A model generated the notes under the pieces. It was not told the DNA's origin and searched no databases. It saw nothing but the letters and a program-made list of their open reading frames with translations. Below are positions 1-64,000 of a DNA stretch of 64,000 bases, piece by piece (the stretch's first letter is position 1; each line of letters starts with the position of its first letter). The DNA comes from Marinobacterium aestuarii (GTDB lineage Bacteria; Pseudomonadota; Gammaproteobacteria; Pseudomonadales; Balneatricaceae), in NCBI RefSeq assembly GCF_001651805.1, contig NZ_CP015839.1:2480001-2544000 (forward strand), in the 5' to 3' direction. The position numbers and the translations under genes are program-made.

Positions 1-129
1 ACCGGACCCGCTGGAGCCGATAATAGACACTATCTCATTCTGTCTGATTTTCAGATTGAAGTTTTCAAACAGCAGGTTGTCACCAAAGCGCTTGGTGACA
101 TTGTCAAATTCGATGGCATAGTCACTCAT
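1..129 (-). CDS. ehuA: ABC transporter ATP-binding protein, partial (EhuA-like)
   Basis: Only the first 43 codons are inside the window; the gene runs off the left edge. They contain the usual N-terminal strand of a polar amino-acid type ATPase and the beginning of the Walker A loop (IIGSSGSG). The ATG overlaps the stop codon of the upstream permease (ATGA), so the two are translationally coupled. By position it is the energising subunit of the ehuBCD importer. The family call is firm; the ectoine assignment is inherited from its neighbours. Confidence 0.8.
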   Translation of the reverse strand, partial: MSDYAIEFDNVTKRFGDNLLFENFNLKIRQNEIVSIIGSSGSG

Positions 130-803
130 GAGAGGGTAAATCCTTCTTTCGGAAAGCGGCGTTCGGCCAGGCGAATACCGGAACTCGCCACGAGGCTCAG
201 CACCAGATAGATCAGGCCCACCAGGGTAAAGGGTTCGAGGTAGCGGAAGTTCTCTGACCCCATGATTTTGGCCAGCTGCAGCATCTCCAGCAGGGTAATG
301 GCCGACAATTGCGGCGTTTCCTTGAACATGGCAATGATGTAATTGCCACTGGCCGGAATCATCGAACGCAATGCCTGGGGCAGAATCACATCCCGGTAGG
401 TTCTATAGGGTGACAGGTTGAGCGCGATAGAGGCTTCCCACTGACCCTTTTCGACACCGTCGATGCCGCTGCGAAAAACCTCCGACAGGTAGGCACCGTA
501 GTGCATGCCCAGCGCTATCACACCGGTGACCATCGGTGACATATTCAGTCCCCATTCCGGGGCCACGTAATAAAGAAAGTAGATTTGTACCAGCAGCGGC
601 GTACTGCGTACGAACTCCATCCACCAGTAGGCACTGTAGGACACCGCTTTGAAGCGGCTGCGCCGCAGCAGCGCCAGTACCAGGCCCAGGATAATGGCCA
701 GCATGCTGCCCAGCAGGGTCGCCTGCAGTGTGATCAGGCAGGCGTCGAGCAGCAGTGGCAGCACTTCCCAGGCAAACGCCCAGTCCCAGTCAAACTCTAT
801 CAA
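126..803 (-). CDS. ehuD: Ectoine/hydroxyectoine-type ABC permease (EhuD-like)
   Basis: A 225-residue inner-membrane permease of the His/Glu/Gln (HisMQ) family with about five hydrophobic segments and the EAA-type loop near residues 120-140 (G-Q-W-E-A-S-I-A-L-N-L). The start is a TTG at 803, preceded at normal distance by GGAGG; no good ATG alternative exists. It lies 55 bp after the other permease and overlaps the ATPase start. Small heterodimeric permeases of this type pair with an EhuB-like binding protein to import compatible solutes. The substrate is inferred from the binding protein and not proven by this sequence. Confidence 0.75.
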   Translation of the reverse strand: MIEFDWDWAFAWEVLPLLLDACLITLQATLLGSMLAIILGLVLALLRRSRFKAVSYSAYWWMEFVRSTPLLVQIYFLYYVAPEWGLNMSPMVTGVIALGMHYGAYLSEVFRSGIDGVEKGQWEASIALNLSPYRTYRDVILPQALRSMIPASGNYIIAMFKETPQLSAITLLEMLQLAKIMGSENFRYLEPFTLVGLIYLVLSLVASSGIRLAERRFPKEGFTLS

Positions 804-858
804 AACAGAACCTCCGTGCTCTGTGCGCGGTCAACGATGCTCAGGTGACGTCGTCTGA

Positions 859-1518
859 TCATGTCAGCCCCCCACGATCCATGCCTTTGCCCAGGCGCTT
901 TTCCAGCGCGCGCAGGCCCAGGTTCAACGCCTGTGCCATCACGAAATAGAACACCAGCACCAGGCCGAAGATCTGCTCGACCTGCAGTGTCATGTCGGCC
1001 AGTGATTTGGCCCGGTAGGTCAGGTCGGCGATAGTGATCAGGCTGACCAGCGAGGTGGCCTTGACCAGTTCGATCGCCAGGTTGCCAAAGGGCGGCATCA
1101 TGCCGACGAGGGCCTGGGGCATGATGATGCGCCACAGACGCTGGCGCGGCCTAAAGTTGAGCGCAATGGCCGCCTCTGTCTGGCCTTTGTCGACCGACAG
1201 CAGGCCACCGCGCACCACCTCTGCACCGTAGGCGCCTATATTGAGTCCCAGGGCTACGACACCGGCGGTGACGGCATCGATACTGAGGCCAAACAGGGGC
1301 AGTACAAAGTAGATCCAGTAGAGCTGGATCAGGGCCGAGGTGCCGCGGACAAATTCTATATAGACGATGGCGAGCCAGCTCAGTGAGCGGCGCTTACTCA
1401 AGCGCATCAGGCCGGCGGCAAATGCCATCAGGGTCGCCAGCGGCAGCGCCATGACCACGATTTTCATCGTGATGACGGCACCGCTCATCAAGGCGGCCAG
1501 TATTTCGGAAACAGGCAT
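859..1518 (-). CDS. ehuC: Ectoine/hydroxyectoine-type ABC permease (EhuC-like)
   Basis: A 219-residue HisMQ-family permease, partner of the 126-803 permease. Its EAA loop lies around residues 115-135 (G-Q-T-E-A-A-I-A-L-N-F) and is followed by the P-Q-A-L helix. AAGGA lies nine bases upstream of the ATG. A 252-bp gap holding a hairpin separates it from the binding-protein gene. The wording around L-G-L-N-I-G-A-Y-G-A-E-V-V-R resembles EhuC proteins as I remember them, so the symbol is a recollection-based call. Confidence 0.75.
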   Translation of the reverse strand: MPVSEILAALMSGAVITMKIVVMALPLATLMAFAAGLMRLSKRRSLSWLAIVYIEFVRGTSALIQLYWIYFVLPLFGLSIDAVTAGVVALGLNIGAYGAEVVRGGLLSVDKGQTEAAIALNFRPRQRLWRIIMPQALVGMMPPFGNLAIELVKATSLVSLITIADLTYRAKSLADMTLQVEQIFGLVLVFYFVMAQALNLGLRALEKRLGKGMDRGGLT

Positions 1519-1674
1519 CGGTGGTGTTCCTTAGCAGACATGGCCTGGCTTTGTGCGCCGAAGAGCCCTTTTATAGCGGTGCAACGCGCTAGGGAGTGGG
1601 CTATCAGGGTTCCGGCAGCGGGGCCGTGAATGAACCTGTTGCTAAGCCTGTCCGTTGCAATACGTGCCAAGAGT

Positions 1675-1695
1675 AGCGCCCCTTAAAGGGGCGCT
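1675..1695 (-). promoter_or_regulatory. Intercistronic hairpin between ehuB and ehuC
   Basis: A perfect 9-bp stem (AGCGCCCCT / AGGGGCGCT, loop TAA) sits in the ehuB-ehuC gap. There is no T-run, so it is more likely an mRNA-stabilising or partial-attenuation hairpin that raises binding protein over permease than a full terminator. That role is inferred. Confidence 0.5.
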
Positions 1696-1770
1696 CTGTC
1701 TGCAAGCGGTTGACGGGCTGCTGGCTAGTTGCCGTTAGCTGCGCTAAGTGCCAAGGGGCCTGCGGGCCAT

Positions 1771-2604
1771 TCAGGGCTGGCACAGCTGTGCGGTGGTGAC
1801 ATCACCCGGCAGGGTATGGGCGCCAAAACCGTAGGGTTCCACCAGGGCCAGATGCTCTTCACTGCCGATAAAGGCGGCCAGTTGCGTGTTGAAAGCGTCG
1901 CGCAGGCCTTCGTCACCGCGGCGGAAACCAAAGCCGCCGTAGCCATTGACCTTGTCGCCGTCGATGACCAGATCCTCGAAGGGTTGGGCCAGTTCTACGG
2001 CATCACTTTTTTTGCCAAGCTCTGCCATGGTGAGCACGGTACCGGCCAGCGCATCGACGCGGCCAGCCTTGAGGGCCGCAACACCACTGGGGTAGTCCGG
2101 CAAGGTGACAATCTGATCGAGCGCTATGCCAAAGTCCTTGGCATAACCGAACTCAACGGCACCGGCCATAACGCCGAGCTTAAGATCCGGTTGGGTCTTG
2201 ATGTCGTTGTAGCCTGTGAGCGTCAGGGGATTGCCGGTTTTTACCAGAAAGCCTTCGCCGATGGTGTAGGTGGGGTTGGAAAACAGAATTTGTTCGCAGC
2301 GCTTGGGATTGATATACATGCCGGCGGCAATAACATCGAAACGTCCGGCTTTGAGTCCGGGGATCAGCGAGCCAAACTCGGTGACCAGCACTTCGACATT
2401 ATCAATACCCAGTGCCTTGAGTGTCCGCAGTGCTATTTCAGGCGCTTCGCCCTTGGCTTCTCCGTCCGAGGACAGGTAGCCATAGGGAATCTCGTTGGCC
2501 ACAGCCAGTGTCAGCTTGCCCGATGCCTTGGCGTCATCCAGGGTATCGGCCAGGGGCAGTGTGCTGACTAAACTCAGTAGCAGCGCGGTCAATGTGCGTT
2601 TCAT
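1771..2604 (-). CDS. ehuB: Ectoine/hydroxyectoine-type solute-binding protein (EhuB-like)
   Basis: Periplasmic SBP_bac_3 family receptor of 277 residues. The start at 2604 gives a typical signal peptide (MKRTLTALLLSLVSTLPLADT) with GGAGAG just upstream; an in-frame start at 2667 would bury it. The body carries the family signatures T-E-F-G-S-L-I-P-G-L-K-A-G-R-F-D and P-K-R-C-E-Q-I-L-F-S, which I associate with EhuB. It is first in the operon, before two permeases and an ATPase. Ectoine or hydroxyectoine uptake for osmoprotection or as a carbon/nitrogen source is the best reading. No ectoine-degradation (eut/doe) genes are visible nearby. Confidence 0.75.
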   Translation of the reverse strand: MKRTLTALLLSLVSTLPLADTLDDAKASGKLTLAVANEIPYGYLSSDGEAKGEAPEIALRTLKALGIDNVEVLVTEFGSLIPGLKAGRFDVIAAGMYINPKRCEQILFSNPTYTIGEGFLVKTGNPLTLTGYNDIKTQPDLKLGVMAGAVEFGYAKDFGIALDQIVTLPDYPSGVAALKAGRVDALAGTVLTMAELGKKSDAVELAQPFEDLVIDGDKVNGYGGFGFRRGDEGLRDAFNTQLAAFIGSEEHLALVEPYGFGAHTLPGDVTTAQLCQP

Positions 2605-2828
2605 CCAACTCTCCATAGTGTTTTTTGCTGAGCGTTCTATCTTAGGGAAGGTGAATATATTTCGCAAATCGATGCATAAAACATATTTTATTGTCCGTAA
2701 AGTAGCGATGTCCTTGTAAATTTGGGCATTTAGGTCGTGAATATTATCTTGTAATGCGATGGACTATGGCAGCCGTGGTGCGCAGGTGGCTAGCAGACCA
2801 TGGCCTGGTGCCTATGGGTATGAGGGTG

Positions 2829-2857
2829 ACCAGAGGTCGGGATGGGAGACCTCTGGT
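2829..2857. terminator. 10-bp inverted repeat between ehuB and the 2903-3247 gene
   Basis: Perfect arms ACCAGAGGTC / GACCTCTGGT with a 9-nt loop. No T-run follows on either strand. It lies about 50 bp beyond the stop of the 2903-3247 gene and about 230 bp upstream of ehuB. It may be a transcript-end hairpin for the first or an operator for the second. Confidence 0.4.
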
Positions 2858-2902
2858 TGCGCCTGCGGGAAGGGCTGTTGTGCGCTGATAGTGAACGGAG
2901 AA

Positions 2903-3247
2903 TCAGCCCAGCTGGTCGATCACTATGGCGTTCGAGTAGACCAGGGCATCGTCGCTGACGCGGTGTCCAACCAGGAAAAAGTGTCCGCGTTCATCATTGC
3001 GATGGCGGTAGACATGAAACTTGCAGTCTTTCAGTGCGCCGCATTCCGGCGGGGTTTCCAGTTCAAGGCCGTCCTGCTCTATATCGATGTCCAGCTCCAG
3101 CCGGTCATTGCTGTCACTGAGCTGATCCTCGGCGGCGGCAAGTTTCAGATGCATGTCGGCGGTAACTCTGAACCTGATCAGTCCCTGGGGCGAGGACTTC
3201 TGGGCGCCCTCGGGTTTGTACCAGGCTTCGATATTGAACTTGTTCAT
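2903..3247 (-). CDS. Hypothetical acidic protein, possibly in the aldehyde dehydrogenase operon
   Basis: A 114-residue protein of no family I recognise. The start at 3247 is preferred because AGGGAG lies 6-7 bases upstream; the longer form (3283) has no comparable site. It is soluble, with no signal peptide or membrane segment, and is rich in Asp/Glu in its middle (D-L-D-I-D-I-E-Q-D-G-L-E-L-E). The C-terminal half, with F-H-V-Y-R-H-R-N-D-E-R-G-H-F-F-L, looks like beta structure. It begins 91 bp after the aldehyde dehydrogenase stop on the same strand, so it is probably co-transcribed with it. Confidence 0.65.
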   Translation of the reverse strand: MNKFNIEAWYKPEGAQKSSPQGLIRFRVTADMHLKLAAAEDQLSDSNDRLELDIDIEQDGLELETPPECGALKDCKFHVYRHRNDERGHFFLVGHRVSDDALVYSNAIVIDQLG

Positions 3248-3338
3248 GCTGGATCTCCCTGATTGAACAGGCGCGGGCCCCAAGCATGGGCGGCGCCAAC
3301 TGGTTTCACATCCAGTATAGCGCCGCTGCAGGCGAGGA

Positions 3339-4829
3339 TCAGATCTGCATCAGAACCGATTTGACCTCGGTATAGTGGTGAATCACCTCAGCCCCCATTT
3401 CCCGCCCAAGGCCGGACTGCTTGTAGCCGCCAAAGGGCAGGGCCGGGTCCAGCGCCGTATGGCAGTTGACCCAGACACTGCCGGACTTGATACGCGGAAT
3501 CATGCGATGCACCGCCGACAGGTCGTTGGACCAGATACTGGCGCCCAGACCGTAGGGGCTGTCGTTGGCCATGCGCACAACCTCGTCGATGTCGTCAAAC
3601 GGCATGGCGACCAGTACGGGTCCGAAGATTTCTTCCTGCACCAGGGGCGAGCGGTGATCCACATCGGCGATCACGGTGGGGCTCACGAAGAAACCGGGGC
3701 CGCTCATGGTACCGCCGGCGGCGATGGAGGCGCCGCTTTCACGCCCCTGCTCGATATAGCCGAATACCCGCTGTTGCTGCTTGGCCGAGACCAGGGGGCC
3801 CATCTGTACGCTCGGGTCCATGCCGTTGCCCAGGCGAATACTGCCTGCGATGCCGCTGATATCGGCGACCACATTGTCGAAGTGTTTGCGGTGCACGTAC
3901 AGGCGCGAACCGGCGCAGCAGACCTGTCCCTGGTTAAAGAAGATCGCATTGGCCGCACCCTGGGCGGCGCTGGCCAGGTCCGCATCCGGCAGCACTATGG
4001 TGGGGGACTTGCCGCCCAGCTCCAGGGTCACGCGGGTCATGCTATCCATGGCCGCCTTGCCAATCATCTTGCCCACCGGCGTGGACCCGGTGAACGTGAG
4101 CTTGTCGATATCCGGATGAGCCGACAGTGCCGCGCCGGCGTCCTGTCCCAGGCCCGTTACCACGTTCAGTACGCCCGGCGGATAGCCCGCTTCCAGTGCC
4201 AGCTCAGCCAGCTTCAGGGCGGTGAGAGGGGTGTCTTCAGCCGGTTTGAGGACGATGGTGCAGCCGGTCGCCAGCGCCGGTGCAATCTTCCAGATGGCCA
4301 GCAGCAACGGGAAGTTCCAGGCCACGATGGCGCCGACAACGCCCAGCGGCTCGCGGCGCGTGTAGCCGTGGAACTGACCGTCCGGCATAAAGGGCATGGA
4401 TACATCAACGCTGTTGCCCTCGATCTTGGTGGCCCAGCCGGCCATGTAGCGCATGAAGTTGATGCCAAGCTGGATATCCACCGCCCGGGCGATACCCAGG
4501 CTCTTGCCATTATCCATGCACTCAAGTTCGGCCAGCATGTCGGCGTTCTTTTCCACCAGGTCCGCAAAGCGCCACAACAGCAGTTCGCGATCCGCCGGTT
4601 TCATGCGGCTCCAGGCCGAATTTTCGAAGGTGCGCCTTGCACAGGCCACCGCCGCATTGACATCGTCCTTGCTGGCCGCGGCCACGCTGGTCAGCAGCTT
4701 GCCGGTGGCGGGGTTCAGCACGTCGATGCGCTGCTGGTTGCTGGCTTCGGGACGCTGGTCGCCAATCAGAAGCTGGTGGGGCTGATCGATAAAGGCCGCG
4801 GTATCGGCACGCAGGGTATAGGAGCTCAT
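3339..4829 (-). CDS. Aldehyde dehydrogenase, phenylacetaldehyde-dehydrogenase type (FeaB/PadA-like)
   Basis: NAD(P)-dependent oxidation of an aldehyde to an acid in the cytoplasm. 496 residues, full length for the family. Visible landmarks are W-N-F-P with the oxyanion Asn172, the general base Glu270 in E-L-G-G-K-S-P, and the catalytic Cys304 in G-Q-V-C-C-A-G-S-R. The sequence resembles E. coli FeaB throughout. The start at 4829 is chosen over 4862 because a sigma-54 promoter at 4872-4887 would start transcription near 4861, leaving no leader for the longer form, and because AAGG precedes 4829. It is divergent from the qhp amine dehydrogenase operon, so it likely consumes the aldehyde that enzyme releases. 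The exact substrate (phenylacetaldehyde or an aliphatic aldehyde) is not determined. Confidence 0.9.
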   Translation of the reverse strand: MSSYTLRADTAAFIDQPHQLLIGDQRPEASNQQRIDVLNPATGKLLTSVAAASKDDVNAAVACARRTFENSAWSRMKPADRELLLWRFADLVEKNADMLAELECMDNGKSLGIARAVDIQLGINFMRYMAGWATKIEGNSVDVSMPFMPDGQFHGYTRREPLGVVGAIVAWNFPLLLAIWKIAPALATGCTIVLKPAEDTPLTALKLAELALEAGYPPGVLNVVTGLGQDAGAALSAHPDIDKLTFTGSTPVGKMIGKAAMDSMTRVTLELGGKSPTIVLPDADLASAAQGAANAIFFNQGQVCCAGSRLYVHRKHFDNVVADISGIAGSIRLGNGMDPSVQMGPLVSAKQQQRVFGYIEQGRESGASIAAGGTMSGPGFFVSPTVIADVDHRSPLVQEEIFGPVLVAMPFDDIDEVVRMANDSPYGLGASIWSNDLSAVHRMIPRIKSGSVWVNCHTALDPALPFGGYKQSGLGREMGAEVIHHYTEVKSVLMQI

Positions 4830-4871
4830 TGCACTTAACCTTTGTTGTTGTGTCGGTGTCATGCGGACTAT

Positions 4872-4887
4872 CGCAACAGCCGTGCCA
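4872..4887 (-). promoter_or_regulatory. Sigma-54 promoter for the aldehyde dehydrogenase
   Basis: On the minus strand the sequence reads TGGCACG-N4-TTGCG. It has the invariant GG and GC exactly 12 bp apart, an essentially perfect match to the -24/-12 consensus. Expected transcription start is near 4861, about 30 bp before the chosen ATG. Confidence 0.85.
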
Positions 4888-4975
4888 GGCTAGCGTCTGT
4901 TTCATATCCTATTGTTTTTAAAAGATTAAAATTTCCATTGAATGGGCGGGCCGGCGGGATGCCTCCAGGCCGTTC

Positions 4976-4992
4976 TGTCGCAAATTGAGACG
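4976..4992. promoter_or_regulatory. Candidate activator site 1 (TGTCGC-N2-ATT-N-AGAC motif)
   Basis: The 17-bp sequence has TGTC and GACG half-sites spaced by 9 bp and matches the element at 5072-5088 at 14 of 17 positions. Its centre is about 120 bp upstream of the predicted aldehyde dehydrogenase start, a normal enhancer distance. Confidence 0.6.
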
Positions 4993-5071
4993 GGCGTTAA
5001 AAATTGATGCAGGGCAGGGTAAGCCTGGCCGTAGTATCAGGGTGCTGCGGGTTGTATCAGTTTGTAACAGT

Positions 5072-5088
5072 TGTCGCGGATTAAGACA
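5072..5088. promoter_or_regulatory. Candidate activator site 2 (same motif)
   Basis: TGTC-N9-GACA, the more symmetric copy of the motif. Its centre is about 112 bp upstream of the predicted qhpA transcription start. Together with site 1 it gives a mirror-like arrangement around the divergent sigma-54 promoters. Confidence 0.6.
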
Positions 5089-5165
5089 GCCAAGGCCCGT
5101 TGATGACGGCGCTGATGGGCGTCTGTAAGTATGTAAGGTATTGATAAATAGTGTTTTTGTTCTTG

Positions 5166-5181
5166 TGGCACGGAGCGTGCT
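5166..5181 (+). promoter_or_regulatory. Sigma-54 promoter for the qhp operon
   Basis: TGGCACG-N4-GTGCT, with GG (5167-5168) and GC (5179-5180) at the required 12-bp spacing. Only the first T of the -12 element departs from consensus. Expected start is near 5192, giving a leader of about 73 nt. Confidence 0.85.
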
Positions 5182-5264
5182 CTTGTTATTCGCAAAGGAA
5201 CGGGCCACGGTTGTGAGTCTGTTCCAGTGCTTCTGCATGACCCTGCAACCAAGGAGGTCTGACC

Positions 5265-6857
5265 TTGAATAAAAACTATGCACGTCTGCACCTGAGGTGG
5301 CGTCTGCTGCCCATGGCCGTTGCCCTGGCCTGCACGCCGGCGCTGGCCGAAACCGATGCCCAGAAAATCATGGGCCAAACCTGTGCCGCCTGTCATACCG
5401 CCGAGCCCGATGGCAACTGGAGCCGTATCAGCCATCAGCGCAAGACGCCGGAAGGCTGGCTGATGTCCATTGCCCGCATGCAGGTCATGCACGGGTTGCA
5501 AATCAGCGATGAAGATCGGCGCACCCTGGTCAAATACCTGGCAGACCGCCAGGGTCTTGCGCCCAGTGAAACCGCCGGCGCTCGCTACGCACTGGAACGC
5601 CGTTTGAACACCATGGAGAGCTTCGAGTCCGAGGCCTTCACCCAGACCTGTGCCCGCTGTCATTCCGGTGCCCGTGTGGCCCTGCAGCGCAGGCCGGCGG
5701 CGGAGTGGGAACACCTGGTCCACTTTCACCTGGGGCAATGGCCCACCACCGAATACCAGGCCCTGGGACGCGATCGCGACTGGTTGAACCTGGCACTGGA
5801 CACAATGGTGCCCGAACTGGCCGATACCTATGGGCTGGAATCCGATGCCTGGACCCAGTGGCAGGCCAGTGCCAAGGCGGACCCTGCCGGACAGTGGCGC
5901 CTGATCGGTCAGATTCCCGGACGGGGCGAAATGAACGCAACCCTGAGCGCACGTCGCAGCGGTGATGACCTGTACAGCCTGGAGCTGGTCGGCCAGTACG
6001 CCGATGGCACGGCGCTTAGCGGCAGCGGCCAGGCCATCGTCTATACCGGTTATGAGTGGCGTGGCGAGATTGAGGTCGACGGCGTTGCCATGCGCCAAGT
6101 GTTTGCTTTGGATGGCGATCGTATCAGCGGGCGCATGTTTGAAACCGAGCACGATGAAGTGGGTTTTGATATCCGCGGTGCACGCCTGCAGGCCGACAGC
6201 ACGCAATTGCTGGCGGTGCAGCCCGGCTATCTCAAGGCGGGCAGCAGTGCGGATATCACCCTGGTGGGCGCGGGCCTTGCCGGCGACATCGTGCTGGGCG
6301 AGGGCGTTACCATTGATGAGGTTTTGCAGCGCACTGAAGACACCATTCGCCTGCGGGTCAGCGCTGCCCAGGATGCGACTGGGTTGCGTGAGGTGCGCGT
6401 CGGCGACAGCGAACCTGTTTCCTTTAGTCTGTACGACAGCATCGCCCGTATCCGGGTGCTGCCTGAATACAGCGTGTCTCGCATTGGCGGCAATGGCAGC
6501 TCCACGCCTCGGGTATACGGCCTGTTTGATGCCGAAGCCTGGGCGGCGGGCACCGATGGTATCGCCAACACGGATGATGACTACCGTATCGGCATAGTCC
6601 CCGCCAGCTGGTCGGTGGAGCCCTTCGATGAGCGCGCCGCAGAAGACGAAGATACCCGCTTTGCCGGCGTGATCGATGCGGTGACCGGACGCTTTACGCC
6701 AGGTGCCGCCGGGCCTAACCCTGAAAGGCGCATGAGCACCAACAATGCCGGCAACCTCAAGGTCGTGGCCAGCGTTGAAGAAGATGGCCAGAGCCTGAGT
6801 GGCAGCGCACAGATGATCGTGACGGTGCAGCGCTGGAACAATCCGCCGATTCCGTGA
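5265..6857 (+). CDS. qhpA: Quinohemoprotein amine dehydrogenase, alpha subunit (dihaem)
   Basis: Periplasmic dihaem c subunit that takes electrons from the CTQ cofactor of the gamma subunit during oxidative deamination of primary amines. 530 residues. The start codon is TTG, fixed by AAGGAGGT six bases upstream; the ATG at 5278 is out of frame. A signal peptide ends at A-L-A around residue 28. Haem motifs are C40-A-A-C-H44 and C129-A-R-C-H133. The C-terminal two thirds are beta-rich Ig-like domains, as in the known enzyme. It is first gene of the qhpADCB operon under a sigma-54 promoter. Confidence 0.93.
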   Translation: MNKNYARLHLRWRLLPMAVALACTPALAETDAQKIMGQTCAACHTAEPDGNWSRISHQRKTPEGWLMSIARMQVMHGLQISDEDRRTLVKYLADRQGLAPSETAGARYALERRLNTMESFESEAFTQTCARCHSGARVALQRRPAAEWEHLVHFHLGQWPTTEYQALGRDRDWLNLALDTMVPELADTYGLESDAWTQWQASAKADPAGQWRLIGQIPGRGEMNATLSARRSGDDLYSLELVGQYADGTALSGSGQAIVYTGYEWRGEIEVDGVAMRQVFALDGDRISGRMFETEHDEVGFDIRGARLQADSTQLLAVQPGYLKAGSSADITLVGAGLAGDIVLGEGVTIDEVLQRTEDTIRLRVSAAQDATGLREVRVGDSEPVSFSLYDSIARIRVLPEYSVSRIGGNGSSTPRVYGLFDAEAWAAGTDGIANTDDDYRIGIVPASWSVEPFDERAAEDEDTRFAGVIDAVTGRFTPGAAGPNPERRMSTNNAGNLKVVASVEEDGQSLSGSAQMIVTVQRWNNPPIP

Positions 6858-6917
6858 TCGCGCAATCGGCCACCAGACGCAAATTCGCACCACTAACCTC
6901 GGCTTGAGGATATACCC

Positions 6918-8348
6918 ATGGGCGCACTATTTAATCTTGTTGAACGCAATCTGCATGAAGTACAGGTCGGCGATGACCGCATGCTGTTTCATATTCCTAC
7001 CAGCTCGCTGTTTGCCCTGGACGGCGCCTGCGGCGATATTATTGACCTGCTGCGTCAGCAGGCACAGTTGCCCTCCGAGCTGATTGGTCAGCTTGGCGGG
7101 CGTTACCCGCAGCAGGACATCAGCGACACCCTGCGCGAGCTCAAGGCGCTGGAGCTGATCAATGACGGCTCGCCGCTGACCGATGAAATCGGCACCCGGC
7201 GGGTGGATCAGTTTCCGCTCACAACGGTGGTGCTGAACGTCAATACCGGCTGCAACCTCAGCTGTACCTACTGCTACAAGGAAGATCTGGACACGCCGTC
7301 CGCCGGCAAGCGCATGAGCTTCGAGACGGCGAAGGACTCGGTCGAGATGCTGCTGCGAGAGTCGCCGGATGAAAAGCGCTACACAGTGGTGTTCTTCGGT
7401 GGTGAGCCGCTGAGCAACCGGCCGCTGATCCAGCAGGTGGTGGATTACTGCGAAACCCGCTTCCCGGCACTGGGCAAGGCGGTGGACTTTGTCATGACCA
7501 CCAACGCGACTCTGCTGAACGAAGAGATTATCGACTGGCTCAACGCCCACCGCTTCGGCCTGTCGGTGAGCATCGATGGCCCCAAGGCGATTCACGACAA
7601 GAACCGCATCACCGTGGGTGGCAATGGCACCTACGAGGTGGTGCGGCGCAAGGTGGAATGGCTGCTTAAACGCTACGACTCCCGCCCCGTGGGTGCCCGC
7701 GTTACCCTGACCCGGGGCATCACCGATGTGGAAAACATTTGGGACCACCTGTTCAATGAGCTGGGCTTCGCCGAAGTCGGCTTTGCCCCGGTGACCTCGG
7801 GGGATATCAGCGACTTCAACCTCAGTGGCGAGGAGCTGATCGAGGTGTTTGCCAGCATGAAACGCCTGGGGCAGGTCTACCTGGAGGCTGCGCTGGAGCA
7901 TCGCAATATCGGCTTTTCCAACCTGCATCAGCTGATTACCGATATCCATGAAGGCCACAAGAAAGCGCTGCCCTGCGGTGCCGGCCTGAAGATGCTGGCG
8001 GTGGATCACGAAGGTGAACTGAACCTGTGTCACCGCTTTACCGGCTCCAGCCTGCCCACCTTTGGCAATGTGCGCGACGGTGTGCAGCATGCCCAGCTCG
8101 GCGATTTCCTGTCCCAGCGGCTGGATCGTACCGATACCGGCTGCCAGGACTGCCGCATCCGCAACCTCTGTTCAGGCGGCTGTTACCACGAAAGCTATGC
8201 CCGCTATGGCGACCCGACCCATCCAACCTATCACTACTGCGATCTGATGCGCGACTGGGTGGACTTCGGCATTCAGGTTTACAGCCGGATCATGGCGGCC
8301 AATCCCGCCTTTATCGATCAATACATTACGCCGCGCCAGGCCCACTGA
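6918..8348 (+). CDS. qhpD: Radical SAM maturase of quinohemoprotein amine dehydrogenase
   Basis: QhpD forms the intra-peptidyl thioether (Cys to Asp/Glu) cross-links in the gamma subunit precursor, in the cytoplasm. 476 residues. The radical SAM cluster is C112-x3-C116-x2-C119 (G-C-N-L-S-C-T-Y-C-Y). The C-terminal SPASM/twitch region has many cysteines (L-P-C-G-A-G, C-Q-D-C-R-I-R-N-L-C-S-G-G-C) for auxiliary Fe-S clusters. The N-terminal about 95 residues resemble a peptide-recognition wing. It is placed between qhpA and its substrate gene qhpC, the order known for this system. Confidence 0.93.
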   Translation: MGALFNLVERNLHEVQVGDDRMLFHIPTSSLFALDGACGDIIDLLRQQAQLPSELIGQLGGRYPQQDISDTLRELKALELINDGSPLTDEIGTRRVDQFPLTTVVLNVNTGCNLSCTYCYKEDLDTPSAGKRMSFETAKDSVEMLLRESPDEKRYTVVFFGGEPLSNRPLIQQVVDYCETRFPALGKAVDFVMTTNATLLNEEIIDWLNAHRFGLSVSIDGPKAIHDKNRITVGGNGTYEVVRRKVEWLLKRYDSRPVGARVTLTRGITDVENIWDHLFNELGFAEVGFAPVTSGDISDFNLSGEELIEVFASMKRLGQVYLEAALEHRNIGFSNLHQLITDIHEGHKKALPCGAGLKMLAVDHEGELNLCHRFTGSSLPTFGNVRDGVQHAQLGDFLSQRLDRTDTGCQDCRIRNLCSGGCYHESYARYGDPTHPTYHYCDLMRDWVDFGIQVYSRIMAANPAFIDQYITPRQAH

Positions 8349-8396
8349 GGCCTGTGCCACGGCGCCCCCGCGGGGCGCCTGTAACGGAGAACTGCT

Positions 8397-8720
8397 ATGA
8401 AACATTTGCGAGCAATCAACAACAAGGCACAACTGCTGACCAATGCGGTAGACGATGACGCCGTCGAGGATGTTATGGCCATGAGCTCCCTGGCGGGTTG
8501 TACCGCCACCACGGACCCTGGCTGGGAAATCGATGCCTTTGGTTCTGTGACCTCCCTGTGCCAGCCCATGGAGTCCGACCTCTATGGCTGCGCCGATCCC
8601 TGCTGGTGGCCGGCCCAGGTACCGGACATGATGAATACCTACCCCGACTGGAACAAGGACGCCATGAGCTCGAAAGATGACTGGCGCAACCTGGGAACCG
8701 TGTTCCCCAAAGACAAATAA
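8397..8720 (+). CDS. qhpC: Quinohemoprotein amine dehydrogenase, gamma subunit (CTQ-bearing)
   Basis: Small catalytic subunit, 107 residues, with a cleavable leader of about 28 residues. By alignment from memory with the Pseudomonas putida subunit, the three thioethers are Cys35-Glu44, Cys55-Asp61 and Cys69-Asp77. The cysteine tryptophylquinone would form between Cys65 and Trp71 (Y-G-C-A-D-P-C-W-W). All these residues are present. The C-terminal [13 protein letters not shown] is almost invariant in the family. Nothing suggests a defective subunit. Confidence 0.95.
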
Positions 8721-8743
8721 CACGCGCACGGAGCAGAATACCC

Positions 8744-9877
8744 ATGAAAAAACAGTTAATGCACCGCGCCGCCGCGTTTGGCGTAGCGGCTCTGCTTGCG
8801 GGCCTGACGGCTTACAGCCCAAGCGGCCTGGCCGCAGGACCGGCGCTGGAAGAAGGCCATGAATACATGGTCGTCGCCAATTACCCCAATAACCTGCACG
8901 TGCTGGATCTGGCCACGGACTCGATCTACAAGAGCTGCGAGATGCCGGATTCTTTTGGCCCCGGCGCCATTCAGATGGCACCGGATCGCCAGACCGCCTA
9001 CGTGCTCAATAATCACTACGAGGATATCTACGGCGTTAACCTCGACACCTGCGAAGTGGTATTTCATGCCGCCATGTCACAGGCGCCCAATGAGCGCACA
9101 AAGTCGATTTTTGCCTTTGCCATCAGCCCTGCGGGCGACGAAATCTATACGGTACAGAACCCGACGCTGCTGAACCGAGACCACTATCGTGTGCTGCAGC
9201 CCCGCCTGGCGGTATACAAGGCTGATGCAGGCCTCAATGCCAAGCCGGTGCGTACCTTCGAGGCGCCGCGCCAGGTGACGGTCATGCAGGCGGGCAGCGA
9301 TGGCAGTCTGTATATGGCCGGTGCCGATATCTACAAGGTGGATGTAGAGACCGGTGAGCGTACCGTCGCCATTGCCAGTCGCAACTGGACGCGGCCCAAC
9401 TACGCGCCACCGGATGTGCTGAGTGTCTGGCCTATCCAGACCGCCACGCGGGATTTCACCATTCTCTACACCACGGCCAGGTTTCAGGATGAAATCCAGA
9501 ATCCTGATACCGCCGACTGGCTCTGGGGGTACATGAACGTGAATCTGGACACCGGCGCCACCGAAACCGTGGATTTCGGTCCCATTACCGAGGTCTATTT
9601 CACCGGTACGCGCTCGCCCAAGGATCCCAACCTGATGTTTGGCGTGCTTAACCGCCTGGCCAAGTACGATATTGAAAAGCAGGAACTGATCAAGGCGGCG
9701 GAGCTGGACCATTCCTACTACTGCATCGCCTTTAACCGGGCGGGCAGCAAGATCTATCTGGGCGGCACCTACAACGACGTTGCCATCTATGATGCCGACA
9801 CTCTGGAGAAGGTCGGCAATATCCAATTGCCCGGTGGCGATATGGCCATCTCCACGGCGCAAGTGTTTGTCCACTGA
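8744..9877 (+). CDS. qhpB: Quinohemoprotein amine dehydrogenase, beta subunit
   Basis: Periplasmic seven-bladed beta-propeller subunit that caps the gamma subunit and forms the active-site cleft. 377 residues with a signal peptide of about 31 residues (hydrophobic A-A-F-G-V-A-A-L-L-A-G-L, cleavage near G-L-A-A). YVTN-like blade motifs are visible (N-Y-P-N-N-L-H-V-L-D-L, S-K-I-Y-L-G-G-T-Y-N-D-V-A-I-Y-D). Last gene of the operon, closed by a strong terminator. Confidence 0.92.
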   Translation: MKKQLMHRAAAFGVAALLAGLTAYSPSGLAAGPALEEGHEYMVVANYPNNLHVLDLATDSIYKSCEMPDSFGPGAIQMAPDRQTAYVLNNHYEDIYGVNLDTCEVVFHAAMSQAPNERTKSIFAFAISPAGDEIYTVQNPTLLNRDHYRVLQPRLAVYKADAGLNAKPVRTFEAPRQVTVMQAGSDGSLYMAGADIYKVDVETGERTVAIASRNWTRPNYAPPDVLSVWPIQTATRDFTILYTTARFQDEIQNPDTADWLWGYMNVNLDTGATETVDFGPITEVYFTGTRSPKDPNLMFGVLNRLAKYDIEKQELIKAAELDHSYYCIAFNRAGSKIYLGGTYNDVAIYDADTLEKVGNIQLPGGDMAISTAQVFVH

Positions 9878-9906
9878 CCCAGGCATCGCTTTATCGCGGC
9901 CCTGAC

Positions 9907-9940
9907 AACCGGCCCCGGCATTTTGCCGGGGCCGGTTTTG
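9907..9940 (+). terminator. Rho-independent terminator of the qhp operon
   Basis: A 13-bp GC-rich stem (AACCGGCCCCGGC / GCCGGGGCCGGTT) with a 5-nt loop, followed by TTT. It separates qhpB from the regulator gene. Confidence 0.85.
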
Positions 9941-10073
9941 TGCCTGCAGGTGCCTGTGGTAAATTCGATTCATGTCTGTAACAGCAGTCAGGCGCAGGTT
10001 TTCACGCATGCAGCCAGCAGCATTCTGCTGATACCTATCTGTTTATACCCAATAAGAACAACGAGGCGCCGCG

Positions 10074-11987
10074 ATGCACCCGAAACTCCATCCAACCCTG
10101 GTCGATGATCCCCAGCAGGGTATCCGTATCGCACGCAACCGCCTGCTTGAGTGTGGCGAGGTGCCGTCCGGTTTGCTGCGGGATGAAATCGAGGCCTCCT
10201 GGCGGCGCAGTGTCGGGGCGGGGCTCAGTTTGCGCGGGCCCTTTGATGCCGATACCAGGGTGGCGGGCCTGCGCGAACTGCTGGACGCTCACCAGGATCT
10301 GATCCAGCTGGCGGCACCGGAAATGGAACAGCTCAGCCGCCAGGTTGGTGATTCAGGGGTGGTGGTGCTGGCCAACGCCGATGCCACCATTCTCACCACC
10401 GAAGGCTGTCGCGAGAAGTCGCTGCGCGAGCGCTTTGGCCTGGTACCGGGTGCCTGCTGGAGCGAGCAGGCCCGCGGCACCAACGGCCTGGGTACGGCCA
10501 TCGTCGATGCCAGGCCCACGCTGGTGAATTGCAGCGAACACTTCCTCGATTCGGTTACACATTTTTCCTGCATCTCGGCGCCCATCTGCAGTGCCGATGG
10601 CCGTGTTGTCGCGGTGCTGGACATGACCCGTGAAGGGCAACTGATTCAGCCCCAGGACAGCCTGGGCATAGTGCAACTGGCGGCCCAGAGTATCGAAAAC
10701 CGGCTCTTTGTCAGCGCCAGTCCGGATGTGCTGCTGCTGTCATTTCACAGCCGGCGCCAGTATCTGGGCTCTGTCTGGCATGGTCTTTTGGCCATCAGCC
10801 TGGATGGTCGCATTAAGGCGCTGAATGAGCAGGCCTGCCAGTTGCTGGGCGCAAGCCGCACGCGCCTGGTGGGGCGGGCAGTGGAAGAGGTGCTGGGCGA
10901 GCCGCTGGAAACCCTGCTGGCGCTGCGTCTGCGCGACGGTGTTGGCAGTCTGCAAAGCCGCGCAGGCGAGTTGTTCTGCGAGATGTTGCAGTTTCCCCGC
11001 GCCTTGCCGAGATTATTGCCAGGCTTGCGCCAGCCCGCCTTTAATCGCACGCCGGCCTCCAGGCCCGCGGACCTGTCGCACCTGGCCGGTGGCGATGCCC
11101 GCCTGGCGCGGGCGCTGCGCATAGGACCACGGGCACTGATGGCTGATGTGCCCATACTGCTCAACGGTGAAACCGGCACCGGCAAGGAAGTGATCGCAAG
11201 GGCGCTGCATGCCCACAGTGCCCGTGCAGCCAAGCCCTTTGTCGCGGTCAACTGTGCCGCCATTCCCGAAGGCCTGATTGAATCCGAACTCTTTGGCTAC
11301 CGTGAAGGCGCCTTTACCGGCTCGCGCAAGGGTGGCATGGTCGGGCGCTTTCAGCAGGCCAACGGTGGCACGCTCTTTCTGGATGAGATCGGTGATATGC
11401 CGGTGGCGCTGCAGGCACGCCTGCTGCGGGTCTTGCAGGAACGCTGCGTAGCCCCCCTGGGTGGCGGTGAAGAAGTCCGTCTGGATATAGCGCTGATCTG
11501 TGCCACCCACCATGACCTCAAGCAGCGGGTGCGTGACGGCGAGTTTCGCGAGGATCTTTTCTATCGCCTTAACGGCGTTGGCGTACGTTTGCCGGCGCTG
11601 CGTGAACGCAGTGATCTGGATGCACTTACCGCCCAGCTGCTCAGTGGCCTGGGGGCCGCCGGTGTGACGCTGGATAGCGAGGTACAGGAGCTGTTTTCAG
11701 GTTACGGCTGGCCGGGCAATATCCGTCAGCTGGAGATGGTGCTTAGAACCGCGGTGGCACTGCTCGAACCCGGTGAGCGCTGCATCGGCACTGATCATCT
11801 GAGCGATGATTTTCTGGACGACCTGCTGGCGCCACGCTGTTCGGCGGCGGGCAGCTTGAAAGAAAATGAACTGGTGCAGATACGCGAGGTGCTGGCCCGC
11901 CACCAGGGTAACATTTCAGCCGCGGCCGCGACTCTTGGCATTAGCCGCGCAACCCTGTATCGCAAGCTCAAACAACTCGAAGAATAA
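10074..11987 (+). CDS. Sigma-54-dependent activator, AcoR type (likely regulator of qhp and the aldehyde dehydrogenase)
   Basis: A 637-residue enhancer-binding protein. It has an N-terminal GAF-like sensor domain (about 75-215), a degenerate PAS-like segment (about 230-300), an AAA+ domain with Walker A G-E-T-G-T-G-K-E near 365, the sigma-54 contact loop G-A-F-T-G-S near 411 and Walker [10 protein letters not shown], and a Fis-type HTH at the C-terminus ([16 protein letters not shown]). There is no receiver domain, so it probably senses a small molecule directly. The sigma-54 promoters in front of the aldehyde dehydrogenase and qhpA make it their obvious activator. The known Paracoccus regulator QhpR is instead AraC-type. 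Confidence 0.85.
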
Positions 11988-12017
11988 CCGCTGCGGACAA
12001 GTGGCGCGCCTGAATGA

Positions 12018-12056
12018 AAAAATCCCGTGTCAGCCTGGCTGACACGGGATTTTTTT
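12018..12056. terminator. Bidirectional terminator between convergent genes
   Basis: A long GC-rich palindrome (ATCCCGTGTCAG / CTGACACGGGAT) flanked by A6 on the left and T7 on the right. It can end both the plus-strand activator and the minus-strand MFS gene. Confidence 0.9.
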
Positions 12057-12090
12057 GAGATGAACCGCAGAGGTGTACGGCGCTGGTCGC

Positions 12091-13824
12091 TTAGCTCGCA
12101 GGCGCCAGCTCCGGGTGGGTATTCTGAACCTGGTGCTTTTCGGACACCTTGCGCAGGCTCATGTTGGCGATAAAGGCCACCACCAGCAGGCCGGCCATGG
12201 CATACATGGTGGAGTTGTACAGGCTGGGTGTGGGGTCCAGAGTGCCGGCAGGAGCAATTTCCATCAGGCGGCCCAGAGTTACTGTGTTGGAGGCCATCAG
12301 GGTTTGCAACTGGTCGAGTCCGGCGCCAAAGGTGGCACTGAATACGGCCGGATCCACCTGGCTGGCCAGGCTGTTAATGGCATCATTCAGCGATTGCTCG
12401 CGCAGATAAGTGATGGCAAAGGGCCCCAGCACACCTGCGGTACTCCAGGCGGTGAGCAGACGGCCGTGAATGCCACCGACATGCAGGGTACCGAAGATAT
12501 CTGCCAGATACGCCGGGATAGTGGCAAAGCCGCCGCCGTACATGGTGAAGATGATCATGGTGGCGGCGCAGAAGAGTACCAGCCATACGAGGCTTGGATT
12601 GCTGCTGACCTGGCCTGCGAAGTAGGGAATCGACAGATAGAGTGCCATGCCCAGCACGAAGAAGCAGTGGAAGGTGTTCTTGCGCCCTATGTAGTCCGAT
12701 GACGAGGCCCAGAAAAAACGCCCCAGCATGTTGAACACGCTGATCAGCAACACATAGGTGGCCGCGAAACTCGTATCCACGATATTGGGCAAGGTGGTGC
12801 CGAAGATCTCGGTCATCATGGTCTTGGCCACGCCTATAACCCCAATGCCGGCGGTTACGTTCAGGCAGAGCACCAGCCAGAGCAGGTAGAACTGCGGCGT
12901 TTTCAATGCCTGGTCAATATGCACATGCTTGTCGGTAATCAGACGGGTCTTGCCGGAAGTATCGGCCTTGGGTGTCCAGCCGGCGGGTTTCCAGCCATCC
13001 GGCGGTACCCGGTAGGAGAAGGCGGCGATGGTCATGACGATGAAATAGACAATGCCCAGGGTGATAAAGACGCTGGCCACGCCGGTGTTGCCGGTATCAA
13101 CCACATAGACACCTTCAGGACCCGACACAGGCAGCTTGGCCATGTCGGCGGCGGTCGCCACCACCACTTCGAGCTTTTGGCCTGCAACCTCTGCAAAACG
13201 GCGACCCGATTCGGTGATGAGGTTAATGTCGGCCACCCTGCCGAGGTACTGCGGGGCTTCGTAGAAAATCGACAGCAGCCAGGTTTTCAGTGGTGCGCCT
13301 ATCATGGCGCCGCCACCAAAGCCCATGATGGCCATGCCGGTCGCCATGCCGCGTCTGTCCGGGAACCAGCGCAGCAGGGTACTGACGGGCGACACATAGG
13401 CCAGCCCCAGGCCGCAGCCGCCAATGACGCCGTAACCGAGGTAGAGCAGCCAGAGCTGATCCAGGCTGATACCGATACTGCCGATCAGAAAGCCGCCTCC
13501 CCAGCACAGGGCCGCGAGGAATCCGACTGCACGGGGACCGACTTTCTCCAGCCATTTTCCGCCCAGTGCTGCCGCCAGGCCGAGGAAGACGATAGCGGTG
13601 GAGAATATCCACACCACTGAACTCAGGGACCAGTCATCGGCGGCGCTGGTGACAACGCCATGCTGGCGTATCAGGGGTGGATTGAAAATGCTCCAGGCGT
13701 AAACCGAACCTATACACAGATGTATCGCGATGGATGCCGGCGGCACCAGCCAACGGTTGAAGCCGGGCTTGGCCACAATTCTTTCCTTGAGCAGAAATGC
13801 CAAGGGGCCTGACGAGTTAGACAT
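12091..13824 (-). CDS. OFA-family MFS transporter
   Basis: A 577-residue inner-membrane transporter related to the oxalate/formate antiporter family. About 12 membrane helices are visible, with the N-terminal signature I-G-S-V-Y-A-W-S-I-F and the loop 2-3 region. A soluble insert of about 80 residues sits in the first half (around 205-285). The start at 13824 has GGAG nine bases upstream; an earlier ATG at 13848 has no clear site. A sigma-54 promoter lies about 75 bp upstream, and the upstream genes encode an NtrC-type two-component system. The likely substrate is a small organic acid, but nothing in the sequence fixes it. Confidence 0.85.
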   Translation of the reverse strand: MSNSSGPLAFLLKERIVAKPGFNRWLVPPASIAIHLCIGSVYAWSIFNPPLIRQHGVVTSAADDWSLSSVVWIFSTAIVFLGLAAALGGKWLEKVGPRAVGFLAALCWGGGFLIGSIGISLDQLWLLYLGYGVIGGCGLGLAYVSPVSTLLRWFPDRRGMATGMAIMGFGGGAMIGAPLKTWLLSIFYEAPQYLGRVADINLITESGRRFAEVAGQKLEVVVATAADMAKLPVSGPEGVYVVDTGNTGVASVFITLGIVYFIVMTIAAFSYRVPPDGWKPAGWTPKADTSGKTRLITDKHVHIDQALKTPQFYLLWLVLCLNVTAGIGVIGVAKTMMTEIFGTTLPNIVDTSFAATYVLLISVFNMLGRFFWASSSDYIGRKNTFHCFFVLGMALYLSIPYFAGQVSSNPSLVWLVLFCAATMIIFTMYGGGFATIPAYLADIFGTLHVGGIHGRLLTAWSTAGVLGPFAITYLREQSLNDAINSLASQVDPAVFSATFGAGLDQLQTLMASNTVTLGRLMEIAPAGTLDPTPSLYNSTMYAMAGLLVVAFIANMSLRKVSEKHQVQNTHPELAPAS

Positions 13825-13908
13825 AACAGCTTGCTCCGCTATCTTCATTTTTATTGCAGGAAACCAGTGGCAGATGCCGTGCGTGGCTATCTGCGCGCAA
13901 CAAGCAAA

Positions 13909-13923
13909 GCAAGCGCCGGGCCA
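13909..13923 (-). promoter_or_regulatory. Sigma-54 promoter for the OFA transporter
   Basis: The minus strand reads TGGCCCG-N4-TTGC, with GG and GC at the correct 12-bp spacing and one departure from TGGCACG. Expected start near 13898. Confidence 0.7.
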
Positions 13924-13996
13924 GAATGTACAAAGCCTGTAATGCCGGACCTGCGGGGGAGGTTGAGCGGGGTTCTATGGGACAGGAGAGACTGGC

Positions 13997-14019
13997 AACA
14001 GGGTCAAAATGACCCTGTT
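13997..14019. promoter_or_regulatory. Upstream palindrome 1 (putative response-regulator enhancer)
   Basis: Perfect 10-bp arms AACAGGGTCA / TGACCCTGTT around AAA. Its centre is about 110 bp upstream of the predicted sigma-54 start. It lacks a flanking T-run in the direction of the kinase gene, so an enhancer is more likely than a terminator. Confidence 0.6.
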
Positions 14020-14032
14020 TTAAGGGTGCAAC

Positions 14033-14047
14033 GGGACATTATGACCC
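14033..14047. promoter_or_regulatory. Upstream palindrome 2 (second putative enhancer)
   Basis: Core GGGACA-N3-TGACCC, matching palindrome 1 (GGGTCA-N3-TGACCC) except for one base. Centres are 32 bp apart, close to three helical turns. It overlaps the last codons of the kinase gene. Confidence 0.55.
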
Positions 14048-16099
14048 GGTCTGGCGGAGAGTCTTGGCGAGCATTTGTGGGTCGGCGGCACGCAGTGAGA
14101 TAAAAAAGGTTGTGCCGCGACCCTCGCGTGAGCGTAGGCAAATGCTGCCACCGGCGTGTTGCAGGATGCGATAGCTGATCGAGAGCCCAAGGCCGGAGCC
14201 GCCCTGGGTGCGGCTGAAAAAAGGGTCAAAAATGCGTGTTTGCAGGTCGGCGGCAATACCGCAGCCGTTGTCCCGTACCGCCACCAGCACGCCATCCGCG
14301 CCGCGGTCACGGCTGTGCAGGCTGATGCGGCCATCGCTGCGGTCTGGTGCTATGGCGTTGATGGCGTTCATGATCAGATTGATCAGCACCTGCTGAAACT
14401 GCATTGGGTCGGCGCTGATCCAGCGACTGGCGCGCAGATCCAGCTGCAGCTTAATGCCGCGGCTTGAAAGAGCATGTTGCACCAGCTGGCGGCTATCGCG
14501 GATAACGCCGTGGGGATCCATGGCCTGGTGCGGGTCGCTGTCGGTTTCGGGACGGGAGAACTGCAGCAGGTTGGTGATGATGGCACGGATGCGGTAGACC
14601 TGATCGATAATCATCTGGGCTTCGCGACGCACCGGTGTCGCGCTGTCGCCCAGCTCCTCCAGCAACAGATCCATATAGCCCAGAATGACCGCCGTGGGGT
14701 TGTTGATCTCGTGGGCAATGCCGGCGGTGAGTTCGCCTATGGCCGCCAGCTTGCCCTGGGCCACCAGCTGTTCGCGGCTGCGCTGCAGCAGGCGGATATG
14801 CTGCTGCAGTTCGTCGGTGCGCTGGGCCACCTTGAGCTCCAGCGAGGCGGCGGCCTGCTGTATCTGGTCGTGCTGGGCATCCAGCTGGTCGAGCATATCG
14901 TTGAACTGAGTGGCCAGCAGGGTGACCTGGTTGTCGGCGGCAAGCAGCGGAATGCGCTGGCGCCGGCCACTGCGGACCTGCTCAATCACGTCTGCGACAA
15001 TCTCAATGGGTTTGAAGATGGCGCGGGCGCCGAGCACAGCAATGCTGATGCACAGCAAGAGCCCCAGGGCGAATAGCCACAGCAGCAGCTCCAGCCATTG
15101 GTAAAAGCTCTGCAGGAAGGGCGCCTCGAGAAAGCCGGCATAGAGCATGCCGATACGCTGGCCGTGCACGTCGGTCACGGGTTCGTAGGCGGAAATGTAC
15201 CAGTCATCGACAACAAAGGCGCGGGCCAGCCAGCGTTCGCCGCGTTCCAGTACCTGGTTGCGCACCTGTTCCGAGGCGCGCGTACCCAAAGCGCGCTCGC
15301 GCGGGATCTGGGTAATCACGTTGGTGGTGATACGAATGTCATCCAGAAACAGGGTGACGTTGCCCTGGCTGTCGGCGGGCAGGCTGCCAGGGCCATAGAC
15401 AATGTCGCGGATACGGTCAACAAAGGCCAGGTTGCCGTTCATCAGCAGTCCGGCGGCAACAATGGCGACGGGCTGGCCCGTGGCATTACGCAGTGGATAG
15501 GCAAAATGCAGCATCATGCCACGGGCTTCCTCGGTCTTGTCCGACGCCTGGCTAAAGGGGGTGGGCACGAGCTTTAGGTAGGCGCGCCGGGCCAGCAGGG
15601 GATCTATGGCGGCGAGCTCGGCGGCGCTGAAAACTTCGACACCACTGACCGCGCCCTGCAGCCTTGCCTGTTGCAGCAGCGGGCTCTTTGGGTAACGGCA
15701 ATTTAGCGGTTGTTGCAGGTCGCAGCCCTGCAGATCCAGCAGGCGCACAAAGTCAAAACCGGTGTCGCCCTGCAGGCGTGCCAGAAGCGCAGCTGTCGCG
15801 GGGGCTCTGGTCAGTTGCGGCAGTGGCAGACGCATCTGCAGTGCCTCGGATGCCAGGGACAGGCGCAGCAAGTACTGCTCGCGGGTGGCGACGAAAGACT
15901 CGTGGGCAACGGCGAGGTCTGTATTGGCCTTCATCAGCAGGTGCCGGTAACCCACCTCGTGGCTCCAGTAATAGGCCAGGGCAAGGACGCCGGGTAACAC
16001 CAGCAGCAGTGGAAAAAGCACCAGGGCCAGCAGGCGGTAGCGCAGGTTGCCCAGCAGTCGGCGCCAGAGGCTGCGCAGAGGCGATTCAGTCGCGATCAT
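14039..16099 (-). CDS. Membrane sensor histidine kinase (DctB-like architecture)
   Basis: A 686-residue inner-membrane kinase. Membrane helices lie near residues 25-50 and 330-355. Between them is a large periplasmic sensor, probably a double Cache-type fold (L-L-L-R-L-S-L-A-S-E near the start, D-D-W-Y-I-S-A-Y-E-P-V near the end). A HAMP linker and coiled coil follow, then HisKA with phosphorylated His463 (A-G-I-A-H-E-I-N-N-P) and a HATPase domain (D-N-G-C-G-I-A, G-G-S-G-L-G-L-S-I). The ATG lies inside the last codons of the regulator gene (14-bp overlap). It presumably senses the substrate of the OFA transporter. Confidence 0.88.
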   Translation of the reverse strand: MIATESPLRSLWRRLLGNLRYRLLALVLFPLLLVLPGVLALAYYWSHEVGYRHLLMKANTDLAVAHESFVATREQYLLRLSLASEALQMRLPLPQLTRAPATAALLARLQGDTGFDFVRLLDLQGCDLQQPLNCRYPKSPLLQQARLQGAVSGVEVFSAAELAAIDPLLARRAYLKLVPTPFSQASDKTEEARGMMLHFAYPLRNATGQPVAIVAAGLLMNGNLAFVDRIRDIVYGPGSLPADSQGNVTLFLDDIRITTNVITQIPRERALGTRASEQVRNQVLERGERWLARAFVVDDWYISAYEPVTDVHGQRIGMLYAGFLEAPFLQSFYQWLELLLWLFALGLLLCISIAVLGARAIFKPIEIVADVIEQVRSGRRQRIPLLAADNQVTLLATQFNDMLDQLDAQHDQIQQAAASLELKVAQRTDELQQHIRLLQRSREQLVAQGKLAAIGELTAGIAHEINNPTAVILGYMDLLLEELGDSATPVRREAQMIIDQVYRIRAIITNLLQFSRPETDSDPHQAMDPHGVIRDSRQLVQHALSSRGIKLQLDLRASRWISADPMQFQQVLINLIMNAINAIAPDRSDGRISLHSRDRGADGVLVAVRDNGCGIAADLQTRIFDPFFSRTQGGSGLGLSISYRILQHAGGSICLRSREGRGTTFFISLRAADPQMLAKTLRQTGS

Positions 16100-17474
16100 G
16101 GGTGCCCTGGCGCTTGCGGTCCAGTGTCTTGCGGGCGATGCCCAGTTGCTCCGCCGCCCTTGTCTTGTTGCCGCCGTTGTTGTGCAGCACCCGGTCTATG
16201 TGGTCGGCCTCGACCTGATCCAGGGTCCAGTGCAGCGGGTAACCGCCTGCCGAGGAAGTCTCGCTGGTGGCTGTCAGCAGATCCCGGGGCAGGGTGCGCA
16301 GCAGCAGACAGCGTTCCAGCAGGTTTTTCAACTCCCGCACGTTACCGGGCCAGGGGTAGGCCTCCAGTGCCTGCATGTCGGCGTGGTTGAGGGGCAACTC
16401 AGGCATGCCCAGTTCAGCGGCCAGGCGGGCCGACAGTTGCTGTGCCAGCAGCTTGATATCCTGCTGGCGCGCTCGCAGCGGTGGAACCTCGATCTGCAAT
16501 ACGTTAAGACGGTAAAACAGATCCTGCCGAAAGCTGCCATCGCTGACCGCCTGGCGCAGGCTGCGGTTGGTTGCCGCGATTATGCGTACATCCACCGGGG
16601 TATCGCGTTCGGTGCCCAGCGGGCGAATGCGACCGTCTTCCAGGATACGCAGTAGCCGGGTTTGCAGCAGCAGGGGCATTTCGGCGATTTCATCCAGGAA
16701 CAGAGTGCCGCCGTCGGCATAGCTGAACAGGCCGGGCCTGGACTGATGCGCACCTGTGAAGGCGCCCTTGATATGGCCAAAGAGCTCGGACTCCATCAAC
16801 TCGGGGGCAATGGCACCGCAATTGACGGGCACAAAAGGGCCGGCACGGCCGCTTTGCTGGTGTATGGCACGGGCCACCAGGTCCTTGCCGGTACCGGTTT
16901 CACCTTCGATAAGCACGGCAGAGGGCGCCGGCGCGACCTGGCGCACCAGAGTGCGAATGGCTTCGAGTGACGGGCTGGTGCCGATGAGGGAATCCAGTGG
17001 AGCGCCATGGTCGAGGCGGCGACGCAGCACAAAGTTCTCCCGTGCCAGGCGGCGGCGTTCGAGTACCTGCTGTACGGCCTTGCGCATCTGTTCGATGCGA
17101 AACGGCTTGAGAATCAGGTCACAGGCACCGAGTCGCAGTACTTCTATGGCGGTGTTCATATCGGCGAAGCCGGTCATGAAGATAGTATCCGGCGGGTTAC
17201 CGGCATCCTGCAGTGCCTGCAGCCATTGCACACCGGAACGCCCGGGCAGGCAGATATCGACAATCTGCAGATCAAAATGCAGTTTTTGCCGCAGCAGGTC
17301 AGCCTCCTCGGTGGAGGCGGCGGTTTCAACGCAGCTGTATTCTTTCTGCAGGGCGCGCTGCAGGAAGTCGCGAATGCCGGCTTCGTCGTCCACCACCAGA
17401 ATGGAGAAGCCCTGGCGCTTATGCGCCTGTGTCTCGGGTGTCGGACGTGTCTGTTCGCTGGCACTGGGGCACAT
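16086..17474 (-). CDS. NtrC-family response regulator
   Basis: 462 residues. The receiver domain has acidic pocket D29-D30 and phospho-acceptor Asp73. The AAA+ sigma-54 domain has Walker A G-E-T-G-T-G-K-D, contact loop G-A-F-T-G-A, Walker [10 protein letters not shown] and R-finger region. A Fis-type HTH ends the protein ([16 protein letters not shown]). It overlaps the kinase gene by 14 bp. The sigma-54 promoter at 13909-13923 and the paired palindromes make the OFA transporter its likely target. Confidence 0.9.
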
Positions 17475-17584
17475 GTTCTATCCGTGGGTAACAAGGGCGG
17501 TGCCGGCAGTGTAACGCGCAGGCTGCATCAAGGGGAAAGTGTACGACTAAAAATTGAGACTGCCAGCCAGAAAAGGTACTGGGA

Positions 17585-18577
17585 TCAGGGCGCCGCGGGC
17601 GAGAGGTTGCTTTCGCCCAGGGTATTCCAGCCGCGATAGTCATTCACATTGTCGCGGGTAATGAGTTCGGGCCTGATCAGAATGCGCTGCGCTGCAAGGG
17701 TGTCGCCGCGCAGCAGCTGCAGCCCGGTATCCACGGCGCGCTCGGCAATACGTCCTGGAAACTGGGCGGCGCTGGCTTCGAGCAGGCTGCTGGCGCTTTT
17801 CAGCTGATCGAAGGCGGCGGGGGAGCCGTCGATACTGACGATGACAAAGTTGCTGCGCCCGGCCTGATGGGCGGCTTGCTCTGCGCCCAGCGCCGAGGGG
17901 TCATTGATCGTAAAGACGCCCTGGATATCAGGGTAGGCAGTCATAAGCGCCGTCATTTTTTCGAGTCCGCCTTCCCGGGCACCGCCTCCGTTCTCGCGGT
18001 CGGATAGCACTTCAATGCCGGCAAAGGCCGCCAGCGCGTCGTGACAGCCCTGCACCCGTTCGAGCACCGAGGACACCGCCGGACCGTTGATGATGACTAC
18101 CTTGCCCGTGCCGCCAATGCGCTGTGCCAGGTAGTCGCAGGCCAGGGTTCCGGCCAGGCGATTGTCCGTGGTGATGGTGGCATCGGCGCCGGCGGCCTCC
18201 ACATCCACCGCAATCACTCGGATGCCGGCTTCGCGGGCGCGCTGTACCGCAGGCGCGATGCCGTCGCGGTCCGCCGCCGACAGCAGGATCAGCTGCACAC
18301 CGTCGCTGATAAAGGCATCGATCTGGCGCACCTGGCGGGGCAGGTCATAGGCGCTGGAGACCACCTGTACCCGTACCTGGCTGCCGCCGAGTTCCCGCGC
18401 ACGCCTTTCGGCACCCCGGGCGATTTCAACGAAGTAGGGGTTACCCAGGTCGGATACCGAGATGCCGATGGAGGTCAGCGCCCTGGTTGCGGGCTGCGGG
18501 TTTGAGTCGCCTTGCGCCTGCGTAATAGGGCACAGCAGCAGCGCAGCAAGCAGCGCCAGGGGCTTGAAAGCGGGCAT
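17585..18577 (-). CDS. Orphan periplasmic sugar-binding protein, RbsB family
   Basis: 330 residues with a signal peptide (about residues 1-21, cleaved near T-Q-A-Q). The type I periplasmic-binding fold shows S-V-S-D-L-G-N-P-Y-F, I-L-L-S-A-A-D-R-D-G-I, T-T-D-N-R-L-A-G and T-I-N-D-P-S-A-L-G-A. AGGAG precedes the ATG. No permease or ATPase gene is adjacent; the frc importer further upstream already has its own binding protein. It may serve another importer or act as a ligand-presenting partner of a sensor kinase, as TorT does for TorS. Confidence 0.85.
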   Translation of the reverse strand: MPAFKPLALLAALLLCPITQAQGDSNPQPATRALTSIGISVSDLGNPYFVEIARGAERRARELGGSQVRVQVVSSAYDLPRQVRQIDAFISDGVQLILLSAADRDGIAPAVQRAREAGIRVIAVDVEAAGADATITTDNRLAGTLACDYLAQRIGGTGKVVIINGPAVSSVLERVQGCHDALAAFAGIEVLSDRENGGGAREGGLEKMTALMTAYPDIQGVFTINDPSALGAEQAAHQAGRSNFVIVSIDGSPAAFDQLKSASSLLEASAAQFPGRIAERAVDTGLQLLRGDTLAAQRILIRPELITRDNVNDYRGWNTLGESNLSPAAP

Positions 18578-18620
18578 GGCGATCTCCTGTGCTGTGATGG
18601 GTGAATCGGGATTCGAAAAT

Positions 18621-18669
18621 GGTAATGGGTAATGGGTAATGGGTGATTGGTAATTCGTAGTGGGTGAAT
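18621..18669. repeat. Degenerate tandem heptamer repeat (GGTAATG)n
   Basis: Three perfect GGTAATG units are followed by degenerate ones (GGTGATT, GGTAATT, then a broken unit and GGTGAAT). It lies in the leader of the orphan binding-protein gene. Confidence 0.7.
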
Positions 18670-18756
18670 CCTAATTGGGTTGCTAGCGGCATTAAACCAT
18701 TGTCGGGATGCTAAGCGTAGCGCCTTGTTGAACAGGGCGCTGTGCGGTTTTCGGGT

Positions 18757-19185
18757 TCAGGCGGCAAGAATCTGATTGAATTCGAGCTTTTCACCACCGG
18801 GGCCGCGAATGGAAAAGTAGCGACAGCCATGGCGCCAGAAGGGCAGCCTAATGGGGGCGTGCTGCAGGGTTTCGAACCCGGCGGCGCGAATATCGGCGAA
18901 GGCCCGGTCGATATCCGCCACCGAAAAGGCGATATGGTCGATATGACCATCGTGACGACGGCCAATCTCGGCACGCTCCTCATCCGGTAGCAGGTACAGC
19001 TCGATGACCATATTGGCCCGCTGCACCATCAGGGCGGTCACAGGGCCCTTGCTATCGTCAAAGGTTTTTTCCATGACGCATTCAAACCCCAGGCGGGCAT
19101 AAAAGGCGCGGGAGGCTTCGAGGTCCGTGACCGGAACACCGAGGTGCTGAATGCCAAGGAAGTTGTTATCAAGCAGGGTGGTCAT
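18757..19185 (-). CDS. VOC-family (glyoxalase-like) protein
   Basis: 142 residues forming two beta-alpha-beta-beta-beta modules of the vicinal oxygen chelate superfamily. The N-terminal H-L-G-V-P-V-T-D-L-E-A-S-R-A-F-Y and the central H-I-D-H-I-A-F-S-V-A-D-I are clear. Metal-ligand candidates are His14, Glu58, His83 and Glu135 (approximate). It is likely cytoplasmic and is separated from frcA by a terminator, so it is probably expressed on its own. Function could be glyoxalase or isomerase/epimerase-like; it cannot be fixed here. Confidence 0.8.
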   Translation of the reverse strand: MTTLLDNNFLGIQHLGVPVTDLEASRAFYARLGFECVMEKTFDDSKGPVTALMVQRANMVIELYLLPDEERAEIGRRHDGHIDHIAFSVADIDRAFADIRAAGFETLQHAPIRLPFWRHGCRYFSIRGPGGEKLEFNQILAA

Positions 19186-19221
19186 GCTCTGGGTGTCCTG
19201 ACAGGGGGGGCTGATTGCAAT

Positions 19222-19257
19222 GCAAAAAATAAAAAGGCGCGGCCTTGCGACCGCACC
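19222..19257 (-). terminator. Terminator of the frc operon
   Basis: On the minus strand a 9-bp stem with two G-U pairs (GGTGCGGTC / GGCCGCGCC, GCAA tetraloop) is followed by TTTTTATTTTTT. It lies just after the frcA stop. Confidence 0.9.
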
Positions 19258-19265
19258 AAACTGGT

Positions 19266-20063
19266 TCAGGCGGCGTAGGCGCCGGCGGGGTGATCTTCAG
19301 GGTTCAGAGCGCCGGTCATAATGGCCACCGCCTCGGACATGGTGTGCGTATCGGGCTTGATGATGGCGATGCGTTTGCCCAGGCGATGGATATGAATCCG
19401 GTCGGCCACTTCAAACACATGGGGCATGTTATGGCTGATCAGAATCACCGGCAGGCCCTTGGCGCGCACATCGTTGATCAGGTTCAGTACCCGGCGCGAC
19501 TCCTTCACACCCAGGGCGGCCGTGGGTTCATCCATGATGACCACATGGCGGGCAAAGGCGGCGGCCCGGGCTACGGCAACCCCCTGACGCTGTCCACCGG
19601 ACAGGGTTTCCACCGCCTGGTTGATATTCTGGATGGTCAGCAGGCCCAGCTCTGCCAGTTTGGCCTTGGCTTCATCGTGCATGCCCTTCTTGTCGAGCAT
19701 GCGGAACACCGACCCCAGGATGCCGGGGCGACGGCGCTCGCGACCCAGGAACATGTTGTCGGCGATGTCCAGCGAAGGCGATACGGCCAGGTTCTGGTAC
19801 ACGGTTTCGATGCCAAGAGCGCGGGCGTCCATCGGGCTCTTGAAGTGAATGGGCTTGCCGTCCAGGGTGATCTCGCCTTCATCGGGCACCAGGGCACCGG
19901 ACAGTGCCTTGATCAGGGAGGATTTGCCGGCACCGTTGTCACCGATAATGGCGAGTACTTCACCTGCATGCAGGTCGAAGTCGGTATGGTCGATGGCGGT
20001 GACATGGCCGTAGCGTTTTACCAGCCCCCGGGCCTGGAATACGATTTTCTTGTCGGTAGTCAT
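19266..20063 (-). CDS. frcA: Fructose-type sugar ABC transporter ATPase (FrcA-like)
   Basis: A single-domain, 265-residue ATPase. It shows Walker A G-D-N-G-A-G-K-S, the signature L-S-G-G-Q-R-Q-G and Walker B V-V-I-M-D-E-P-T. Its length separates it from the usual double-domain RbsA-type sugar ATPases and matches FrcA of Sinorhizobium. It starts 3 bp after the permease stop. It powers import of fructose (possibly also mannose or ribose) through FrcBC. Confidence 0.85.
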   Translation of the reverse strand: MTTDKKIVFQARGLVKRYGHVTAIDHTDFDLHAGEVLAIIGDNGAGKSSLIKALSGALVPDEGEITLDGKPIHFKSPMDARALGIETVYQNLAVSPSLDIADNMFLGRERRRPGILGSVFRMLDKKGMHDEAKAKLAELGLLTIQNINQAVETLSGGQRQGVAVARAAAFARHVVIMDEPTAALGVKESRRVLNLINDVRAKGLPVILISHNMPHVFEVADRIHIHRLGKRIAIIKPDTHTMSEAVAIMTGALNPEDHPAGAYAA

Positions 20064-20066
20064 GAT

Positions 20067-21143
20067 TTATACCTTCCGGATCCATTGATCGACGCCAACG
20101 GCGACAATAATCAGTGCGCCAACGGTAAACTCCTGCCAGAGCACATCCACACCGGCCAGGGCCAGGCCATTGCGGAACACGCCGACCACCAGGGCGCCCA
20201 TCAGGGTGCCGAAGATCGAGCCGCGACCGCCAAAGAGGCTGGTGCCACCGATGACGACGGCGGTGATGCTGTCGAGGTTGGCCATCATGCCGGCCTGGGG
20301 GCTGACCGAGCCGATACGGCCGATAAGCACCCAGGCGGCAATGGCACAGAGCACACCGGCCACCACATACACGGACATCAGCACACGATCGGTACGAATC
20401 CCTGCCAGTTTGGCGGAATCGGGATCATCACCGGTGGCGTAAACATGCTTGCCCCAGGCGGTCCATTTGAGGGCATACCAGACGACGACGAAGAGCCCCA
20501 GCATCAGCAGTGAGCCGTAGGTCAGGCGGGCGCCGAAGATATCGATGGCCGTACCTGTCCAGTGCAGCAGGGGGGCGACGGCTTCAATTTCCTGGGAACG
20601 GATGGTTTCGCTCTGCGAATACCAGAGGTTGAGTGCAAAGAAGATGTTCCAGGTACCCAGGGTGACGATAAAGGGCGGCAGGCGGAAGCGGGTTACCAGC
20701 AGGCCGTTTATCCAGCCGGTCACGGCGCCGGCGATCAGGCCTATGCTCAGGGCCATGCCTGACGGCAGTCCCACCTCAACGGCCATGCGGCCCATGATGA
20801 CGGAGGTCAGTACCATCACGGCCCCGACGGACAGGTCGATACCGGCGGTGAGGATAATCAGGGTCTGGGCGATCCCCAGTACACCGATGATCGTGACCTG
20901 CTGCAGGATCAGGGACAGGTTAAAGGGGTCGAGAAAGCGGCTGCCAATAATCGAGCTAAAGATCGCAATGGCGGCGAGCAGTACTATGGTCGGAGCGGCG
21001 ACCGGGTACTTGTGAAAAAACTGATGGAGTCTGTCAGCCAGGGAGACCTGTGCGCCCTTGAAGGTCGCGAAGTCGCCGCCGGCGGCATTGGCGACCTTTT
21101 CATGGTCAGCCGTCTGCACTTTGGCATTCTGCGTAGTGGTCAT
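20067..21143 (-). CDS. frcC: Fructose-type sugar ABC permease (FrcC-like)
   Basis: 358-residue inner-membrane permease of the RbsC family, with about 8-10 hydrophobic segments. Characteristic stretches are L-T-A-G-I-D-L-S-V-G-A and the C-terminal I-G-G-T-S-L-F-G-G-R-G-S-I-F-G-T. An N-terminal cytoplasmic extension of about 50 residues precedes the first helix. It follows frcB after a gap holding a strong hairpin. Confidence 0.85.
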   Translation of the reverse strand: MTTTQNAKVQTADHEKVANAAGGDFATFKGAQVSLADRLHQFFHKYPVAAPTIVLLAAIAIFSSIIGSRFLDPFNLSLILQQVTIIGVLGIAQTLIILTAGIDLSVGAVMVLTSVIMGRMAVEVGLPSGMALSIGLIAGAVTGWINGLLVTRFRLPPFIVTLGTWNIFFALNLWYSQSETIRSQEIEAVAPLLHWTGTAIDIFGARLTYGSLLMLGLFVVVWYALKWTAWGKHVYATGDDPDSAKLAGIRTDRVLMSVYVVAGVLCAIAAWVLIGRIGSVSPQAGMMANLDSITAVVIGGTSLFGGRGSIFGTLMGALVVGVFRNGLALAGVDVLWQEFTVGALIIVAVGVDQWIRKV

Positions 21144-21211
21144 AGCGAGAACCTATTGTTGTTGGCAGGCCGCAAGAGAACGGGGGCTTTTATACGGCAG
21201 TAGCTCTGTTC

Positions 21212-21244
21212 CCGGGTCAGGCGGCTAAAGGTCGCCTGACCCGG
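21212..21244 (-). promoter_or_regulatory. Intercistronic hairpin after frcB
   Basis: Perfect 12-bp stem CCGGGTCAGGCG / CGCCTGACCCGG with a 9-nt loop, 8 bp after the frcB stop and without a T-run. It probably protects the frcB transcript end, giving more binding protein than permease. Confidence 0.6.
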
Positions 21245-21251
21245 TGGGCTA

Positions 21252-22265
21252 TCAGCCCCAGCAGAGTTCCAGGCCTTCAGCGGAGGTTTTGGACGACACG
21301 CCCTCAACCGGCTGGTCGGTGATCAGTTCAACACCGGTATTGACGAAGTCCAGACCTTCAGAGGCCTGCGGCTTGGTGCCGGTCTTGGCGAATTCGATAA
21401 CGGCGTCCACGCCCATGGAGGCCATGAGCAGCGGGAACTGCATGGAGGTGGCCCCGATAACGCCATCCTGGACGTTGCTCACACCGGGGCAGCCGCCATC
21501 CACCGACACGATCAGCACGTCGGTCTTGCCAACCGCCTTGAGGGCCTGATAGGCACCGGCCGCCGCCGGTTCGTTGATGGTGTATACAACATTGATGCCG
21601 GGGTCCTTCTGCATCAGGTTTTCCATGGCGGTGCGGCCGCCTTCTTCGGCCCCCTGAGTCACTTCGTTGCCGATGATGCGCGGATCGGTTTCGTCACCCA
21701 TCTTTTTAGGGTCATTCAGATCAATACCGAAGCCCTGCAGGAAGCCCTGGTCACGGGCGACATCCACGGTGATGGCGCTGCTGTTCAGATCCAGCATGGC
21801 GATCTTGGCGCTGTCGGCCTTGTCGCCCAGCTGTGCCCTGGCCCACTCACCGATGAGTACACCGGCCTTGAAATTGTCGGTGGCGAAGGTCGCATCCGCG
21901 GCGCTGGCGGGGGACAGCGGGGTATCCAGGGCGATCACCAGCAGGCCGGCTTCGCGGGCACGCTCAACTGCCGGCACTATGGCGACAGGGTCGCTCGGGG
22001 TCAGCAGAATGCCTTTGGCGCCGGCGGCGATCAGGTTCTCGATGGCCTGAACCTGGGAATCATTGTCGCCATCGAACTTGCCGGAAAAGGACAGCAGCTT
22101 GATGCCTTCGGCTTCGGCTTTCTGTTCGGCACCCTTGCGCATCTTGACGAAAAACGGGTTGGTGTTGGTCTTGGTGATCAGGCCGACGATGGTCTGCTCG
22201 GCGGCGAAGGTGAAGGGAGAGGCGACGGCGATGGCGATGGCGAGAGCACTGAGTTGCTTTTTCAT
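21252..22265 (-). CDS. frcB: Fructose-type periplasmic binding protein (FrcB-like)
   Basis: 337 residues, signal peptide ending near T-F-A-A. The type I periplasmic-binding fold shows [27 protein letters not shown] and [10 protein letters not shown]. The protein ends in C-W-G, a feature I recall from FrcB. GGAG precedes the ATG. It heads the frcBCA operon. Fructose is the best substrate guess, supported by the GH32 enzyme and fructokinase in this window. Confidence 0.82.
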
Positions 22266-22395
22266 GATGGAACTCCAATTGTTGTTTTTGTGTTGCTGTA
22301 CTCGGTAGGGTCATTAGAGAACCGCTGCATGAACACCGAATGTCGGCCAAAAGCCGTGCTGTTAACAATTGAAACAAGGGTGCTGGGAGAAAGGG

Positions 22396-22423
22396 GTGAA
22401 AAGTGAAAAGTGAAAAGCGAAAG
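22396..22423. repeat. Tandem heptamer repeat (GTGAAAA)n
   Basis: Three perfect GTGAAAA units and a fourth degenerate one (GCGAAAG). They lie between frcB and the hybrid kinase gene. Just beyond, at 22460-22499, an imperfect 18-bp direct repeat (TACGAAT-T/G-CCGGGAA) occurs twice. Confidence 0.65.
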
Positions 22424-22537
22424 GGAGAGCAAGAGCAGGCCAGGTAGCCTGAATGAGTTTACGAATTCCGGGAATGAAGCTACGAATGCCGGGAAATGAG
22501 CCCCAGGTGAATGTCGAGGATATGCCGGCGGTAAGGC

Positions 22538-25060
22538 CTATGCCTGCAAGGCGGTGGCGATGGCCCGGGCCAGGCTGTCCAGCCGATAGGGCTTGGCGAT
22601 AAAGCTGCTGTGCGCTGCCAGCCCATAGCGTTTGCTGAGCTGATCCCGTGGCAGGCCGGACGCCAGAATACAGGGCAGCCCAGGCCACTGTTGCTGCAGC
22701 GTCTGGCGCAGCTGGATGCCGGTCTGGCCGGTGCCCAGGTTAATATCGCTCAGCACCAGGTCGGGCAGGGGGTTGGCCTGCAGCCACGCCAGGGCCTCTT
22801 CGGCACTGCGGCACGCCAGGGGCTCGTAACCGAGTTCTGCCAGCATGTCTTCCACCGCCTGCAGCACCAGATGATCATCTTCCACCAGCAGTACAAGCTC
22901 GCCGTTGCCCTGTGGGCGGGGCCCATTGGGCACAGTGTCCTTCGGGGCCCTGGCCGCGCTGTGGCGCGGCAGGCTGATACGGATGCAGGTACCCTGGCCG
23001 GGCACGCTTTGGATATCGATATCACCACCGGATTGCTTGACGAAACCGTACACCATGCTAAGCCCAAGGCCGCTGCCCTGACCCACGTCCTTGGTGGTGA
23101 AGAAGGGGTCGAATACCCGCTCCAGCAGCTCTTCCGGAATCCCGTTGCCGGTGTCCCGCACTTCGATTTGCACGCGCGCAGGACGATCGGCCGCGCTGGC
23201 GTCGTCGATGCCGCTGACTACACGGGTACTGAAGCTCAGGGTGCCGCCGTCGGGCATAGCGGCGCTGCTGTTCAGGGCCAGGTTGAGCAGGGCGTTTTCG
23301 AGCTGGCCGGGGTCGACATAGATCCAGTCATCGCACGCCTCGAGCCGGGTTTGAATGTCGATATGGGGCCCAACGCTGTATTCCACCAGATCCATCATGC
23401 CGTCGATCAGGGCATTGAGCTGCTGTGTTTCCGGATGCAGCTGCTGCTTGCGGGAAAATGCCAGCAGCCGTTGCACCAGGCTGGCGCCACGCTCGGCAGC
23501 GGCCAGTGCGCGCTGGCTATAGCGGCTGACCTTGTCGCCCAGGTCTGGCTGCTGCTCCAGCAGCTGCAGGTTGCCGATGACGGCGGCCAGCAGGTTGTTG
23601 AAGTCGTGGGAGATGCCGCCGGTGAGCTGCCCCAGGACTTCCATTTTTTGTGCCTGGCGCAACTGGGATTCTATGGTCTTGCGGTCCGTATGATCGCTGT
23701 AGAGGGTGACAAAACCGCCGTCGGGCATGGGCTGGCTGCGAAATTCGATCACACGGCCATCTTGGTAGTAGCGCTCAAAGCGAATAGCCTGTTCCGGGCG
23801 TTGCAGGTTGGTTTGGGTCATGTCCAGCTGGCGATTGTCCAGGGTGCGGTTGCTGTGGGCATTGCGCGCCATCAGGTTCTGTACGTGATCCAGCGACAGA
23901 TCGCGGCGTATCTCACCGGCGGGCAGGTCGAAGATACTCAGATAACGCGGGTTCCAGGCAATCAGGCGTTGCTCTCGGTCGAATACACTGAGGCCGTCGT
24001 TGATATTGTCGAACACCGTTTGCAGCAGGCGTTGCTGTTTTTGCAGGTTTTCCGCCATGGATTGCAGTTCGCGGCTGTTTTCACGAAAAACGTTAAAGGC
24101 CCGGGCCAGGCTGCCGATCTCATCGCGCCGCTGCACCGCAGGCGTCGCCTGCTCGGTAACGCCTGAAGCCAGGCGTGTCATCAGCCGCGTCACGGCCTTG
24201 AGGTTGTGGGTCATGGTGAGTACCAGGGTGGCGCCGGCGGCGAGTGCCAGCAGGGCCACCAGGCTGATCCAGAGTATGCGCACCTTGCCCTGGTCGATGG
24301 TTGCGGCCAGGGCGCCGTGCTGGAGCTCAAAACGGCTTTGCAGGCTGTCGACGAAGGCCTTGACCTCGGTGGACAGCTGTTCGGAGATGGCGCGCACTGC
24401 CGCCAGCAGATAGGCCTGACGCTGTTTGACGTCGAGTTGCTGGTGGCGCAGCTCGAATATCTGCTGAGCCTGGCTGTGCAGGGGCGTGTCTTTTTCGATG
24501 CGGGCGTCAAAGCGCTGCTCTATCAGCGCCAGTTCGCGTGAAGACGCAGAGGCGGCGGCCAGCAGCTGATCGATGGCCTGGCTGTTGCTTTCATTCAGGC
24601 TCGCGGTGTTGGCGCCGGGGCTGCCAATCTGCTGTAGCTGGTACAGCAGCTGGCGCAGGTCTTCGCGCTGGAACAGCTCCTGCTGGGTCAGGGAAATCAG
24701 TTCGTCCAGGGTGGCATAGAGCTTTTCGAGCAGGCTGCGCAGGGCCGGCGCCGAGGTGAGGTGGCGAATGCGGCCGGCCAGGTTCTTGAGCTGCTCGACG
24801 CGCTGCTGCAGCTGCTGGCGGTCGTGCTGCAGTTGAAAGGGGGCCGATGCCTCGGCGACGAAGGGCGCCAGCGACGCCAGGCTGGCGGTGCGTTCGGCTA
24901 GCTCCAGTGAGTGGGAGATATCCGGCAGTATTTCGTCGCGCAGGCGCTCCAGCGATTGTTCGGTATCGCTCAGGCCACGCCAGCCGACGATGGCCAGGGC
25001 AAGGGCGGCCAGGGTGATGCAGGCAAAGGCGAGCAGCAGGCGGGCGCGGGCACTGTACAT
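22538..25060 (-). CDS. Hybrid sensor histidine kinase with TorS-like periplasmic helical sensor
   Basis: 840 residues. One membrane helix lies near residues 7-27. A long, mostly helical, Gln/Leu-rich periplasmic part follows (about 30-270), resembling the TorS sensor bundle. A second membrane helix (about 270-290), HAMP and a PAS domain (D-N-I-N-D-G-L-S-V-F-D) come next. HisKA carries the phospho-His near 480 (G-G-I-S-H-D-F-N-N-L-L). A HATPase (G-S-G-L-G-L-S-M-V-Y-G) and a C-terminal receiver with Asp near 770 (L-V-L-S-D-I-N-L-G) complete it. Unlike TorS it lacks an Hpt domain. It sits 3 bp after the OmpR-type regulator gene, its likely target. Confidence 0.85.
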   Translation of the reverse strand: MYSARARLLLAFACITLAALALAIVGWRGLSDTEQSLERLRDEILPDISHSLELAERTASLASLAPFVAEASAPFQLQHDRQQLQQRVEQLKNLAGRIRHLTSAPALRSLLEKLYATLDELISLTQQELFQREDLRQLLYQLQQIGSPGANTASLNESNSQAIDQLLAAASASSRELALIEQRFDARIEKDTPLHSQAQQIFELRHQQLDVKQRQAYLLAAVRAISEQLSTEVKAFVDSLQSRFELQHGALAATIDQGKVRILWISLVALLALAAGATLVLTMTHNLKAVTRLMTRLASGVTEQATPAVQRRDEIGSLARAFNVFRENSRELQSMAENLQKQQRLLQTVFDNINDGLSVFDREQRLIAWNPRYLSIFDLPAGEIRRDLSLDHVQNLMARNAHSNRTLDNRQLDMTQTNLQRPEQAIRFERYYQDGRVIEFRSQPMPDGGFVTLYSDHTDRKTIESQLRQAQKMEVLGQLTGGISHDFNNLLAAVIGNLQLLEQQPDLGDKVSRYSQRALAAAERGASLVQRLLAFSRKQQLHPETQQLNALIDGMMDLVEYSVGPHIDIQTRLEACDDWIYVDPGQLENALLNLALNSSAAMPDGGTLSFSTRVVSGIDDASAADRPARVQIEVRDTGNGIPEELLERVFDPFFTTKDVGQGSGLGLSMVYGFVKQSGGDIDIQSVPGQGTCIRISLPRHSAARAPKDTVPNGPRPQGNGELVLLVEDDHLVLQAVEDMLAELGYEPLACRSAEEALAWLQANPLPDLVLSDINLGTGQTGIQLRQTLQQQWPGLPCILASGLPRDQLSKRYGLAAHSSFIAKPYRLDSLARAIATALQA

Positions 25061-25063
25061 GCT

Positions 25064-25792
25064 TTAAAGCCGACTGATCTGGGCGTGGAAACAGTAACCC
25101 AGGCCGCGTTCGGTACGAATGTAACGGGGCTGACGCGGGTTGGGTTCAAGCTTGCGCCGCAGGCGCAGAATCAGTACATCAATGGTGCGATCGAAGACTT
25201 CGCTGTTGTCGCCGCGGGTCATTTCCAGCAGCTGGTCCCGCGTCAGGATGCGATTGGGTGCCTTGACCAGGGCTTCAAGCAGATTGAATTCACCGTAGGT
25301 CAGTTCAACGCCGCTGCCATCGCTGCGCTGCAACTGGCGCGCGGTGAGATCCAGTACCCAGTCGCCAAAGGCCAGGCGCTGGTGGCTGTGCAGATCCTCG
25401 GGCTTGGCCATGATGCCTGCGGAGCGGCGCAGCAAGGCCCGCACCCGCGCCAGCAGTTCGCGCACGTTAAAGGGCTTCATCAGAAAGTCGTCGGCGGCCA
25501 GTTCCAGCCCCAGGATGCGGTCGGTCTCGTCGCCCTTGCCGGTGAGCATCATGATGGGAATGCCGGATTCGGCCCGCAGTCCGCGCGCCAGTTGCATGCC
25601 GTCTTCTCCCTTGAGGCGCAGGTCCAGAATCACCAGGGAAAAGGCCGATTGCGCCAGTGCCTGCTGCATTTCTGTGCCATTGGTGACCGCCAGGGCGTCG
25701 AAGCCGTTGTCATCCAGCAGGTCGTGCAGCAGGTCCCGCATGTCCGCTTCGTCATCGACGATAAGAATTTTCTGGCGTGCTGTTTCCGTCAT
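25064..25792 (-). CDS. OmpR-family response regulator
   Basis: 242 residues. The receiver has D14-D15 and phospho-acceptor Asp57; the C-terminal winged helix ends in R-Y-I-R-T-E-R-G-L-G-Y. The start at 25792 (M-T-E-T-A-R-Q) is chosen because upstream in-frame codons add a long unrelated stretch that overlaps the divergent promoter region. Paired with the hybrid kinase at 22538-25060. Its targets are unknown; frcBCA is the nearest candidate operon. Confidence 0.88.
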   Translation of the reverse strand: MTETARQKILIVDDEADMRDLLHDLLDDNGFDALAVTNGTEMQQALAQSAFSLVILDLRLKGEDGMQLARGLRAESGIPIMMLTGKGDETDRILGLELAADDFLMKPFNVRELLARVRALLRRSAGIMAKPEDLHSHQRLAFGDWVLDLTARQLQRSDGSGVELTYGEFNLLEALVKAPNRILTRDQLLEMTRGDNSEVFDRTIDVLILRLRRKLEPNPRQPRYIRTERGLGYCFHAQISRL

Positions 25793-25977
25793 AGATCGCT
25801 GTCCGTTGGCCCGTTGCGTTCTTGTGATACCACAGAATAGGCCAGATCGTATTTCAAATGTTTCAATAATATGCGGCTGCATCAGGGCTTTGTGGCGCAA
25901 AAAAGGCGGCCGGATGTGCGTTACGGCGCCGGAGGCGGGAGCATTATACGTCTTGTTCATTTTTACGCGCTTCGTTA

Positions 25978-26006
25978 TTGACAACGTTGTCTAGTGGTAA
26001 TATTGT
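25978..26006 (+). promoter_or_regulatory. Sigma-70 promoter of the sucrose/fructoside operon
   Basis: TTGACA (25978-25983), 17 bp, TATTGT (26001-26006). Expected start near 26012. Operator copies cover the -35 box and the start point, so repression by the LacI protein encoded just downstream is likely. Confidence 0.75.
25980..25991. promoter_or_regulatory. LacI-type operator O1
   Basis: Perfect 12-bp palindrome GACAACGTTGTC overlapping the -35 element. Confidence 0.8.
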
Positions 26007-26008
26007 TT

Positions 26009-26020
26009 GTCAACGTTGTC
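26009..26020. promoter_or_regulatory. LacI-type operator O2
   Basis: GTCAACGTTGTC, one base different from O1, centred 29 bp downstream of it and overlapping the expected start point. Confidence 0.7.
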
Positions 26021-26051
26021 TTTTGGCGGTAAACGCTCAGGTTGTGCTCCG

Positions 26052-27056
26052 ATGGTCTCGATTAAAGATGTTGCAAAACATGCAGGAACCTCGTTCAAGA
26101 CCGTATCCCGTGTGGTCAACAAGGACCCTGGGGTGCGGGAAGAAACGCGCCTGCGGGTGCAGCAGTCCATCGAAGCGTTGAATTACCGGCCCAACAGTGC
26201 AGCGCGCATGATGCGTAACCAGAAGTCCGGTGTTATCGGTTTTCTCTCCGATGAAGTGGTCACACAGCCCTACGCCGGTGACATTTTGCTGGGGGCTCAG
26301 CAGGTGGCCAGTGAGCATGACAAGATACTGATGGTGGTGAATATAGAGCACAATCGGCGCCACCAGCAGCAGGCGCTGGATATGCTGCTGGAGCGCCGGG
26401 TTGAGGCTCTGGTATTGGCGAGTTACTTCCACCGCGAGATGGAGGTTCCGCCGGAAATGCTGACGGTGCCATCGGTGCTGGTGAACTGTTTCAGTACTGT
26501 GGAACAGCTGCCAAGTTTTGTACCCGACGATGAGCAGGCAGGCTTTGATGCCACCAGGTTGCTGCTTGAACAGGGCCACCGCTGTATCGGCCTTATAAGT
26601 CTGGACCCGCGCATTGAAGCGGCGCGGCTGCGCCTGGCCGGGTACCAGCGGGCGCTGCAACAGGCCGAGATCGCCTTTGATCCCCGCCTGGTCGTGCAGG
26701 GTGAAGGGCTTGCCGGGCAGGGCTCCTGCTCGACGCAGGAGGCGGTGGACAGCCTGATGGCGCTGCAGCCCAGGCCAACGGCGATTGTGTGCGGCAAGGA
26801 TGAGTTCGCCATGCAGGTGTACTTTTTGCTGCTGCGCTTTGGGCTCAGAGTTGGGCATGAGATTGCCCTGACCAGTTTTGACAACCAGCGGCTGATTGCC
26901 CCCAATCTGTCGCCGGGGTTGACTACCATGGCACTGCCGCATCTAGCAATGGGGCGTGCGGCATTAGGCCATCTGTTCAAACCGCAGGCTGACAACAGCA
27001 TCCGGCGTTTACCCTTTTCAGTCATTGAGCGCGAATCGCATTTACTGACGTCATAA
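26052..27056 (+). CDS. LacI-family repressor of the sucrose/fructoside operon
   Basis: 334 residues. The N-terminal HTH is V-S-I-K-D-V-A-K-H-A-G-T-S-F-K-T-V-S-R-V-V-N and the hinge helix is N-S-A-A-R-M-M. A periplasmic-binding-like effector domain follows. The start is the ATG at 26052; in-frame codons further upstream precede the predicted transcription start. It is followed 32 bp later by the binding-protein gene, so regulator and transporter are probably one transcript. Binding sites GACAACGTTGTC at its own promoter imply autoregulation. The inducer is unknown (sucrose or fructose are candidates). Confidence 0.88.
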   Translation: MVSIKDVAKHAGTSFKTVSRVVNKDPGVREETRLRVQQSIEALNYRPNSAARMMRNQKSGVIGFLSDEVVTQPYAGDILLGAQQVASEHDKILMVVNIEHNRRHQQQALDMLLERRVEALVLASYFHREMEVPPEMLTVPSVLVNCFSTVEQLPSFVPDDEQAGFDATRLLLEQGHRCIGLISLDPRIEAARLRLAGYQRALQQAEIAFDPRLVVQGEGLAGQGSCSTQEAVDSLMALQPRPTAIVCGKDEFAMQVYFLLLRFGLRVGHEIALTSFDNQRLIAPNLSPGLTTMALPHLAMGRAALGHLFKPQADNSIRRLPFSVIERESHLLTS

Positions 27057-27088
27057 CAAAAAATTTGGATAACAATAAAAGGTAGATC

Positions 27089-28372
27089 ATGAATAAATTC
27101 ACACCCACCCTCCTCTCTGGCGCACTGATGACAACGTTGTCTTTCGCGACTATCGGTACTTCTGCTCAGGCGGCAGCTGAGCCCGCTAGATTAAAGCTCT
27201 GGCGCCATGAAACCGCCAATATCGCTGAGATCGACGTCAGCAAGGCTGCTGTCGAACGGTTTAACCAATCGCAGCAACGCTGGAAAATTGAAGTCGAGAT
27301 GATTCCCGAAGGTTCCTATACCGAGACCGTTACGGCAGCCGCCCTGGCCAATGATCTTCCGTGCGTACTGGATATGGACCAGCCCGTGGTGCCGAACTTT
27401 GCCTGGTCCGGTTATCTGCGCCCGCTCAAGGGACTGGTTTCTCAGGAGGTGCTCGACAGCCTTATCGAGTCGGCAAAAGGAACCTACAAGGACGATATCT
27501 ACTCGGTGGGTCAGTTTGAAGTGGCGCTGGCACTCTTTTCCCGTCACTCGATACTGAAAGAGCATGGTATTCGTATTGCGACCACCGAGCAGCCCTGGAC
27601 GAAAGAGGAATTTCTGCAGGCGCTGGCCACACTGAAAGCGTCAGGCAAGTTTGCATACCCGCTGGATATGCGTACCGGCTGGAAAGGTGAGTGGTATTCC
27701 TATGGCTACGCACCGATGCTACAGAGTTTCGGTGCTGACCAGATCGACCGCAGCGATTACCGCACAGTAGAAGGGGTGCTCAACGGTAAACAGGCGATTG
27801 CCTGGGGAGAGTTTTTCCAGAATCTGTTTGCCGAAGGTTATGTCGACCGTAACCCGAGCGACGACAAGGCTTTCAGTCAGGGAAGGGCCGCGCTTGACTA
27901 CGTGGGTAGTTGGGAAATGGCAAACCATGTGACCAGCTTCGGCGACGATCTGGCGGTTATGCCGGTACCGGATTTCGGTAGCGGTCCTGTGGTGGGTGGT
28001 GGTTCCTGGCATTGGGGCATTACCCAGAGTTGTGCCCACCCTGAGGGCGCCGCGGCGTTTCTGGATTACATTCTCCAGCCGAACGAGATTGCGGCGATGT
28101 CCGAGGCGACCGGCATGATTCCGTCTACCCCGGCGGCTGCGGAACTGACTGAGCATTACCGGACCGGTGGTGACTGGCGCTTCTTCTATGACTACTCGGC
28201 GGCCTACGCCAAGCTTCGTCCGGCAACACCGGCGTACCCGATTATTTCCAGCACGTTCGAAACCATGCTGCGAAATATCAAGGACGGTGCCGACGTTCTG
28301 GACTCCCTGGATCAGGCGGTCGATACCATCGAGCGCAATATCTCCGATAACAAGGGTTATGGCTTTAACTAG
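27089..28372 (+). CDS. Sugar ABC transporter periplasmic binding protein (MalE-like cluster)
   Basis: 427 residues. Signal peptide of about 31 residues (cleavage near A-Q-A-A), then an SBP_bac_1 family receptor with the early L-K-L-W-R-H-E strand and C-terminal T-P-A-Y-P-I-I-S. AAGG precedes the ATG. Codons 15-18 contain a third perfect copy of the LacI operator. Context (two permeases, MalK-type ATPase, GH32) points to uptake of sucrose or short fructosides. Confidence 0.88.
   Translation: MNKFTPTLLSGALMTTLSFATIGTSAQAAAEPARLKLWRHETANIAEIDVSKAAVERFNQSQQRWKIEVEMIPEGSYTETVTAAALANDLPCVLDMDQPVVPNFAWSGYLRPLKGLVSQEVLDSLIESAKGTYKDDIYSVGQFEVALALFSRHSILKEHGIRIATTEQPWTKEEFLQALATLKASGKFAYPLDMRTGWKGEWYSYGYAPMLQSFGADQIDRSDYRTVEGVLNGKQAIAWGEFFQNLFAEGYVDRNPSDDKAFSQGRAALDYVGSWEMANHVTSFGDDLAVMPVPDFGSGPVVGGGSWHWGITQSCAHPEGAAAFLDYILQPNEIAAMSEATGMIPSTPAAAELTEHYRTGGDWRFFYDYSAAYAKLRPATPAYPIISSTFETMLRNIKDGADVLDSLDQAVDTIERNISDNKGYGFN
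27130..27141. promoter_or_regulatory. Intragenic LacI-type operator O3
   Basis: GACAACGTTGTC, identical to O1, lying 41 bp inside the binding-protein coding sequence and about 1.1 kb from O1. Reminiscent of the auxiliary operator inside lacZ. Confidence 0.65.
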
Positions 28373-28414
28373 CCCTTAACTGAACTTCCCAAGCGCTAGT
28401 AATGCGGTTATGTC

Positions 28415-28432
28415 GGCCTCCCGGTGGAGGCC
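28415..28432 (+). promoter_or_regulatory. Intercistronic hairpin after the binding-protein gene
   Basis: Stem GGCCTCC / GGAGGCC, loop CGGT, in the gap between the binding protein and the first permease. No T-run. Confidence 0.45.
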
Positions 28433-28516
28433 ACACGGCACAGTCGCGCCTTAAGCCAGTCAGCGGGACCTATAATCATGCAAGCAGACACTTCAGTATT
28501 AAAACAGGAGCGGCCG

Positions 28517-29614
28517 ATGGCATCTGTGTTGGCGGCACGGCAACCGGAAAATGACGAGAAACCCCGCCGCCGCTATGTATTCCTTATGAGTACGCCAGCA
28601 TTACTGGGGCTTTTCATGTTCCTGGTCGTACCCTTTTTTATGGCAGTGGCCATGTCCTTCACCGACCAGCGGCTGCTGTCTCCCAATGAGACCAGCTGGG
28701 TGGGGCTGCGCAACTATGACCGTCTGCTGAATGTCAGTGGTCTGGTGCAGGAGCCGGTGCGCGATGAGGCCGGCCAGGTTGTGCGTGATGAGGACGGGCA
28801 GATTGATTACCCGCGTTTGCGTACGCTGCTGCGCAGCGATCCGGCCATGGCAGACTACAAGCTTTTCACCAGCTGGGATCTGGGGGAAAAGCGCTACATT
28901 GTGCTGGCCAAGGATCCGCATTTTATCCAGTCATTCATTAATACCCTGCTGTTCGTGCTGCTGGTGGTGCCGTTGCAGTGCGGTCTGGCACTGGCGCTGG
29001 CATTGCTGATCAACCGCCAGCTGAGGGGTATCTTCCTGTTTCGTACGGTGTTTTTCTCGCCGGTGGTGACCTCGATCGTGGTGGTGTCGATTGTCTGGAG
29101 CTTCCTGTATCACAAGGACCTTGGGCTGTTTAACCATTATCTGCAGGCCATGAGTTTTGGTCTGATTGGCCCTATCGACTGGCTGGGGGATCCGGACTGG
29201 GCGATGCCCTCGATTGTCATCATGTCGGCCTGGCAGGCGGCGGGGGTACAGATGCTGATCTTTCTCGCCGGCCTGCAGGGCATTTCACAGGATCTTTACG
29301 AGGCGGCCGATCTGGATGGGGCCGGGGCCTGGAGCAAGTTCTGGCACATCACACTGCCGGGGCTGCGTAATACGGTGGTGTTCGTGGTGATCAGTACCAC
29401 GATTCAGGCGTTCGGGCTCTTTACCCAGGTGGATGTCATGACCCAGGGTGGTCCGCAGGGCTCGACCTCGACCGTGATGTACCACGCCGTGACTAAGGGC
29501 TTCCGCGAACAGGATATTGCCTACGGTTCAGCCATCAGCGTGATTTTTTTCCTGGTGATTCTGGGTATCGCGTTATTCCAGAAACGTCTGTTTGACAGTA
29601 AGGGGGACAAATAA
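28517..29614 (+). CDS. Sugar ABC permease, MalF type
   Basis: 365 residues. The start at 28517 is chosen because AGGAG sits six bases upstream; earlier in-frame ATGs lack a site. Six membrane helices, with the first near residues 25-45. A periplasmic insert (about 75-150) after helix 1 is longer than in most two-permease sugar importers. EAA loop at E-A-A-D-L-D-G-A-G-A-W-S-K-F. Heterodimer partner of the 29616-30491 gene. Confidence 0.87.
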   Translation: MASVLAARQPENDEKPRRRYVFLMSTPALLGLFMFLVVPFFMAVAMSFTDQRLLSPNETSWVGLRNYDRLLNVSGLVQEPVRDEAGQVVRDEDGQIDYPRLRTLLRSDPAMADYKLFTSWDLGEKRYIVLAKDPHFIQSFINTLLFVLLVVPLQCGLALALALLINRQLRGIFLFRTVFFSPVVTSIVVVSIVWSFLYHKDLGLFNHYLQAMSFGLIGPIDWLGDPDWAMPSIVIMSAWQAAGVQMLIFLAGLQGISQDLYEAADLDGAGAWSKFWHITLPGLRNTVVFVVISTTIQAFGLFTQVDVMTQGGPQGSTSTVMYHAVTKGFREQDIAYGSAISVIFFLVILGIALFQKRLFDSKGDK

Positions 29615-29615
29615 C

Positions 29616-30491
29616 ATGTCAGTCAAGCATCTGAAAACCCTGGGCTGGTACCTGATTCTGATGGGCATCGGTTATGTGTTTCTGTTTCCGCTGCTGTTTA
29701 TGCTGTTCTCGTCGCTCAAACCGGAGCAGGCCATTTTTGCTGACCTGTATTCCATCCGTGCCATTTTGCCGGTAGGCGAGCTGTCGCTGGATAATTACCG
29801 CAATGTATTTGAAAAGAGCAATGTCAGTCTCTATTTCCTGAACTCGCTGTTTATCACCGGCGGTACCGTGATCCTGGGACTGTTCGTCAACAGTCTGCTG
29901 GCATTCACGCTGTCGCGCATGGCCTGGAGCGGTCAGAAGGTGGTGCTGTCGGTGGTTATTGCCCTGATGATCATTCCCCTGGAAGCGATTGTGGTGCCAC
30001 TTCTGTTGCTGGCGTCAAAATTGCCCTCCATTGGCTGGGAGCAGGGCATGTTCGTGCTGAAAAGCTCCTGGCTGAACACCCTGCATGTGCAAATGCTGCC
30101 CTTTGTCGCCAACTCGTTCTTTATCTTCCTGTTCTATCAGTTTTTCCGGGATATCCCGAAGGACTTCGACGAAGCGGCCGAACTGGATGGCGCCACGCCA
30201 TTCCAGGTTTACCGCCACATCCTCGTGCCCATGTCCGGACCGGTATTTGCGACGGTTGCAATTCTGCATTTCCTGTTGATGTGGAATCAGTATATCTGGC
30301 CGATCATGGCGGTGCAGGGCGAAGACGCACGACCGTTGATGCCGGGTATCCAGATTTTCTTCGGTCGCCAGTCCAGCTGGGGTGAGATCATGGCCTACGC
30401 CTCTCTCGTCACGCTGCCGGTGCTGGCGGTATTCCTGATGTTCCAGAAGAAGTTTGTCACCAGTCTGGCGGGCGCCGGTATCAAGGGCTGA
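29616..30491 (+). CDS. Sugar ABC permease, MalG type
   Basis: 291 residues. The ATG at 29616 follows the previous stop by one base, with AAGGGGG upstream. Six predicted membrane helices. EAA loop at E-A-A-E-L-D-G-A-T-P-F-Q-V-Y. Confidence 0.88.
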   Translation: MSVKHLKTLGWYLILMGIGYVFLFPLLFMLFSSLKPEQAIFADLYSIRAILPVGELSLDNYRNVFEKSNVSLYFLNSLFITGGTVILGLFVNSLLAFTLSRMAWSGQKVVLSVVIALMIIPLEAIVVPLLLLASKLPSIGWEQGMFVLKSSWLNTLHVQMLPFVANSFFIFLFYQFFRDIPKDFDEAAELDGATPFQVYRHILVPMSGPVFATVAILHFLLMWNQYIWPIMAVQGEDARPLMPGIQIFFGRQSSWGEIMAYASLVTLPVLAVFLMFQKKFVTSLAGAGIKG

Positions 30492-30593
30492 GCGCAGGCT
30501 GAGCATTAGCTGTAGTAACCAAATTTTTGCAAATCGAATTATTGCAGGCCGTCCGGCGGGTATAGCTGCGCCCGGATGGCAGGAGAAAATAAA

Positions 30594-31733
<1,140 letters not shown>

Positions 31734-31820
31734 TCTCCCTGATCTTATCCGCAGTCAATTAGATTCACCCGGCAGTGTTTGCGAACGGTGCCGGATTACA
31801 GTACGGAATTGGAATAGCGT

Positions 31821-33329
31821 ATGTCTTTTGAAAATACTTTGGTGCAAGGCGCGCCCTCGCGGCCGGAATTTCACTTTACACCGCCTAATGGCTGGATGAA
31901 CGACCCGAACGGTCTGGTCTTTTTTGAAGGCGAATATCACCTTTTCTACCAGTATTATCCCGCTGCAATGGTCTGGGGGCCGATGCACTGGGGCCACGCT
32001 GTCAGCACGGATCTTGTACACTGGACGCATCTGGATGCGGCACTGCTGCCGGATGACGACGGCATGTGCTTCTCCGGCAGCGCCATTGTCGATTCCAGTG
32101 ACTGCTGTGGCCTGTTTGGCGGCAAGCCGGGACTGATAGCCTTCTACACGGCTCACCGGGTGCTGTCCGATGCGCCGAATGACTATGTTCAGGAGCAGTG
32201 CATCGCGTACAGCAGCGACAAGGGCCGCAGCTGGCAGAAATACGCCGGCAATCCCGTTATAGCGCCCCCGGGCTTCCGGGATTTCCGTGATCCCAAGGTG
32301 GTCTGGCATGAGCAGAGCCAGCACTGGATCATGGCACTGGCCTGCGGTCAGTCAATCCGTTTCTATCGTTCAACCAATCTGCTGGACTGGACGTTGGCCA
32401 GTGAGTTCGGTGCCGGCCAGGGTCGCCATACGACCGGCCCCTGGGAGTGTCCGGACCTGTTCGAGCTGCCGGTAGAGGGTGGCGAGGGCAGTCGCTGGGT
32501 GCTGGTGGTGGGTGTTGGTGCCTCCGAAGACAACTGGGGATCTTTCACGCAGTACTTTGTCGGTGACTTCGATGGCGTCCATTTTCACAACGAAAATGCA
32601 GCGCCTGAGGTGCTGCTGATGGATGAAAGCCGGGATTTCTATGCGGTTCAGAGCTGGTCCGATGTGGCCGACGGACGCCGCCTTGCGATTGCCTGGATGA
32701 ACAACTGGCTCTATGCCAATCAGATACCGGAAAACGGCTGGCGCGGAAACATGAGCGTCGTGCGTGAGCTTGCGCTGGTGGCGACCGACGCCGGTATCCG
32801 TCTGCGGCAGGACTTTGCACGTGAATTCGGCGGCCAGGCCGCACAAGCACAGAAGAGCTTGCCTGCGAGCGTTTCCCTGAGTGCAGGTCAGGACTATCGG
32901 GATGAGGGCGCTCAGGGGCCTGGGTATGGTCGCACTTCGCTGACCCTGTCGCCATGCGCCGCAGTGGCGTTGTATTTGCAACAGTATGCCTGGCCGGATC
33001 TTGAACTGAGCCTGGAAGCTGGCGCGCTGAGCCTGTCGCATCGCCGTGAAGGACAAAGTGGTGACGAACGGTTTGAGCGTTATTTTGCCCATGATTTTTC
33101 TGTCGCCGCGGGCAATGCTCCGCGTATCGAGCTTGAGTGGTTCAGTGATCATGGCAGCCTCGAAGTGCTGGTCAACGGGGGGCTGATTTCACTGACAAGC
33201 CTGTGTTTCAGCCCGGGCGGCGGTCAGGCACCGGTCATTGCCGTGACCGAAGGGCAGGCGGTTATCGAGTCGCTGACCTGGAGTCTGTTTGATGGCGCTG
33301 AGCAGGACGATAATCAGTCAGTGGCCTGA
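31821..33329 (+). CDS. Glycoside hydrolase family 32 beta-fructosidase
   Basis: 502 residues; hydrolyses sucrose or short beta-fructosides to fructose and glucose. The N-terminal five-bladed propeller carries all three GH32 acidic residues: nucleophile Asp28 in W-M-N-D-P-N-G, transition-state Asp157 in F-R-D-P-K and acid/base Glu209 in W-E-C-P-D-L. A C-terminal beta-sandwich follows. There is no signal peptide, so it acts in the cytoplasm after ABC import of the intact sugar. Sequence style is closer to levanase/SacC than to sucrose-6-phosphate hydrolases, fitting an ABC and not PTS pathway. A terminator follows directly. Confidence 0.9.
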   Translation: MSFENTLVQGAPSRPEFHFTPPNGWMNDPNGLVFFEGEYHLFYQYYPAAMVWGPMHWGHAVSTDLVHWTHLDAALLPDDDGMCFSGSAIVDSSDCCGLFGGKPGLIAFYTAHRVLSDAPNDYVQEQCIAYSSDKGRSWQKYAGNPVIAPPGFRDFRDPKVVWHEQSQHWIMALACGQSIRFYRSTNLLDWTLASEFGAGQGRHTTGPWECPDLFELPVEGGEGSRWVLVVGVGASEDNWGSFTQYFVGDFDGVHFHNENAAPEVLLMDESRDFYAVQSWSDVADGRRLAIAWMNNWLYANQIPENGWRGNMSVVRELALVATDAGIRLRQDFAREFGGQAAQAQKSLPASVSLSAGQDYRDEGAQGPGYGRTSLTLSPCAAVALYLQQYAWPDLELSLEAGALSLSHRREGQSGDERFERYFAHDFSVAAGNAPRIELEWFSDHGSLEVLVNGGLISLTSLCFSPGGGQAPVIAVTEGQAVIESLTWSLFDGAEQDDNQSVA

Positions 33330-33339
33330 GGCCGTGAGA

Positions 33340-33367
33340 GGTCACCGGTTTATGCCGGTGGCCTTTT
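33340..33367 (+). terminator. Terminator after the GH32 gene
   Basis: Stem GGTCACCGG / CCGGTGGCC (one T-G pair), 6-nt loop, then TTTT. Confidence 0.85.
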
Positions 33368-33532
33368 GTCTATATGGCTTAAGGTTAATGTCAGGTATTT
33401 ACAGACGTTTTTCTGAAACCTTTTTCAGATTTTAAGAGAGCAGGTTTTGTAGTACTGATTTAATTCTTACAATTTAATACCCTATCTCAGGATAGGAAAA
33501 GCGGAGCGTACCCAGAAATTGCGAATGTTTGG

Positions 33533-33542
33533 CACGTCCACC
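33533..33542. repeat. Target-site duplication, left copy
   Basis: CACGTCCACC, repeated exactly at 34780-34789 on the other side of the ISAs1-family element. Confidence 0.9.
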
Positions 33543-34779
33543 CAGGGCAAACGCATGAACACTATTTGATCAGCCCGAGAATGTGAAACAGGTAACGGTC
33601 ACTCCAGCCGCATCCCTTGCGCTTGTTCTTGATCCCGACTTTGACAGTGGTGTCCTGCTTCAGCAGATTCAGCGCAATCTGTCGTAACGTGGCCAGATTC
33701 TCAGCGGCATAGCCCTGCCGCGCACGCGATTGATCCTCACCGAAGGCCACGTCCAGCACCCAGTGAAGGCCATTCTCCACTTGCCAGTGCTGACGCGTTG
33801 CCTGAAGTACATCATTGGCATCCATGGTCCTGCTGGAGACAAAATAGCGCACTAGGCTGGTCGATGTTCCGGCACTGCTACGATCCAGCTGGACGGCTGC
33901 GATCGTGCGGGCGTTCCAGGATGTGGCAACCGGACAGCTCTCCAGATCATGTAGCACCCAGCAGCGCCGCAGCTCCTGACGCCCATGCGTGTTACTGTGA
34001 ACCTCTGCAAACGAGAGACCGGGCACATCATCCGGGTGCTCGGACCAGTAACGATCGAACCAGGTATCCGCCTCAGCATGGAGCTTGCGTTGATTGCGCT
34101 TGATCGCCAGCAGGTAGTCCGCTTCAGCCGAGAGAATCTTGTTGGCAATCTTCTTCTGGCATCCCATTGCATCCAACGTCACCAGGCAACCGCGCAGCAT
34201 CAGAATATCCAGCAACTCGGGAATAGCTTTGATTTCATTAGACTTTTGATCAACCTTGTATTGCCCGAGCGAGACACCCAGCTCCGTCGACCAAGCGTTG
34301 ACCATATGGATCGCACCCTGGTTGCCCGACCGGGATCCGCGCACGGTTTTACCGTCGATGGCAACCACGCCCGAGAGAGGCGTGTCGATCAGGACATCCT
34401 GCACCCAACGGGTGAACAGCTCTCGGAACTGAGCTGGATCAAGCAGTGAGAACAGGCGGTTGAAGGTATCATGTGAGGGTATGCCACCCGGCAGTTTCAG
34501 GTACTGCCTGAACCATTCCTCGCGTACTTCAGCGAAGAGTGCGATGGCGTTCCAGTCGTCGGCACCACAGAGCAACCCGCATGTTGCCATGAAGACGACC
34601 CCGCCGAGGTCGTGGGTGCATTTGGCGGCCTGACGGGGATCTTCCAGTGCCATCATACGGTCGAGCAGTGTTGGGCTGTTCTGAATCATGGTGAGAAATG
34701 GGCAAGTTTCATGGTGATCACATCAAAAATCAACCAGAAGTGATTCGTTTGTTCAAAAAACGTTCATGCGTTTGCCCTG
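33543..34779. mobile_element. Complete ISAs1-family insertion sequence
   Basis: 1237 bp, bounded by perfect 18-bp terminal inverted repeats (CAGGGCAAACGCATGAAC at the left, its reverse complement at 34762-34779) and a 10-bp target duplication. One intact transposase gene inside. The perfect ends suggest a recent, possibly active copy. Confidence 0.95.
33562..34689 (-). CDS. ISAs1-family DDE transposase
   Basis: 375 residues, intact. The N-terminal D-P-R-Q region is followed by the catalytic triad Asp in V-V-A-I-D-G-K-T, Asp in L-V-T-L-D-A-M-G and Glu in W-Q-V-E-N-G-L-H-W-V-L-D. Fills almost the whole element. Confidence 0.95.
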   Translation of the reverse strand: MIQNSPTLLDRMMALEDPRQAAKCTHDLGGVVFMATCGLLCGADDWNAIALFAEVREEWFRQYLKLPGGIPSHDTFNRLFSLLDPAQFRELFTRWVQDVLIDTPLSGVVAIDGKTVRGSRSGNQGAIHMVNAWSTELGVSLGQYKVDQKSNEIKAIPELLDILMLRGCLVTLDAMGCQKKIANKILSAEADYLLAIKRNQRKLHAEADTWFDRYWSEHPDDVPGLSFAEVHSNTHGRQELRRCWVLHDLESCPVATSWNARTIAAVQLDRSSAGTSTSLVRYFVSSRTMDANDVLQATRQHWQVENGLHWVLDVAFGEDQSRARQGYAAENLATLRQIALNLLKQDTTVKVGIKNKRKGCGWSDRYLFHILGLIK

Positions 34780-34789
34780 CACGTCCACC
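34780..34789. repeat. Target-site duplication, right copy
   Basis: CACGTCCACC; see 33533-33542. Confidence 0.9.
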
Positions 34790-35203
34790 GAGTAGGATGC
34801 AGCGCAGCGAAGCCCATCTACCGTTGGTTTATTTTTGATGATTAATTATTGGGTTGCGTCCCTTCGGGCCTGCACCCACCTACGGTGGTGCTAAAAAGAA
34901 ACGCCTGGCTAGATAATCGTATTTACGGTTATGTATTTCTGATGCTATTAATTAACTAAGTGTTCCTGGATGATTAAGTGTGTATTCTTGCTCGAGTGAT
35001 TAGTGCCCGTTAAAACAGATTTGTTCTGGCGAGTTGTAAAATATTAAGAAAATATTAAGTCTGCGATACTGTTGATTTGGATGCTGAGGTGCGATTATTA
35101 TTTCTCCAGCAACTTAAGCGATTACTTTAATTGTTTTTTCTGTCTTATGTTAAGCACTGTTTAAAATCAAAATCCTAAATAAATAATAACGGTAAATATA
35201 ATA
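34790..35203. other. AT-rich intergenic region with REP-like hairpins
   Basis: No gene. The first 100 bp carry two hairpin-prone blocks (34793-34823 with GTAGGATG...CATCTAC arms; 34853-34885 ending in CCACCTACGGTGG) that look like REP-type intergenic repeats. The ISAs1 copy inserted at the edge of this block. The remaining part is AT-rich and presumably holds the promoter of the disrupted porin gene, but no clear -35/-10 pair or operator copy was found. Confidence 0.4.
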
Positions 35204-36103
35204 ATGAAGTTCCTGTCTTCCCCGCTTGGCTCTGCTGTTGTCATTTCCTCGCTGTCGCTGGTAGCATTTTCCGCCAGCACCGTGCAGGCAGTCGAACTGA
35301 ATCCTACCTTCAGTGTCGATGCGAACGTTGAAATCAATACGGATGCGATCGATACCGCGGTCGGCTCAACTCAATACACGCAGGGTGGCCGGGTCGAAGC
35401 CAACCTGCGCGGTGAAGTGCAGAGCGAACGTTATTTTGTGCGTGGCAAGGGTACGCTGATTCTGGCCAAGGATTCAGACACCCATACCGACGATATGTGG
35501 GTGCAGTTCGGTGATCAGGCCTGGGACCTGCAGTTTGGTCGGAGGGCATCGATCTGTTCCCCAAGGGCAAGGATACGCTGGTCGTGCATGCCGGTGGCGG
35601 GGTTGCGCAGGTTTATGAAGCCAATGCTGTGCGCGGACGTGCCGGCACCGATGGCGGCCAGATTGCCCTGCATCTGAAAGGGGATAGCGGTTTTGGTTTC
35701 GAGCTCAATAGTCTGTTTGGCGATGACAACGTTGACGGTACTGATGAAGAGGCCTTCACGGGGCTGAGGCCGGTGATAACCTACGCAGCGAGCGGTTTCT
35801 CAGCCCGGCTGGGTTATGAATACCAGGACGTAGAACTGGTGGGCGGGGGCGCCATCGAGAAGGAAGGTATCGGCGCCGGGGTTACCTTTGATTTGGGTGA
35901 GGCGCTGGTTAACCTGAACGTCGCCTGGCTGGATGACCAGACCGCCGATACCGAGGTGTATACCTACGGTGCCAGTCTTGTCTACGGTGCTTTCGGTGCC
36001 GGTGTGATTTACTCCGAGACGGATCTGGTCGCCGGTGCCGATCCTGAGGTCACCACCGTCTATGCGGCCTACACGCTGCCGTTGCTTGATATTAATAACG
36101 CCA

Positions 36104-37391
36104 GGGCACCTCGATTAACCGATGATTTTCGGTAAATTTAGTAACGACCCTACGGTGACGACAAAAGCAGGGTCAATTTCTCGACGAGGTGAAAGTTTAG
36201 TTACTCAGTTTGATGCCTACTCTTAGGTCGAATCAGGCCTACTGGGCGCGATTCGACCTACGGTGGCCATCAGAAGGCTTCGATTCCGGCTCTGCGTAAA
36301 TACACCAACCGCTTCAGGTTGTAGCAGGTCGCCATCAGCGTCATCTTAACGTTCGCCCGGGCCTGGCCGATGGTTCGAATCAGCATACCTCCCATCTGGT
36401 CGATTGCCCCGAACACATGTTCTACCCGGGCGCGGATCTTGGCGATGCGATGGTTGCGTCGTTTCTGGCAGTCGGACAGTGGGCGGTTACGCGCCCCTTT
36501 GCGTTGAATTTCAGGGCGATTGCCACGCTGCCTGAGATCCGCTTCCCGCGCCTGGCTGGCATAGCCACGATCGGCGTAGACATTCTGGCTGGTGTTATAG
36601 GGGTCAAGTACCTGCTCGAAGTGGCGGCTGTCATGCACCGAGGCGGTGCTGGTCTCAATAGCGCGGATCACCTTATAGCGCTTGTCGACATTGATCGACA
36701 GCTTGTAACCGAAGTGACTCTTGCCATGCTTCTTGGTCCAGGTGGCATCCACATCCTTCTGGCGGCGCTGGGCCGGCTTCCAGTCGGCGGGCGTAGCCTG
36801 TTGCTCAATGATGTCTTTTTCATGACTGCGAATACGCTGTTTGGGCGCAGGGACCAGGGTCGCATCGATAATTTGACCGCCGCGCGCAATATAGCCCCGG
36901 CGCATCAGTTGATCCGCTACACCGTCAAACAGGGCTCTGGCGCCGGCTTCACCGATCCGGTTCTCAAATGTCCAGATCGTGGTGCGGTCCGGAATATTAC
37001 TGATCTGCGTGAGTCCGCAAAAGCGCTGGTAACTCATGCGGTCCAGCAGTTGGTATTCCATCTGCTCGTCGGACAGGTTGTATAGCCGTTTGAGTACCAG
37101 AATTCGCACCATCGTCTCCGTCGGGAAGGGAGGCCTGCCACCCTGCGAGCTGACCGGACGCGGCGCAACTTGATCAACGGCCGCCGCCAGGGCAGAAAAG
37201 TCGATGTGCAGATTGATCTCCGCCAGCGGATCGCCCAGGCGGTCGATCTTCTCCCGGTGCTGATCGGCGGCAAACAAATCGGTCTTGAGGGCGCTGCGTG
37301 GCTTCTTCATCGGTATCAGTCCATGGCTGTATCAGACGCTGTGAATTTTACCCAAGGGTACCGCTGGTCGGCGAGGTTTTTCGAGGTGCCC
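36104..37391. mobile_element. Complete IS5-family insertion sequence inside the porin gene
   Basis: About 1288 bp. Terminal inverted repeats start GGGCACCTCGA at the left and end TCGAGGTGCCC at the right, with partial identity for about 17 bp. GCCA flanks both sides (36100-36103 and 37392-37395) as target duplication. Because the end bases are C/G symmetric, a 6-bp CGCCAG duplication with ends at 36105/37390 is equally compatible. One transposase gene inside. Confidence 0.9.
36270..37310 (-). CDS. IS5-family DDE transposase
   Basis: 346 residues, apparently intact. N-terminal DUF772-type region (G-R-P-P-F-P-T-E-T-M-V-R-I-L-V-L-K) and the DDE catalytic residues Asp in I-I-D-A-T-L-V-P, Asp in Y-A-D-R-G-Y and Glu in R-V-E-H-V-F-G. 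Located inside the porin-disrupting element. Confidence 0.95.
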   Translation of the reverse strand: MKKPRSALKTDLFAADQHREKIDRLGDPLAEINLHIDFSALAAAVDQVAPRPVSSQGGRPPFPTETMVRILVLKRLYNLSDEQMEYQLLDRMSYQRFCGLTQISNIPDRTTIWTFENRIGEAGARALFDGVADQLMRRGYIARGGQIIDATLVPAPKQRIRSHEKDIIEQQATPADWKPAQRRQKDVDATWTKKHGKSHFGYKLSINVDKRYKVIRAIETSTASVHDSRHFEQVLDPYNTSQNVYADRGYASQAREADLRQRGNRPEIQRKGARNRPLSDCQKRRNHRIAKIRARVEHVFGAIDQMGGMLIRTIGQARANVKMTLMATCYNLKRLVYLRRAGIEAF

Positions 37392-37577
37392 GCCAGTGTT
37401 ACTTTTGCGGTGTCCGGATCTACGGCGGATAACGTGGGCGACAATGACAGCGCAACCGGGGCCCGTATGCGACTTAATTATACTTTCTAAGTCGCCAGGC
37501 GCAGCTGGGCCTTGTGCAGTGCCCCGCCGTGCCAGTCGTTGGAAAACGAGAATTACCCTCAATGATTCCTTTGTCAG

Positions 37578-37608
37578 GCGGACGGGTTTTATACCCTCCG
37601 CTTTTTTT
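37578..37608 (+). terminator. Terminator after the porin gene
   Basis: Stem GCGGA(C)GGGT / ACCCTCCGC with one bulged C, 5-nt loop, followed by T7. Confidence 0.8.
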
Positions 37609-37674
37609 CGCTGGTGCCGGGGGCCGATATATAAACCCGAGGGCTTGCGTCGTGGAACGGGCAGATATTTAATC

Positions 37675-38757
37675 ATGCAAAACAATAACAAGAAGCTCAC
37701 CCTTAAAAAAATGGCGCAGCACCTGCAGGTGTCCACCGCCACCATATCCAATGCTTTCAACCGGCCGGATCAGCTGTCGGAAGCGCTGCGTCACAGAATT
37801 CTGCAGACCTGTCGGGAGCTTGGCTACGCCGGGCCTTATGGCGGCAGGCGCCATAAGGCCGGTCACAGCGGGATTGTCGGTGTGCTGATGGCGGACAACC
37901 TCAGCGGTGTACTGGCGGACCCCGGGGCGCAGGCATTTCTGGCCGGGCTGGCCCGGGTACTGGACAGCCAGCATTATAACCTGCTGTTGTTGCCGGGTTA
38001 CGGTGTGAATGGCGAATGCCGCCGCCTGCATGAGGCGATGGTTGACGGCTTTATTCTGTACGCAGATGTCCTGTACGGTGATGTTCTACTGAGTCCAGCG
38101 ATCGATGCTCTACGGCAGACGAAGAAGCGGATGGTGGCCGTGGATTGCGTGCTGGAGGGCTGTGCTTCGGTCTCTGTCGATAATTACGGAGGGGCGCGGA
38201 TCAGTGCACTGCATGCCCTGGAGCACTCGCCGGCCACGGTTGCGATTCTGGGGCTGCGGCTACTGGACACCACCCGTGTTTGCCGCGTGCAGCAACAGGA
38301 GCTGCAGCATGTCTTCAGAGGCATCGCGGGTGAGCGCCTTAAAGGCTACCTTGATGCGCTGACCGAGCGTGGTTACCCGCTGCCAGCGGAGCGTATCTGG
38401 AATATTCCGGACCGCAACGAGGCAGTGGCGCTGCAGGCGGCTCGCGAAGCGCTGAGCTGTCAGCCGCGTCCTGACCTGCTGCTGTGCATGAGCGACCAGA
38501 TTGCCGTGGCCGCCATCCAGGCAGCACAGGATCTGGGGTTGCGGGTGCCGCAGGATGTGCGGCTTGTGGGCTACGGTAGCAGCGGCGTCAATGGCGTCGG
38601 ACACTGTGAAGGTGACAAGGCGTATCCGTCGCTGACCACGGTGGAGCAACCGGGCGAACAGAAGGGACAGTGGGCCGCCCGCATGTTCCTCGGTGAAGCC
38701 AGCGAAGAATCCATCGAATTGCCGACTGCCTTGTGCATCGGCGAGAGCTGCCCCTGA
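37675..38757 (+). CDS. LacI-family transcriptional regulator
   Basis: 360 residues from the ATG at 37675. The HTH is L-T-L-K-K-M-A-Q-H-L-Q-V-S-T-A-T-I-S-N-A-F-N-R-P. The effector domain is periplasmic-binding-like and includes G-Y-G-S-S-G-V-N near the C-terminus. Distinct from the 26052-27056 repressor. Located between the disrupted porin and the fructokinase, so it may control one or both, but no operator could be identified for it. Confidence 0.85.
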   Translation: MQNNNKKLTLKKMAQHLQVSTATISNAFNRPDQLSEALRHRILQTCRELGYAGPYGGRRHKAGHSGIVGVLMADNLSGVLADPGAQAFLAGLARVLDSQHYNLLLLPGYGVNGECRRLHEAMVDGFILYADVLYGDVLLSPAIDALRQTKKRMVAVDCVLEGCASVSVDNYGGARISALHALEHSPATVAILGLRLLDTTRVCRVQQQELQHVFRGIAGERLKGYLDALTERGYPLPAERIWNIPDRNEAVALQAAREALSCQPRPDLLLCMSDQIAVAAIQAAQDLGLRVPQDVRLVGYGSSGVNGVGHCEGDKAYPSLTTVEQPGEQKGQWAARMFLGEASEESIELPTALCIGESCP

Positions 38758-39032
38758 AAATGAAAATGTGTTCGACGGATAAAAGCACTTGCCTGCCTTG
38801 ATAAATCCTGGCGGGGCATGATTCTTGTTATAAGTTCTGGTTAAGTTTGGTTTCAGTTATTAAGAAGAATTTAAGGTTGGTTTCTAATTTTTAAAAAACG
38901 TATTTAAATCCGTGGTTTAATTATTTTTTTCGGCCGGAATTTCTATGATTTGAATAATACTTGCGGCCAGCTATCCTGAAAGCAGTGCATTAACAGAGCA
39001 AGGCTCTGTTTTATGTGGTGGAGGGTAGTGCT

Positions 39033-39584
39033 ATGAATAATAACTTGGTCAGATTTTCCTTGTTCGTTATATTGCTTAGCCCCAGTCTTCAGGCGGGTGT
39101 CGGGCCTGAATCTTCCTGGGGAGAGTTGTATCAGGACCGTTTGCATGAGCCTCAGGTGCCGGTTATCCCGTTCTACGTCAGTGCCAGTACGGGTATTGGC
39201 GGCAAGCTGGTGCTGAAAAAAGCCCATGATCTCGCCTATTTCAAAGCCTCGGATGGTCGGGCGTGGCTCTATGGCGGTGTTATCAGTATCTGTACGCAGT
39301 ACAGTGTCACTGGCAGCCTCAGCGACAGTCGTCGCCAGTGCCTGGCCTCTGAGGAGGTGCCGCTGGTGCGGGATATGCGTAGCCAGTTACGTTACTGTAC
39401 CTACCGCTCTGATGATGACTGTCAGACCTATGCCAGTCGGGAGGTGCTCTATTCACTCGAATATTATGTGCCGGTCATGTATCGAGCCAGCGAAAGCGAC
39501 AGCTTTACGCGGGCCAGGGTCGCGTTCAGCAAGATACTGCAGATCCCTGAATGTGGCGATTGCGCCCGGCGCCTAGGCTTTTAG
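39033..39584 (+). CDS. Small secreted protein of unknown function
   Basis: 183 residues, not recognised. Signal peptide of about 20 residues (F-S-L-F-V-I-L-L-S-P-S-L-Q-A). Six cysteines in the mature part, including C-x2-C near the C-terminus (E-C-G-D-C), suggest disulfides. GGAGG lies eight bases before the ATG at 39033. It is preceded by an AT-rich 270-bp region. No membrane helix in the mature part. Possibly co-transcribed with the next small secreted protein. Confidence 0.7.
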   Translation: MNNNLVRFSLFVILLSPSLQAGVGPESSWGELYQDRLHEPQVPVIPFYVSASTGIGGKLVLKKAHDLAYFKASDGRAWLYGGVISICTQYSVTGSLSDSRRQCLASEEVPLVRDMRSQLRYCTYRSDDDCQTYASREVLYSLEYYVPVMYRASESDSFTRARVAFSKILQIPECGDCARRLGF

Positions 39585-39591
39585 GTGTCAG

Positions 39592-39608
39592 CTCGGGCCT
39601 TGCCCGAG
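39592..39608 (+). other. GC-rich hairpin after the secreted-protein gene
   Basis: Stem CTCGGGC / GCCCGAG, loop CTT, 8 bp after the stop codon and without a T-run. It may weakly terminate or stabilise the transcript. Confidence 0.45.
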
Positions 39609-39815
39609 GCAGGGACGGTGGGAATTGAATTTTGCAATCGATGATTGTGAGGGTGCCCTTCAGGGCTTGCGTGCACCCGAGCTGCCGCGTATTTGGCAGC
39701 AATTCCGCCAGAGTGCCAAGATCTGTGTAAAGGTAAAGTGCCGCCGTGACTGCGCAGTTTTCGGTATCAACGGCGTTTTAATATCAATGATGAGTGTACG
39801 CATTAGGGAGGAGCC

Positions 39816-40160
39816 ATGAGCAAGGTTGTCCCGGCTGTGCTGGTGTATCTGGCATGCCTGATTGCCCCCGTCCCGGCATCGGCGTTCTGCATTCAAAACG
39901 ACAGCGAGCAGCGCCTCTTTGTCGAAGTCGGGGATCACGGTATAGAGTACCGGAAATGGATTGAGCCGGGCTCAACGGCCTGTTGCGACTGGCGCCAGGA
40001 AAACTGTAACTGGACGCGTGCCGCCGATGGCCGGCTAAGTGTCAGGCTTTTTGGTCAGAGGCGTGACGCTGCCCCGGCATGCACTTACAGCGTTCGTGCG
40101 AACGGTCATTTGCGCCTGAGCCATTTTGCACCGCCCGGGCAGTGCAAGTGGGAGCCTTAG
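39816..40160 (+). CDS. Small secreted cysteine-rich protein of unknown function
   Basis: 114 residues, not recognised. Signal peptide of about 23 residues (V-L-V-Y-L-A-C-L-I-A-P-V-P-A-S-A). The mature part of about 91 residues has six cysteines (F-C-I, A-C-C-D-W, N-C-N-W, A-C-T-Y, Q-C-K-W), consistent with a compact disulfide-bonded domain. GGAGG precedes the ATG. It resembles small host-interaction or inhibitor-like secreted proteins only in general properties; no function is claimed. Confidence 0.7.
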   Translation: MSKVVPAVLVYLACLIAPVPASAFCIQNDSEQRLFVEVGDHGIEYRKWIEPGSTACCDWRQENCNWTRAADGRLSVRLFGQRRDAAPACTYSVRANGHLRLSHFAPPGQCKWEP

Positions 40161-40824
40161 GAGGCTGCTCGAGAATGCTAGGCGGGTCGCTGGGTTTCAG
40201 TCGGTGCGGGGCAATGGAGGCTTTCGGGTGTCAATGAGCCTGCGAATTGCTCTGGGCGGCGGTACGCCGCACCGGCAAGCGCGGTGATTGCGGTCCTGTC
40301 CTTTTCATCAGAACCCGTCCGCTGACGGCCCGGTATGATGGCACCCCAACAGCAACGATATCAGAGCGGCCCACTCCCCCTTTTGAAGCCGGTGAGCACT
40401 GAGGTCATGAGGGGAATTGGCCCGAAGGGGCGCAACAGGGACTGTTGCGCCTCCGATGAGGTACATGGATGTACCTTCAGCGGAGCTTCCGCCTACAAGC
40501 GCGATCCAGGGCACTATGCACAAGCTACATCCCTGTAGCCAGGCGTCTGTCTGACCTCGGAATTATGTGTGAGTTATACTGTAGCGCTAAGCGCTGGGCT
40601 GACTTGCGCTACCTTTCTGCTGTGTGGCTGCATGCTTCCGTACCTATTGGTAAATATACAAATATAAGTCTTTATGTGTGCTTGATATCTGGTTATTATT
40701 GCAAAATTAACGTATAAAATTTACCGAATGGGTTCGCCTGTATCAGGCCTACTCGGTCTTGCCGGCGTCCGATTCGCCCGCGGTACTATAAACTCCAATT
40801 CAACCTGTAGACGAGGGGACAGAC
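40161..40824. other. 660-bp intergenic region with hairpin array and MITE-end remnant
   Basis: No convincing gene. It starts with GGAGGCTGCTCGAGAATGC, close to the left end of the element at 56836-57024, but with no matching right end, so probably a remnant. At 40429-40539 lies a dense set of hairpins. After 40600 the sequence becomes AT-rich and likely includes the fructokinase promoter. Confidence 0.5.
40429..40539 (+). other. Array of four consecutive perfect hairpins (putative structured RNA or repeat)
   Basis: Hairpin 1: GGCGCAACAG / CTGTTGCGCC, loop GGA (40429-40451). Hairpin 2: AGGTACAT / ATGTACCT, loop GG (40459-40476). Hairpin 3: GCGGA / TCCGC, loop GCT (40480-40492). Hairpin 4: GCTACA / TGTAGC, loop TCCC (40524-40539). 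Four perfect stems within 111 bp are not expected by chance. Very short loops argue for cruciform-prone DNA or a repeat family as much as RNA. Confidence 0.55.
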
Positions 40825-41772
40825 ATGTCCGTTAAAGTCATCGCGTTCGGTGAAGCCCTGATTGATATGCTCGCCAAGCCGGCACAGTCCGGTCCGGCCA
40901 GCTTTGTGGCACACCCGGGCGGCGCGCCGGCCAATGTGGCCGTCGGTGTGGCCAAGCTGGGCGGTAATGCCAGTTTTCTGGGCCAGGTCGGTCAGGACAT
41001 GTTCGGCGACACCCTGGTGCAGACCATGCAGCAGTTTGGCGTTGATACCAGCCAGTTTCTGCAGACCGCCGAAGCCATGACCGCGCTGGCGTTTGTGAGC
41101 CTCGATGCTGATGGCGAGCGCAGCTTCGCATTTTACCGCGATGGCAGTGCCGACCTGCTGTACCGGGCCGAGCAGTGCCCTGAAACCTTTCTGCAGGGTG
41201 CGGTGTTCCACAGTTGCTCCAACACCCTGACCGAGGCTGCCATTCGCGCGCAGCACCTGGCGCTGATGGCCCGTGCCCGTGCCGGTGGTTCGATCGTCAG
41301 TTTTGACGTGAATTATCGCCACAACCTCTGGGCTGAGGGGGCTGATGCACGGGAGCCGATCTGGCAGGCGATGCTGGCATCGGATCTGGTGAAGATCAGC
41401 CGTGAGGAACTCGAAGCGCTTTACGGCAAGGATCCGTCACTGGTGGGAAAACTGCTGGAAGCAGGCGTTGAGCTGCTGCTGATTACCGATGGTGGCGAGC
41501 CGCTGGAGGCACACTGGTCTGGTGGTTCCCTGCGCCTGGTGCCGCCCGTGACCAAGGTTCTGGACAGCACCGCAGCCGGTGATTCATTTGTGTCGGGTCT
41601 GCTGTATCAGTTGTCGGTGCAGTCTGTCAGCCATGGTGCCTTTGGCGCCTGGGTGCGCGATGAGGCCAAGCTTACTGCAGCACTGGAGTTTGCCAGCCGC
41701 TGTGGCGCACTGACGGTGTCGCGCTATGGTGCCTTCGAGGCGTTGCCGATGGGGTCTGAACTGGGGCTTTGA
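40825..41772 (+). CDS. Fructokinase, PfkB/ribokinase family
   Basis: Phosphorylates fructose (to fructose 6-phosphate) in the cytoplasm. 315 residues. The N-terminal G-E-A-L-I-D and G-G-A-P-A-N-V-A substrate loop and the C-terminal PfkB signature D-S-T-A-A-G-D-S-F with catalytic Asp253 are intact. GAGGGG precedes the ATG. It supplies the step after GH32 and after FrcBCA import. It is separated from the GH32 operon by the IS elements, porin remnant and second LacI gene. Confidence 0.88.
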   Translation: MSVKVIAFGEALIDMLAKPAQSGPASFVAHPGGAPANVAVGVAKLGGNASFLGQVGQDMFGDTLVQTMQQFGVDTSQFLQTAEAMTALAFVSLDADGERSFAFYRDGSADLLYRAEQCPETFLQGAVFHSCSNTLTEAAIRAQHLALMARARAGGSIVSFDVNYRHNLWAEGADAREPIWQAMLASDLVKISREELEALYGKDPSLVGKLLEAGVELLLITDGGEPLEAHWSGGSLRLVPPVTKVLDSTAAGDSFVSGLLYQLSVQSVSHGAFGAWVRDEAKLTAALEFASRCGALTVSRYGAFEALPMGSELGL

Positions 41773-41850
41773 TCCTGGGCACAGACAACAGTCGCCCCGG
41801 TAGCGACTGAGGAATAGCCGCCTGTGATCAAACTGTAAAGCAGCGCGTAC

Positions 41851-41887
41851 AAAAAAAACGGCAGGAGACTCTCCTGCCGTTTTTTTA
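41851..41887. terminator. Bidirectional terminator
   Basis: Stem CGGCAGGAG / CTCCTGCCG (loop ACT) flanked by A8 and T7. It separates the convergent fructokinase and GGDEF/EAL genes. Confidence 0.93.
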
Positions 41888-41940
41888 TGCCTGGCGTTGC
41901 AGGTTCGATATTTTGGCGGCCTTGGGCTGTTAGTGTGGAT

Positions 41941-44763
41941 TCAGGCGCCGGCCATCTGGGTGTTCGGGCTGAGCCTGCGCTTGGACAGCAGGGCAGTGAT
42001 TGCATCGGTGGGCTGGGGTCGGCTGAACATGAAACCCTGGGCCTCGGCGCAGCCGGCGTCGAGCAGGTAATCGGCCTGGGATTGATTCTCGACCCCCTCG
42101 GCGCACACCTTCACGCCAAGGCTGCGACCCAGGGCAAAGGTGGCGCCGGGTACGCCCTGGCAATGGCGGTCGCCTGGCAAATCCCGGATAAAGGGCTGGT
42201 CCAGCTTGATGCGTGTCAGGGGCAGGCGGTGCAGGCTTGAGAGGGATGAGTGGCCGCTACCGAAGTCATCAATGGCAAGCTCGAAACCCAGCGCTGCCAG
42301 GCGTTCAAACAGTTCGATCGAATGCCTCACCTGCGTCAGGTCGCTTTCACTGACTTCAATTTCAAACCAGTGTGCCTGGCACTGATGTTTGTCCAGCATG
42401 CTCATGAGCCAGTCGACCTGGCTGGCGCTCACCTGACGCGCCGAGAGATTGAGGGCAATAACGCCAGGGTCAAAGCCCTGTTGCCGCCATTGCCGTGTCT
42501 GCTGCATGACCTTGTCGATGATGCTATTGCCGATGGCGATCACCAGTTCGCTGCCCTGGGCTGCGGGCAAAAATTGTGCGGCCTCGATAATGCCGCGGGT
42601 TGGGTGCTGCCAGCGTGCAAAGGCCTCCATGCCGATGGGCGTACGGTTACCCAGGTCAAAGCGCGTCTGGTAGTGCACGCAAAACTCATCCCTGGCGACA
42701 GCCTGGCGTAATTCGGCGGCCTGGGACAGCTGGGCAACGGCGCGGTGGGTGAGTTGCCGCGAATAGAGCCGGAAGACATTCTTGCCGTCTTCTTTGGCGC
42801 GGTACATGGCGGCGTCGGCATTTTTGATCAGAGTCTCGATGCTGCTACCGTCTTCAGGGTACAGGCCGATACCGATACTGGTGGTCAGCAGTAACGGGTG
42901 ATTGTCCAGCATGAAAGGCGGCTTGATGCATTCAATCAGCTTCTGCGCCAGCATGGCGGCATCGTCGCTGTGCTGCAGCGGTGACATGATGACGGTGAAC
43001 TCGTCGCCGCCAATGCGTGCCAGGGTATCGCTGGAGCGTACACAGGCGCTAAGGCGCCGGCTCATTTCCTGCAGTACGCGATCGCCTGCCTGATGGCCCA
43101 GGTTGTCGTTGATTTCCTTGAATCTGTCCAGGTCGATAAACAGCAATGCGAACGCCTGTTGTCCCCGTTCAGCCTGCAGCCGTACCTGTTCCAGGCGATC
43201 CAGAAACAGGGTGCGGTTGGGCAGCCCGGTGAGCTGGTCGTGGTGGGCAAGCTGCTGCAGTCGTGACTGTTCTTCGTGCAGTTGCTGCAGCAGTCGCGTG
43301 TTCTCGCTGATATCACGGTAGATTTCGATCACGCCATTGAGGGAGCCGTCCGGCAGGCTCAGGCGGGTAGCTTCCAGTTCGATATGGCAGACTTTGCCGC
43401 CGGCATCGGTAAAACTGCAGATTTCGGTTTCCCGGGCGCTGCCACGCAGCAATCGTTGTGCCGGACCCTCGTGTTGCGTCGCCGCGGTGTCAGGGTACTG
43501 CAGCCGGTTGCAGGGGTGGCTGGATTCGCTGTCCCTGGCGGCGCGGTTGAGAAGGCGAATGTTGAAGCTGATATCCCGCACCACCATGGCGTCGTGCACA
43601 CTGTCGACGACGTTCTGCAGAAAGGCACGGGCCTCGCGCAGGCGCTGTTCTTCCAGTACCCGTCCGGTGATGTCGTGGGAGACGGTGATGATACTGATGA
43701 TATCGCCGTTATGATCGATAAAGGGGACAGCGTAGGTTTGTAGCCAGATATCCCCGCCGGTGCTGCTGGAGCGCAGGCGATACTGCAGGTTTTTGCTGTG
43801 TCCGGCAAAGGTGGACTGGATCAGATTGCCGAAGGCGGTACGGTCGGCGTCGGCGACAAACTGCTCGCTGAATGACTGTTCCAGCGCGTTGTTCACCGGG
43901 GTGTGCAAAATCCTGGCGCCGGCATTGTTGATGCTCAGTATTCTGCCGTCCCTATCCAGGGTGATAACCCCGGCGGGCTCCGCCTCGATCAGGGTGCGCA
44001 GGTATTCCTGTTGATTCCTGAGGGTGGCGGTGTGGCTGTGAATTTCTTCATTCAGTTGATCCACGGAAAAGGTCGTGGTGCGCAGACGCTTGAGCATGTT
44101 GTCAAAGCCGCGTGCCAGCTCACCGATTTCGTCATTGTGCTGATCATTGATCGACACAAAGAGGTTGCCGTCGGCGACCTGTTGCAATTGGGTGCGAATG
44201 AGGTCAAGCCGGTATTTCAGGTTGCGGGCGATCTGAATGGCGATGAGCGTCAGGATGAGCGAGAGCGCAATCATCAGTCCCTGGGAAATAACGCGGCCGC
44301 GTTCGGTGGTGATCAGAATGCGTTGCTGGGCATGGGTTGCAAGCGGCACGGCGTCTTCGGTCATTTCCTGCAAGGTGGCATAGATACGATAGGTCAGCTG
44401 AATCTGACCTGGGCTGTCGTAGCGCTCTCGTCCGAGCAAGGGGGTCAGGCTTTGCAGAGTCTGGTTCTGCCGGCTGATGCTGTGGGTGAATCGGTCGGCA
44501 TTCTCCGGGTTTTGACCCAGTACTGCATTGAGCTGTGCCCGGGCCTGCTGCCAGTCGCTTAGCGTATGCACATCATGGTCGGACTGGTAGAGCCCAAAGC
44601 GCGTATTAAGTCGGGTGACGGCGCGTTGCACCGCATTGGCGTACTCAAGTTGCGTCATGGCCTCGTTGAGCCGCGAGGCGCTCCAATGACTGACAAACCA
44701 GCCGGATAGAGCAACTGTGGCCGAGAAGGTCGACAACAGCAGTAATCGGGTTCCGACTTTCAT
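41941..44763 (-). CDS. Membrane GGDEF/EAL protein (cyclic-di-GMP turnover)
   Basis: 940 residues. TM helices near 7-27 and 160-180 enclose a helical periplasmic sensor; then HAMP, two PAS domains (about 255-375 and 380-500), GGDEF (about 510-670) and EAL (about 690-930). The cyclase motif is intact (R-I-G-G-D-E-F). In the EAL domain the signature reads E-A-F-A-R-W, where E-A-L-L-R-W is usual. The metal and catalytic positions seem kept (N-L-S-A-R, E-V-S-E, D-D-F-G-S-G, I-K-L-D, A-E-G-V-E). The ATG at 44763 is used; 44769 would be a TTG. It starts 21 bp after the solute-binding protein gene, so the pair is one operon and the binding protein may feed ligand information to this sensor. Confidence 0.87.
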   Translation of the reverse strand: MKVGTRLLLLSTFSATVALSGWFVSHWSASRLNEAMTQLEYANAVQRAVTRLNTRFGLYQSDHDVHTLSDWQQARAQLNAVLGQNPENADRFTHSISRQNQTLQSLTPLLGRERYDSPGQIQLTYRIYATLQEMTEDAVPLATHAQQRILITTERGRVISQGLMIALSLILTLIAIQIARNLKYRLDLIRTQLQQVADGNLFVSINDQHNDEIGELARGFDNMLKRLRTTTFSVDQLNEEIHSHTATLRNQQEYLRTLIEAEPAGVITLDRDGRILSINNAGARILHTPVNNALEQSFSEQFVADADRTAFGNLIQSTFAGHSKNLQYRLRSSSTGGDIWLQTYAVPFIDHNGDIISIITVSHDITGRVLEEQRLREARAFLQNVVDSVHDAMVVRDISFNIRLLNRAARDSESSHPCNRLQYPDTAATQHEGPAQRLLRGSARETEICSFTDAGGKVCHIELEATRLSLPDGSLNGVIEIYRDISENTRLLQQLHEEQSRLQQLAHHDQLTGLPNRTLFLDRLEQVRLQAERGQQAFALLFIDLDRFKEINDNLGHQAGDRVLQEMSRRLSACVRSSDTLARIGGDEFTVIMSPLQHSDDAAMLAQKLIECIKPPFMLDNHPLLLTTSIGIGLYPEDGSSIETLIKNADAAMYRAKEDGKNVFRLYSRQLTHRAVAQLSQAAELRQAVARDEFCVHYQTRFDLGNRTPIGMEAFARWQHPTRGIIEAAQFLPAAQGSELVIAIGNSIIDKVMQQTRQWRQQGFDPGVIALNLSARQVSASQVDWLMSMLDKHQCQAHWFEIEVSESDLTQVRHSIELFERLAALGFELAIDDFGSGHSSLSSLHRLPLTRIKLDQPFIRDLPGDRHCQGVPGATFALGRSLGVKVCAEGVENQSQADYLLDAGCAEAQGFMFSRPQPTDAITALLSKRRLSPNTQMAGA

Positions 44764-44784
44764 GTCCAATCCCCAGGGTGAAAC

Positions 44785-45786
44785 TTACAGGTCTTGTGCT
44801 TCAGGAGTTATCTGTCGCAAAAAACGGTTATCCAGCATGGACCGGAAATCCGGCAAGGGCTGTGGTTCTATTGCGCCGCTGCTCTGTGCCCAGCGTGCGG
44901 CGCTGTCGAGCCCGATCAGCAATGACTGGCCAAGGCCAAGGCGAAAGTTGTAGTCGGGCCAGACCCACTCAATAAATGCCGGTTCCAGCTGCAGCTGGCG
45001 CTGGATAATGATCTTGGCGCCGGCCGGGTCGCGCTCAATGAAGTCCGCCGCCTGATTCAGGGCCCGCAGTGTGGCGACGATTTCATTCGGGTGCCGTGCA
45101 AGGGTGTCGTTCAGCGCCAGCAGGTTGAAGCTGGTCGAATGCAAGCCCTTGGTGGGCAGCAATACCGCCTTCTCGCCCAGGGCCTGCATCACCTGGTAGC
45201 CATAGGGTTCCCACAGTGACAGTGCCTGGGTCTCGCCGCTTTCCAGTAGTTCCAGGGTCATGTTTTCGGGCGAGGTTTCCCGCATATTCAGGGTGGTGGT
45301 ATCGATCCCGTGCATCAGTGCAACATTGTGCAAAAAATATTCACTGGACGAGTGGGGGGTAACGGCGACGCCGGCGCCAGTCAGGTCGTAGGGGCTGCGA
45401 AGCGTACTGTCTGCCGTGGTGATGAGCTTGATATCGTTGTCGGACGACACAAAGGAGGCGATGACTGAAAAATTGCGGCTATTGAAACTGTTGAACATGA
45501 CGACCGACTCGGAGCTGGTTGCCAAATCTGCCCCGCCGCTGGCCATCAGATCGAAACTGCGAATGCCGCCGATCACTTCGCGCAACTCTATATCCAGGCC
45601 CTGGTCGCGAAAGTAGCCCTGTGCCGCTGCAATATAAATCGGGGCTGACAGTGGGGTGCGGGAGACGGCGATGGAAAGCTGCGGCAGCTGTGTCGGACGT
45701 GAAAGTATGCCAAGGGCAAGGGCAAGACTTAGCAGGCTCAGGATGAGCAGACCTGCGGAAACGGGAGACCAGTTACTCTTTATCAT
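44785..45786 (-). CDS. Membrane-anchored NMT1/THI5-like (NitT/TauT type) solute-binding protein
   Basis: 333 residues from 45786. An N-terminal hydrophobic helix (about residues 10-30) has no clear cleavage site, so it may stay tethered. Type II binding fold with L-S-A-P-I-Y-I-A-A-A-Q-G-Y-F, G-L-D-I-E-L and L-W-E-P-Y-G-Y. Upstream in-frame codons to 46023 give a cysteine-rich stretch unlike the family and are rejected. No permease or ATPase is adjacent; the downstream partner is a GGDEF/EAL protein. Ligand unknown (sulfonate, nitrate, pyrimidine and other ligands occur in the family). Confidence 0.82.
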   Translation of the reverse strand: MIKSNWSPVSAGLLILSLLSLALALGILSRPTQLPQLSIAVSRTPLSAPIYIAAAQGYFRDQGLDIELREVIGGIRSFDLMASGGADLATSSESVVMFNSFNSRNFSVIASFVSSDNDIKLITTADSTLRSPYDLTGAGVAVTPHSSSEYFLHNVALMHGIDTTTLNMRETSPENMTLELLESGETQALSLWEPYGYQVMQALGEKAVLLPTKGLHSTSFNLLALNDTLARHPNEIVATLRALNQAADFIERDPAGAKIIIQRQLQLEPAFIEWVWPDYNFRLGLGQSLLIGLDSAARWAQSSGAIEPQPLPDFRSMLDNRFLRQITPEAQDL

Positions 45787-45980
45787 TGCGTGGTGACATC
45801 CTGTTCCCACGGTTAAGGGCAAATTTCTTCTTCTAAATGCTTTAACGGAAAATGGCGAAACGGCCTTGGACGCTAGATTCCGTAATCCGTGAGTATCACA
45901 AGAGCATAGATTATCGGCCAGGGCTTGGATAGTGGCGCTGCAAGGGAGACCGCAGCAGCGGGCTTGGCATCTGAGTGCAC

Positions 45981-46022
45981 AGAGAGAAAAGGCGCCGGGC
46001 GGAATACGCGCGGCGCCTCTCA
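45981..46022 (-). terminator. Terminator after eda
   Basis: On the minus strand, GGCGCCGCGCG pairs with CGCCCGGCGCC (one mismatch), followed by TTTTCTCTCT. Confidence 0.85.
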
Positions 46023-46070
46023 TTTTAGCTCGACTCAGCGTGCAGGCAGCACCGCTGTTTTGCAGGGCGC

Positions 46071-46733
46071 TTAGCCGCGCAGACGGCTTACGGTGTCTCT
46101 GGCGATATCACGAATGCCTTTCCAGTCGCCTTTGGCGATCAGGTCGGCCGGCGTCAGCCAGGAGCCGCCGACGCACATGACGTTGCCAAGGGCGAGGAAC
46201 TCAGGTGCGGTTTCCAGGCGAATGCCGCCGGTGGGGCAAAAGCGCACATCGGGGAAGGGGCCGCCATAGGCTTTCAGTGCCGGAGTACCGCCTGCCACTG
46301 TGGCGGGGAAAAATTTGAAGCGCTGGTAGCCGCGCTGCAGGCCTTCCATCATTTCGGATACGGTCTGAATGCCGGGCAGCAACGGGATGCTGCTGGCAAC
46401 GCCGGTATCCAGCAATTCGCAGGTGGAGCCTGGCGTCACGATAAAAGAGGCACCGGCATCACAGGCCTGCTGGTACTGGGCCGGGGTGGCGATGGTGCCG
46501 GCGCCGATCTTGGCTTCCGGCAGGCGTTCGGCCAGTAGCTGGATGGACGCGAGAGCCACTTCAGTGCGCAGGGTGATTTCCAGCACCGGCAGGCCACCTT
46601 CGAGCAGGGCTTCGGCGATGGGCAGCGCTTCTTCAAGCGTGTTGAAGGTCAGCACCGGAATAACCGGCGCCAGGGCGCAGATAGCATCAATCTGTGCGGT
46701 GATTTTGGGAGAAAGCATCGTGTGAGTCATCAT
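46071..46733 (-). CDS. eda: 2-keto-3-deoxy-6-phosphogluconate aldolase
   Basis: Cleaves KDPG to pyruvate and glyceraldehyde 3-phosphate (Entner-Doudoroff pathway). 220 residues, trimeric class I aldolase; Schiff-base Lys140 in R-F-K-F-F-P-A-T and phosphate-binding G-G-I. Two tandem ATGs (46733, 46730) are possible; the AGGA spacing slightly favours the second. Third gene of zwf-pgl-eda, 25 bp after pgl. The preceding enzyme, edd, is not in the window. Confidence 0.95.
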   Translation of the reverse strand: MMTHTMLSPKITAQIDAICALAPVIPVLTFNTLEEALPIAEALLEGGLPVLEITLRTEVALASIQLLAERLPEAKIGAGTIATPAQYQQACDAGASFIVTPGSTCELLDTGVASSIPLLPGIQTVSEMMEGLQRGYQRFKFFPATVAGGTPALKAYGGPFPDVRFCPTGGIRLETAPEFLALGNVMCVGGSWLTPADLIAKGDWKGIRDIARDTVSRLRG

Positions 46734-46758
46734 TGATCCTGTATTTCGGCGACTGGCC

Positions 46759-47475
46759 TCAAGGGCTCCAGTAAATGGTCAGGGGCTGGCGCAGGAATAA
46801 CCGTATCGGCATGATGCGGATGTCGTCGTCCAGTAATGCTTGCTGCAAGGTTTCGAGCTTGTCGGCGCCTTTCAGGTGGAGAATGCGTTCGCGGCTGGCC
46901 AGCAGCCGTTTGGCGCTGAGGGTCATGCGTGCGTGCGGCGCGCTGGTCGGGGTCACGGCGGCGCAGGGCGCGTCTGTCTCGAGTGCGTACTCAAGCTCGT
47001 CGGCACAGGGGAACAGCGAGGCGGTATGGCCATCGTTGCCCATGCCCAGCACGACCATGTCCAGCTCCGTCGGCAGGCTTGCCAGGCGCTCTGCGCAGTC
47101 GGCCTCGGCTTCATAAGCGCTTTTGTCCGCCTGCCACAGACTGATAAAGCGGGCCTGCTTTGCCTGGTGCTGTAACAGATGGCGCTGGATAAGGCCTGCA
47201 TTGCTGTCGGCCTGATCGGTGGACAGCCAGCGGTCATCCGCCAGGGTTACCCTGATCGAAGACCAGGGCAGGGCGCTCTGGCTCAGGCGCTGAAACAGGG
47301 GCAGGGGTGTGCGTCCGCCGGACAGCGCTATGGCTGCCTCGCCACGGGTCTTTACCGCCTCGCTCAGGCTCTGGCTGATATGCTGTGCCAGGGCGTCGGT
47401 CAGCTGCTCAGGCGTGTCAAAACGCAGCAGTTTGACCTGTTGCGGCAGCAGGGCTGTGATATCACTTTTGCTCAT
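46759..47475 (-). CDS. pgl: 6-phosphogluconolactonase (DevB type)
   Basis: Hydrolyses 6-phosphogluconolactone to 6-phosphogluconate. 238 residues, with the sugar-isomerase-like motif I-A-L-S-G-G-R-T-P and [15 protein letters not shown]. Start at 47475 because AGGAAG lies at proper distance; it overlaps the end of zwf by 14 bp. Confidence 0.93.
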
Positions 47476-48931
47476 GCCACTTCCTGCCATCGCCGTTCAT
47501 CATGGAATAGGAGGCTTCAGGCCCCCAGCTGCCGGCGGCATAGGGCAGGGGGTCGCCCTTGTCGCTCCAGTTGGCCAGGATCTGGTCGCACCAGGTCCAG
47601 GCATGTTCGATTTCATCGCGCCGCACGAACAGGTACTGATTGCCCTGGATGACTTCCAGCAGCAAACGCTCATAGGCGTCGGGGACGCGATCCATGTCAA
47701 ACGCCTTGGCAAAGCTGACCTGCAGCGGTGCCTGGCGCAGCTGCATGCCCTTGCCCAGCCCCTGATCCTTGGTGGCGATGTGCAGGGAGATGCCTTCGTC
47801 CGGCTGCAGCTTGATGGTGAGCAGGTTTTCCGCCAGTGCGCGCTGTTCCGGGTCAAATATGTAATGCGGTTGCTGCTTGAAATGTATGGTGATCTGCGAG
47901 AGTTTTTCCGGCAGACGCTTGCCGGTGCGCAGATAGAAAGGTACGCCAGCCCAGCGCCAGTTGCGCACTTCGGCCTTGATGGCGACAAAGGATTCGGTGT
48001 TGCTGCTGGTGTTGGCGTCCGGCTCTTCGAGGTAGCCGGGCACCGCCTTGCCTTCCACTTCGCCGGCGCAGTACTGGCCGCGAATGACGTGGCTGTCGCG
48101 GATATCGTCGGTGATCGGTCGCAGGGAGCGCAGCACCTTTACCTTCTCATCGCGAATGGCATCGGCGGTCAGGTCAGACGGCGGATCCATGGCGACCAGG
48201 CAGAGCAGTTGCAGCAGGTGGTTCTGTACCATGTCCCGCAGCTGGCCGTATTTGTCGAAGTAGCCCCAGCGCCCTTCGATACCGACCTTCTCGGCCACTG
48301 TGATCTCGACGTGGGAGATGTGGTTCTGATTCCACTGGGTGCCGAAGAGGTTGTTGGCAAAGCGCAGTGCGATCAGGTTCTGTACGGTTTCCTTGCCCAG
48401 ATAGTGGTCGATGCGATAGATCTGGGATTCGGCAAAATACTCGGCGACATCCGCATTGACCTGGTGCGACGAGGCGAGGCTGTGGCCGATGGGCTTCTCC
48501 AGCACCACGCGACACTCTTTATCAAGGCAGTCGGCGTCGTGCAGGTTCTTGCTGATCATGCCGTAGATGGACGCGGCGGTGGAGTAATAGAATACCCGCG
48601 CGCGATCCGGCTTTTCATCCAGCAGGGTTTTCAGGCTTGCATAGCCCAGGGCGGCGCCAAAGTCGAAGTTGAGGAACTGCAGCTTGGCCAGAAAGGCCGC
48701 AACGGTCGCCGTATCCAGATCCTGCTCGGATACGAAGCGGCGCAGGTTTGCTTCGCTGGTGGCTGCACTGGCGGCAGGTTCAGAGCCCCGGGCCAGACCG
48801 ATAATGCGGGTGTCGGCGGGCAACAAGCCTGCGCGATCCAGCTGATAGAGTGCCGGCAGCAGTTTGCGCTGGGTCAGATCTCCCAGAGCACCAAAGAACA
48901 GGATGTCGCAGGGAGTGTCGCTGATAGACAT
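47462..48931 (-). CDS. zwf: Glucose-6-phosphate 1-dehydrogenase
   Basis: 489 residues; oxidises glucose 6-phosphate to 6-phosphogluconolactone with reduction of NAD(P). N-terminal [11 protein letters not shown] dinucleotide-binding loop and the active-site R-I-D-H-Y-L-G-K-E are intact. First gene of zwf-pgl-eda, divergent from hexR. A HexR-like site lies in its leader. Confidence 0.96.
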
Positions 48932-49008
48932 GTGTCTCGACCTGTTTGTAGTTATTCAACGAATATGTGGTGATCCTATCGGGGCTAAAATGCCTAGTCA
49001 ACTGGTTA

Positions 49009-49028
49009 TTTTGTAAAACTTACCAAAA
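49009..49028. promoter_or_regulatory. Candidate HexR operator upstream of zwf
   Basis: TTTTGTAAAACTTACCAAAA, an imperfect palindrome with TTGTAA and TTACCAA half-sites, about 80 bp before zwf. Similar to the second site at 49123-49140. Confidence 0.5.
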
Positions 49029-49122
49029 TAAAGCGTTATTACGCCATCACAACACCCTTTGTATGCACGTCTGGAAGGTTGGCAGGCTATCAAGGGGACG
49101 CTATAGTGGGCGCCTGAGTAAA

Positions 49123-49140
49123 ATGTAGATAATTTACCAA
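49123..49140. promoter_or_regulatory. Candidate HexR operator upstream of hexR
   Basis: TGTAGATAATTTACC core (49124-49138), about 11 of 15 matches to the TGTAATTAAATTACA-type site I recall for HexR. It ends 16 bp before the hexR ATG. Confidence 0.5.
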
Positions 49141-49155
49141 CTATCAGAGTCTGCC

Positions 49156-50016
49156 ATGAACACGAACAGTGTTAATCTTCTCGAGCAGATTCGCCAGCGC
49201 CTCGACAGCCTTAACAAGTCTGAACACAAGGTGGCGACGGTGATTCTGCGTGATCCCCAAACGGCTACCCGGCTGAGTATTACCGCTCTGGCCCAGGCGT
49301 CGGGTGTTAGTGAACCTACGGTCAATCGCTTCTGTCGTGGTTTCGACAACCGCGGTTACCCGGACTTCAAGATCCAGCTTGCCCAGAGCCTGGCGGTGGG
49401 AATGCCCTATGTCTCCCGCAGTGTAGAGCAGGACGACTCGACCGAAGACTATACCGACAAGATTTTCTCCTCGACCATAGCCGCGCTGGACAGCGCTCGC
49501 CAGGGCTTTGATTCGGCACTGGTCACCCGGGCGGTGGATTATCTGAGCCAGGCCAAGCAGGTGGCGTTTTTTGGTCTGGGGGCATCGGGCCCGGTGGCCA
49601 TGGATGCTCAGCACAAGTTCTTCCGCCTCAATATTCCGGTCATGGCCTATGATGATGTGCTGATGCAGCGCATGGTGGCGGCCGGTGCCAACACCGGTGA
49701 TGTCGTGGTGGTGATTTCCTACACCGGGCGCACCCGCGAGCTGGTGGATATTGCCCGCCTGGCGCGCGAAAGCGGCGCCACTGTGATCGGTATTACCAGT
49801 GAGGGTTCACAGCTGGCGGCGGAATGCACCCTGCTGCTGGCGGTGCGCAGCTACGAAGATACCGACATCTATATGCCCATGACGTCGCGCATCATTCAGC
49901 TGACACTGCTGGATGTGCTGGCCACGGGTGTCACCTTGCGCCGGGGTGTGGATTTCCAGCGTTATCTGAAGAAAATCAAGGACAGTCTGATGCCTACCCG
50001 GTATCCGCAGGATTAA
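49156..50016 (+). CDS. hexR: HexR, RpiR-family repressor of glucose catabolism
   Basis: 286 residues. N-terminal HTH ([17 protein letters not shown]) and C-terminal SIS domain that in HexR binds KDPG ([18 protein letters not shown]). Divergent from zwf-pgl-eda, the classical arrangement, with candidate operators in the shared intergenic region. Followed directly by gltR. Confidence 0.93.
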
Positions 50017-50042
50017 TCGAGCACGGCAGACACAGAATAAAA

Positions 50043-50786
50043 ATGACTCAAAGTAAACCGATCTATGTGGTCGATGACGATGCAGCGATTCGCTCGCTGC
50101 TGCGCAGCTATCTGGAGCGTAACCAGTTCGCGGTGAAAACCGCGGCCGATGGCGAAAGCCTGCTGCGCGAACTCAAGGCCGGCGCCCCGGCGGCGCTGGT
50201 GGTGCTGGATATCATGTTGCCGGGGGATGACGGCTTCGAAATCTGTCGCAAGCTGCGCACCTTTTCCAAGGTGCCGGTCATTATGCTGACGGCCAACTCC
50301 GATGAGATGGACCGTATCGTCGGACTGGAAATCGGTGCCGATGACTATCTGGCCAAACCTTTTAATCCGCGGGAACTGCTGGCGCGCATCAAGGCCATAT
50401 TACGGCGTAGCGATGCCCCGGCAGAGACGCCGCAGAAGCTGTCATCTGCGCGTTATCTGCGCTTTGCCGACTTTGAGCTGGACTCGGCGACCCGTGCGCT
50501 CTGCACCTTAAGCGGCGAGTCGCTGCTGTTGTCGGGGGCTGAGTACGATCTTCTGCGCCTGCTGGTGGATCACGCCGGTGAAGTCCTGAGTCGCGATCTG
50601 ATCGCCGAGCAGACTAGGGGCCGGGACAACCTGCCGATGGATCGTTTTATCGATGTGCAGATCAGCCGGCTGCGACAGCGCCTGCAGGATGATGCCCGCT
50701 CGCCCCAGCTGATCAAGACGGTACGCGGCCAGGGTTATGTACTGGCGGCGACAGTGGCGGCCACCGATGAGTCGGTACGGCAATAA
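50043..50786 (+). CDS. gltR: OmpR-family response regulator GltR-like
   Basis: 247 residues; receiver with D11-D12-D13 and phospho-acceptor Asp56, winged helix ending in I-K-T-V-R-G-Q-G-Y-V-L. Start at 50043; the long in-frame upstream extension overlaps hexR and is not used. In Pseudomonas, GltR with sensor GtrS controls glucose uptake; here it sits between hexR and gtrS-gtsABCD. Confidence 0.88.
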   Translation: MTQSKPIYVVDDDAAIRSLLRSYLERNQFAVKTAADGESLLRELKAGAPAALVVLDIMLPGDDGFEICRKLRTFSKVPVIMLTANSDEMDRIVGLEIGADDYLAKPFNPRELLARIKAILRRSDAPAETPQKLSSARYLRFADFELDSATRALCTLSGESLLLSGAEYDLLRLLVDHAGEVLSRDLIAEQTRGRDNLPMDRFIDVQISRLRQRLQDDARSPQLIKTVRGQGYVLAATVAATDESVRQ

Positions 50787-50860
50787 CGCCTTGCCAGTGG
50801 TTGCAGAGGCTACCCATGTATCCGCGGCGGTAGCCGGCTGAACCACGAAGGAGGGGGCAC

Positions 50861-52324
50861 ATGATCAGGTCATTGAAAACAGTGCTGCGCCGCTGGCCGC
50901 GTTCGCTCTCGAGTCGAATTCTTCTGGTGCTGGGCTTGGGTGTGCTGCTGGCGCAACTGGTCTCCAGTGCTATCTGGTTGACGCAGTGGCGTGCCGATAC
51001 CGAGCAGAATGTACAGGAAATGTCGCGTCACATGGCCTTCAGGGTCGCGGCCACGGTGCAGTTTTTTACCGAGCTGCCCGTTGCCTATCGCCATCTGATT
51101 CTGGATCAGCTGCGGGACATGGGCGGTACACGGTTTTTTGTCACACTCAATCGGGAAGAAATTCGGGTCAATGATCTGCCTGACTCGCCGCTTAAAACCC
51201 GGGTCGTGCAGCAGTTTCGTGATGTGCTCGAAGGCCAGCTCGGTGTGACCGACGGCCTGAAAATTGCTTTTTCCCGCCCCTCCGATTTGCATGTGATAAA
51301 AAACGATATTTTGTTGCGCGACCTGCCCGAACGCTGGGGCAGTCAGACGTTGCTGATGGGTTCCAGGGATGCGCCTATTCTGGTGATTCAGATTCCCATT
51401 GCGCCTGAGCAATGGCTCTACCTTGCGACCCTGATGCCAGACCCGGATTTTCTGGAAGCAAGCAGTCCGCTTTCCCGGGAGCGGCTGATTTCGCTGCTGG
51501 TGTCCCTGGGCGTTATGTTGCTGTTCGGGGTCTGGATTGTGCGCTCGCTGACCCGCCCGCTGCGCAGGCTGGCGCAGGCGGCGGAAAGCTTTGGTCAGGG
51601 GGAGGCCCTTGCCTTGCCTGAAACGGGCAGCCGCGAGCTGGAAACCACGGCACGGGCCTTTAATGCCATGCAGCTGCGCATCCAGCGCTACCTGGATGAC
51701 CGCGAAAGGCTGTTTGCATCCATCTCCCACGATCTTAAAACGCCCATTACCCGGCTGCGGCTGCGGGCCGAATTGCTGGATGACGATGTTACGCGCGATG
51801 CATTCTGCCACGACCTGGAAGACCTCGACATGCTGGTCAAGGGGGCGCTGCAAAGCGTCAAGGATACGGATATTCACGAAAATCGGGTTGAGGTGGACCT
51901 GTACCGCATGCTCTGTTACATGCGCGACGGTGCCGCATTGGCCGGCAAGGTCGTCACGCTGGACGGCGAGCAGCGCGAGCCTTTCCTTGGCAAGCCGTTG
52001 GCGCTGCGCCGCTGTGTCGGCAATCTGGTGGACAATGCACTTTATTACGGCGGCCGCGCCGATATTCAGATTAGCGACAGTCCTCAGATGCTGGAGATAC
52101 GGGTGTGCGATCGCGGCCCCGGCATTCCCATCGCTCAGCAGGAACGCGTATTCGCCCCCTATACACGGCTGCTGGCGAATCAGGCGCTGGACCCGGCAGC
52201 CCATTCCTCCATGGGACTTGGGTTGTCGATAGCGCGCAATATTGCCCGTGCCCATGGGGGAGACATCGTGCTTGCCAATCGCGACGAGGGCGGCCTTGAG
52301 GCGCGACTGGCCCTGCCGCGCTAG
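50861..52324 (+). CDS. gtrS: Sensor histidine kinase GtrS-like
   Basis: 487 residues. Membrane helices near 17-40 and 210-230 enclose a periplasmic domain of about 165 residues; then HAMP, HisKA with His290 (A-S-I-S-H-D-L-K-T-P-I) and HATPase (D-R-G-P-G-I-P, G-L-G-L-S-I). AAGGAGG precedes the ATG. In Pseudomonas the partner of GltR senses 2-ketogluconate or 6-phosphogluconate-related signals; ligand here is inferred only from synteny. Confidence 0.87.
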   Translation: MIRSLKTVLRRWPRSLSSRILLVLGLGVLLAQLVSSAIWLTQWRADTEQNVQEMSRHMAFRVAATVQFFTELPVAYRHLILDQLRDMGGTRFFVTLNREEIRVNDLPDSPLKTRVVQQFRDVLEGQLGVTDGLKIAFSRPSDLHVIKNDILLRDLPERWGSQTLLMGSRDAPILVIQIPIAPEQWLYLATLMPDPDFLEASSPLSRERLISLLVSLGVMLLFGVWIVRSLTRPLRRLAQAAESFGQGEALALPETGSRELETTARAFNAMQLRIQRYLDDRERLFASISHDLKTPITRLRLRAELLDDDVTRDAFCHDLEDLDMLVKGALQSVKDTDIHENRVEVDLYRMLCYMRDGAALAGKVVTLDGEQREPFLGKPLALRRCVGNLVDNALYYGGRADIQISDSPQMLEIRVCDRGPGIPIAQQERVFAPYTRLLANQALDPAAHSSMGLGLSIARNIARAHGGDIVLANRDEGGLEARLALPR

Positions 52325-52541
52325 ACAAAACCCTGCGTGAACCTTGTTTGCGGTGACAGTTCTCCGTTGCCCGGTCTGGCCGTGCCTGGCGCTCTGTTCG
52401 TATCCGGTTTGCTTTGTTGCACTTTGTTACAATTCCTTGCGTAAGGTTACCCCTTTCCTGGTGGCGCTTTGTTAATTTAGATACATCCGGTTCAGGGCCG
52501 CAACAGCCCCCGGTCATAACAATAATTCAGGAAACAAAGTA

Positions 52542-53789
52542 ATGAAGACATTCAAGACCTGCCTTACCAGCATTGCCCTGTCCATCGCCTGTGCCACAGC
52601 CTCTGCCGGTGAAGTTGAAGTGCTGCACTACTGGACCTCGGGCGGTGAAGCTGCGGCCGTGAACGTACTCAAACAGGAAATGGAGAGTGCCGGCCATACC
52701 TGGACCGACTTCGCCGTTGCCGGTGGTGGTGGCGAGTCCGCCATGACCGTACTGAAGTCCCGCGCCATTTCCGGCAATCCCCCATCTGCGGCCCAGATCA
52801 AGGGCCTGGACATTCAGGAGTGGGGTGAACTCGGTTTCCTGACGTCGCTGGATGATGTTGCCGCCGCCGGCAACTGGGATTCGCTGCTGCCGCCTGTGGT
52901 CAGCGATGTGATGAAGTACGACGGTCACTATGTTGCTGTGCCGGTCAATGTGCACCGCGTTAACTGGCTCTGGGCCAACCCTGAAGCTTTCAAAAAAGCC
53001 GGTGTTGACATTCCAACCACCTGGGAAGAGATGATTGCCTCGGGCCCGAAACTCAAGGCTGCGAGTATCATTCCGCTGGCCCACGGTGGCCAGGCCTGGC
53101 AGGACGCGACCACCTTTGAAGCCATTGCTCTGGCGGAAGGTGCAGACTTCTACCGCAAGGCCTTCGTGGAACATGACGAAGCGACCCTGAAGGGCCCAAC
53201 CATGGTTAAGGTCCTCACTACTTTCAAACAGTTGCGTGACCTTATAGATGCTGATTCCAGCGGTCGTGACTGGAACGTGGCCACCTCCATGGTGATCAAT
53301 GGTCAGGCGGCCATGCAGATCATGGGTGACTGGGCCAAGGGCGAATTCACCGCTGCCGGCAAGAAACCGGGCACCGATTATGTCTGCGTAGCCGCACCTG
53401 GCACCGCCGGCATGTTTACCTTCAACATCGACAGCCTGGCGATGTTTACCCAGTCCGATGACAGCCGCGCCCAGGCGCAGAAAGATCTGGCCGCCATGGT
53501 CATGGATCCCAAGTTCCAGGAAACCTTCAACCTGAACAAGGGCTCCATTCCTGCGCGTCAGGGTATGGACCCTACGCCCTTTGATGCCTGCGCACTGGCA
53601 TCCATGGATGACTTCACCCTCAGCGCCGAGAAGGGCACCCTGGTGCCGAGCATGGCCCACGGCATGTCCACCAGCTCCCGCGTACAGGGCGCTATCTATG
53701 ATGTTGTGACCAACTACTTCAACGCCAGTGATATCACCGCTGAACAGGCGGCCGAGAAACTGGCCCGCGCTGTAAACGCCAGTCTGTGA
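52542..53789 (+). CDS. gtsA: Glucose-type ABC transporter periplasmic binding protein
   Basis: 415 residues; signal peptide to A-S-A (about residue 22), then V-E-V-L-H-Y-W-T-S-G-G-E-A-A, characteristic of GtsA-type glucose/mannose receptors. Heads the gtsABCD operon behind gltR-gtrS. AGGA precedes the ATG. Confidence 0.9.
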   Translation: MKTFKTCLTSIALSIACATASAGEVEVLHYWTSGGEAAAVNVLKQEMESAGHTWTDFAVAGGGGESAMTVLKSRAISGNPPSAAQIKGLDIQEWGELGFLTSLDDVAAAGNWDSLLPPVVSDVMKYDGHYVAVPVNVHRVNWLWANPEAFKKAGVDIPTTWEEMIASGPKLKAASIIPLAHGGQAWQDATTFEAIALAEGADFYRKAFVEHDEATLKGPTMVKVLTTFKQLRDLIDADSSGRDWNVATSMVINGQAAMQIMGDWAKGEFTAAGKKPGTDYVCVAAPGTAGMFTFNIDSLAMFTQSDDSRAQAQKDLAAMVMDPKFQETFNLNKGSIPARQGMDPTPFDACALASMDDFTLSAEKGTLVPSMAHGMSTSSRVQGAIYDVVTNYFNASDITAEQAAEKLARAVNASL

Positions 53790-53795
53790 CAGGTG

Positions 53796-53829
53796 GCGGC
53801 CGCCGATCCTGCTTGGGATCGGTGGCCGC
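53796..53829 (+). promoter_or_regulatory. Intercistronic hairpin after gtsA
   Basis: Stem GCGGCC(G)CCGATCC / GGATCGG(T)GGCCGC, loop of about six bases, no T-run, starting 7 bp after the gtsA stop. A likely mRNA 3-prime stabiliser that favours gtsA expression. Confidence 0.6.
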
Positions 53830-53857
53830 ATTGAGCCACTCTCTACCGGTACCCCTT

Positions 53858-54793
53858 ATGAATCCCAAATCCCTCTCACTGCCCGAAACCGGGACGGTGC
53901 GACCCGTTACGCTTCGACTGCAGGACAGGTTGGCGGCCCAGTTGCCCAAGCTGGTGTTGGCACCGACCGTTATCGTTACCCTGGTAGCCGTGTATGGCTA
54001 CATGATCTGGACCGGGCTGCTGTCTCTCACCAGCTCGCGCATCCTGCCGGTATGGAAGTTCATCGGCACCGCCCAGTACAGCAAGCTGCTGGAAAATGAC
54101 CGCTGGGGCGTCGCGGTTGAAAACCTGATCATCTTTGGTGGTCTCTTTATTCTGATCTGTCTGGTGCTGGGTGTGCTTATGGCCATACTGCTGGACCAGA
54201 AGATCCGCGCCGAAGGTGTGCTGCGTACCATTTACCTTTATCCCATGGCGATTTCATTCATCGTTACCGGTACTGCCTGGAAATGGCTGCTCAATCCGGG
54301 TCTGGGATTACAGAAAACCATTCGCGACTGGGGTTTTGAAAGCTTTACCTTCGACTGGCTGGTGAATCCCGACATGGTGATCTACTGCCTGGTGATAGCG
54401 GCCGTTTGGCAGTCGTCTGGCTTTGTAATGGCACTCTTCCTGGCCGGCCTGCGCGGTGTGGATCAGGAGATGGTCAAGGCGGCCCAGCTCGATGGCGCCA
54501 GCATGCCCATGATCTACAGGCGCATTATTTTGCCCTGCCTGAAACCGGTGTTCTTCAGTGCCTTTGTGATTCTGTCCCATATTGCCATCAAGAGCTTTGA
54601 CCTGGTGGCTGCACTCACAGGCGGTGGCCCTGGCTATTCCTCGGATCTGCCGGCGACCTTCATGTACCAGCACGCTTTCACCCGAGGCCAGATGGGCCTG
54701 GGTGCGGCCAGCGCCATGCTGATGCTCGGCGGTGTGCTCGCCATACTGGTGCCTTATCTGTATTCCGAACTGAGGAGCAAGAAAAATGGTTAA
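53858..54793 (+). CDS. gtsB: Glucose-type ABC permease GtsB
   Basis: 311 residues from the ATG at 53858. Six membrane helices; EAA-type loop V-K-A-A-Q-L-D-G-A-S. No strong ribosome-binding site, consistent with lower expression than gtsA. Overlaps gtsC by 8 bp. Confidence 0.9.
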   Translation: MNPKSLSLPETGTVRPVTLRLQDRLAAQLPKLVLAPTVIVTLVAVYGYMIWTGLLSLTSSRILPVWKFIGTAQYSKLLENDRWGVAVENLIIFGGLFILICLVLGVLMAILLDQKIRAEGVLRTIYLYPMAISFIVTGTAWKWLLNPGLGLQKTIRDWGFESFTFDWLVNPDMVIYCLVIAAVWQSSGFVMALFLAGLRGVDQEMVKAAQLDGASMPMIYRRIILPCLKPVFFSAFVILSHIAIKSFDLVAALTGGGPGYSSDLPATFMYQHAFTRGQMGLGAASAMLMLGGVLAILVPYLYSELRSKKNG

Positions 54794-55658
54794 GCCTCAG
54801 CAAACACTGACGCAACAGCTGCTGCGTTACGGTCTCTACGGGATTCTAACGGTGGCCGCACTGGTTTATCTGCTGCCCCTGTGGGTCATGCTGCTGACCT
54901 CGCTTAAGGATGTGGAAGAAATTCGCAGCGGTACCCTGTTGTCTCTGCCCGGCAGCATCAACTTTGATGCCTGGGGCAAGGCCTGGAGTGGCGCCTGCAC
55001 CGGCAGCACCTGTGAGGGCATAGCGCCGTTTTTCGTCAACTCTTTCAAGATCGTAATACCGGCGGTACTGATTTCCACCCTGATCGGCGCCCTTAACGGC
55101 TATGTGCTGTCGTTGTGGAAGTTCCGTGGCAGCGAGCTGCTGTTCGGCGCCATGCTGGTGGGCTGCTTTATTCCGTTTCAGGTCATACTGCTGCCCATGG
55201 CACGCATGTTGGCGACCCTCGGGCTGGCCAATACCACTACCGGGCTGGTGGCGGTGCATGTGACCTACGGTGTGGCCTTTACGACCCTGTTTTTCCGCAA
55301 CTTCTATGTGGGGCTGCCGAAGGAACTGATCGCGGCGGCGCGCCTTGATGGCGCCGGATTTTTCTTTATCTTCCGCCGTGTGGTGCTGCCGCTGTCGACG
55401 CCTATTATTGTCGTCTGCGTAATCTGGCAGTTCACCCAGATCTGGAACGACTTCCTGTTTGGTGTGGTGTTCTCCGGCTCTGATACGCAGCCGGTAACCG
55501 TGGCGCTGAACAACCTGGTCAATACCAGCTTTGGTGGCAAGGAATATAACGTGGATATGGCGGCGGCCCTGATGGCTGCGTTGCCAACCCTGCTGGTGTA
55601 TGTACTGGCAGGCAAATACTTTGTACGCGGTCTGACCGCCGGCGCCGTAAAAGGCTGA
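54786..55658 (+). CDS. gtsC: Glucose-type ABC permease GtsC
   Basis: 290 residues, six membrane helices, EAA loop I-A-A-A-R-L-D-G-A-G-F. GAGGAG precedes the start, which lies inside the end of gtsB. MalG-type partner of GtsB. Confidence 0.9.
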   Translation: MVKPQQTLTQQLLRYGLYGILTVAALVYLLPLWVMLLTSLKDVEEIRSGTLLSLPGSINFDAWGKAWSGACTGSTCEGIAPFFVNSFKIVIPAVLISTLIGALNGYVLSLWKFRGSELLFGAMLVGCFIPFQVILLPMARMLATLGLANTTTGLVAVHVTYGVAFTTLFFRNFYVGLPKELIAAARLDGAGFFFIFRRVVLPLSTPIIVVCVIWQFTQIWNDFLFGVVFSGSDTQPVTVALNNLVNTSFGGKEYNVDMAAALMAALPTLLVYVLAGKYFVRGLTAGAVKG

Positions 55659-55679
55659 AACAATAAGAGGTTTATTCCC

Positions 55680-56798
55680 ATGGCGAGTTTAACCATTGAT
55701 AACGTTACCAAGGCATACGGTCAGACGCAGGTGCTCAAGGGCATCAACATTGCGATCGAAAAGGGCGAGTTTCTGATCCTGGTGGGGCCCTCAGGTTGCG
55801 GCAAGTCCACCCTGATGAACAGCATTGCGGGTCTGGAAGATGTTTCAGGTGGTCGCATCCTGATCGGTGATGCCGACATTACCGAGGCCGCGCCCAAGGA
55901 TAGGGATATTGCGATGGTGTTCCAGTCCTACGCGCTCTATCCCAATATGTCGGTGCGTGAAAACATCGCCTTTGGCCTGGAGATCCGCAAGGTGCCCAAG
56001 CTTGAGCGCGAGAAGGAAGTACAGCGCGTGGCCAGCCTGCTGCAGATCGAGCCGCTGCTGGATCGCAAGCCCGGCCAGCTGTCCGGCGGACAGCGTCAGC
56101 GTGTCGCCATGGGCCGTGCCCTGGCGCGTCGCCCCAAGCTCTATCTGTTCGATGAGCCACTGTCGAACCTTGATGCCAAGCTGCGCGTTGAAATGCGCAC
56201 CGAGATCAAGAAGCTGCACCAGCGCCTGGGCACCACCATTGTGTACGTGACCCACGACCAGATCGAAGCCATGACCCTGGCGGATCGCATTGCGGTTATG
56301 CGTGGCGGTGAGCTGCTGCAACTCGGCACGCCGCAGGAAATCTACGACAACCCGGAAAATCAGTTTGTGGCAGGCTTTATGGGCTCGCCGGCGATGAATT
56401 TTGTTCCCTGCACCCTGGTGGCCAGTGACCGGGGTCTGGGCGTCGAGATCACCGACGGGGAGGGTAATCCGTCCTGGCTGCCGGTACCCAACCCTGAGCG
56501 CCTCAGTGCCTATGTCGGCAAGCAGGTGATCCTGGGTCTGCGGCCTGAAATGGTTACCGATCCGGTGCCCCACAAGGCCGACGATGCCATGGTGCAGCAT
56601 GTACCAATGAAGGTGCTGGTGACCGAGCCCACCGGCGCCGATACCATGCTGGTGTCCGAGGTCAATGGCGTTGAAATTAACTGCCGCATTAACCCCGGCT
56701 ACAGCACGCCTGTGGGCCAGGTGGTGCCGCTGATGTTCGACATGAGCAAGGTGGTGTTCTTCGATCCAACCACTGAAGAACGTATCGACCGCGCCTAA
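55680..56798 (+). CDS. gtsD: Glucose-type ABC transporter ATPase (MalK family)
   Basis: 372 residues. Walker A G-P-S-G-C-G-K-S, signature L-S-G-G-Q-R-Q-R, Walker B L-Y-L-F-D-E-P-L-S-N-L-D, C-terminal TOBE domain. Last gene of gtsABCD; no obvious terminator before the MITE-like element that follows. Confidence 0.92.
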   Translation: MASLTIDNVTKAYGQTQVLKGINIAIEKGEFLILVGPSGCGKSTLMNSIAGLEDVSGGRILIGDADITEAAPKDRDIAMVFQSYALYPNMSVRENIAFGLEIRKVPKLEREKEVQRVASLLQIEPLLDRKPGQLSGGQRQRVAMGRALARRPKLYLFDEPLSNLDAKLRVEMRTEIKKLHQRLGTTIVYVTHDQIEAMTLADRIAVMRGGELLQLGTPQEIYDNPENQFVAGFMGSPAMNFVPCTLVASDRGLGVEITDGEGNPSWLPVPNPERLSAYVGKQVILGLRPEMVTDPVPHKADDAMVQHVPMKVLVTEPTGADTMLVSEVNGVEINCRINPGYSTPVGQVVPLMFDMSKVVFFDPTTEERIDRA

Positions 56799-56835
56799 TC
56801 ACGGCGTGGTACAGGTTGAACATAAGTTCAGAAGA

Positions 56836-57024
56836 GTGCGCAGCCCTGGGAGGCTGTCCGAGAATACAGGCCGTAGCGAGAGCCGGCTGACTTGAGTTGA
56901 TTTTTTGCGGTGTTTTAAGGCGAATAGTGGTTCTATTCTACGAAAAACAGCACAAAAAACAGCCAAACTCAGGTGGTTCGCAGTAGGCTAAGTATTGTCG
57001 GGCAGTCTCCTTTGTGCTGCGCAC
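56836..57024. mobile_element. MITE-like long-hairpin element, about 190 bp, non-coding
   Basis: Terminal arms GTGCGCAGC / GCTGCGCAC, then GGAGGCTGTCCGAGAATAC (56849-56867) pairing with 56992-57010 with only one non-wobble mismatch. Further complementary stretches run inward to an apex hairpin GAATAG / CTATTC at 56922-56938. The apex is exactly central, so the element is one long imperfect palindrome. It has no reading frame. A partial copy of its left end appears near 40161. Confidence 0.7.
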
Positions 57025-57185
57025 TTGTGTCTGGTAGGCAGAGCCTGTTTAATCGCTTGGTTACCGCTAACATCCGCCTGTTGCATGGGCTTGTCGTTTT
57101 AGCTTGAAGCACTGGTGGTGACACAGGGCGGCATGTATGAGCCTCAATAGGCTGTCGAAGTGAAGCATCAAAGGGATAGAGACCG

Positions 57186-58214
<1,029 letters not shown>

Positions 58215-58260
58215 ACCGCTGGTCTCATACGCAGTTGCGTACGGGTGCTAGCCGCTGATG

Positions 58261-58304
58261 TAAACGCAAAATGCGGGGCCTTGGAGCCCCGCATTTTGCG
58301 TTTA
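58261..58304. terminator. Strong bidirectional terminator
   Basis: Perfect 19-bp stem (TAAACGCAAAATGCGGGGC and its complement), loop CTTGGA. T-rich at both 3-prime arms. Confidence 0.85.
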
Positions 58305-58365
58305 GGATTGCTGTGTACTGCTGCATTCTTGGTGGTGCTTGAGATCGCGCTAGTTGATTGTTGAA

Positions 58366-58977
58366 TTACTCGGGCGCCATGCGCTTTGGGGGGCTTGCGT
58401 CCATGGCTGGATCTGCCGGTACGGGTTCAACAGCTTCGAATTCACTGATGGGCTTGTCAGATGGTTCGAGTGCTACATAGGCTTGCGGGATGTAGTCCTC
58501 ACGGGCCTTTAGTTCTTCGCTGGAGGCATGAATTTCCAGGTAGTGCTGATCTGAAAGTTCAAGTGTATCGATGGGGACTGCTATTTCCTTGGCGCCAAAA
58601 CCGAGCAGGCCACCGGACGCAATCACTGCCTCGATGGTTTCATTGTGCCGACTGCGCACAACCTGCTTGATCTTGCCGACTTCGTTACCCAGCGGATCAA
58701 CCACCGTCATATTTGTTAGCTGATCGGGTGAAAGTGCGAAGATGGTGTTTTCGGTGGTTGTGGTGAGCGGATCCTTGTCCCCCATTTGTGGCATTTCGGT
58801 GCGCTCTGCATCCGACTCCGGCATGGGGATCGTTGTTGCCGTCGGGTCGGCGGGTACCTCCAGGCTAGCGGGTGGATTGGTGGCCGGGGATTCTGGTGTT
58901 TGTGCCGCTGGCACGGGTAACGCGATCAGGGCCGTGATGGTGGCAACCAGTAGCCTGTGAGTGCATGGATTTTTCAT
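58366..58977 (-). CDS. Exported PRC-barrel domain protein
   Basis: 203 residues. Signal peptide of about 24 residues (cleavage near V-P-A-A). A Pro/Thr-rich linker (about 25-75) is followed by a PRC-barrel (about 80-155: L-T-N-M-T-V-V-D-P-L-G-N-E-V-G-K-I-K, I-A-V-P-I-D-T-L). The acidic tail ends P-P-K-R-M-A-P-E. AGGAGG lies five bases before the ATG. PRC-barrels bind RNA or act in envelope stress; no specific role can be assigned. Confidence 0.82.
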   Translation of the reverse strand: MKNPCTHRLLVATITALIALPVPAAQTPESPATNPPASLEVPADPTATTIPMPESDAERTEMPQMGDKDPLTTTTENTIFALSPDQLTNMTVVDPLGNEVGKIKQVVRSRHNETIEAVIASGGLLGFGAKEIAVPIDTLELSDQHYLEIHASSEELKAREDYIPQAYVALEPSDKPISEFEAVEPVPADPAMDASPPKRMAPE

Positions 58978-59505
58978 AAATGCCTCCTGCCGTGTGGCTT
59001 GAGTTCATGGGGCTTGTGGCGCCAGGTGTCGCAAAGTCCCAGTGTTGTCGCTCTCGGTATCATGCTGATTTCATGCCAGAGCTTCGAGGCAGGGGTGATC
59101 TGTTGCCCTCAGTTATGAGTATAAGTGCGAGTATTTAAACGATATATTGGTGTGTTTTTTAAGTTTTTAACGGCTAACCCAGAAAGAAGATAGCCCTCAG
59201 TCGGGTATCGCCATGTTGATTATCGTCCGGGTGTTTGGCTTAGGCAGGACCCTGCCTATTGACGGGAATAGGTTGTGAAATTATGCAAGTTATTAATTTT
59301 AAAGGTGTTTAAGGGCTGCTTAGTTTGCCGCCCTAGTTATTGTGCTGCGGCCTCAGCTTTGTAGTCAGATCGCGACACTCGAAAAGCGTTATTTTTCAGT
59401 CGTTTGGGCAATACAGAAGGTTTATTGGCTCTCATCGGCGACGTTTTTTACAGAGACTGAGGTTGATCGATACGCAATGGCGGGCATGGATCCACGGCTG
59501 GATAC
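58978..59505. other. Intergenic region without recognised gene
   Basis: About 530 bp. AT-rich around 59110-59170 and 59280-59320, probably carrying the promoter of the PRC-barrel gene (reading left). Short reading frames at 59340-59570 lack ribosome-binding sites and family features. No repeat or RNA family was recognised. Confidence 0.5.
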
Positions 59506-59531
59506 AAAAAACCCGACCGTTTAGGCCGGGT
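59506..59531 (-). terminator. Terminator after the FucP-type permease gene
   Basis: Minus strand: CCCGGCC / GGTCGGG (one G-T pair), loop TAAAC, followed by T6. Confidence 0.88.
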
Positions 59532-59566
59532 GTTGTCATGGGTGAGAGCTTTCGCAATAGTGCAAC

Positions 59567-60871
59567 TTAGCGCGTTGCGGGGGCCAGCAGACCGATGCTG
59601 CGCTCGGCATTTTTGATATCGAACAGGCCGTAGCGGCCAACCACCAGGAAGCACAGCGCCGGTACGATAAAAGACAGCGCGCTGCCGTAGCTATCGATAA
59701 TAGCGCCCTGGGCCAGTGGCAGAATGGCACCGCCAAGAATGGCCATCACCAAGCCTGCGGCACCAAACTTGGTGTCCTCGCCCAGGCCTTCAAGGGCGAC
59801 GCCGTAAATGGTGGGGAACATCAGTGACAGGCAGCCGGAAATGGCTACCAGCGCCCAAACGCCGTAAATATTAGGGCTCATGATCATAAACAGACAGAGT
59901 GCAGCGGCCAGTACCGACAGGCCTGCGAGCAGGGCGCTGGCGCGGACATAGCCCATCAGCCAGGTCATGGCAAAGCGGGCGAGCAGAAACAGAATCAGGC
60001 TGTATTGCAGGAAATCGCCGCCGCGTACTTCATCCACCGACAGTGCATCCATGACGTACTGGATGGTAAAGGTCCAGACGCAGGTCTGGGCGCCGACATT
60101 GAAAAACTGTGCAATCACGCCGAAACGGTAATGACGGTTAGCCAGCAGGCGTCCCAGGGTCGCGCGAAAATGCACCTCACGGCTATGGGCGACCACCTTT
60201 TCACGGGCCGGGCGAATACGCAGCATGGCCACGGCTATCCAGATCAGTACCAGTACGCAGGCCATGCCGACATAGGGCAGCATGACGGCGTTGAGTTCCG
60301 TTGTCTGAACGGCCTGAAGCTCTGCGGCTGACATGAGCGCGCGTTCCTGCGCTGTGGCCGGATTGAGCTGGGTCAGGATCAGCGCAGCCCCCAGAAAGAC
60401 TCCTATGTTGCAACCCACAGGGTTAAACGCCTGGGCAAGGTTCAGCCGCCGGGTCGCATTCTCGACCGGCCCCATGGCAATGACAAAGGGGTTGGCGGAG
60501 GTTTCGAGTATCGACAGCCCTGCTGCCAGGATAAAAAGGGCAGCAAGAAAATAGCCATAGGCCATCGACTGGCTGGCGGGGTAGAACATGAAGGCGCCGA
60601 GTGCTGCGAACCCCAGCCCGGTCAGAACCCCTGTCTTGTAGGAAAAGCGCCGGTTGATAAAGGCCGCTGGCAGTGCCAGGCAGAAGTAGGCACCGTAGTA
60701 GGCGAATTGCACCAGGGCGGATTGAAGCGAGCTCATGGTGAAGATCTTGCTGAACACCTTGACCAGCGGATCCGTCATGTTGGCGGCCACGCCCCAGGCG
60801 GCGAAGCAGGTGGTGAGCAGAATAAAGGGCAGAATCATGTCCCGAAAGACCAGCGGTGTTTTCTTGTTCAT
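59567..60871 (-). CDS. FucP/GluP-family sugar:H+ symporter (MFS, FHS family)
   Basis: 434 residues, about 12 membrane helices; family signatures include N-P-F-V in L-E-T-S-A-N-P-F-V and the N-L-A-Q-A-F-N-P-V-G motif. The ATG at 60871 (M-N-K-K-T) has AAGG six bases upstream; 60925 has none. Substrate may be fucose, glucose, galactose or another hexose; no adjacent catabolic genes decide. Confidence 0.86.
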   Translation of the reverse strand: MNKKTPLVFRDMILPFILLTTCFAAWGVAANMTDPLVKVFSKIFTMSSLQSALVQFAYYGAYFCLALPAAFINRRFSYKTGVLTGLGFAALGAFMFYPASQSMAYGYFLAALFILAAGLSILETSANPFVIAMGPVENATRRLNLAQAFNPVGCNIGVFLGAALILTQLNPATAQERALMSAAELQAVQTTELNAVMLPYVGMACVLVLIWIAVAMLRIRPAREKVVAHSREVHFRATLGRLLANRHYRFGVIAQFFNVGAQTCVWTFTIQYVMDALSVDEVRGGDFLQYSLILFLLARFAMTWLMGYVRASALLAGLSVLAAALCLFMIMSPNIYGVWALVAISGCLSLMFPTIYGVALEGLGEDTKFGAAGLVMAILGGAILPLAQGAIIDSYGSALSFIVPALCFLVVGRYGLFDIKNAERSIGLLAPATR

Positions 60872-61085
60872 AAGCGCCTTGTCACTAAAGCGTCCGCAGG
60901 ACGGCAGTTGGGTTTCAGCCGACATTGGGCCACGGCAAGATCAACCTGAAATGAACGGCACGGGGCTACTTTGTAATTTTTGTAATCTGGCTGCTGTGTC
61001 ATCAGGGCACGATAGCCGCGTCAGCAGCAGGCAGATTTCAGCCGGCCTGCTACTATGAGCGCTCTGGCATTCAGGGAGGCACGCC

Positions 61086-61433
61086 ATGACAACAGATAAC
61101 ATTCTTTTTCCCGCGCTGGTGCAGCATCAGGACGATGCTGAGTTGAGCTTTATCGCAAGCCCGGAGGATTGGGCCAGATGTGCGCTGGAAGCTCATTTTT
61201 ACCGCGGCGTTCAACCCGGTGATCGGCTGATCGACAGCCAGGGACGCGTCTACTGGCTGTGCTGCGCAGGCGCTGTGGTAAAGGTAGAGCGCAGCGATGA
61301 GCTGTTGTCGCTGCCCCAGGTGCTGGCGCTGGTGCGCGGCCATGCGGCGCTGCAGAACAATTGCTGTGCCGGCAAGCTAGGGGCCCGGGATTTTAGTGAA
61401 GCGATACATCTTGTAGCGCACTTAACTGATTGA
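61086..61433 (+). CDS. DUF4144-like protein
   Basis: 115 residues. The general layout (F-P-A-L-V-Q-H-Q-D-D-A-E-L-S-F, then G-D-R-L-I-D-S-Q-G-R-V-Y) matches DUF4144 proteins as I recall them. Soluble and cytoplasmic, function unknown. GGGAGG precedes the ATG. Three cysteines (C-C-A-G, N-N-C-C) are spread over the C-terminal half. Confidence 0.7.
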   Translation: MTTDNILFPALVQHQDDAELSFIASPEDWARCALEAHFYRGVQPGDRLIDSQGRVYWLCCAGAVVKVERSDELLSLPQVLALVRGHAALQNNCCAGKLGARDFSEAIHLVAHLTD

Positions 61434-61490
61434 TAAAAAATGATTCCTGTAACACACTTTGCCTGACTCAAAGTATTCATACAGGACATC

Positions 61491-62240
61491 ATGGCTGACT
61501 TTAAAACCCATACACTCGTGGCCACCGTCATCAGCGGCGGGCTGGGTATCGCGGCGCTGGCTAGCGGCATGGCGACGCCTTCAGAGGCATTTTGCTATTG
61601 GTTGGCGGGTACCCTGGGGGGCTTGCTGCCGGATATTGATTCCGATGAATCCCTGGCGCTGCGCATCGTCTTTCGGCTCTTCGGTGCCCTGGTGGCGGCT
61701 TTGCTGGCGTTTTACTGGATGACGACGCTGCCGGTCTGGCAGGTTGTGCTGTTGTCCGCTGTTAGCTATTTGCTGGTGCGTTTTGTGCTGTTATGGATGT
61801 TTGCCCGCATTACCGTTCACCGTGGCCTGCTGCACAGCCTGCTGGCCAATCTGCTGTTTGGCGTTATCGCCGTCTTGCTGTCGTACCATCTGTTTGCGCT
61901 GGACGTACGACTGGCCTGGGGCATCGGCGGTTTTGTGGTCATGGGCGCCACTGTGCATCTGTTGCTGGATGAAATCTACAGCGTGGATTTATCCGGTATG
62001 CGCATTAAGCGCTCTTTTGGCACGGCACTGAAACTCACCGACTGGCAACAACCCGGCCTGTCGCTGCTGATGCTGCTGTGCAGCCTGGGCGGTTTCTGGT
62101 TGAGTCCTGGGGCCAGCACCTGGCTGCAGGGACTGGATCTTGCGTTGCCGGGCCTGGCGGTGCCGGCGATGGATGTGCAGAGCTTGCAGGAGTTGATGGC
62201 CTGGCTGCGTCGAGGGTGGCAGGGACTGCGCGCGGCCTGA
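61491..62240 (+). CDS. YdjM-type membrane-bound metal-dependent hydrolase
   Basis: 249 residues, about five to six membrane helices. Motifs of the LexA-binding inner-membrane hydrolase-like (YdjM) family: H-T-L at the start, G-G-L-L-P-D-I-D-S-D, H-R-G-L-L-H-S and H-L-L-L-D-E. The conserved His/Asp residues would bind a metal. AGGA precedes the ATG. Substrate unknown. In E. coli ydjM is SOS-regulated; no LexA box was recognised here. Confidence 0.82.
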   Translation: MADFKTHTLVATVISGGLGIAALASGMATPSEAFCYWLAGTLGGLLPDIDSDESLALRIVFRLFGALVAALLAFYWMTTLPVWQVVLLSAVSYLLVRFVLLWMFARITVHRGLLHSLLANLLFGVIAVLLSYHLFALDVRLAWGIGGFVVMGATVHLLLDEIYSVDLSGMRIKRSFGTALKLTDWQQPGLSLLMLLCSLGGFWLSPGASTWLQGLDLALPGLAVPAMDVQSLQELMAWLRRGWQGLRAA

Positions 62241-62282
62241 TGCCCTGGTTGTTGTCGGAATTTCAAAAAACAGGATAGATGC

Positions 62283-62732
62283 ATGACAGAGACTCGGGTG
62301 GCAGGCCTCAATAAGAAAACAGACCAGGCGTCTATTGGCCTGATGGGTATTCACCATGTGGCGATCATCAGCCAGGATTATGCCCGCTCACGCCGCTTCT
62401 ATGTTGATCTGCTGGGGCTTGAGGTCATCGATGAAAACTACCGAGCCGCGCGGGACTCCTACAAGCTGGATTTGCGATTGCCCTGCGGCGCACGCATCGA
62501 GTTGTTTTCCTTCACGGATGCGCCACCAAGGCCCAGTTACCCCGAAGCCCAGGGCCTGCGTCATCTGGCCTTTGCCGTGGCGGATATCGAAGCTGCGGTG
62601 GCCTACCTTGAGTCTCACCAGGTGGCGGTGGAACCCATCCGGGTGGATGAATACAGCGGCCAGCGCTTCACCTTCTTCAGTGATCCGGATGCGCTGCCGC
62701 TGGAACTGTACCAAGTGACGGCTGGCGTCTGA
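62283..62732 (+). CDS. VOC-family protein, YaeR/GloA2 type
   Basis: 149 residues. I-H-H-V-A-I-I-S-Q-D-Y near the N-terminus, I-E-L-F-S-F, G-L-R-H-L-A-F-A-V and L-P-L-E-L-Y-Q carry the two His and two Glu expected to bind the metal. A 20-residue N-terminal tail precedes the domain; a start closer to M-G-I-H-H (62343) is possible, but AGGA favours 62283. Confidence 0.82.
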   Translation: MTETRVAGLNKKTDQASIGLMGIHHVAIISQDYARSRRFYVDLLGLEVIDENYRAARDSYKLDLRLPCGARIELFSFTDAPPRPSYPEAQGLRHLAFAVADIEAAVAYLESHQVAVEPIRVDEYSGQRFTFFSDPDALPLELYQVTAGV

Positions 62733-62761
62733 GCGGCGGGAATCGCGAGGATACTGGGAAT

Positions 62762-62782
62762 GCCGGGGCTATGCGCCCCGGC
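62762..62782. terminator. Hairpin between convergent genes
   Basis: GCCGGGGC / GCCCCGGC, 5-nt loop, between the VOC gene (plus) and the oxidoreductase (minus). Only a weak T-run follows on the plus side. Confidence 0.6.
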
Positions 62783-62796
62783 AAACACTCTTTGAG

Positions 62797-63762
62797 TTAA
62801 CCCTTGCGGGCGTTGGCGCGAATCTGATCCAGCACCGCTATGACTGCCGCAGATTGCTCCAGATTGTTCCAGGCCTTGCCGGATTCGATCTGCTGGGCAA
62901 AGGCGCTGACCATGCTGGCGTACTGGTTCTGCGGTGCAATCTCGATCACCTCGCCAGCTCCGATCCCGCCTTCAGGCGCCAGGCGAATGCGCACGCCTTC
63001 GTTGGGTGCATTGAAGGGAATCTCCAGTTCTGCCCAGCCCTTGCTACCCAGCATCAGCAGGCGCTGATAGCGCGCGCCCTGGGTGCAGACGGTCAGGCTC
63101 AGGGTACGGCCCTGGCCATAGTCCAGCAGAGCACTGGTCTGACGATCAATACCAAACTGCGGATCAAGATCGATGCTGCTCTGTACGCCCACAGGCTCGG
63201 CACCGAAGCACCAGCGCCCGGCCAGAACCGCATAGCAGCCGATATCCAGCAGCCCGCCGCCGCCCCATTCGGGCACGTTGCGTACATTGGTTTCGTCGCT
63301 CAGGCCATAGCTGAATACGGCATGCAGCGCCCGCAGGTCGCCGATGGCGGGCAGAATGCGCTGGTGGATGGCGCTCCACTGAGCGTGATGGCACACCATA
63401 AAGGCTTCCATCAGGGTACCGTCGAAGTTGGCCGCAGCGTCGAGTAGCGGCTGCAGGTCGGCGCTATTCAGCGCAATGGGCTTTTCACACAGGACATGCT
63501 TGCCTGCGGCCATGGCCTTGATGGCCCAGGGCACATGCAGGTGATTGGGGAGTGGAATATAGACCGCATCCACCTGATTATCGGCCAGCAGTGCCTCGTA
63601 GCTGTCGTAGCTGCTGGGCGCACCGACGCTCTGGGCGAAGGCCTGGGCCTGGTTCAGCGAACGTGATGCCACCGCCTGAATGGGATAGCCGGCTTCCAGA
63701 ATGGCCGGTGCTATCTGGGTACGGGCGATCTTGGCACTGCCCATAATTCCGAATCGAATCAC
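62797..63762 (-). CDS. Gfo/Idh/MocA-family oxidoreductase
   Basis: 321 residues. N-terminal Rossmann fold (F-G-I-M-G-S-A-K-I-A), active-site region C-E-K-P-I-A with the family Lys, and a C-terminal alpha/beta domain with D-I-G-C-Y-A-V. GTG start at 63762 with GGGAG upstream. NAD(P)-dependent oxidation of a sugar, inositol or related dihydrodiol is possible; substrate unknown. Confidence 0.85.
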   Translation of the reverse strand: MIRFGIMGSAKIARTQIAPAILEAGYPIQAVASRSLNQAQAFAQSVGAPSSYDSYEALLADNQVDAVYIPLPNHLHVPWAIKAMAAGKHVLCEKPIALNSADLQPLLDAAANFDGTLMEAFMVCHHAQWSAIHQRILPAIGDLRALHAVFSYGLSDETNVRNVPEWGGGGLLDIGCYAVLAGRWCFGAEPVGVQSSIDLDPQFGIDRQTSALLDYGQGRTLSLTVCTQGARYQRLLMLGSKGWAELEIPFNAPNEGVRIRLAPEGGIGAGEVIEIAPQNQYASMVSAFAQQIESGKAWNNLEQSAAVIAVLDQIRANARKG

Positions 63763-63929
63763 TGATTAGTACTCCCTGACTGATGTAGGCTGCGAGGACT
63801 TTCCACCTGGGTCGCCATCAAGTCAAGGCTTAACAGCCTGTTAGCCAGGGTGGCAGGGGCTTTTAGTATGAAGTTGACGTAAGCGTAATGGGTGTTATGC
63901 TCGGTGCTCGTTTTCAAGGGGAGAACCGC

Positions 63930-64000
63930 ATGACCCGAGCCCTGATTATCGCCGCCGTACGCACCCTGGATTCGCTGGGGTCGCAACAGCATTGTCTGGA
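63930..64000 (+). CDS. Unidentified gene, start only
   Basis: The first 23 codons (M-T-R-A-L-I-I-A-A-V-R-T-L-D-S-L-G) run off the right edge. The ATG follows AGGGGAG at good spacing, so a gene start is likely. It resembles the N-terminus of several families loosely; no call is made. Confidence 0.6.
   Translation, partial: MTRALIIAAVRTLDSLGSQQHCL

Follow-up and report, generated by a model that had tools for sequence, protein, structure and literature searches.

A predicted sigma-54 activator and its operator at the divergent quinohemoprotein amine dehydrogenase and aldehyde dehydrogenase genes of Marinobacterium aestuarii and its relatives

Sigma-54 activators of the AcoR and BmoR types are known from acetoin and alcohol oxidation, and the regulator of the quinohemoprotein amine dehydrogenase (QHNDH; qhp) genes of Paracoccus is of the AraC type. 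For Pseudomonas putida, a 2008 study by Arias is said to describe pea genes taking phenylethylamine to phenylacetate under a regulator called PeaR, a protein that could be the activator treated below, already described. Searches of the open literature found no paper linking quinohemoprotein amine dehydrogenase with sigma54 or sigma-54, and the enzyme's name was absent among the matches listed for an RpoN query. The Paracoccus denitrificans regulator appears only as an 'n-butylamine inducible transcriptional regulator' in PMC7876137, the main text of which does not name AraC.

The locus and its predicted control elements

The locus studied here lies in a 64 kb stretch (64,000 nucleotides, hereafter the window) of the 5,191,608-base (5.19 Mb) genome of Marinobacterium aestuarii. 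QhpA, QhpB, QhpC and QhpD encoded in the window all exceed the curated cut-offs of their profile models, marking a quinohemoprotein amine dehydrogenase cluster, and an intergenic region of approximately 4830-5264 separates qhpA from a divergent aldehyde dehydrogenase (ALDH) gene. The features are as follows, in window coordinates.

3339-4829, minus strand: ALDH gene; of the curated models, phenylacetaldehyde dehydrogenase StyD comes closest, with 716 bits against a cut-off of 850
4873-4887, minus strand: predicted sigma-54 -24/-12 promoter of the ALDH gene, TGGCACGGCTGTTGC, 0 mismatches to TGGCACNNNNNTTGC
4976-4992, no strand assigned: TGTCGCAAATTGAGACG, predicted to bind the activator for the ALDH promoter; distance from its centre to the -12 base, 111 bp
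4995-5011, no strand assigned: CGTTAAAAATTGATGCA, perhaps a weak second site beside that of the ALDH arm, scoring -0.2 and visible only through conservation in the genus alignment
5053-5069, no strand assigned: TGTATCAGTTTGTAACA, the outer of two sites predicted to bind the activator for the qhp promoter; distance from its centre to the -12 base, 119 bp
5072-5088, no strand assigned: TGTCGCGGATTAAGACA, the inner of these two predicted sites, 19 bp from the outer one; distance from its centre to the -12 base, 100 bp
5134-5146, minus strand: predicted IHF site between the qhp-arm sites and the promoter, an exact match to the IHF consensus, TATCAATACCTTA
5166-5180, plus strand: predicted sigma-54 -24/-12 promoter of qhpADCB, TGGCACGGAGCGTGC, 1 mismatch to TGGCACNNNNNTTGC
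5265-6857, plus strand: qhpA, amine dehydrogenase alpha subunit, with a TTG start and AAGGAGG at 5251-5257
6918-8348, plus strand: qhpD, radical SAM maturase
8397-8720, plus strand: qhpC, gamma subunit
8744-9877, plus strand: qhpB, beta subunit
10074-11987, plus strand: sigma-54 enhancer-binding protein, with GAF (75-210), AAA+ (341-503, containing GAFTGS) and Fis-type HTH (596-635) domains

Both -24/-12 elements, with their fixed GG-to-GC spacing, lie where the initial annotation had placed them. A lone match of this kind is weak evidence, since the consensus with up to two mismatches was found 112 times in the window against 106 expected. Among 34 ALDH/qhpA regions, 31 from the family (the window included) and three from Pseudomonas, the exact divergent pair TGGYAY-N6-TGC is present in 29, as against one of 3400 dinucleotide shuffles, and in three of the five remaining regions (L155, L157 and L163) the qhp-side -12 takes the form TTCGC. 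Where no divergent ALDH gene is present, a forward sigma-54 site was found in a single upstream region (L085, Halomonas) out of 18, made up of 15 loci of type B and two of type A (L148 and L169; both types are defined below) together with L085 itself. If +1 is counted 12 bases past the -12 base, a convention assumed here, transcription would start near 4861 (ALDH, minus strand) and 5192 (qhp, plus strand). The listed ALDH start, ATG 4862, coincides with the former; translation probably begins later, and ATG 4829 (MSSYTLRADT...) is a better candidate. Measured from the site centres, the predicted transcription starts are about 123 and 112 bp away, in agreement with the approximately 120 and 112 bp given earlier.

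The initial annotation had also drawn attention to two copies of an asymmetric motif, TGTCGC-N2-ATT-N-AGAC. Both are exact (4976-4991 and 5072-5087), and no further exact match to it exists in either the 64 kb window or the whole genome. As a binding unit, however, the asymmetric form gives way to a 17-bp palindrome, TGTCTCA-N3-TGAGACA, on which de novo searches converge and which brings in extra copies: this predicted operator occurs three times in the window, at 4976, 5072 and, previously overlooked, 5053. A palindromic expectation-maximisation search of 31 thinned regions, with sigma-54 elements masked, reached the palindrome from several unrelated starting words, and a separate search of 31 Pseudomonas regions alone gave the same consensus. 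With a matrix built from 30 regions excluding the window's genus, the copies at 5053, 4976 and 5072 take, in that order, the top three ranks within the 64 kb window; the Pseudomonas-only matrix places 4976 first and 5053 second, leaving 5072, which is a poor palindrome, outside the best six.

A hit above 13 is present in every one of the 34 ALDH/qhpA regions. Fifteen of the regions contain at least two, a result matched by none of 6800 mononucleotide shuffles. Spacings of 19-21 bp separate 24 of 59 neighbouring site pairs. In an alignment of four members of the window's genus, sites and promoters appear as conserved islands, and in six fetched loci (L029, L030, L031, L141, L143 and L164) matrix hits above 12 are confined to the ALDH/qhpA intergenic region; in the window itself, a hit of 14.3 is found outside this region, at 52415. 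IHF-like matches, allowing at most one mismatch to the consensus, occur in 37 of 58 intervals, compared with 18% of shuffles.

Across the whole genome, 15 palindrome-like places were found with at most one mismatch, two of them inside the ALDH/qhpA region. None of the other 13 is convincing as a further target, and no wider regulon is therefore claimed. Near L182 the -12 lies about 88 bp away with GG where GC is expected; at L189 the element, at about 95 bp and with one mismatch, lies within a gene; the exact element at L192, about 81 bp away, is 5' of a second qhp cluster yet aimed at its response regulator; and at L193 the sigma-54-like site is just 25 bp off. Site-like sequences before qhp genes of the second type (type B, defined below) were also set aside, being interpreted as GTTACA repeats next to an OmpR-type regulator, although L179, among the 15 type B regions, scores 13.5.

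As to the genes around the locus, no qhpE, qhpF or qhpG was found beside the window's qhp cluster, which, judged from its gene content, would have to borrow maturation genes from elsewhere. A qhpG-like gene (G000:C1:2298031-2299302; L310, L322) does occur in the genome, some 186 kb away from this cluster, and the surrounding 20 kb showed no further qhp gene. On the minus strand at 126-2667, downstream of the ALDH gene and of a 126-residue orphan frame, lie ABC transporter genes that also occur near qhp in L030 and L031; their substrate-binding protein exceeds the EhuB cut-off, and the system is possibly a candidate for amine uptake. Beyond the activator, a transporter at 12091-13848, barely above the cut-off of an L-lactate MFS model, adjoins a minus-strand pair (14039-17474) consisting of a frame that reads by eye as a sensor kinase and an NtrC-type response regulator.

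The activator and its distribution with qhp

The domain list for the activator contains GAF, AAA+ and HTH_8 (Fis-type) domains and no receiver domain. Walker A (GETGTGKE) and the GAFTG loop are both present, as expected of an enhancer-binding protein. The loop reads GAFTGS in all 34 relatives scoring above 500 bits, while the exact GETGTGKE is not found in all of them. None of the NCBIfam models listed reached its cut-off for this protein, the best being PrdR with 287.6 bits against 795. The recognition helix is SRAT(L/I)YR in the 18 qhp-activator orthologs listed; among ten other relatives listed, five have SRNT and two (L097 and L102) SRAT. In the tree the qhp activators form a branch separate from four other relatives. 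The distant activator of Alteromonas antoniana (L097:5522), whose helix reads SRATLYR, has a palindrome, TGTTTCAAAATGAAACA, just past its own gene and a sigma-54 site 77 bp beyond that palindrome.

QHNDH was found in 53 of 116 family genomes at E 0.001 or better, 52 of them above the cut-off. Two types were distinguished among the full-length scores by a split set after the gap had been seen: type A, as in the window, with 674 bits and more (limit 670), and type B with 585-650. They coexist in many genomes, that of the window included. Orthologs of the activator at E 1e-110 or better are present in 34 of the 116 genomes, namely in 33 of the 34 of type A (33 above 670 bits plus G107, its fragments assigned to this type through a shared contig) and in one of the 82 others (G021), figures that, given shared descent, represent an association rather than independent trials. 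In the type A genome with no ortholog, G043, the contig ends at that point. G055 is a doubtful case, having a truncated fragment of a similar activator (54%), below threshold, beside a lower-scoring qhpA, and no sites on its 3 kb contig (L338). G054 was withdrawn as a clean negative control when a diverged activator (44%) was found further along the contig; it has weak sites only.

Sequence stretches were fetched for part of the family hits. Thirty-three type A loci were examined, and in 31 a divergent ALDH gene adjoins qhpA; the exceptions are L148, which ends with its contig but keeps the palindrome (score 18.0), and L169, which is rearranged. The palindromes are present in each of the 31 family ALDH/qhpA regions fetched. 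The type B loci examined have neither a divergent ALDH gene nor a full activator alongside.

Outside the family, QHNDH was found in 98 of 298 Pseudomonas genomes searched. Of the 35 regions fetched, 33 are qhp loci of Pseudomonas; the others are L304 and a locus of G447. Upstream of qhpA, 31 of the 33 show palindrome hits above 10; no sites were found in L282 and L289, which hold distant Pseudomonas qhp types, or in the distant type of G447 (L302), and these three, with L304, which has no qhp gene, are excluded from the counts that follow. An activator relative lies within the fetched 20 kb in 25 of the 31 regions, and none does in L271, L272, L283, L286, L297 and L298. The element TGGYAY-N6-TG(C/T) was found 110-121 bp from a site in 28 of the 31, with none in range in L277, L280 and L287; TGT takes the place of TGC at the qhp-side -12 in 24 of these 28. 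On the ALDH side, 22 of 31 have the site/promoter pair within the 800 bp read. As the loci share descent, these counts too are not independent trials. A sample of 369 genomes of the class yielded one further QHNDH genome above the cut-off, G447, whose lack of sites is noted above.

The motif is thus kept beside qhp in relatives that keep the activator, and the arrangement, far from being peculiar to this genome, looks like the ordinary scheme for type A qhp in the family and in Pseudomonas. We assign a probability of roughly 0.88 to a model, built on sequence comparison, in which two back-to-back sigma-54 promoters, each with its own single or paired sites about 100 bp upstream, are served by the activator encoded after qhpB. 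The observations behind it are the sequence elements, their geometry, their conservation and the co-occurrence of the activator; binding, dependence on RpoN, the inducer, the part played by IHF and the steps of assembly are its predicted components. With inducer present, activator dimers would occupy the TGTCTCA-N3-TGAGACA palindromes and come together as a hexamer, IHF would probably bend the DNA, and the hexamer would remodel RNA polymerase-sigma-54 at each promoter, assembly steps that are known for this class of protein. One strand would then give the periplasmic quinohemoprotein amine dehydrogenase, and the other the cytoplasmic ALDH that clears its product. Aldehydes are toxic, and a single regulator that ties their formation to their clearance would account for the conservation of this divergent layout.

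Other schemes for qhp may exist, one of them in the same cell. A second cluster of the M. aestuarii genome (L032:4512-18989) encodes another QhpADCB set, together with a QhpE above its cut-off and a QhpF-like ABC transporter. In contrast to the cluster of the window, its divergent neighbour encodes an OmpR-type response regulator, and no sigma-54 site faces qhpA, the one site in the upstream region being oriented away from that gene; GTTACA repeats are found upstream of qhpA. With an OmpR-type regulator beside this cluster, the same cell may control its qhp genes in more than one way. Also beside the cluster, a frame of 2133 residues reads by eye as a hybrid sensor kinase. In Halomonas ramblicola (L085:10001-19213) a different sigma-54 activator lies near qhp, where its own forward sigma-54 site is present and the palindrome is not, so that control of this kind may have arisen a second time. 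A genome with no QHNDH contains a piece of a qhpG-like frame (L314; G003:C6:213604-213924; 58% identity) with an internal stop, perhaps a relic of lost amine oxidation.

An apparent natural exchange and the nature of the inducer

The single activator-bearing genome outside type A, G021, bears on the signal to which the activator might respond. Here (L335:8906-20000) qhpADCB is replaced by genes for a Phenol_MetA_deg protein, a PQQ alcohol dehydrogenase, pqqB, pqqC and pqqE, situated between the activator and ALDH genes on the strand that carries qhpADCB in relatives. The alcohol dehydrogenase, which has a cytochrome domain, and PqqB, PqqC and PqqE are all above their NCBIfam cut-offs, and the Phenol_MetA_deg protein is above that of Pfam. 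The G021 activator is 94.8% identical to that of G009, beside which it falls, inside its genus, in the tree; the ALDH is 96.8% identical to that of G007. The flanks containing these two genes show 84-86% DNA identity, whereas the middle has no DNA match. The two sites of G021 score 10.1 and 19.2 and stand at places aligned with the sites of G009 and G017. The -24/-12-like element on the oxidase side is TGGTATAAATAGTGC, 98 bp from its site, and that on the ALDH side is CGGCACACAAATTGC, its -24 reading CGGCAC. The simplest reading would be that the regulatory frame stayed and the oxidase was exchanged.

Retention of the frame with a swapped oxidase suggests, albeit from one draft genome, that the aldehyde, as the common product, is the signal. 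That the activator responds to the aldehyde product and not to the amine is the leading variant of the model as regards the inducer, with a little under an even chance of being right. It draws on the placing of the G021 activator and ALDH genes around PQQ alcohol dehydrogenase and pqq genes, with sites and promoter-like elements at aligned places, and on gene neighbourhoods: among 50 loci of full-length activator relatives, a PQQ alcohol dehydrogenase is present in 11 and an ALDH in 20 (the latter including three Pseudomonas qhp loci), compared with 0 and 1, respectively, of 30 loci whose match was limited to the AAA part. Set against this, the exchange is seen once, with one weak site (10.1) and an altered ALDH -24 (CGGCAC), and the G021 activator may have changed its ligand through a few substitutions or may sense the alcohol. 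Direct sensing of the amine, which would induce both steps, is rather unlikely. It has a parallel in the amine-induced expression of QHNDH under the Paracoccus regulator (PMC7876137), but sits poorly with retention of the regulator in G021 where an alcohol enzyme has replaced the amine enzyme.

A broader proposal, put forward somewhat more tentatively than the aldehyde variant itself, is that an aldehyde-sensing activator, the ALDH and the divergent promoters form a fixed frame, behind whose second promoter the aldehyde-making oxidase is exchangeable. If so, one regulatory frame would serve two unrelated quinone-cofactor enzymes, QHNDH in most relatives and PQQ alcohol dehydrogenase in G021. 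The natural exchange makes the sensed signal directly testable. Operator and regulator together could serve as an amine or aldehyde sensor.

Two probably self-contained arms and comparison with known systems

In the 31 family regions, the distance from site centre to -12 on the ALDH arm is 97-102 bp in 25 and 108-112 in six. On the qhp arm it is 98-102 bp in 21, 89-90 in two and 111 in one, with the outer site alone (118-119 bp) in three; by the pattern used, a site/promoter pair is absent in four, three of which carry the TTCGC form of the -12. The window values are 111 (ALDH arm) and 100 (qhp arm). Such shifts, in steps of one helical turn, would fit a protein touching the polymerase from a fixed face of the DNA. 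When ALDH genes are taken singly, promoter and site (matrix above 9, site 70-125 bp off) are present beside 63 of 64, the exception being L169. Eight of the 63 lie 0.9-4.2 kb from qhpA and still keep both, with weak sites of 9.1 to 12.8 at the separated genes of L297, L275, L276 and L063. Since each gene retains its site and promoter at such separations, the promoters are regarded as two self-contained units rather than dependents of one shared enhancer.

The single shared element suggested by the wording of the initial annotation is accordingly not supported. An enhancer between the promoters serving both would be in keeping with the window, where all sites lie between the promoters and within about 110 bp of each other so that cross-activation is possible, but it is improbable given that each arm has its own sites at a fixed helical distance, kept across gene separations of kilobases. 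That the elements are chance matches, with the genes under ordinary sigma-70 promoters and another regulator, might be entertained because sigma-54 consensus matches are by themselves common in the window, but is extremely improbable in view of conservation, spacing and co-occurrence with the activator. The earlier proposal of a single activator for both oxidation steps therefore stands in its main part, activator, palindrome and both promoters being conserved together in the family and in Pseudomonas: on the strength of these patterns, the ALDH promoter and the qhp promoter are very probably under the control of one linked sigma-54 activator.

As far as the open literature searched shows, this is the first concrete model for the switching on of QHNDH in Pseudomonas and relatives, and it comes with an exact predicted operator. 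The locus shares its enzyme and maturation genes with the qhp operon of Paracoccus denitrificans, but the window's cluster lacks that operon's qhpE, qhpF and qhpG and has a sigma-54 enhancer-binding protein where Paracoccus has an AraC-type regulator. Like the pea genes of Pseudomonas putida, it combines a quinohemoprotein amine dehydrogenase with a phenylacetaldehyde dehydrogenase, and the Pseudomonas qhp regions have the same palindromic sites in 31 of the 33 fetched. The GAF-AAA+-HTH layout of the activator, by which alone it is likened to AcoR and BmoR, is that of those proteins, and its full-length relatives are often found near PQQ alcohol dehydrogenase or ALDH genes. The device is of a known kind; the regulon, as far as searched, is new.
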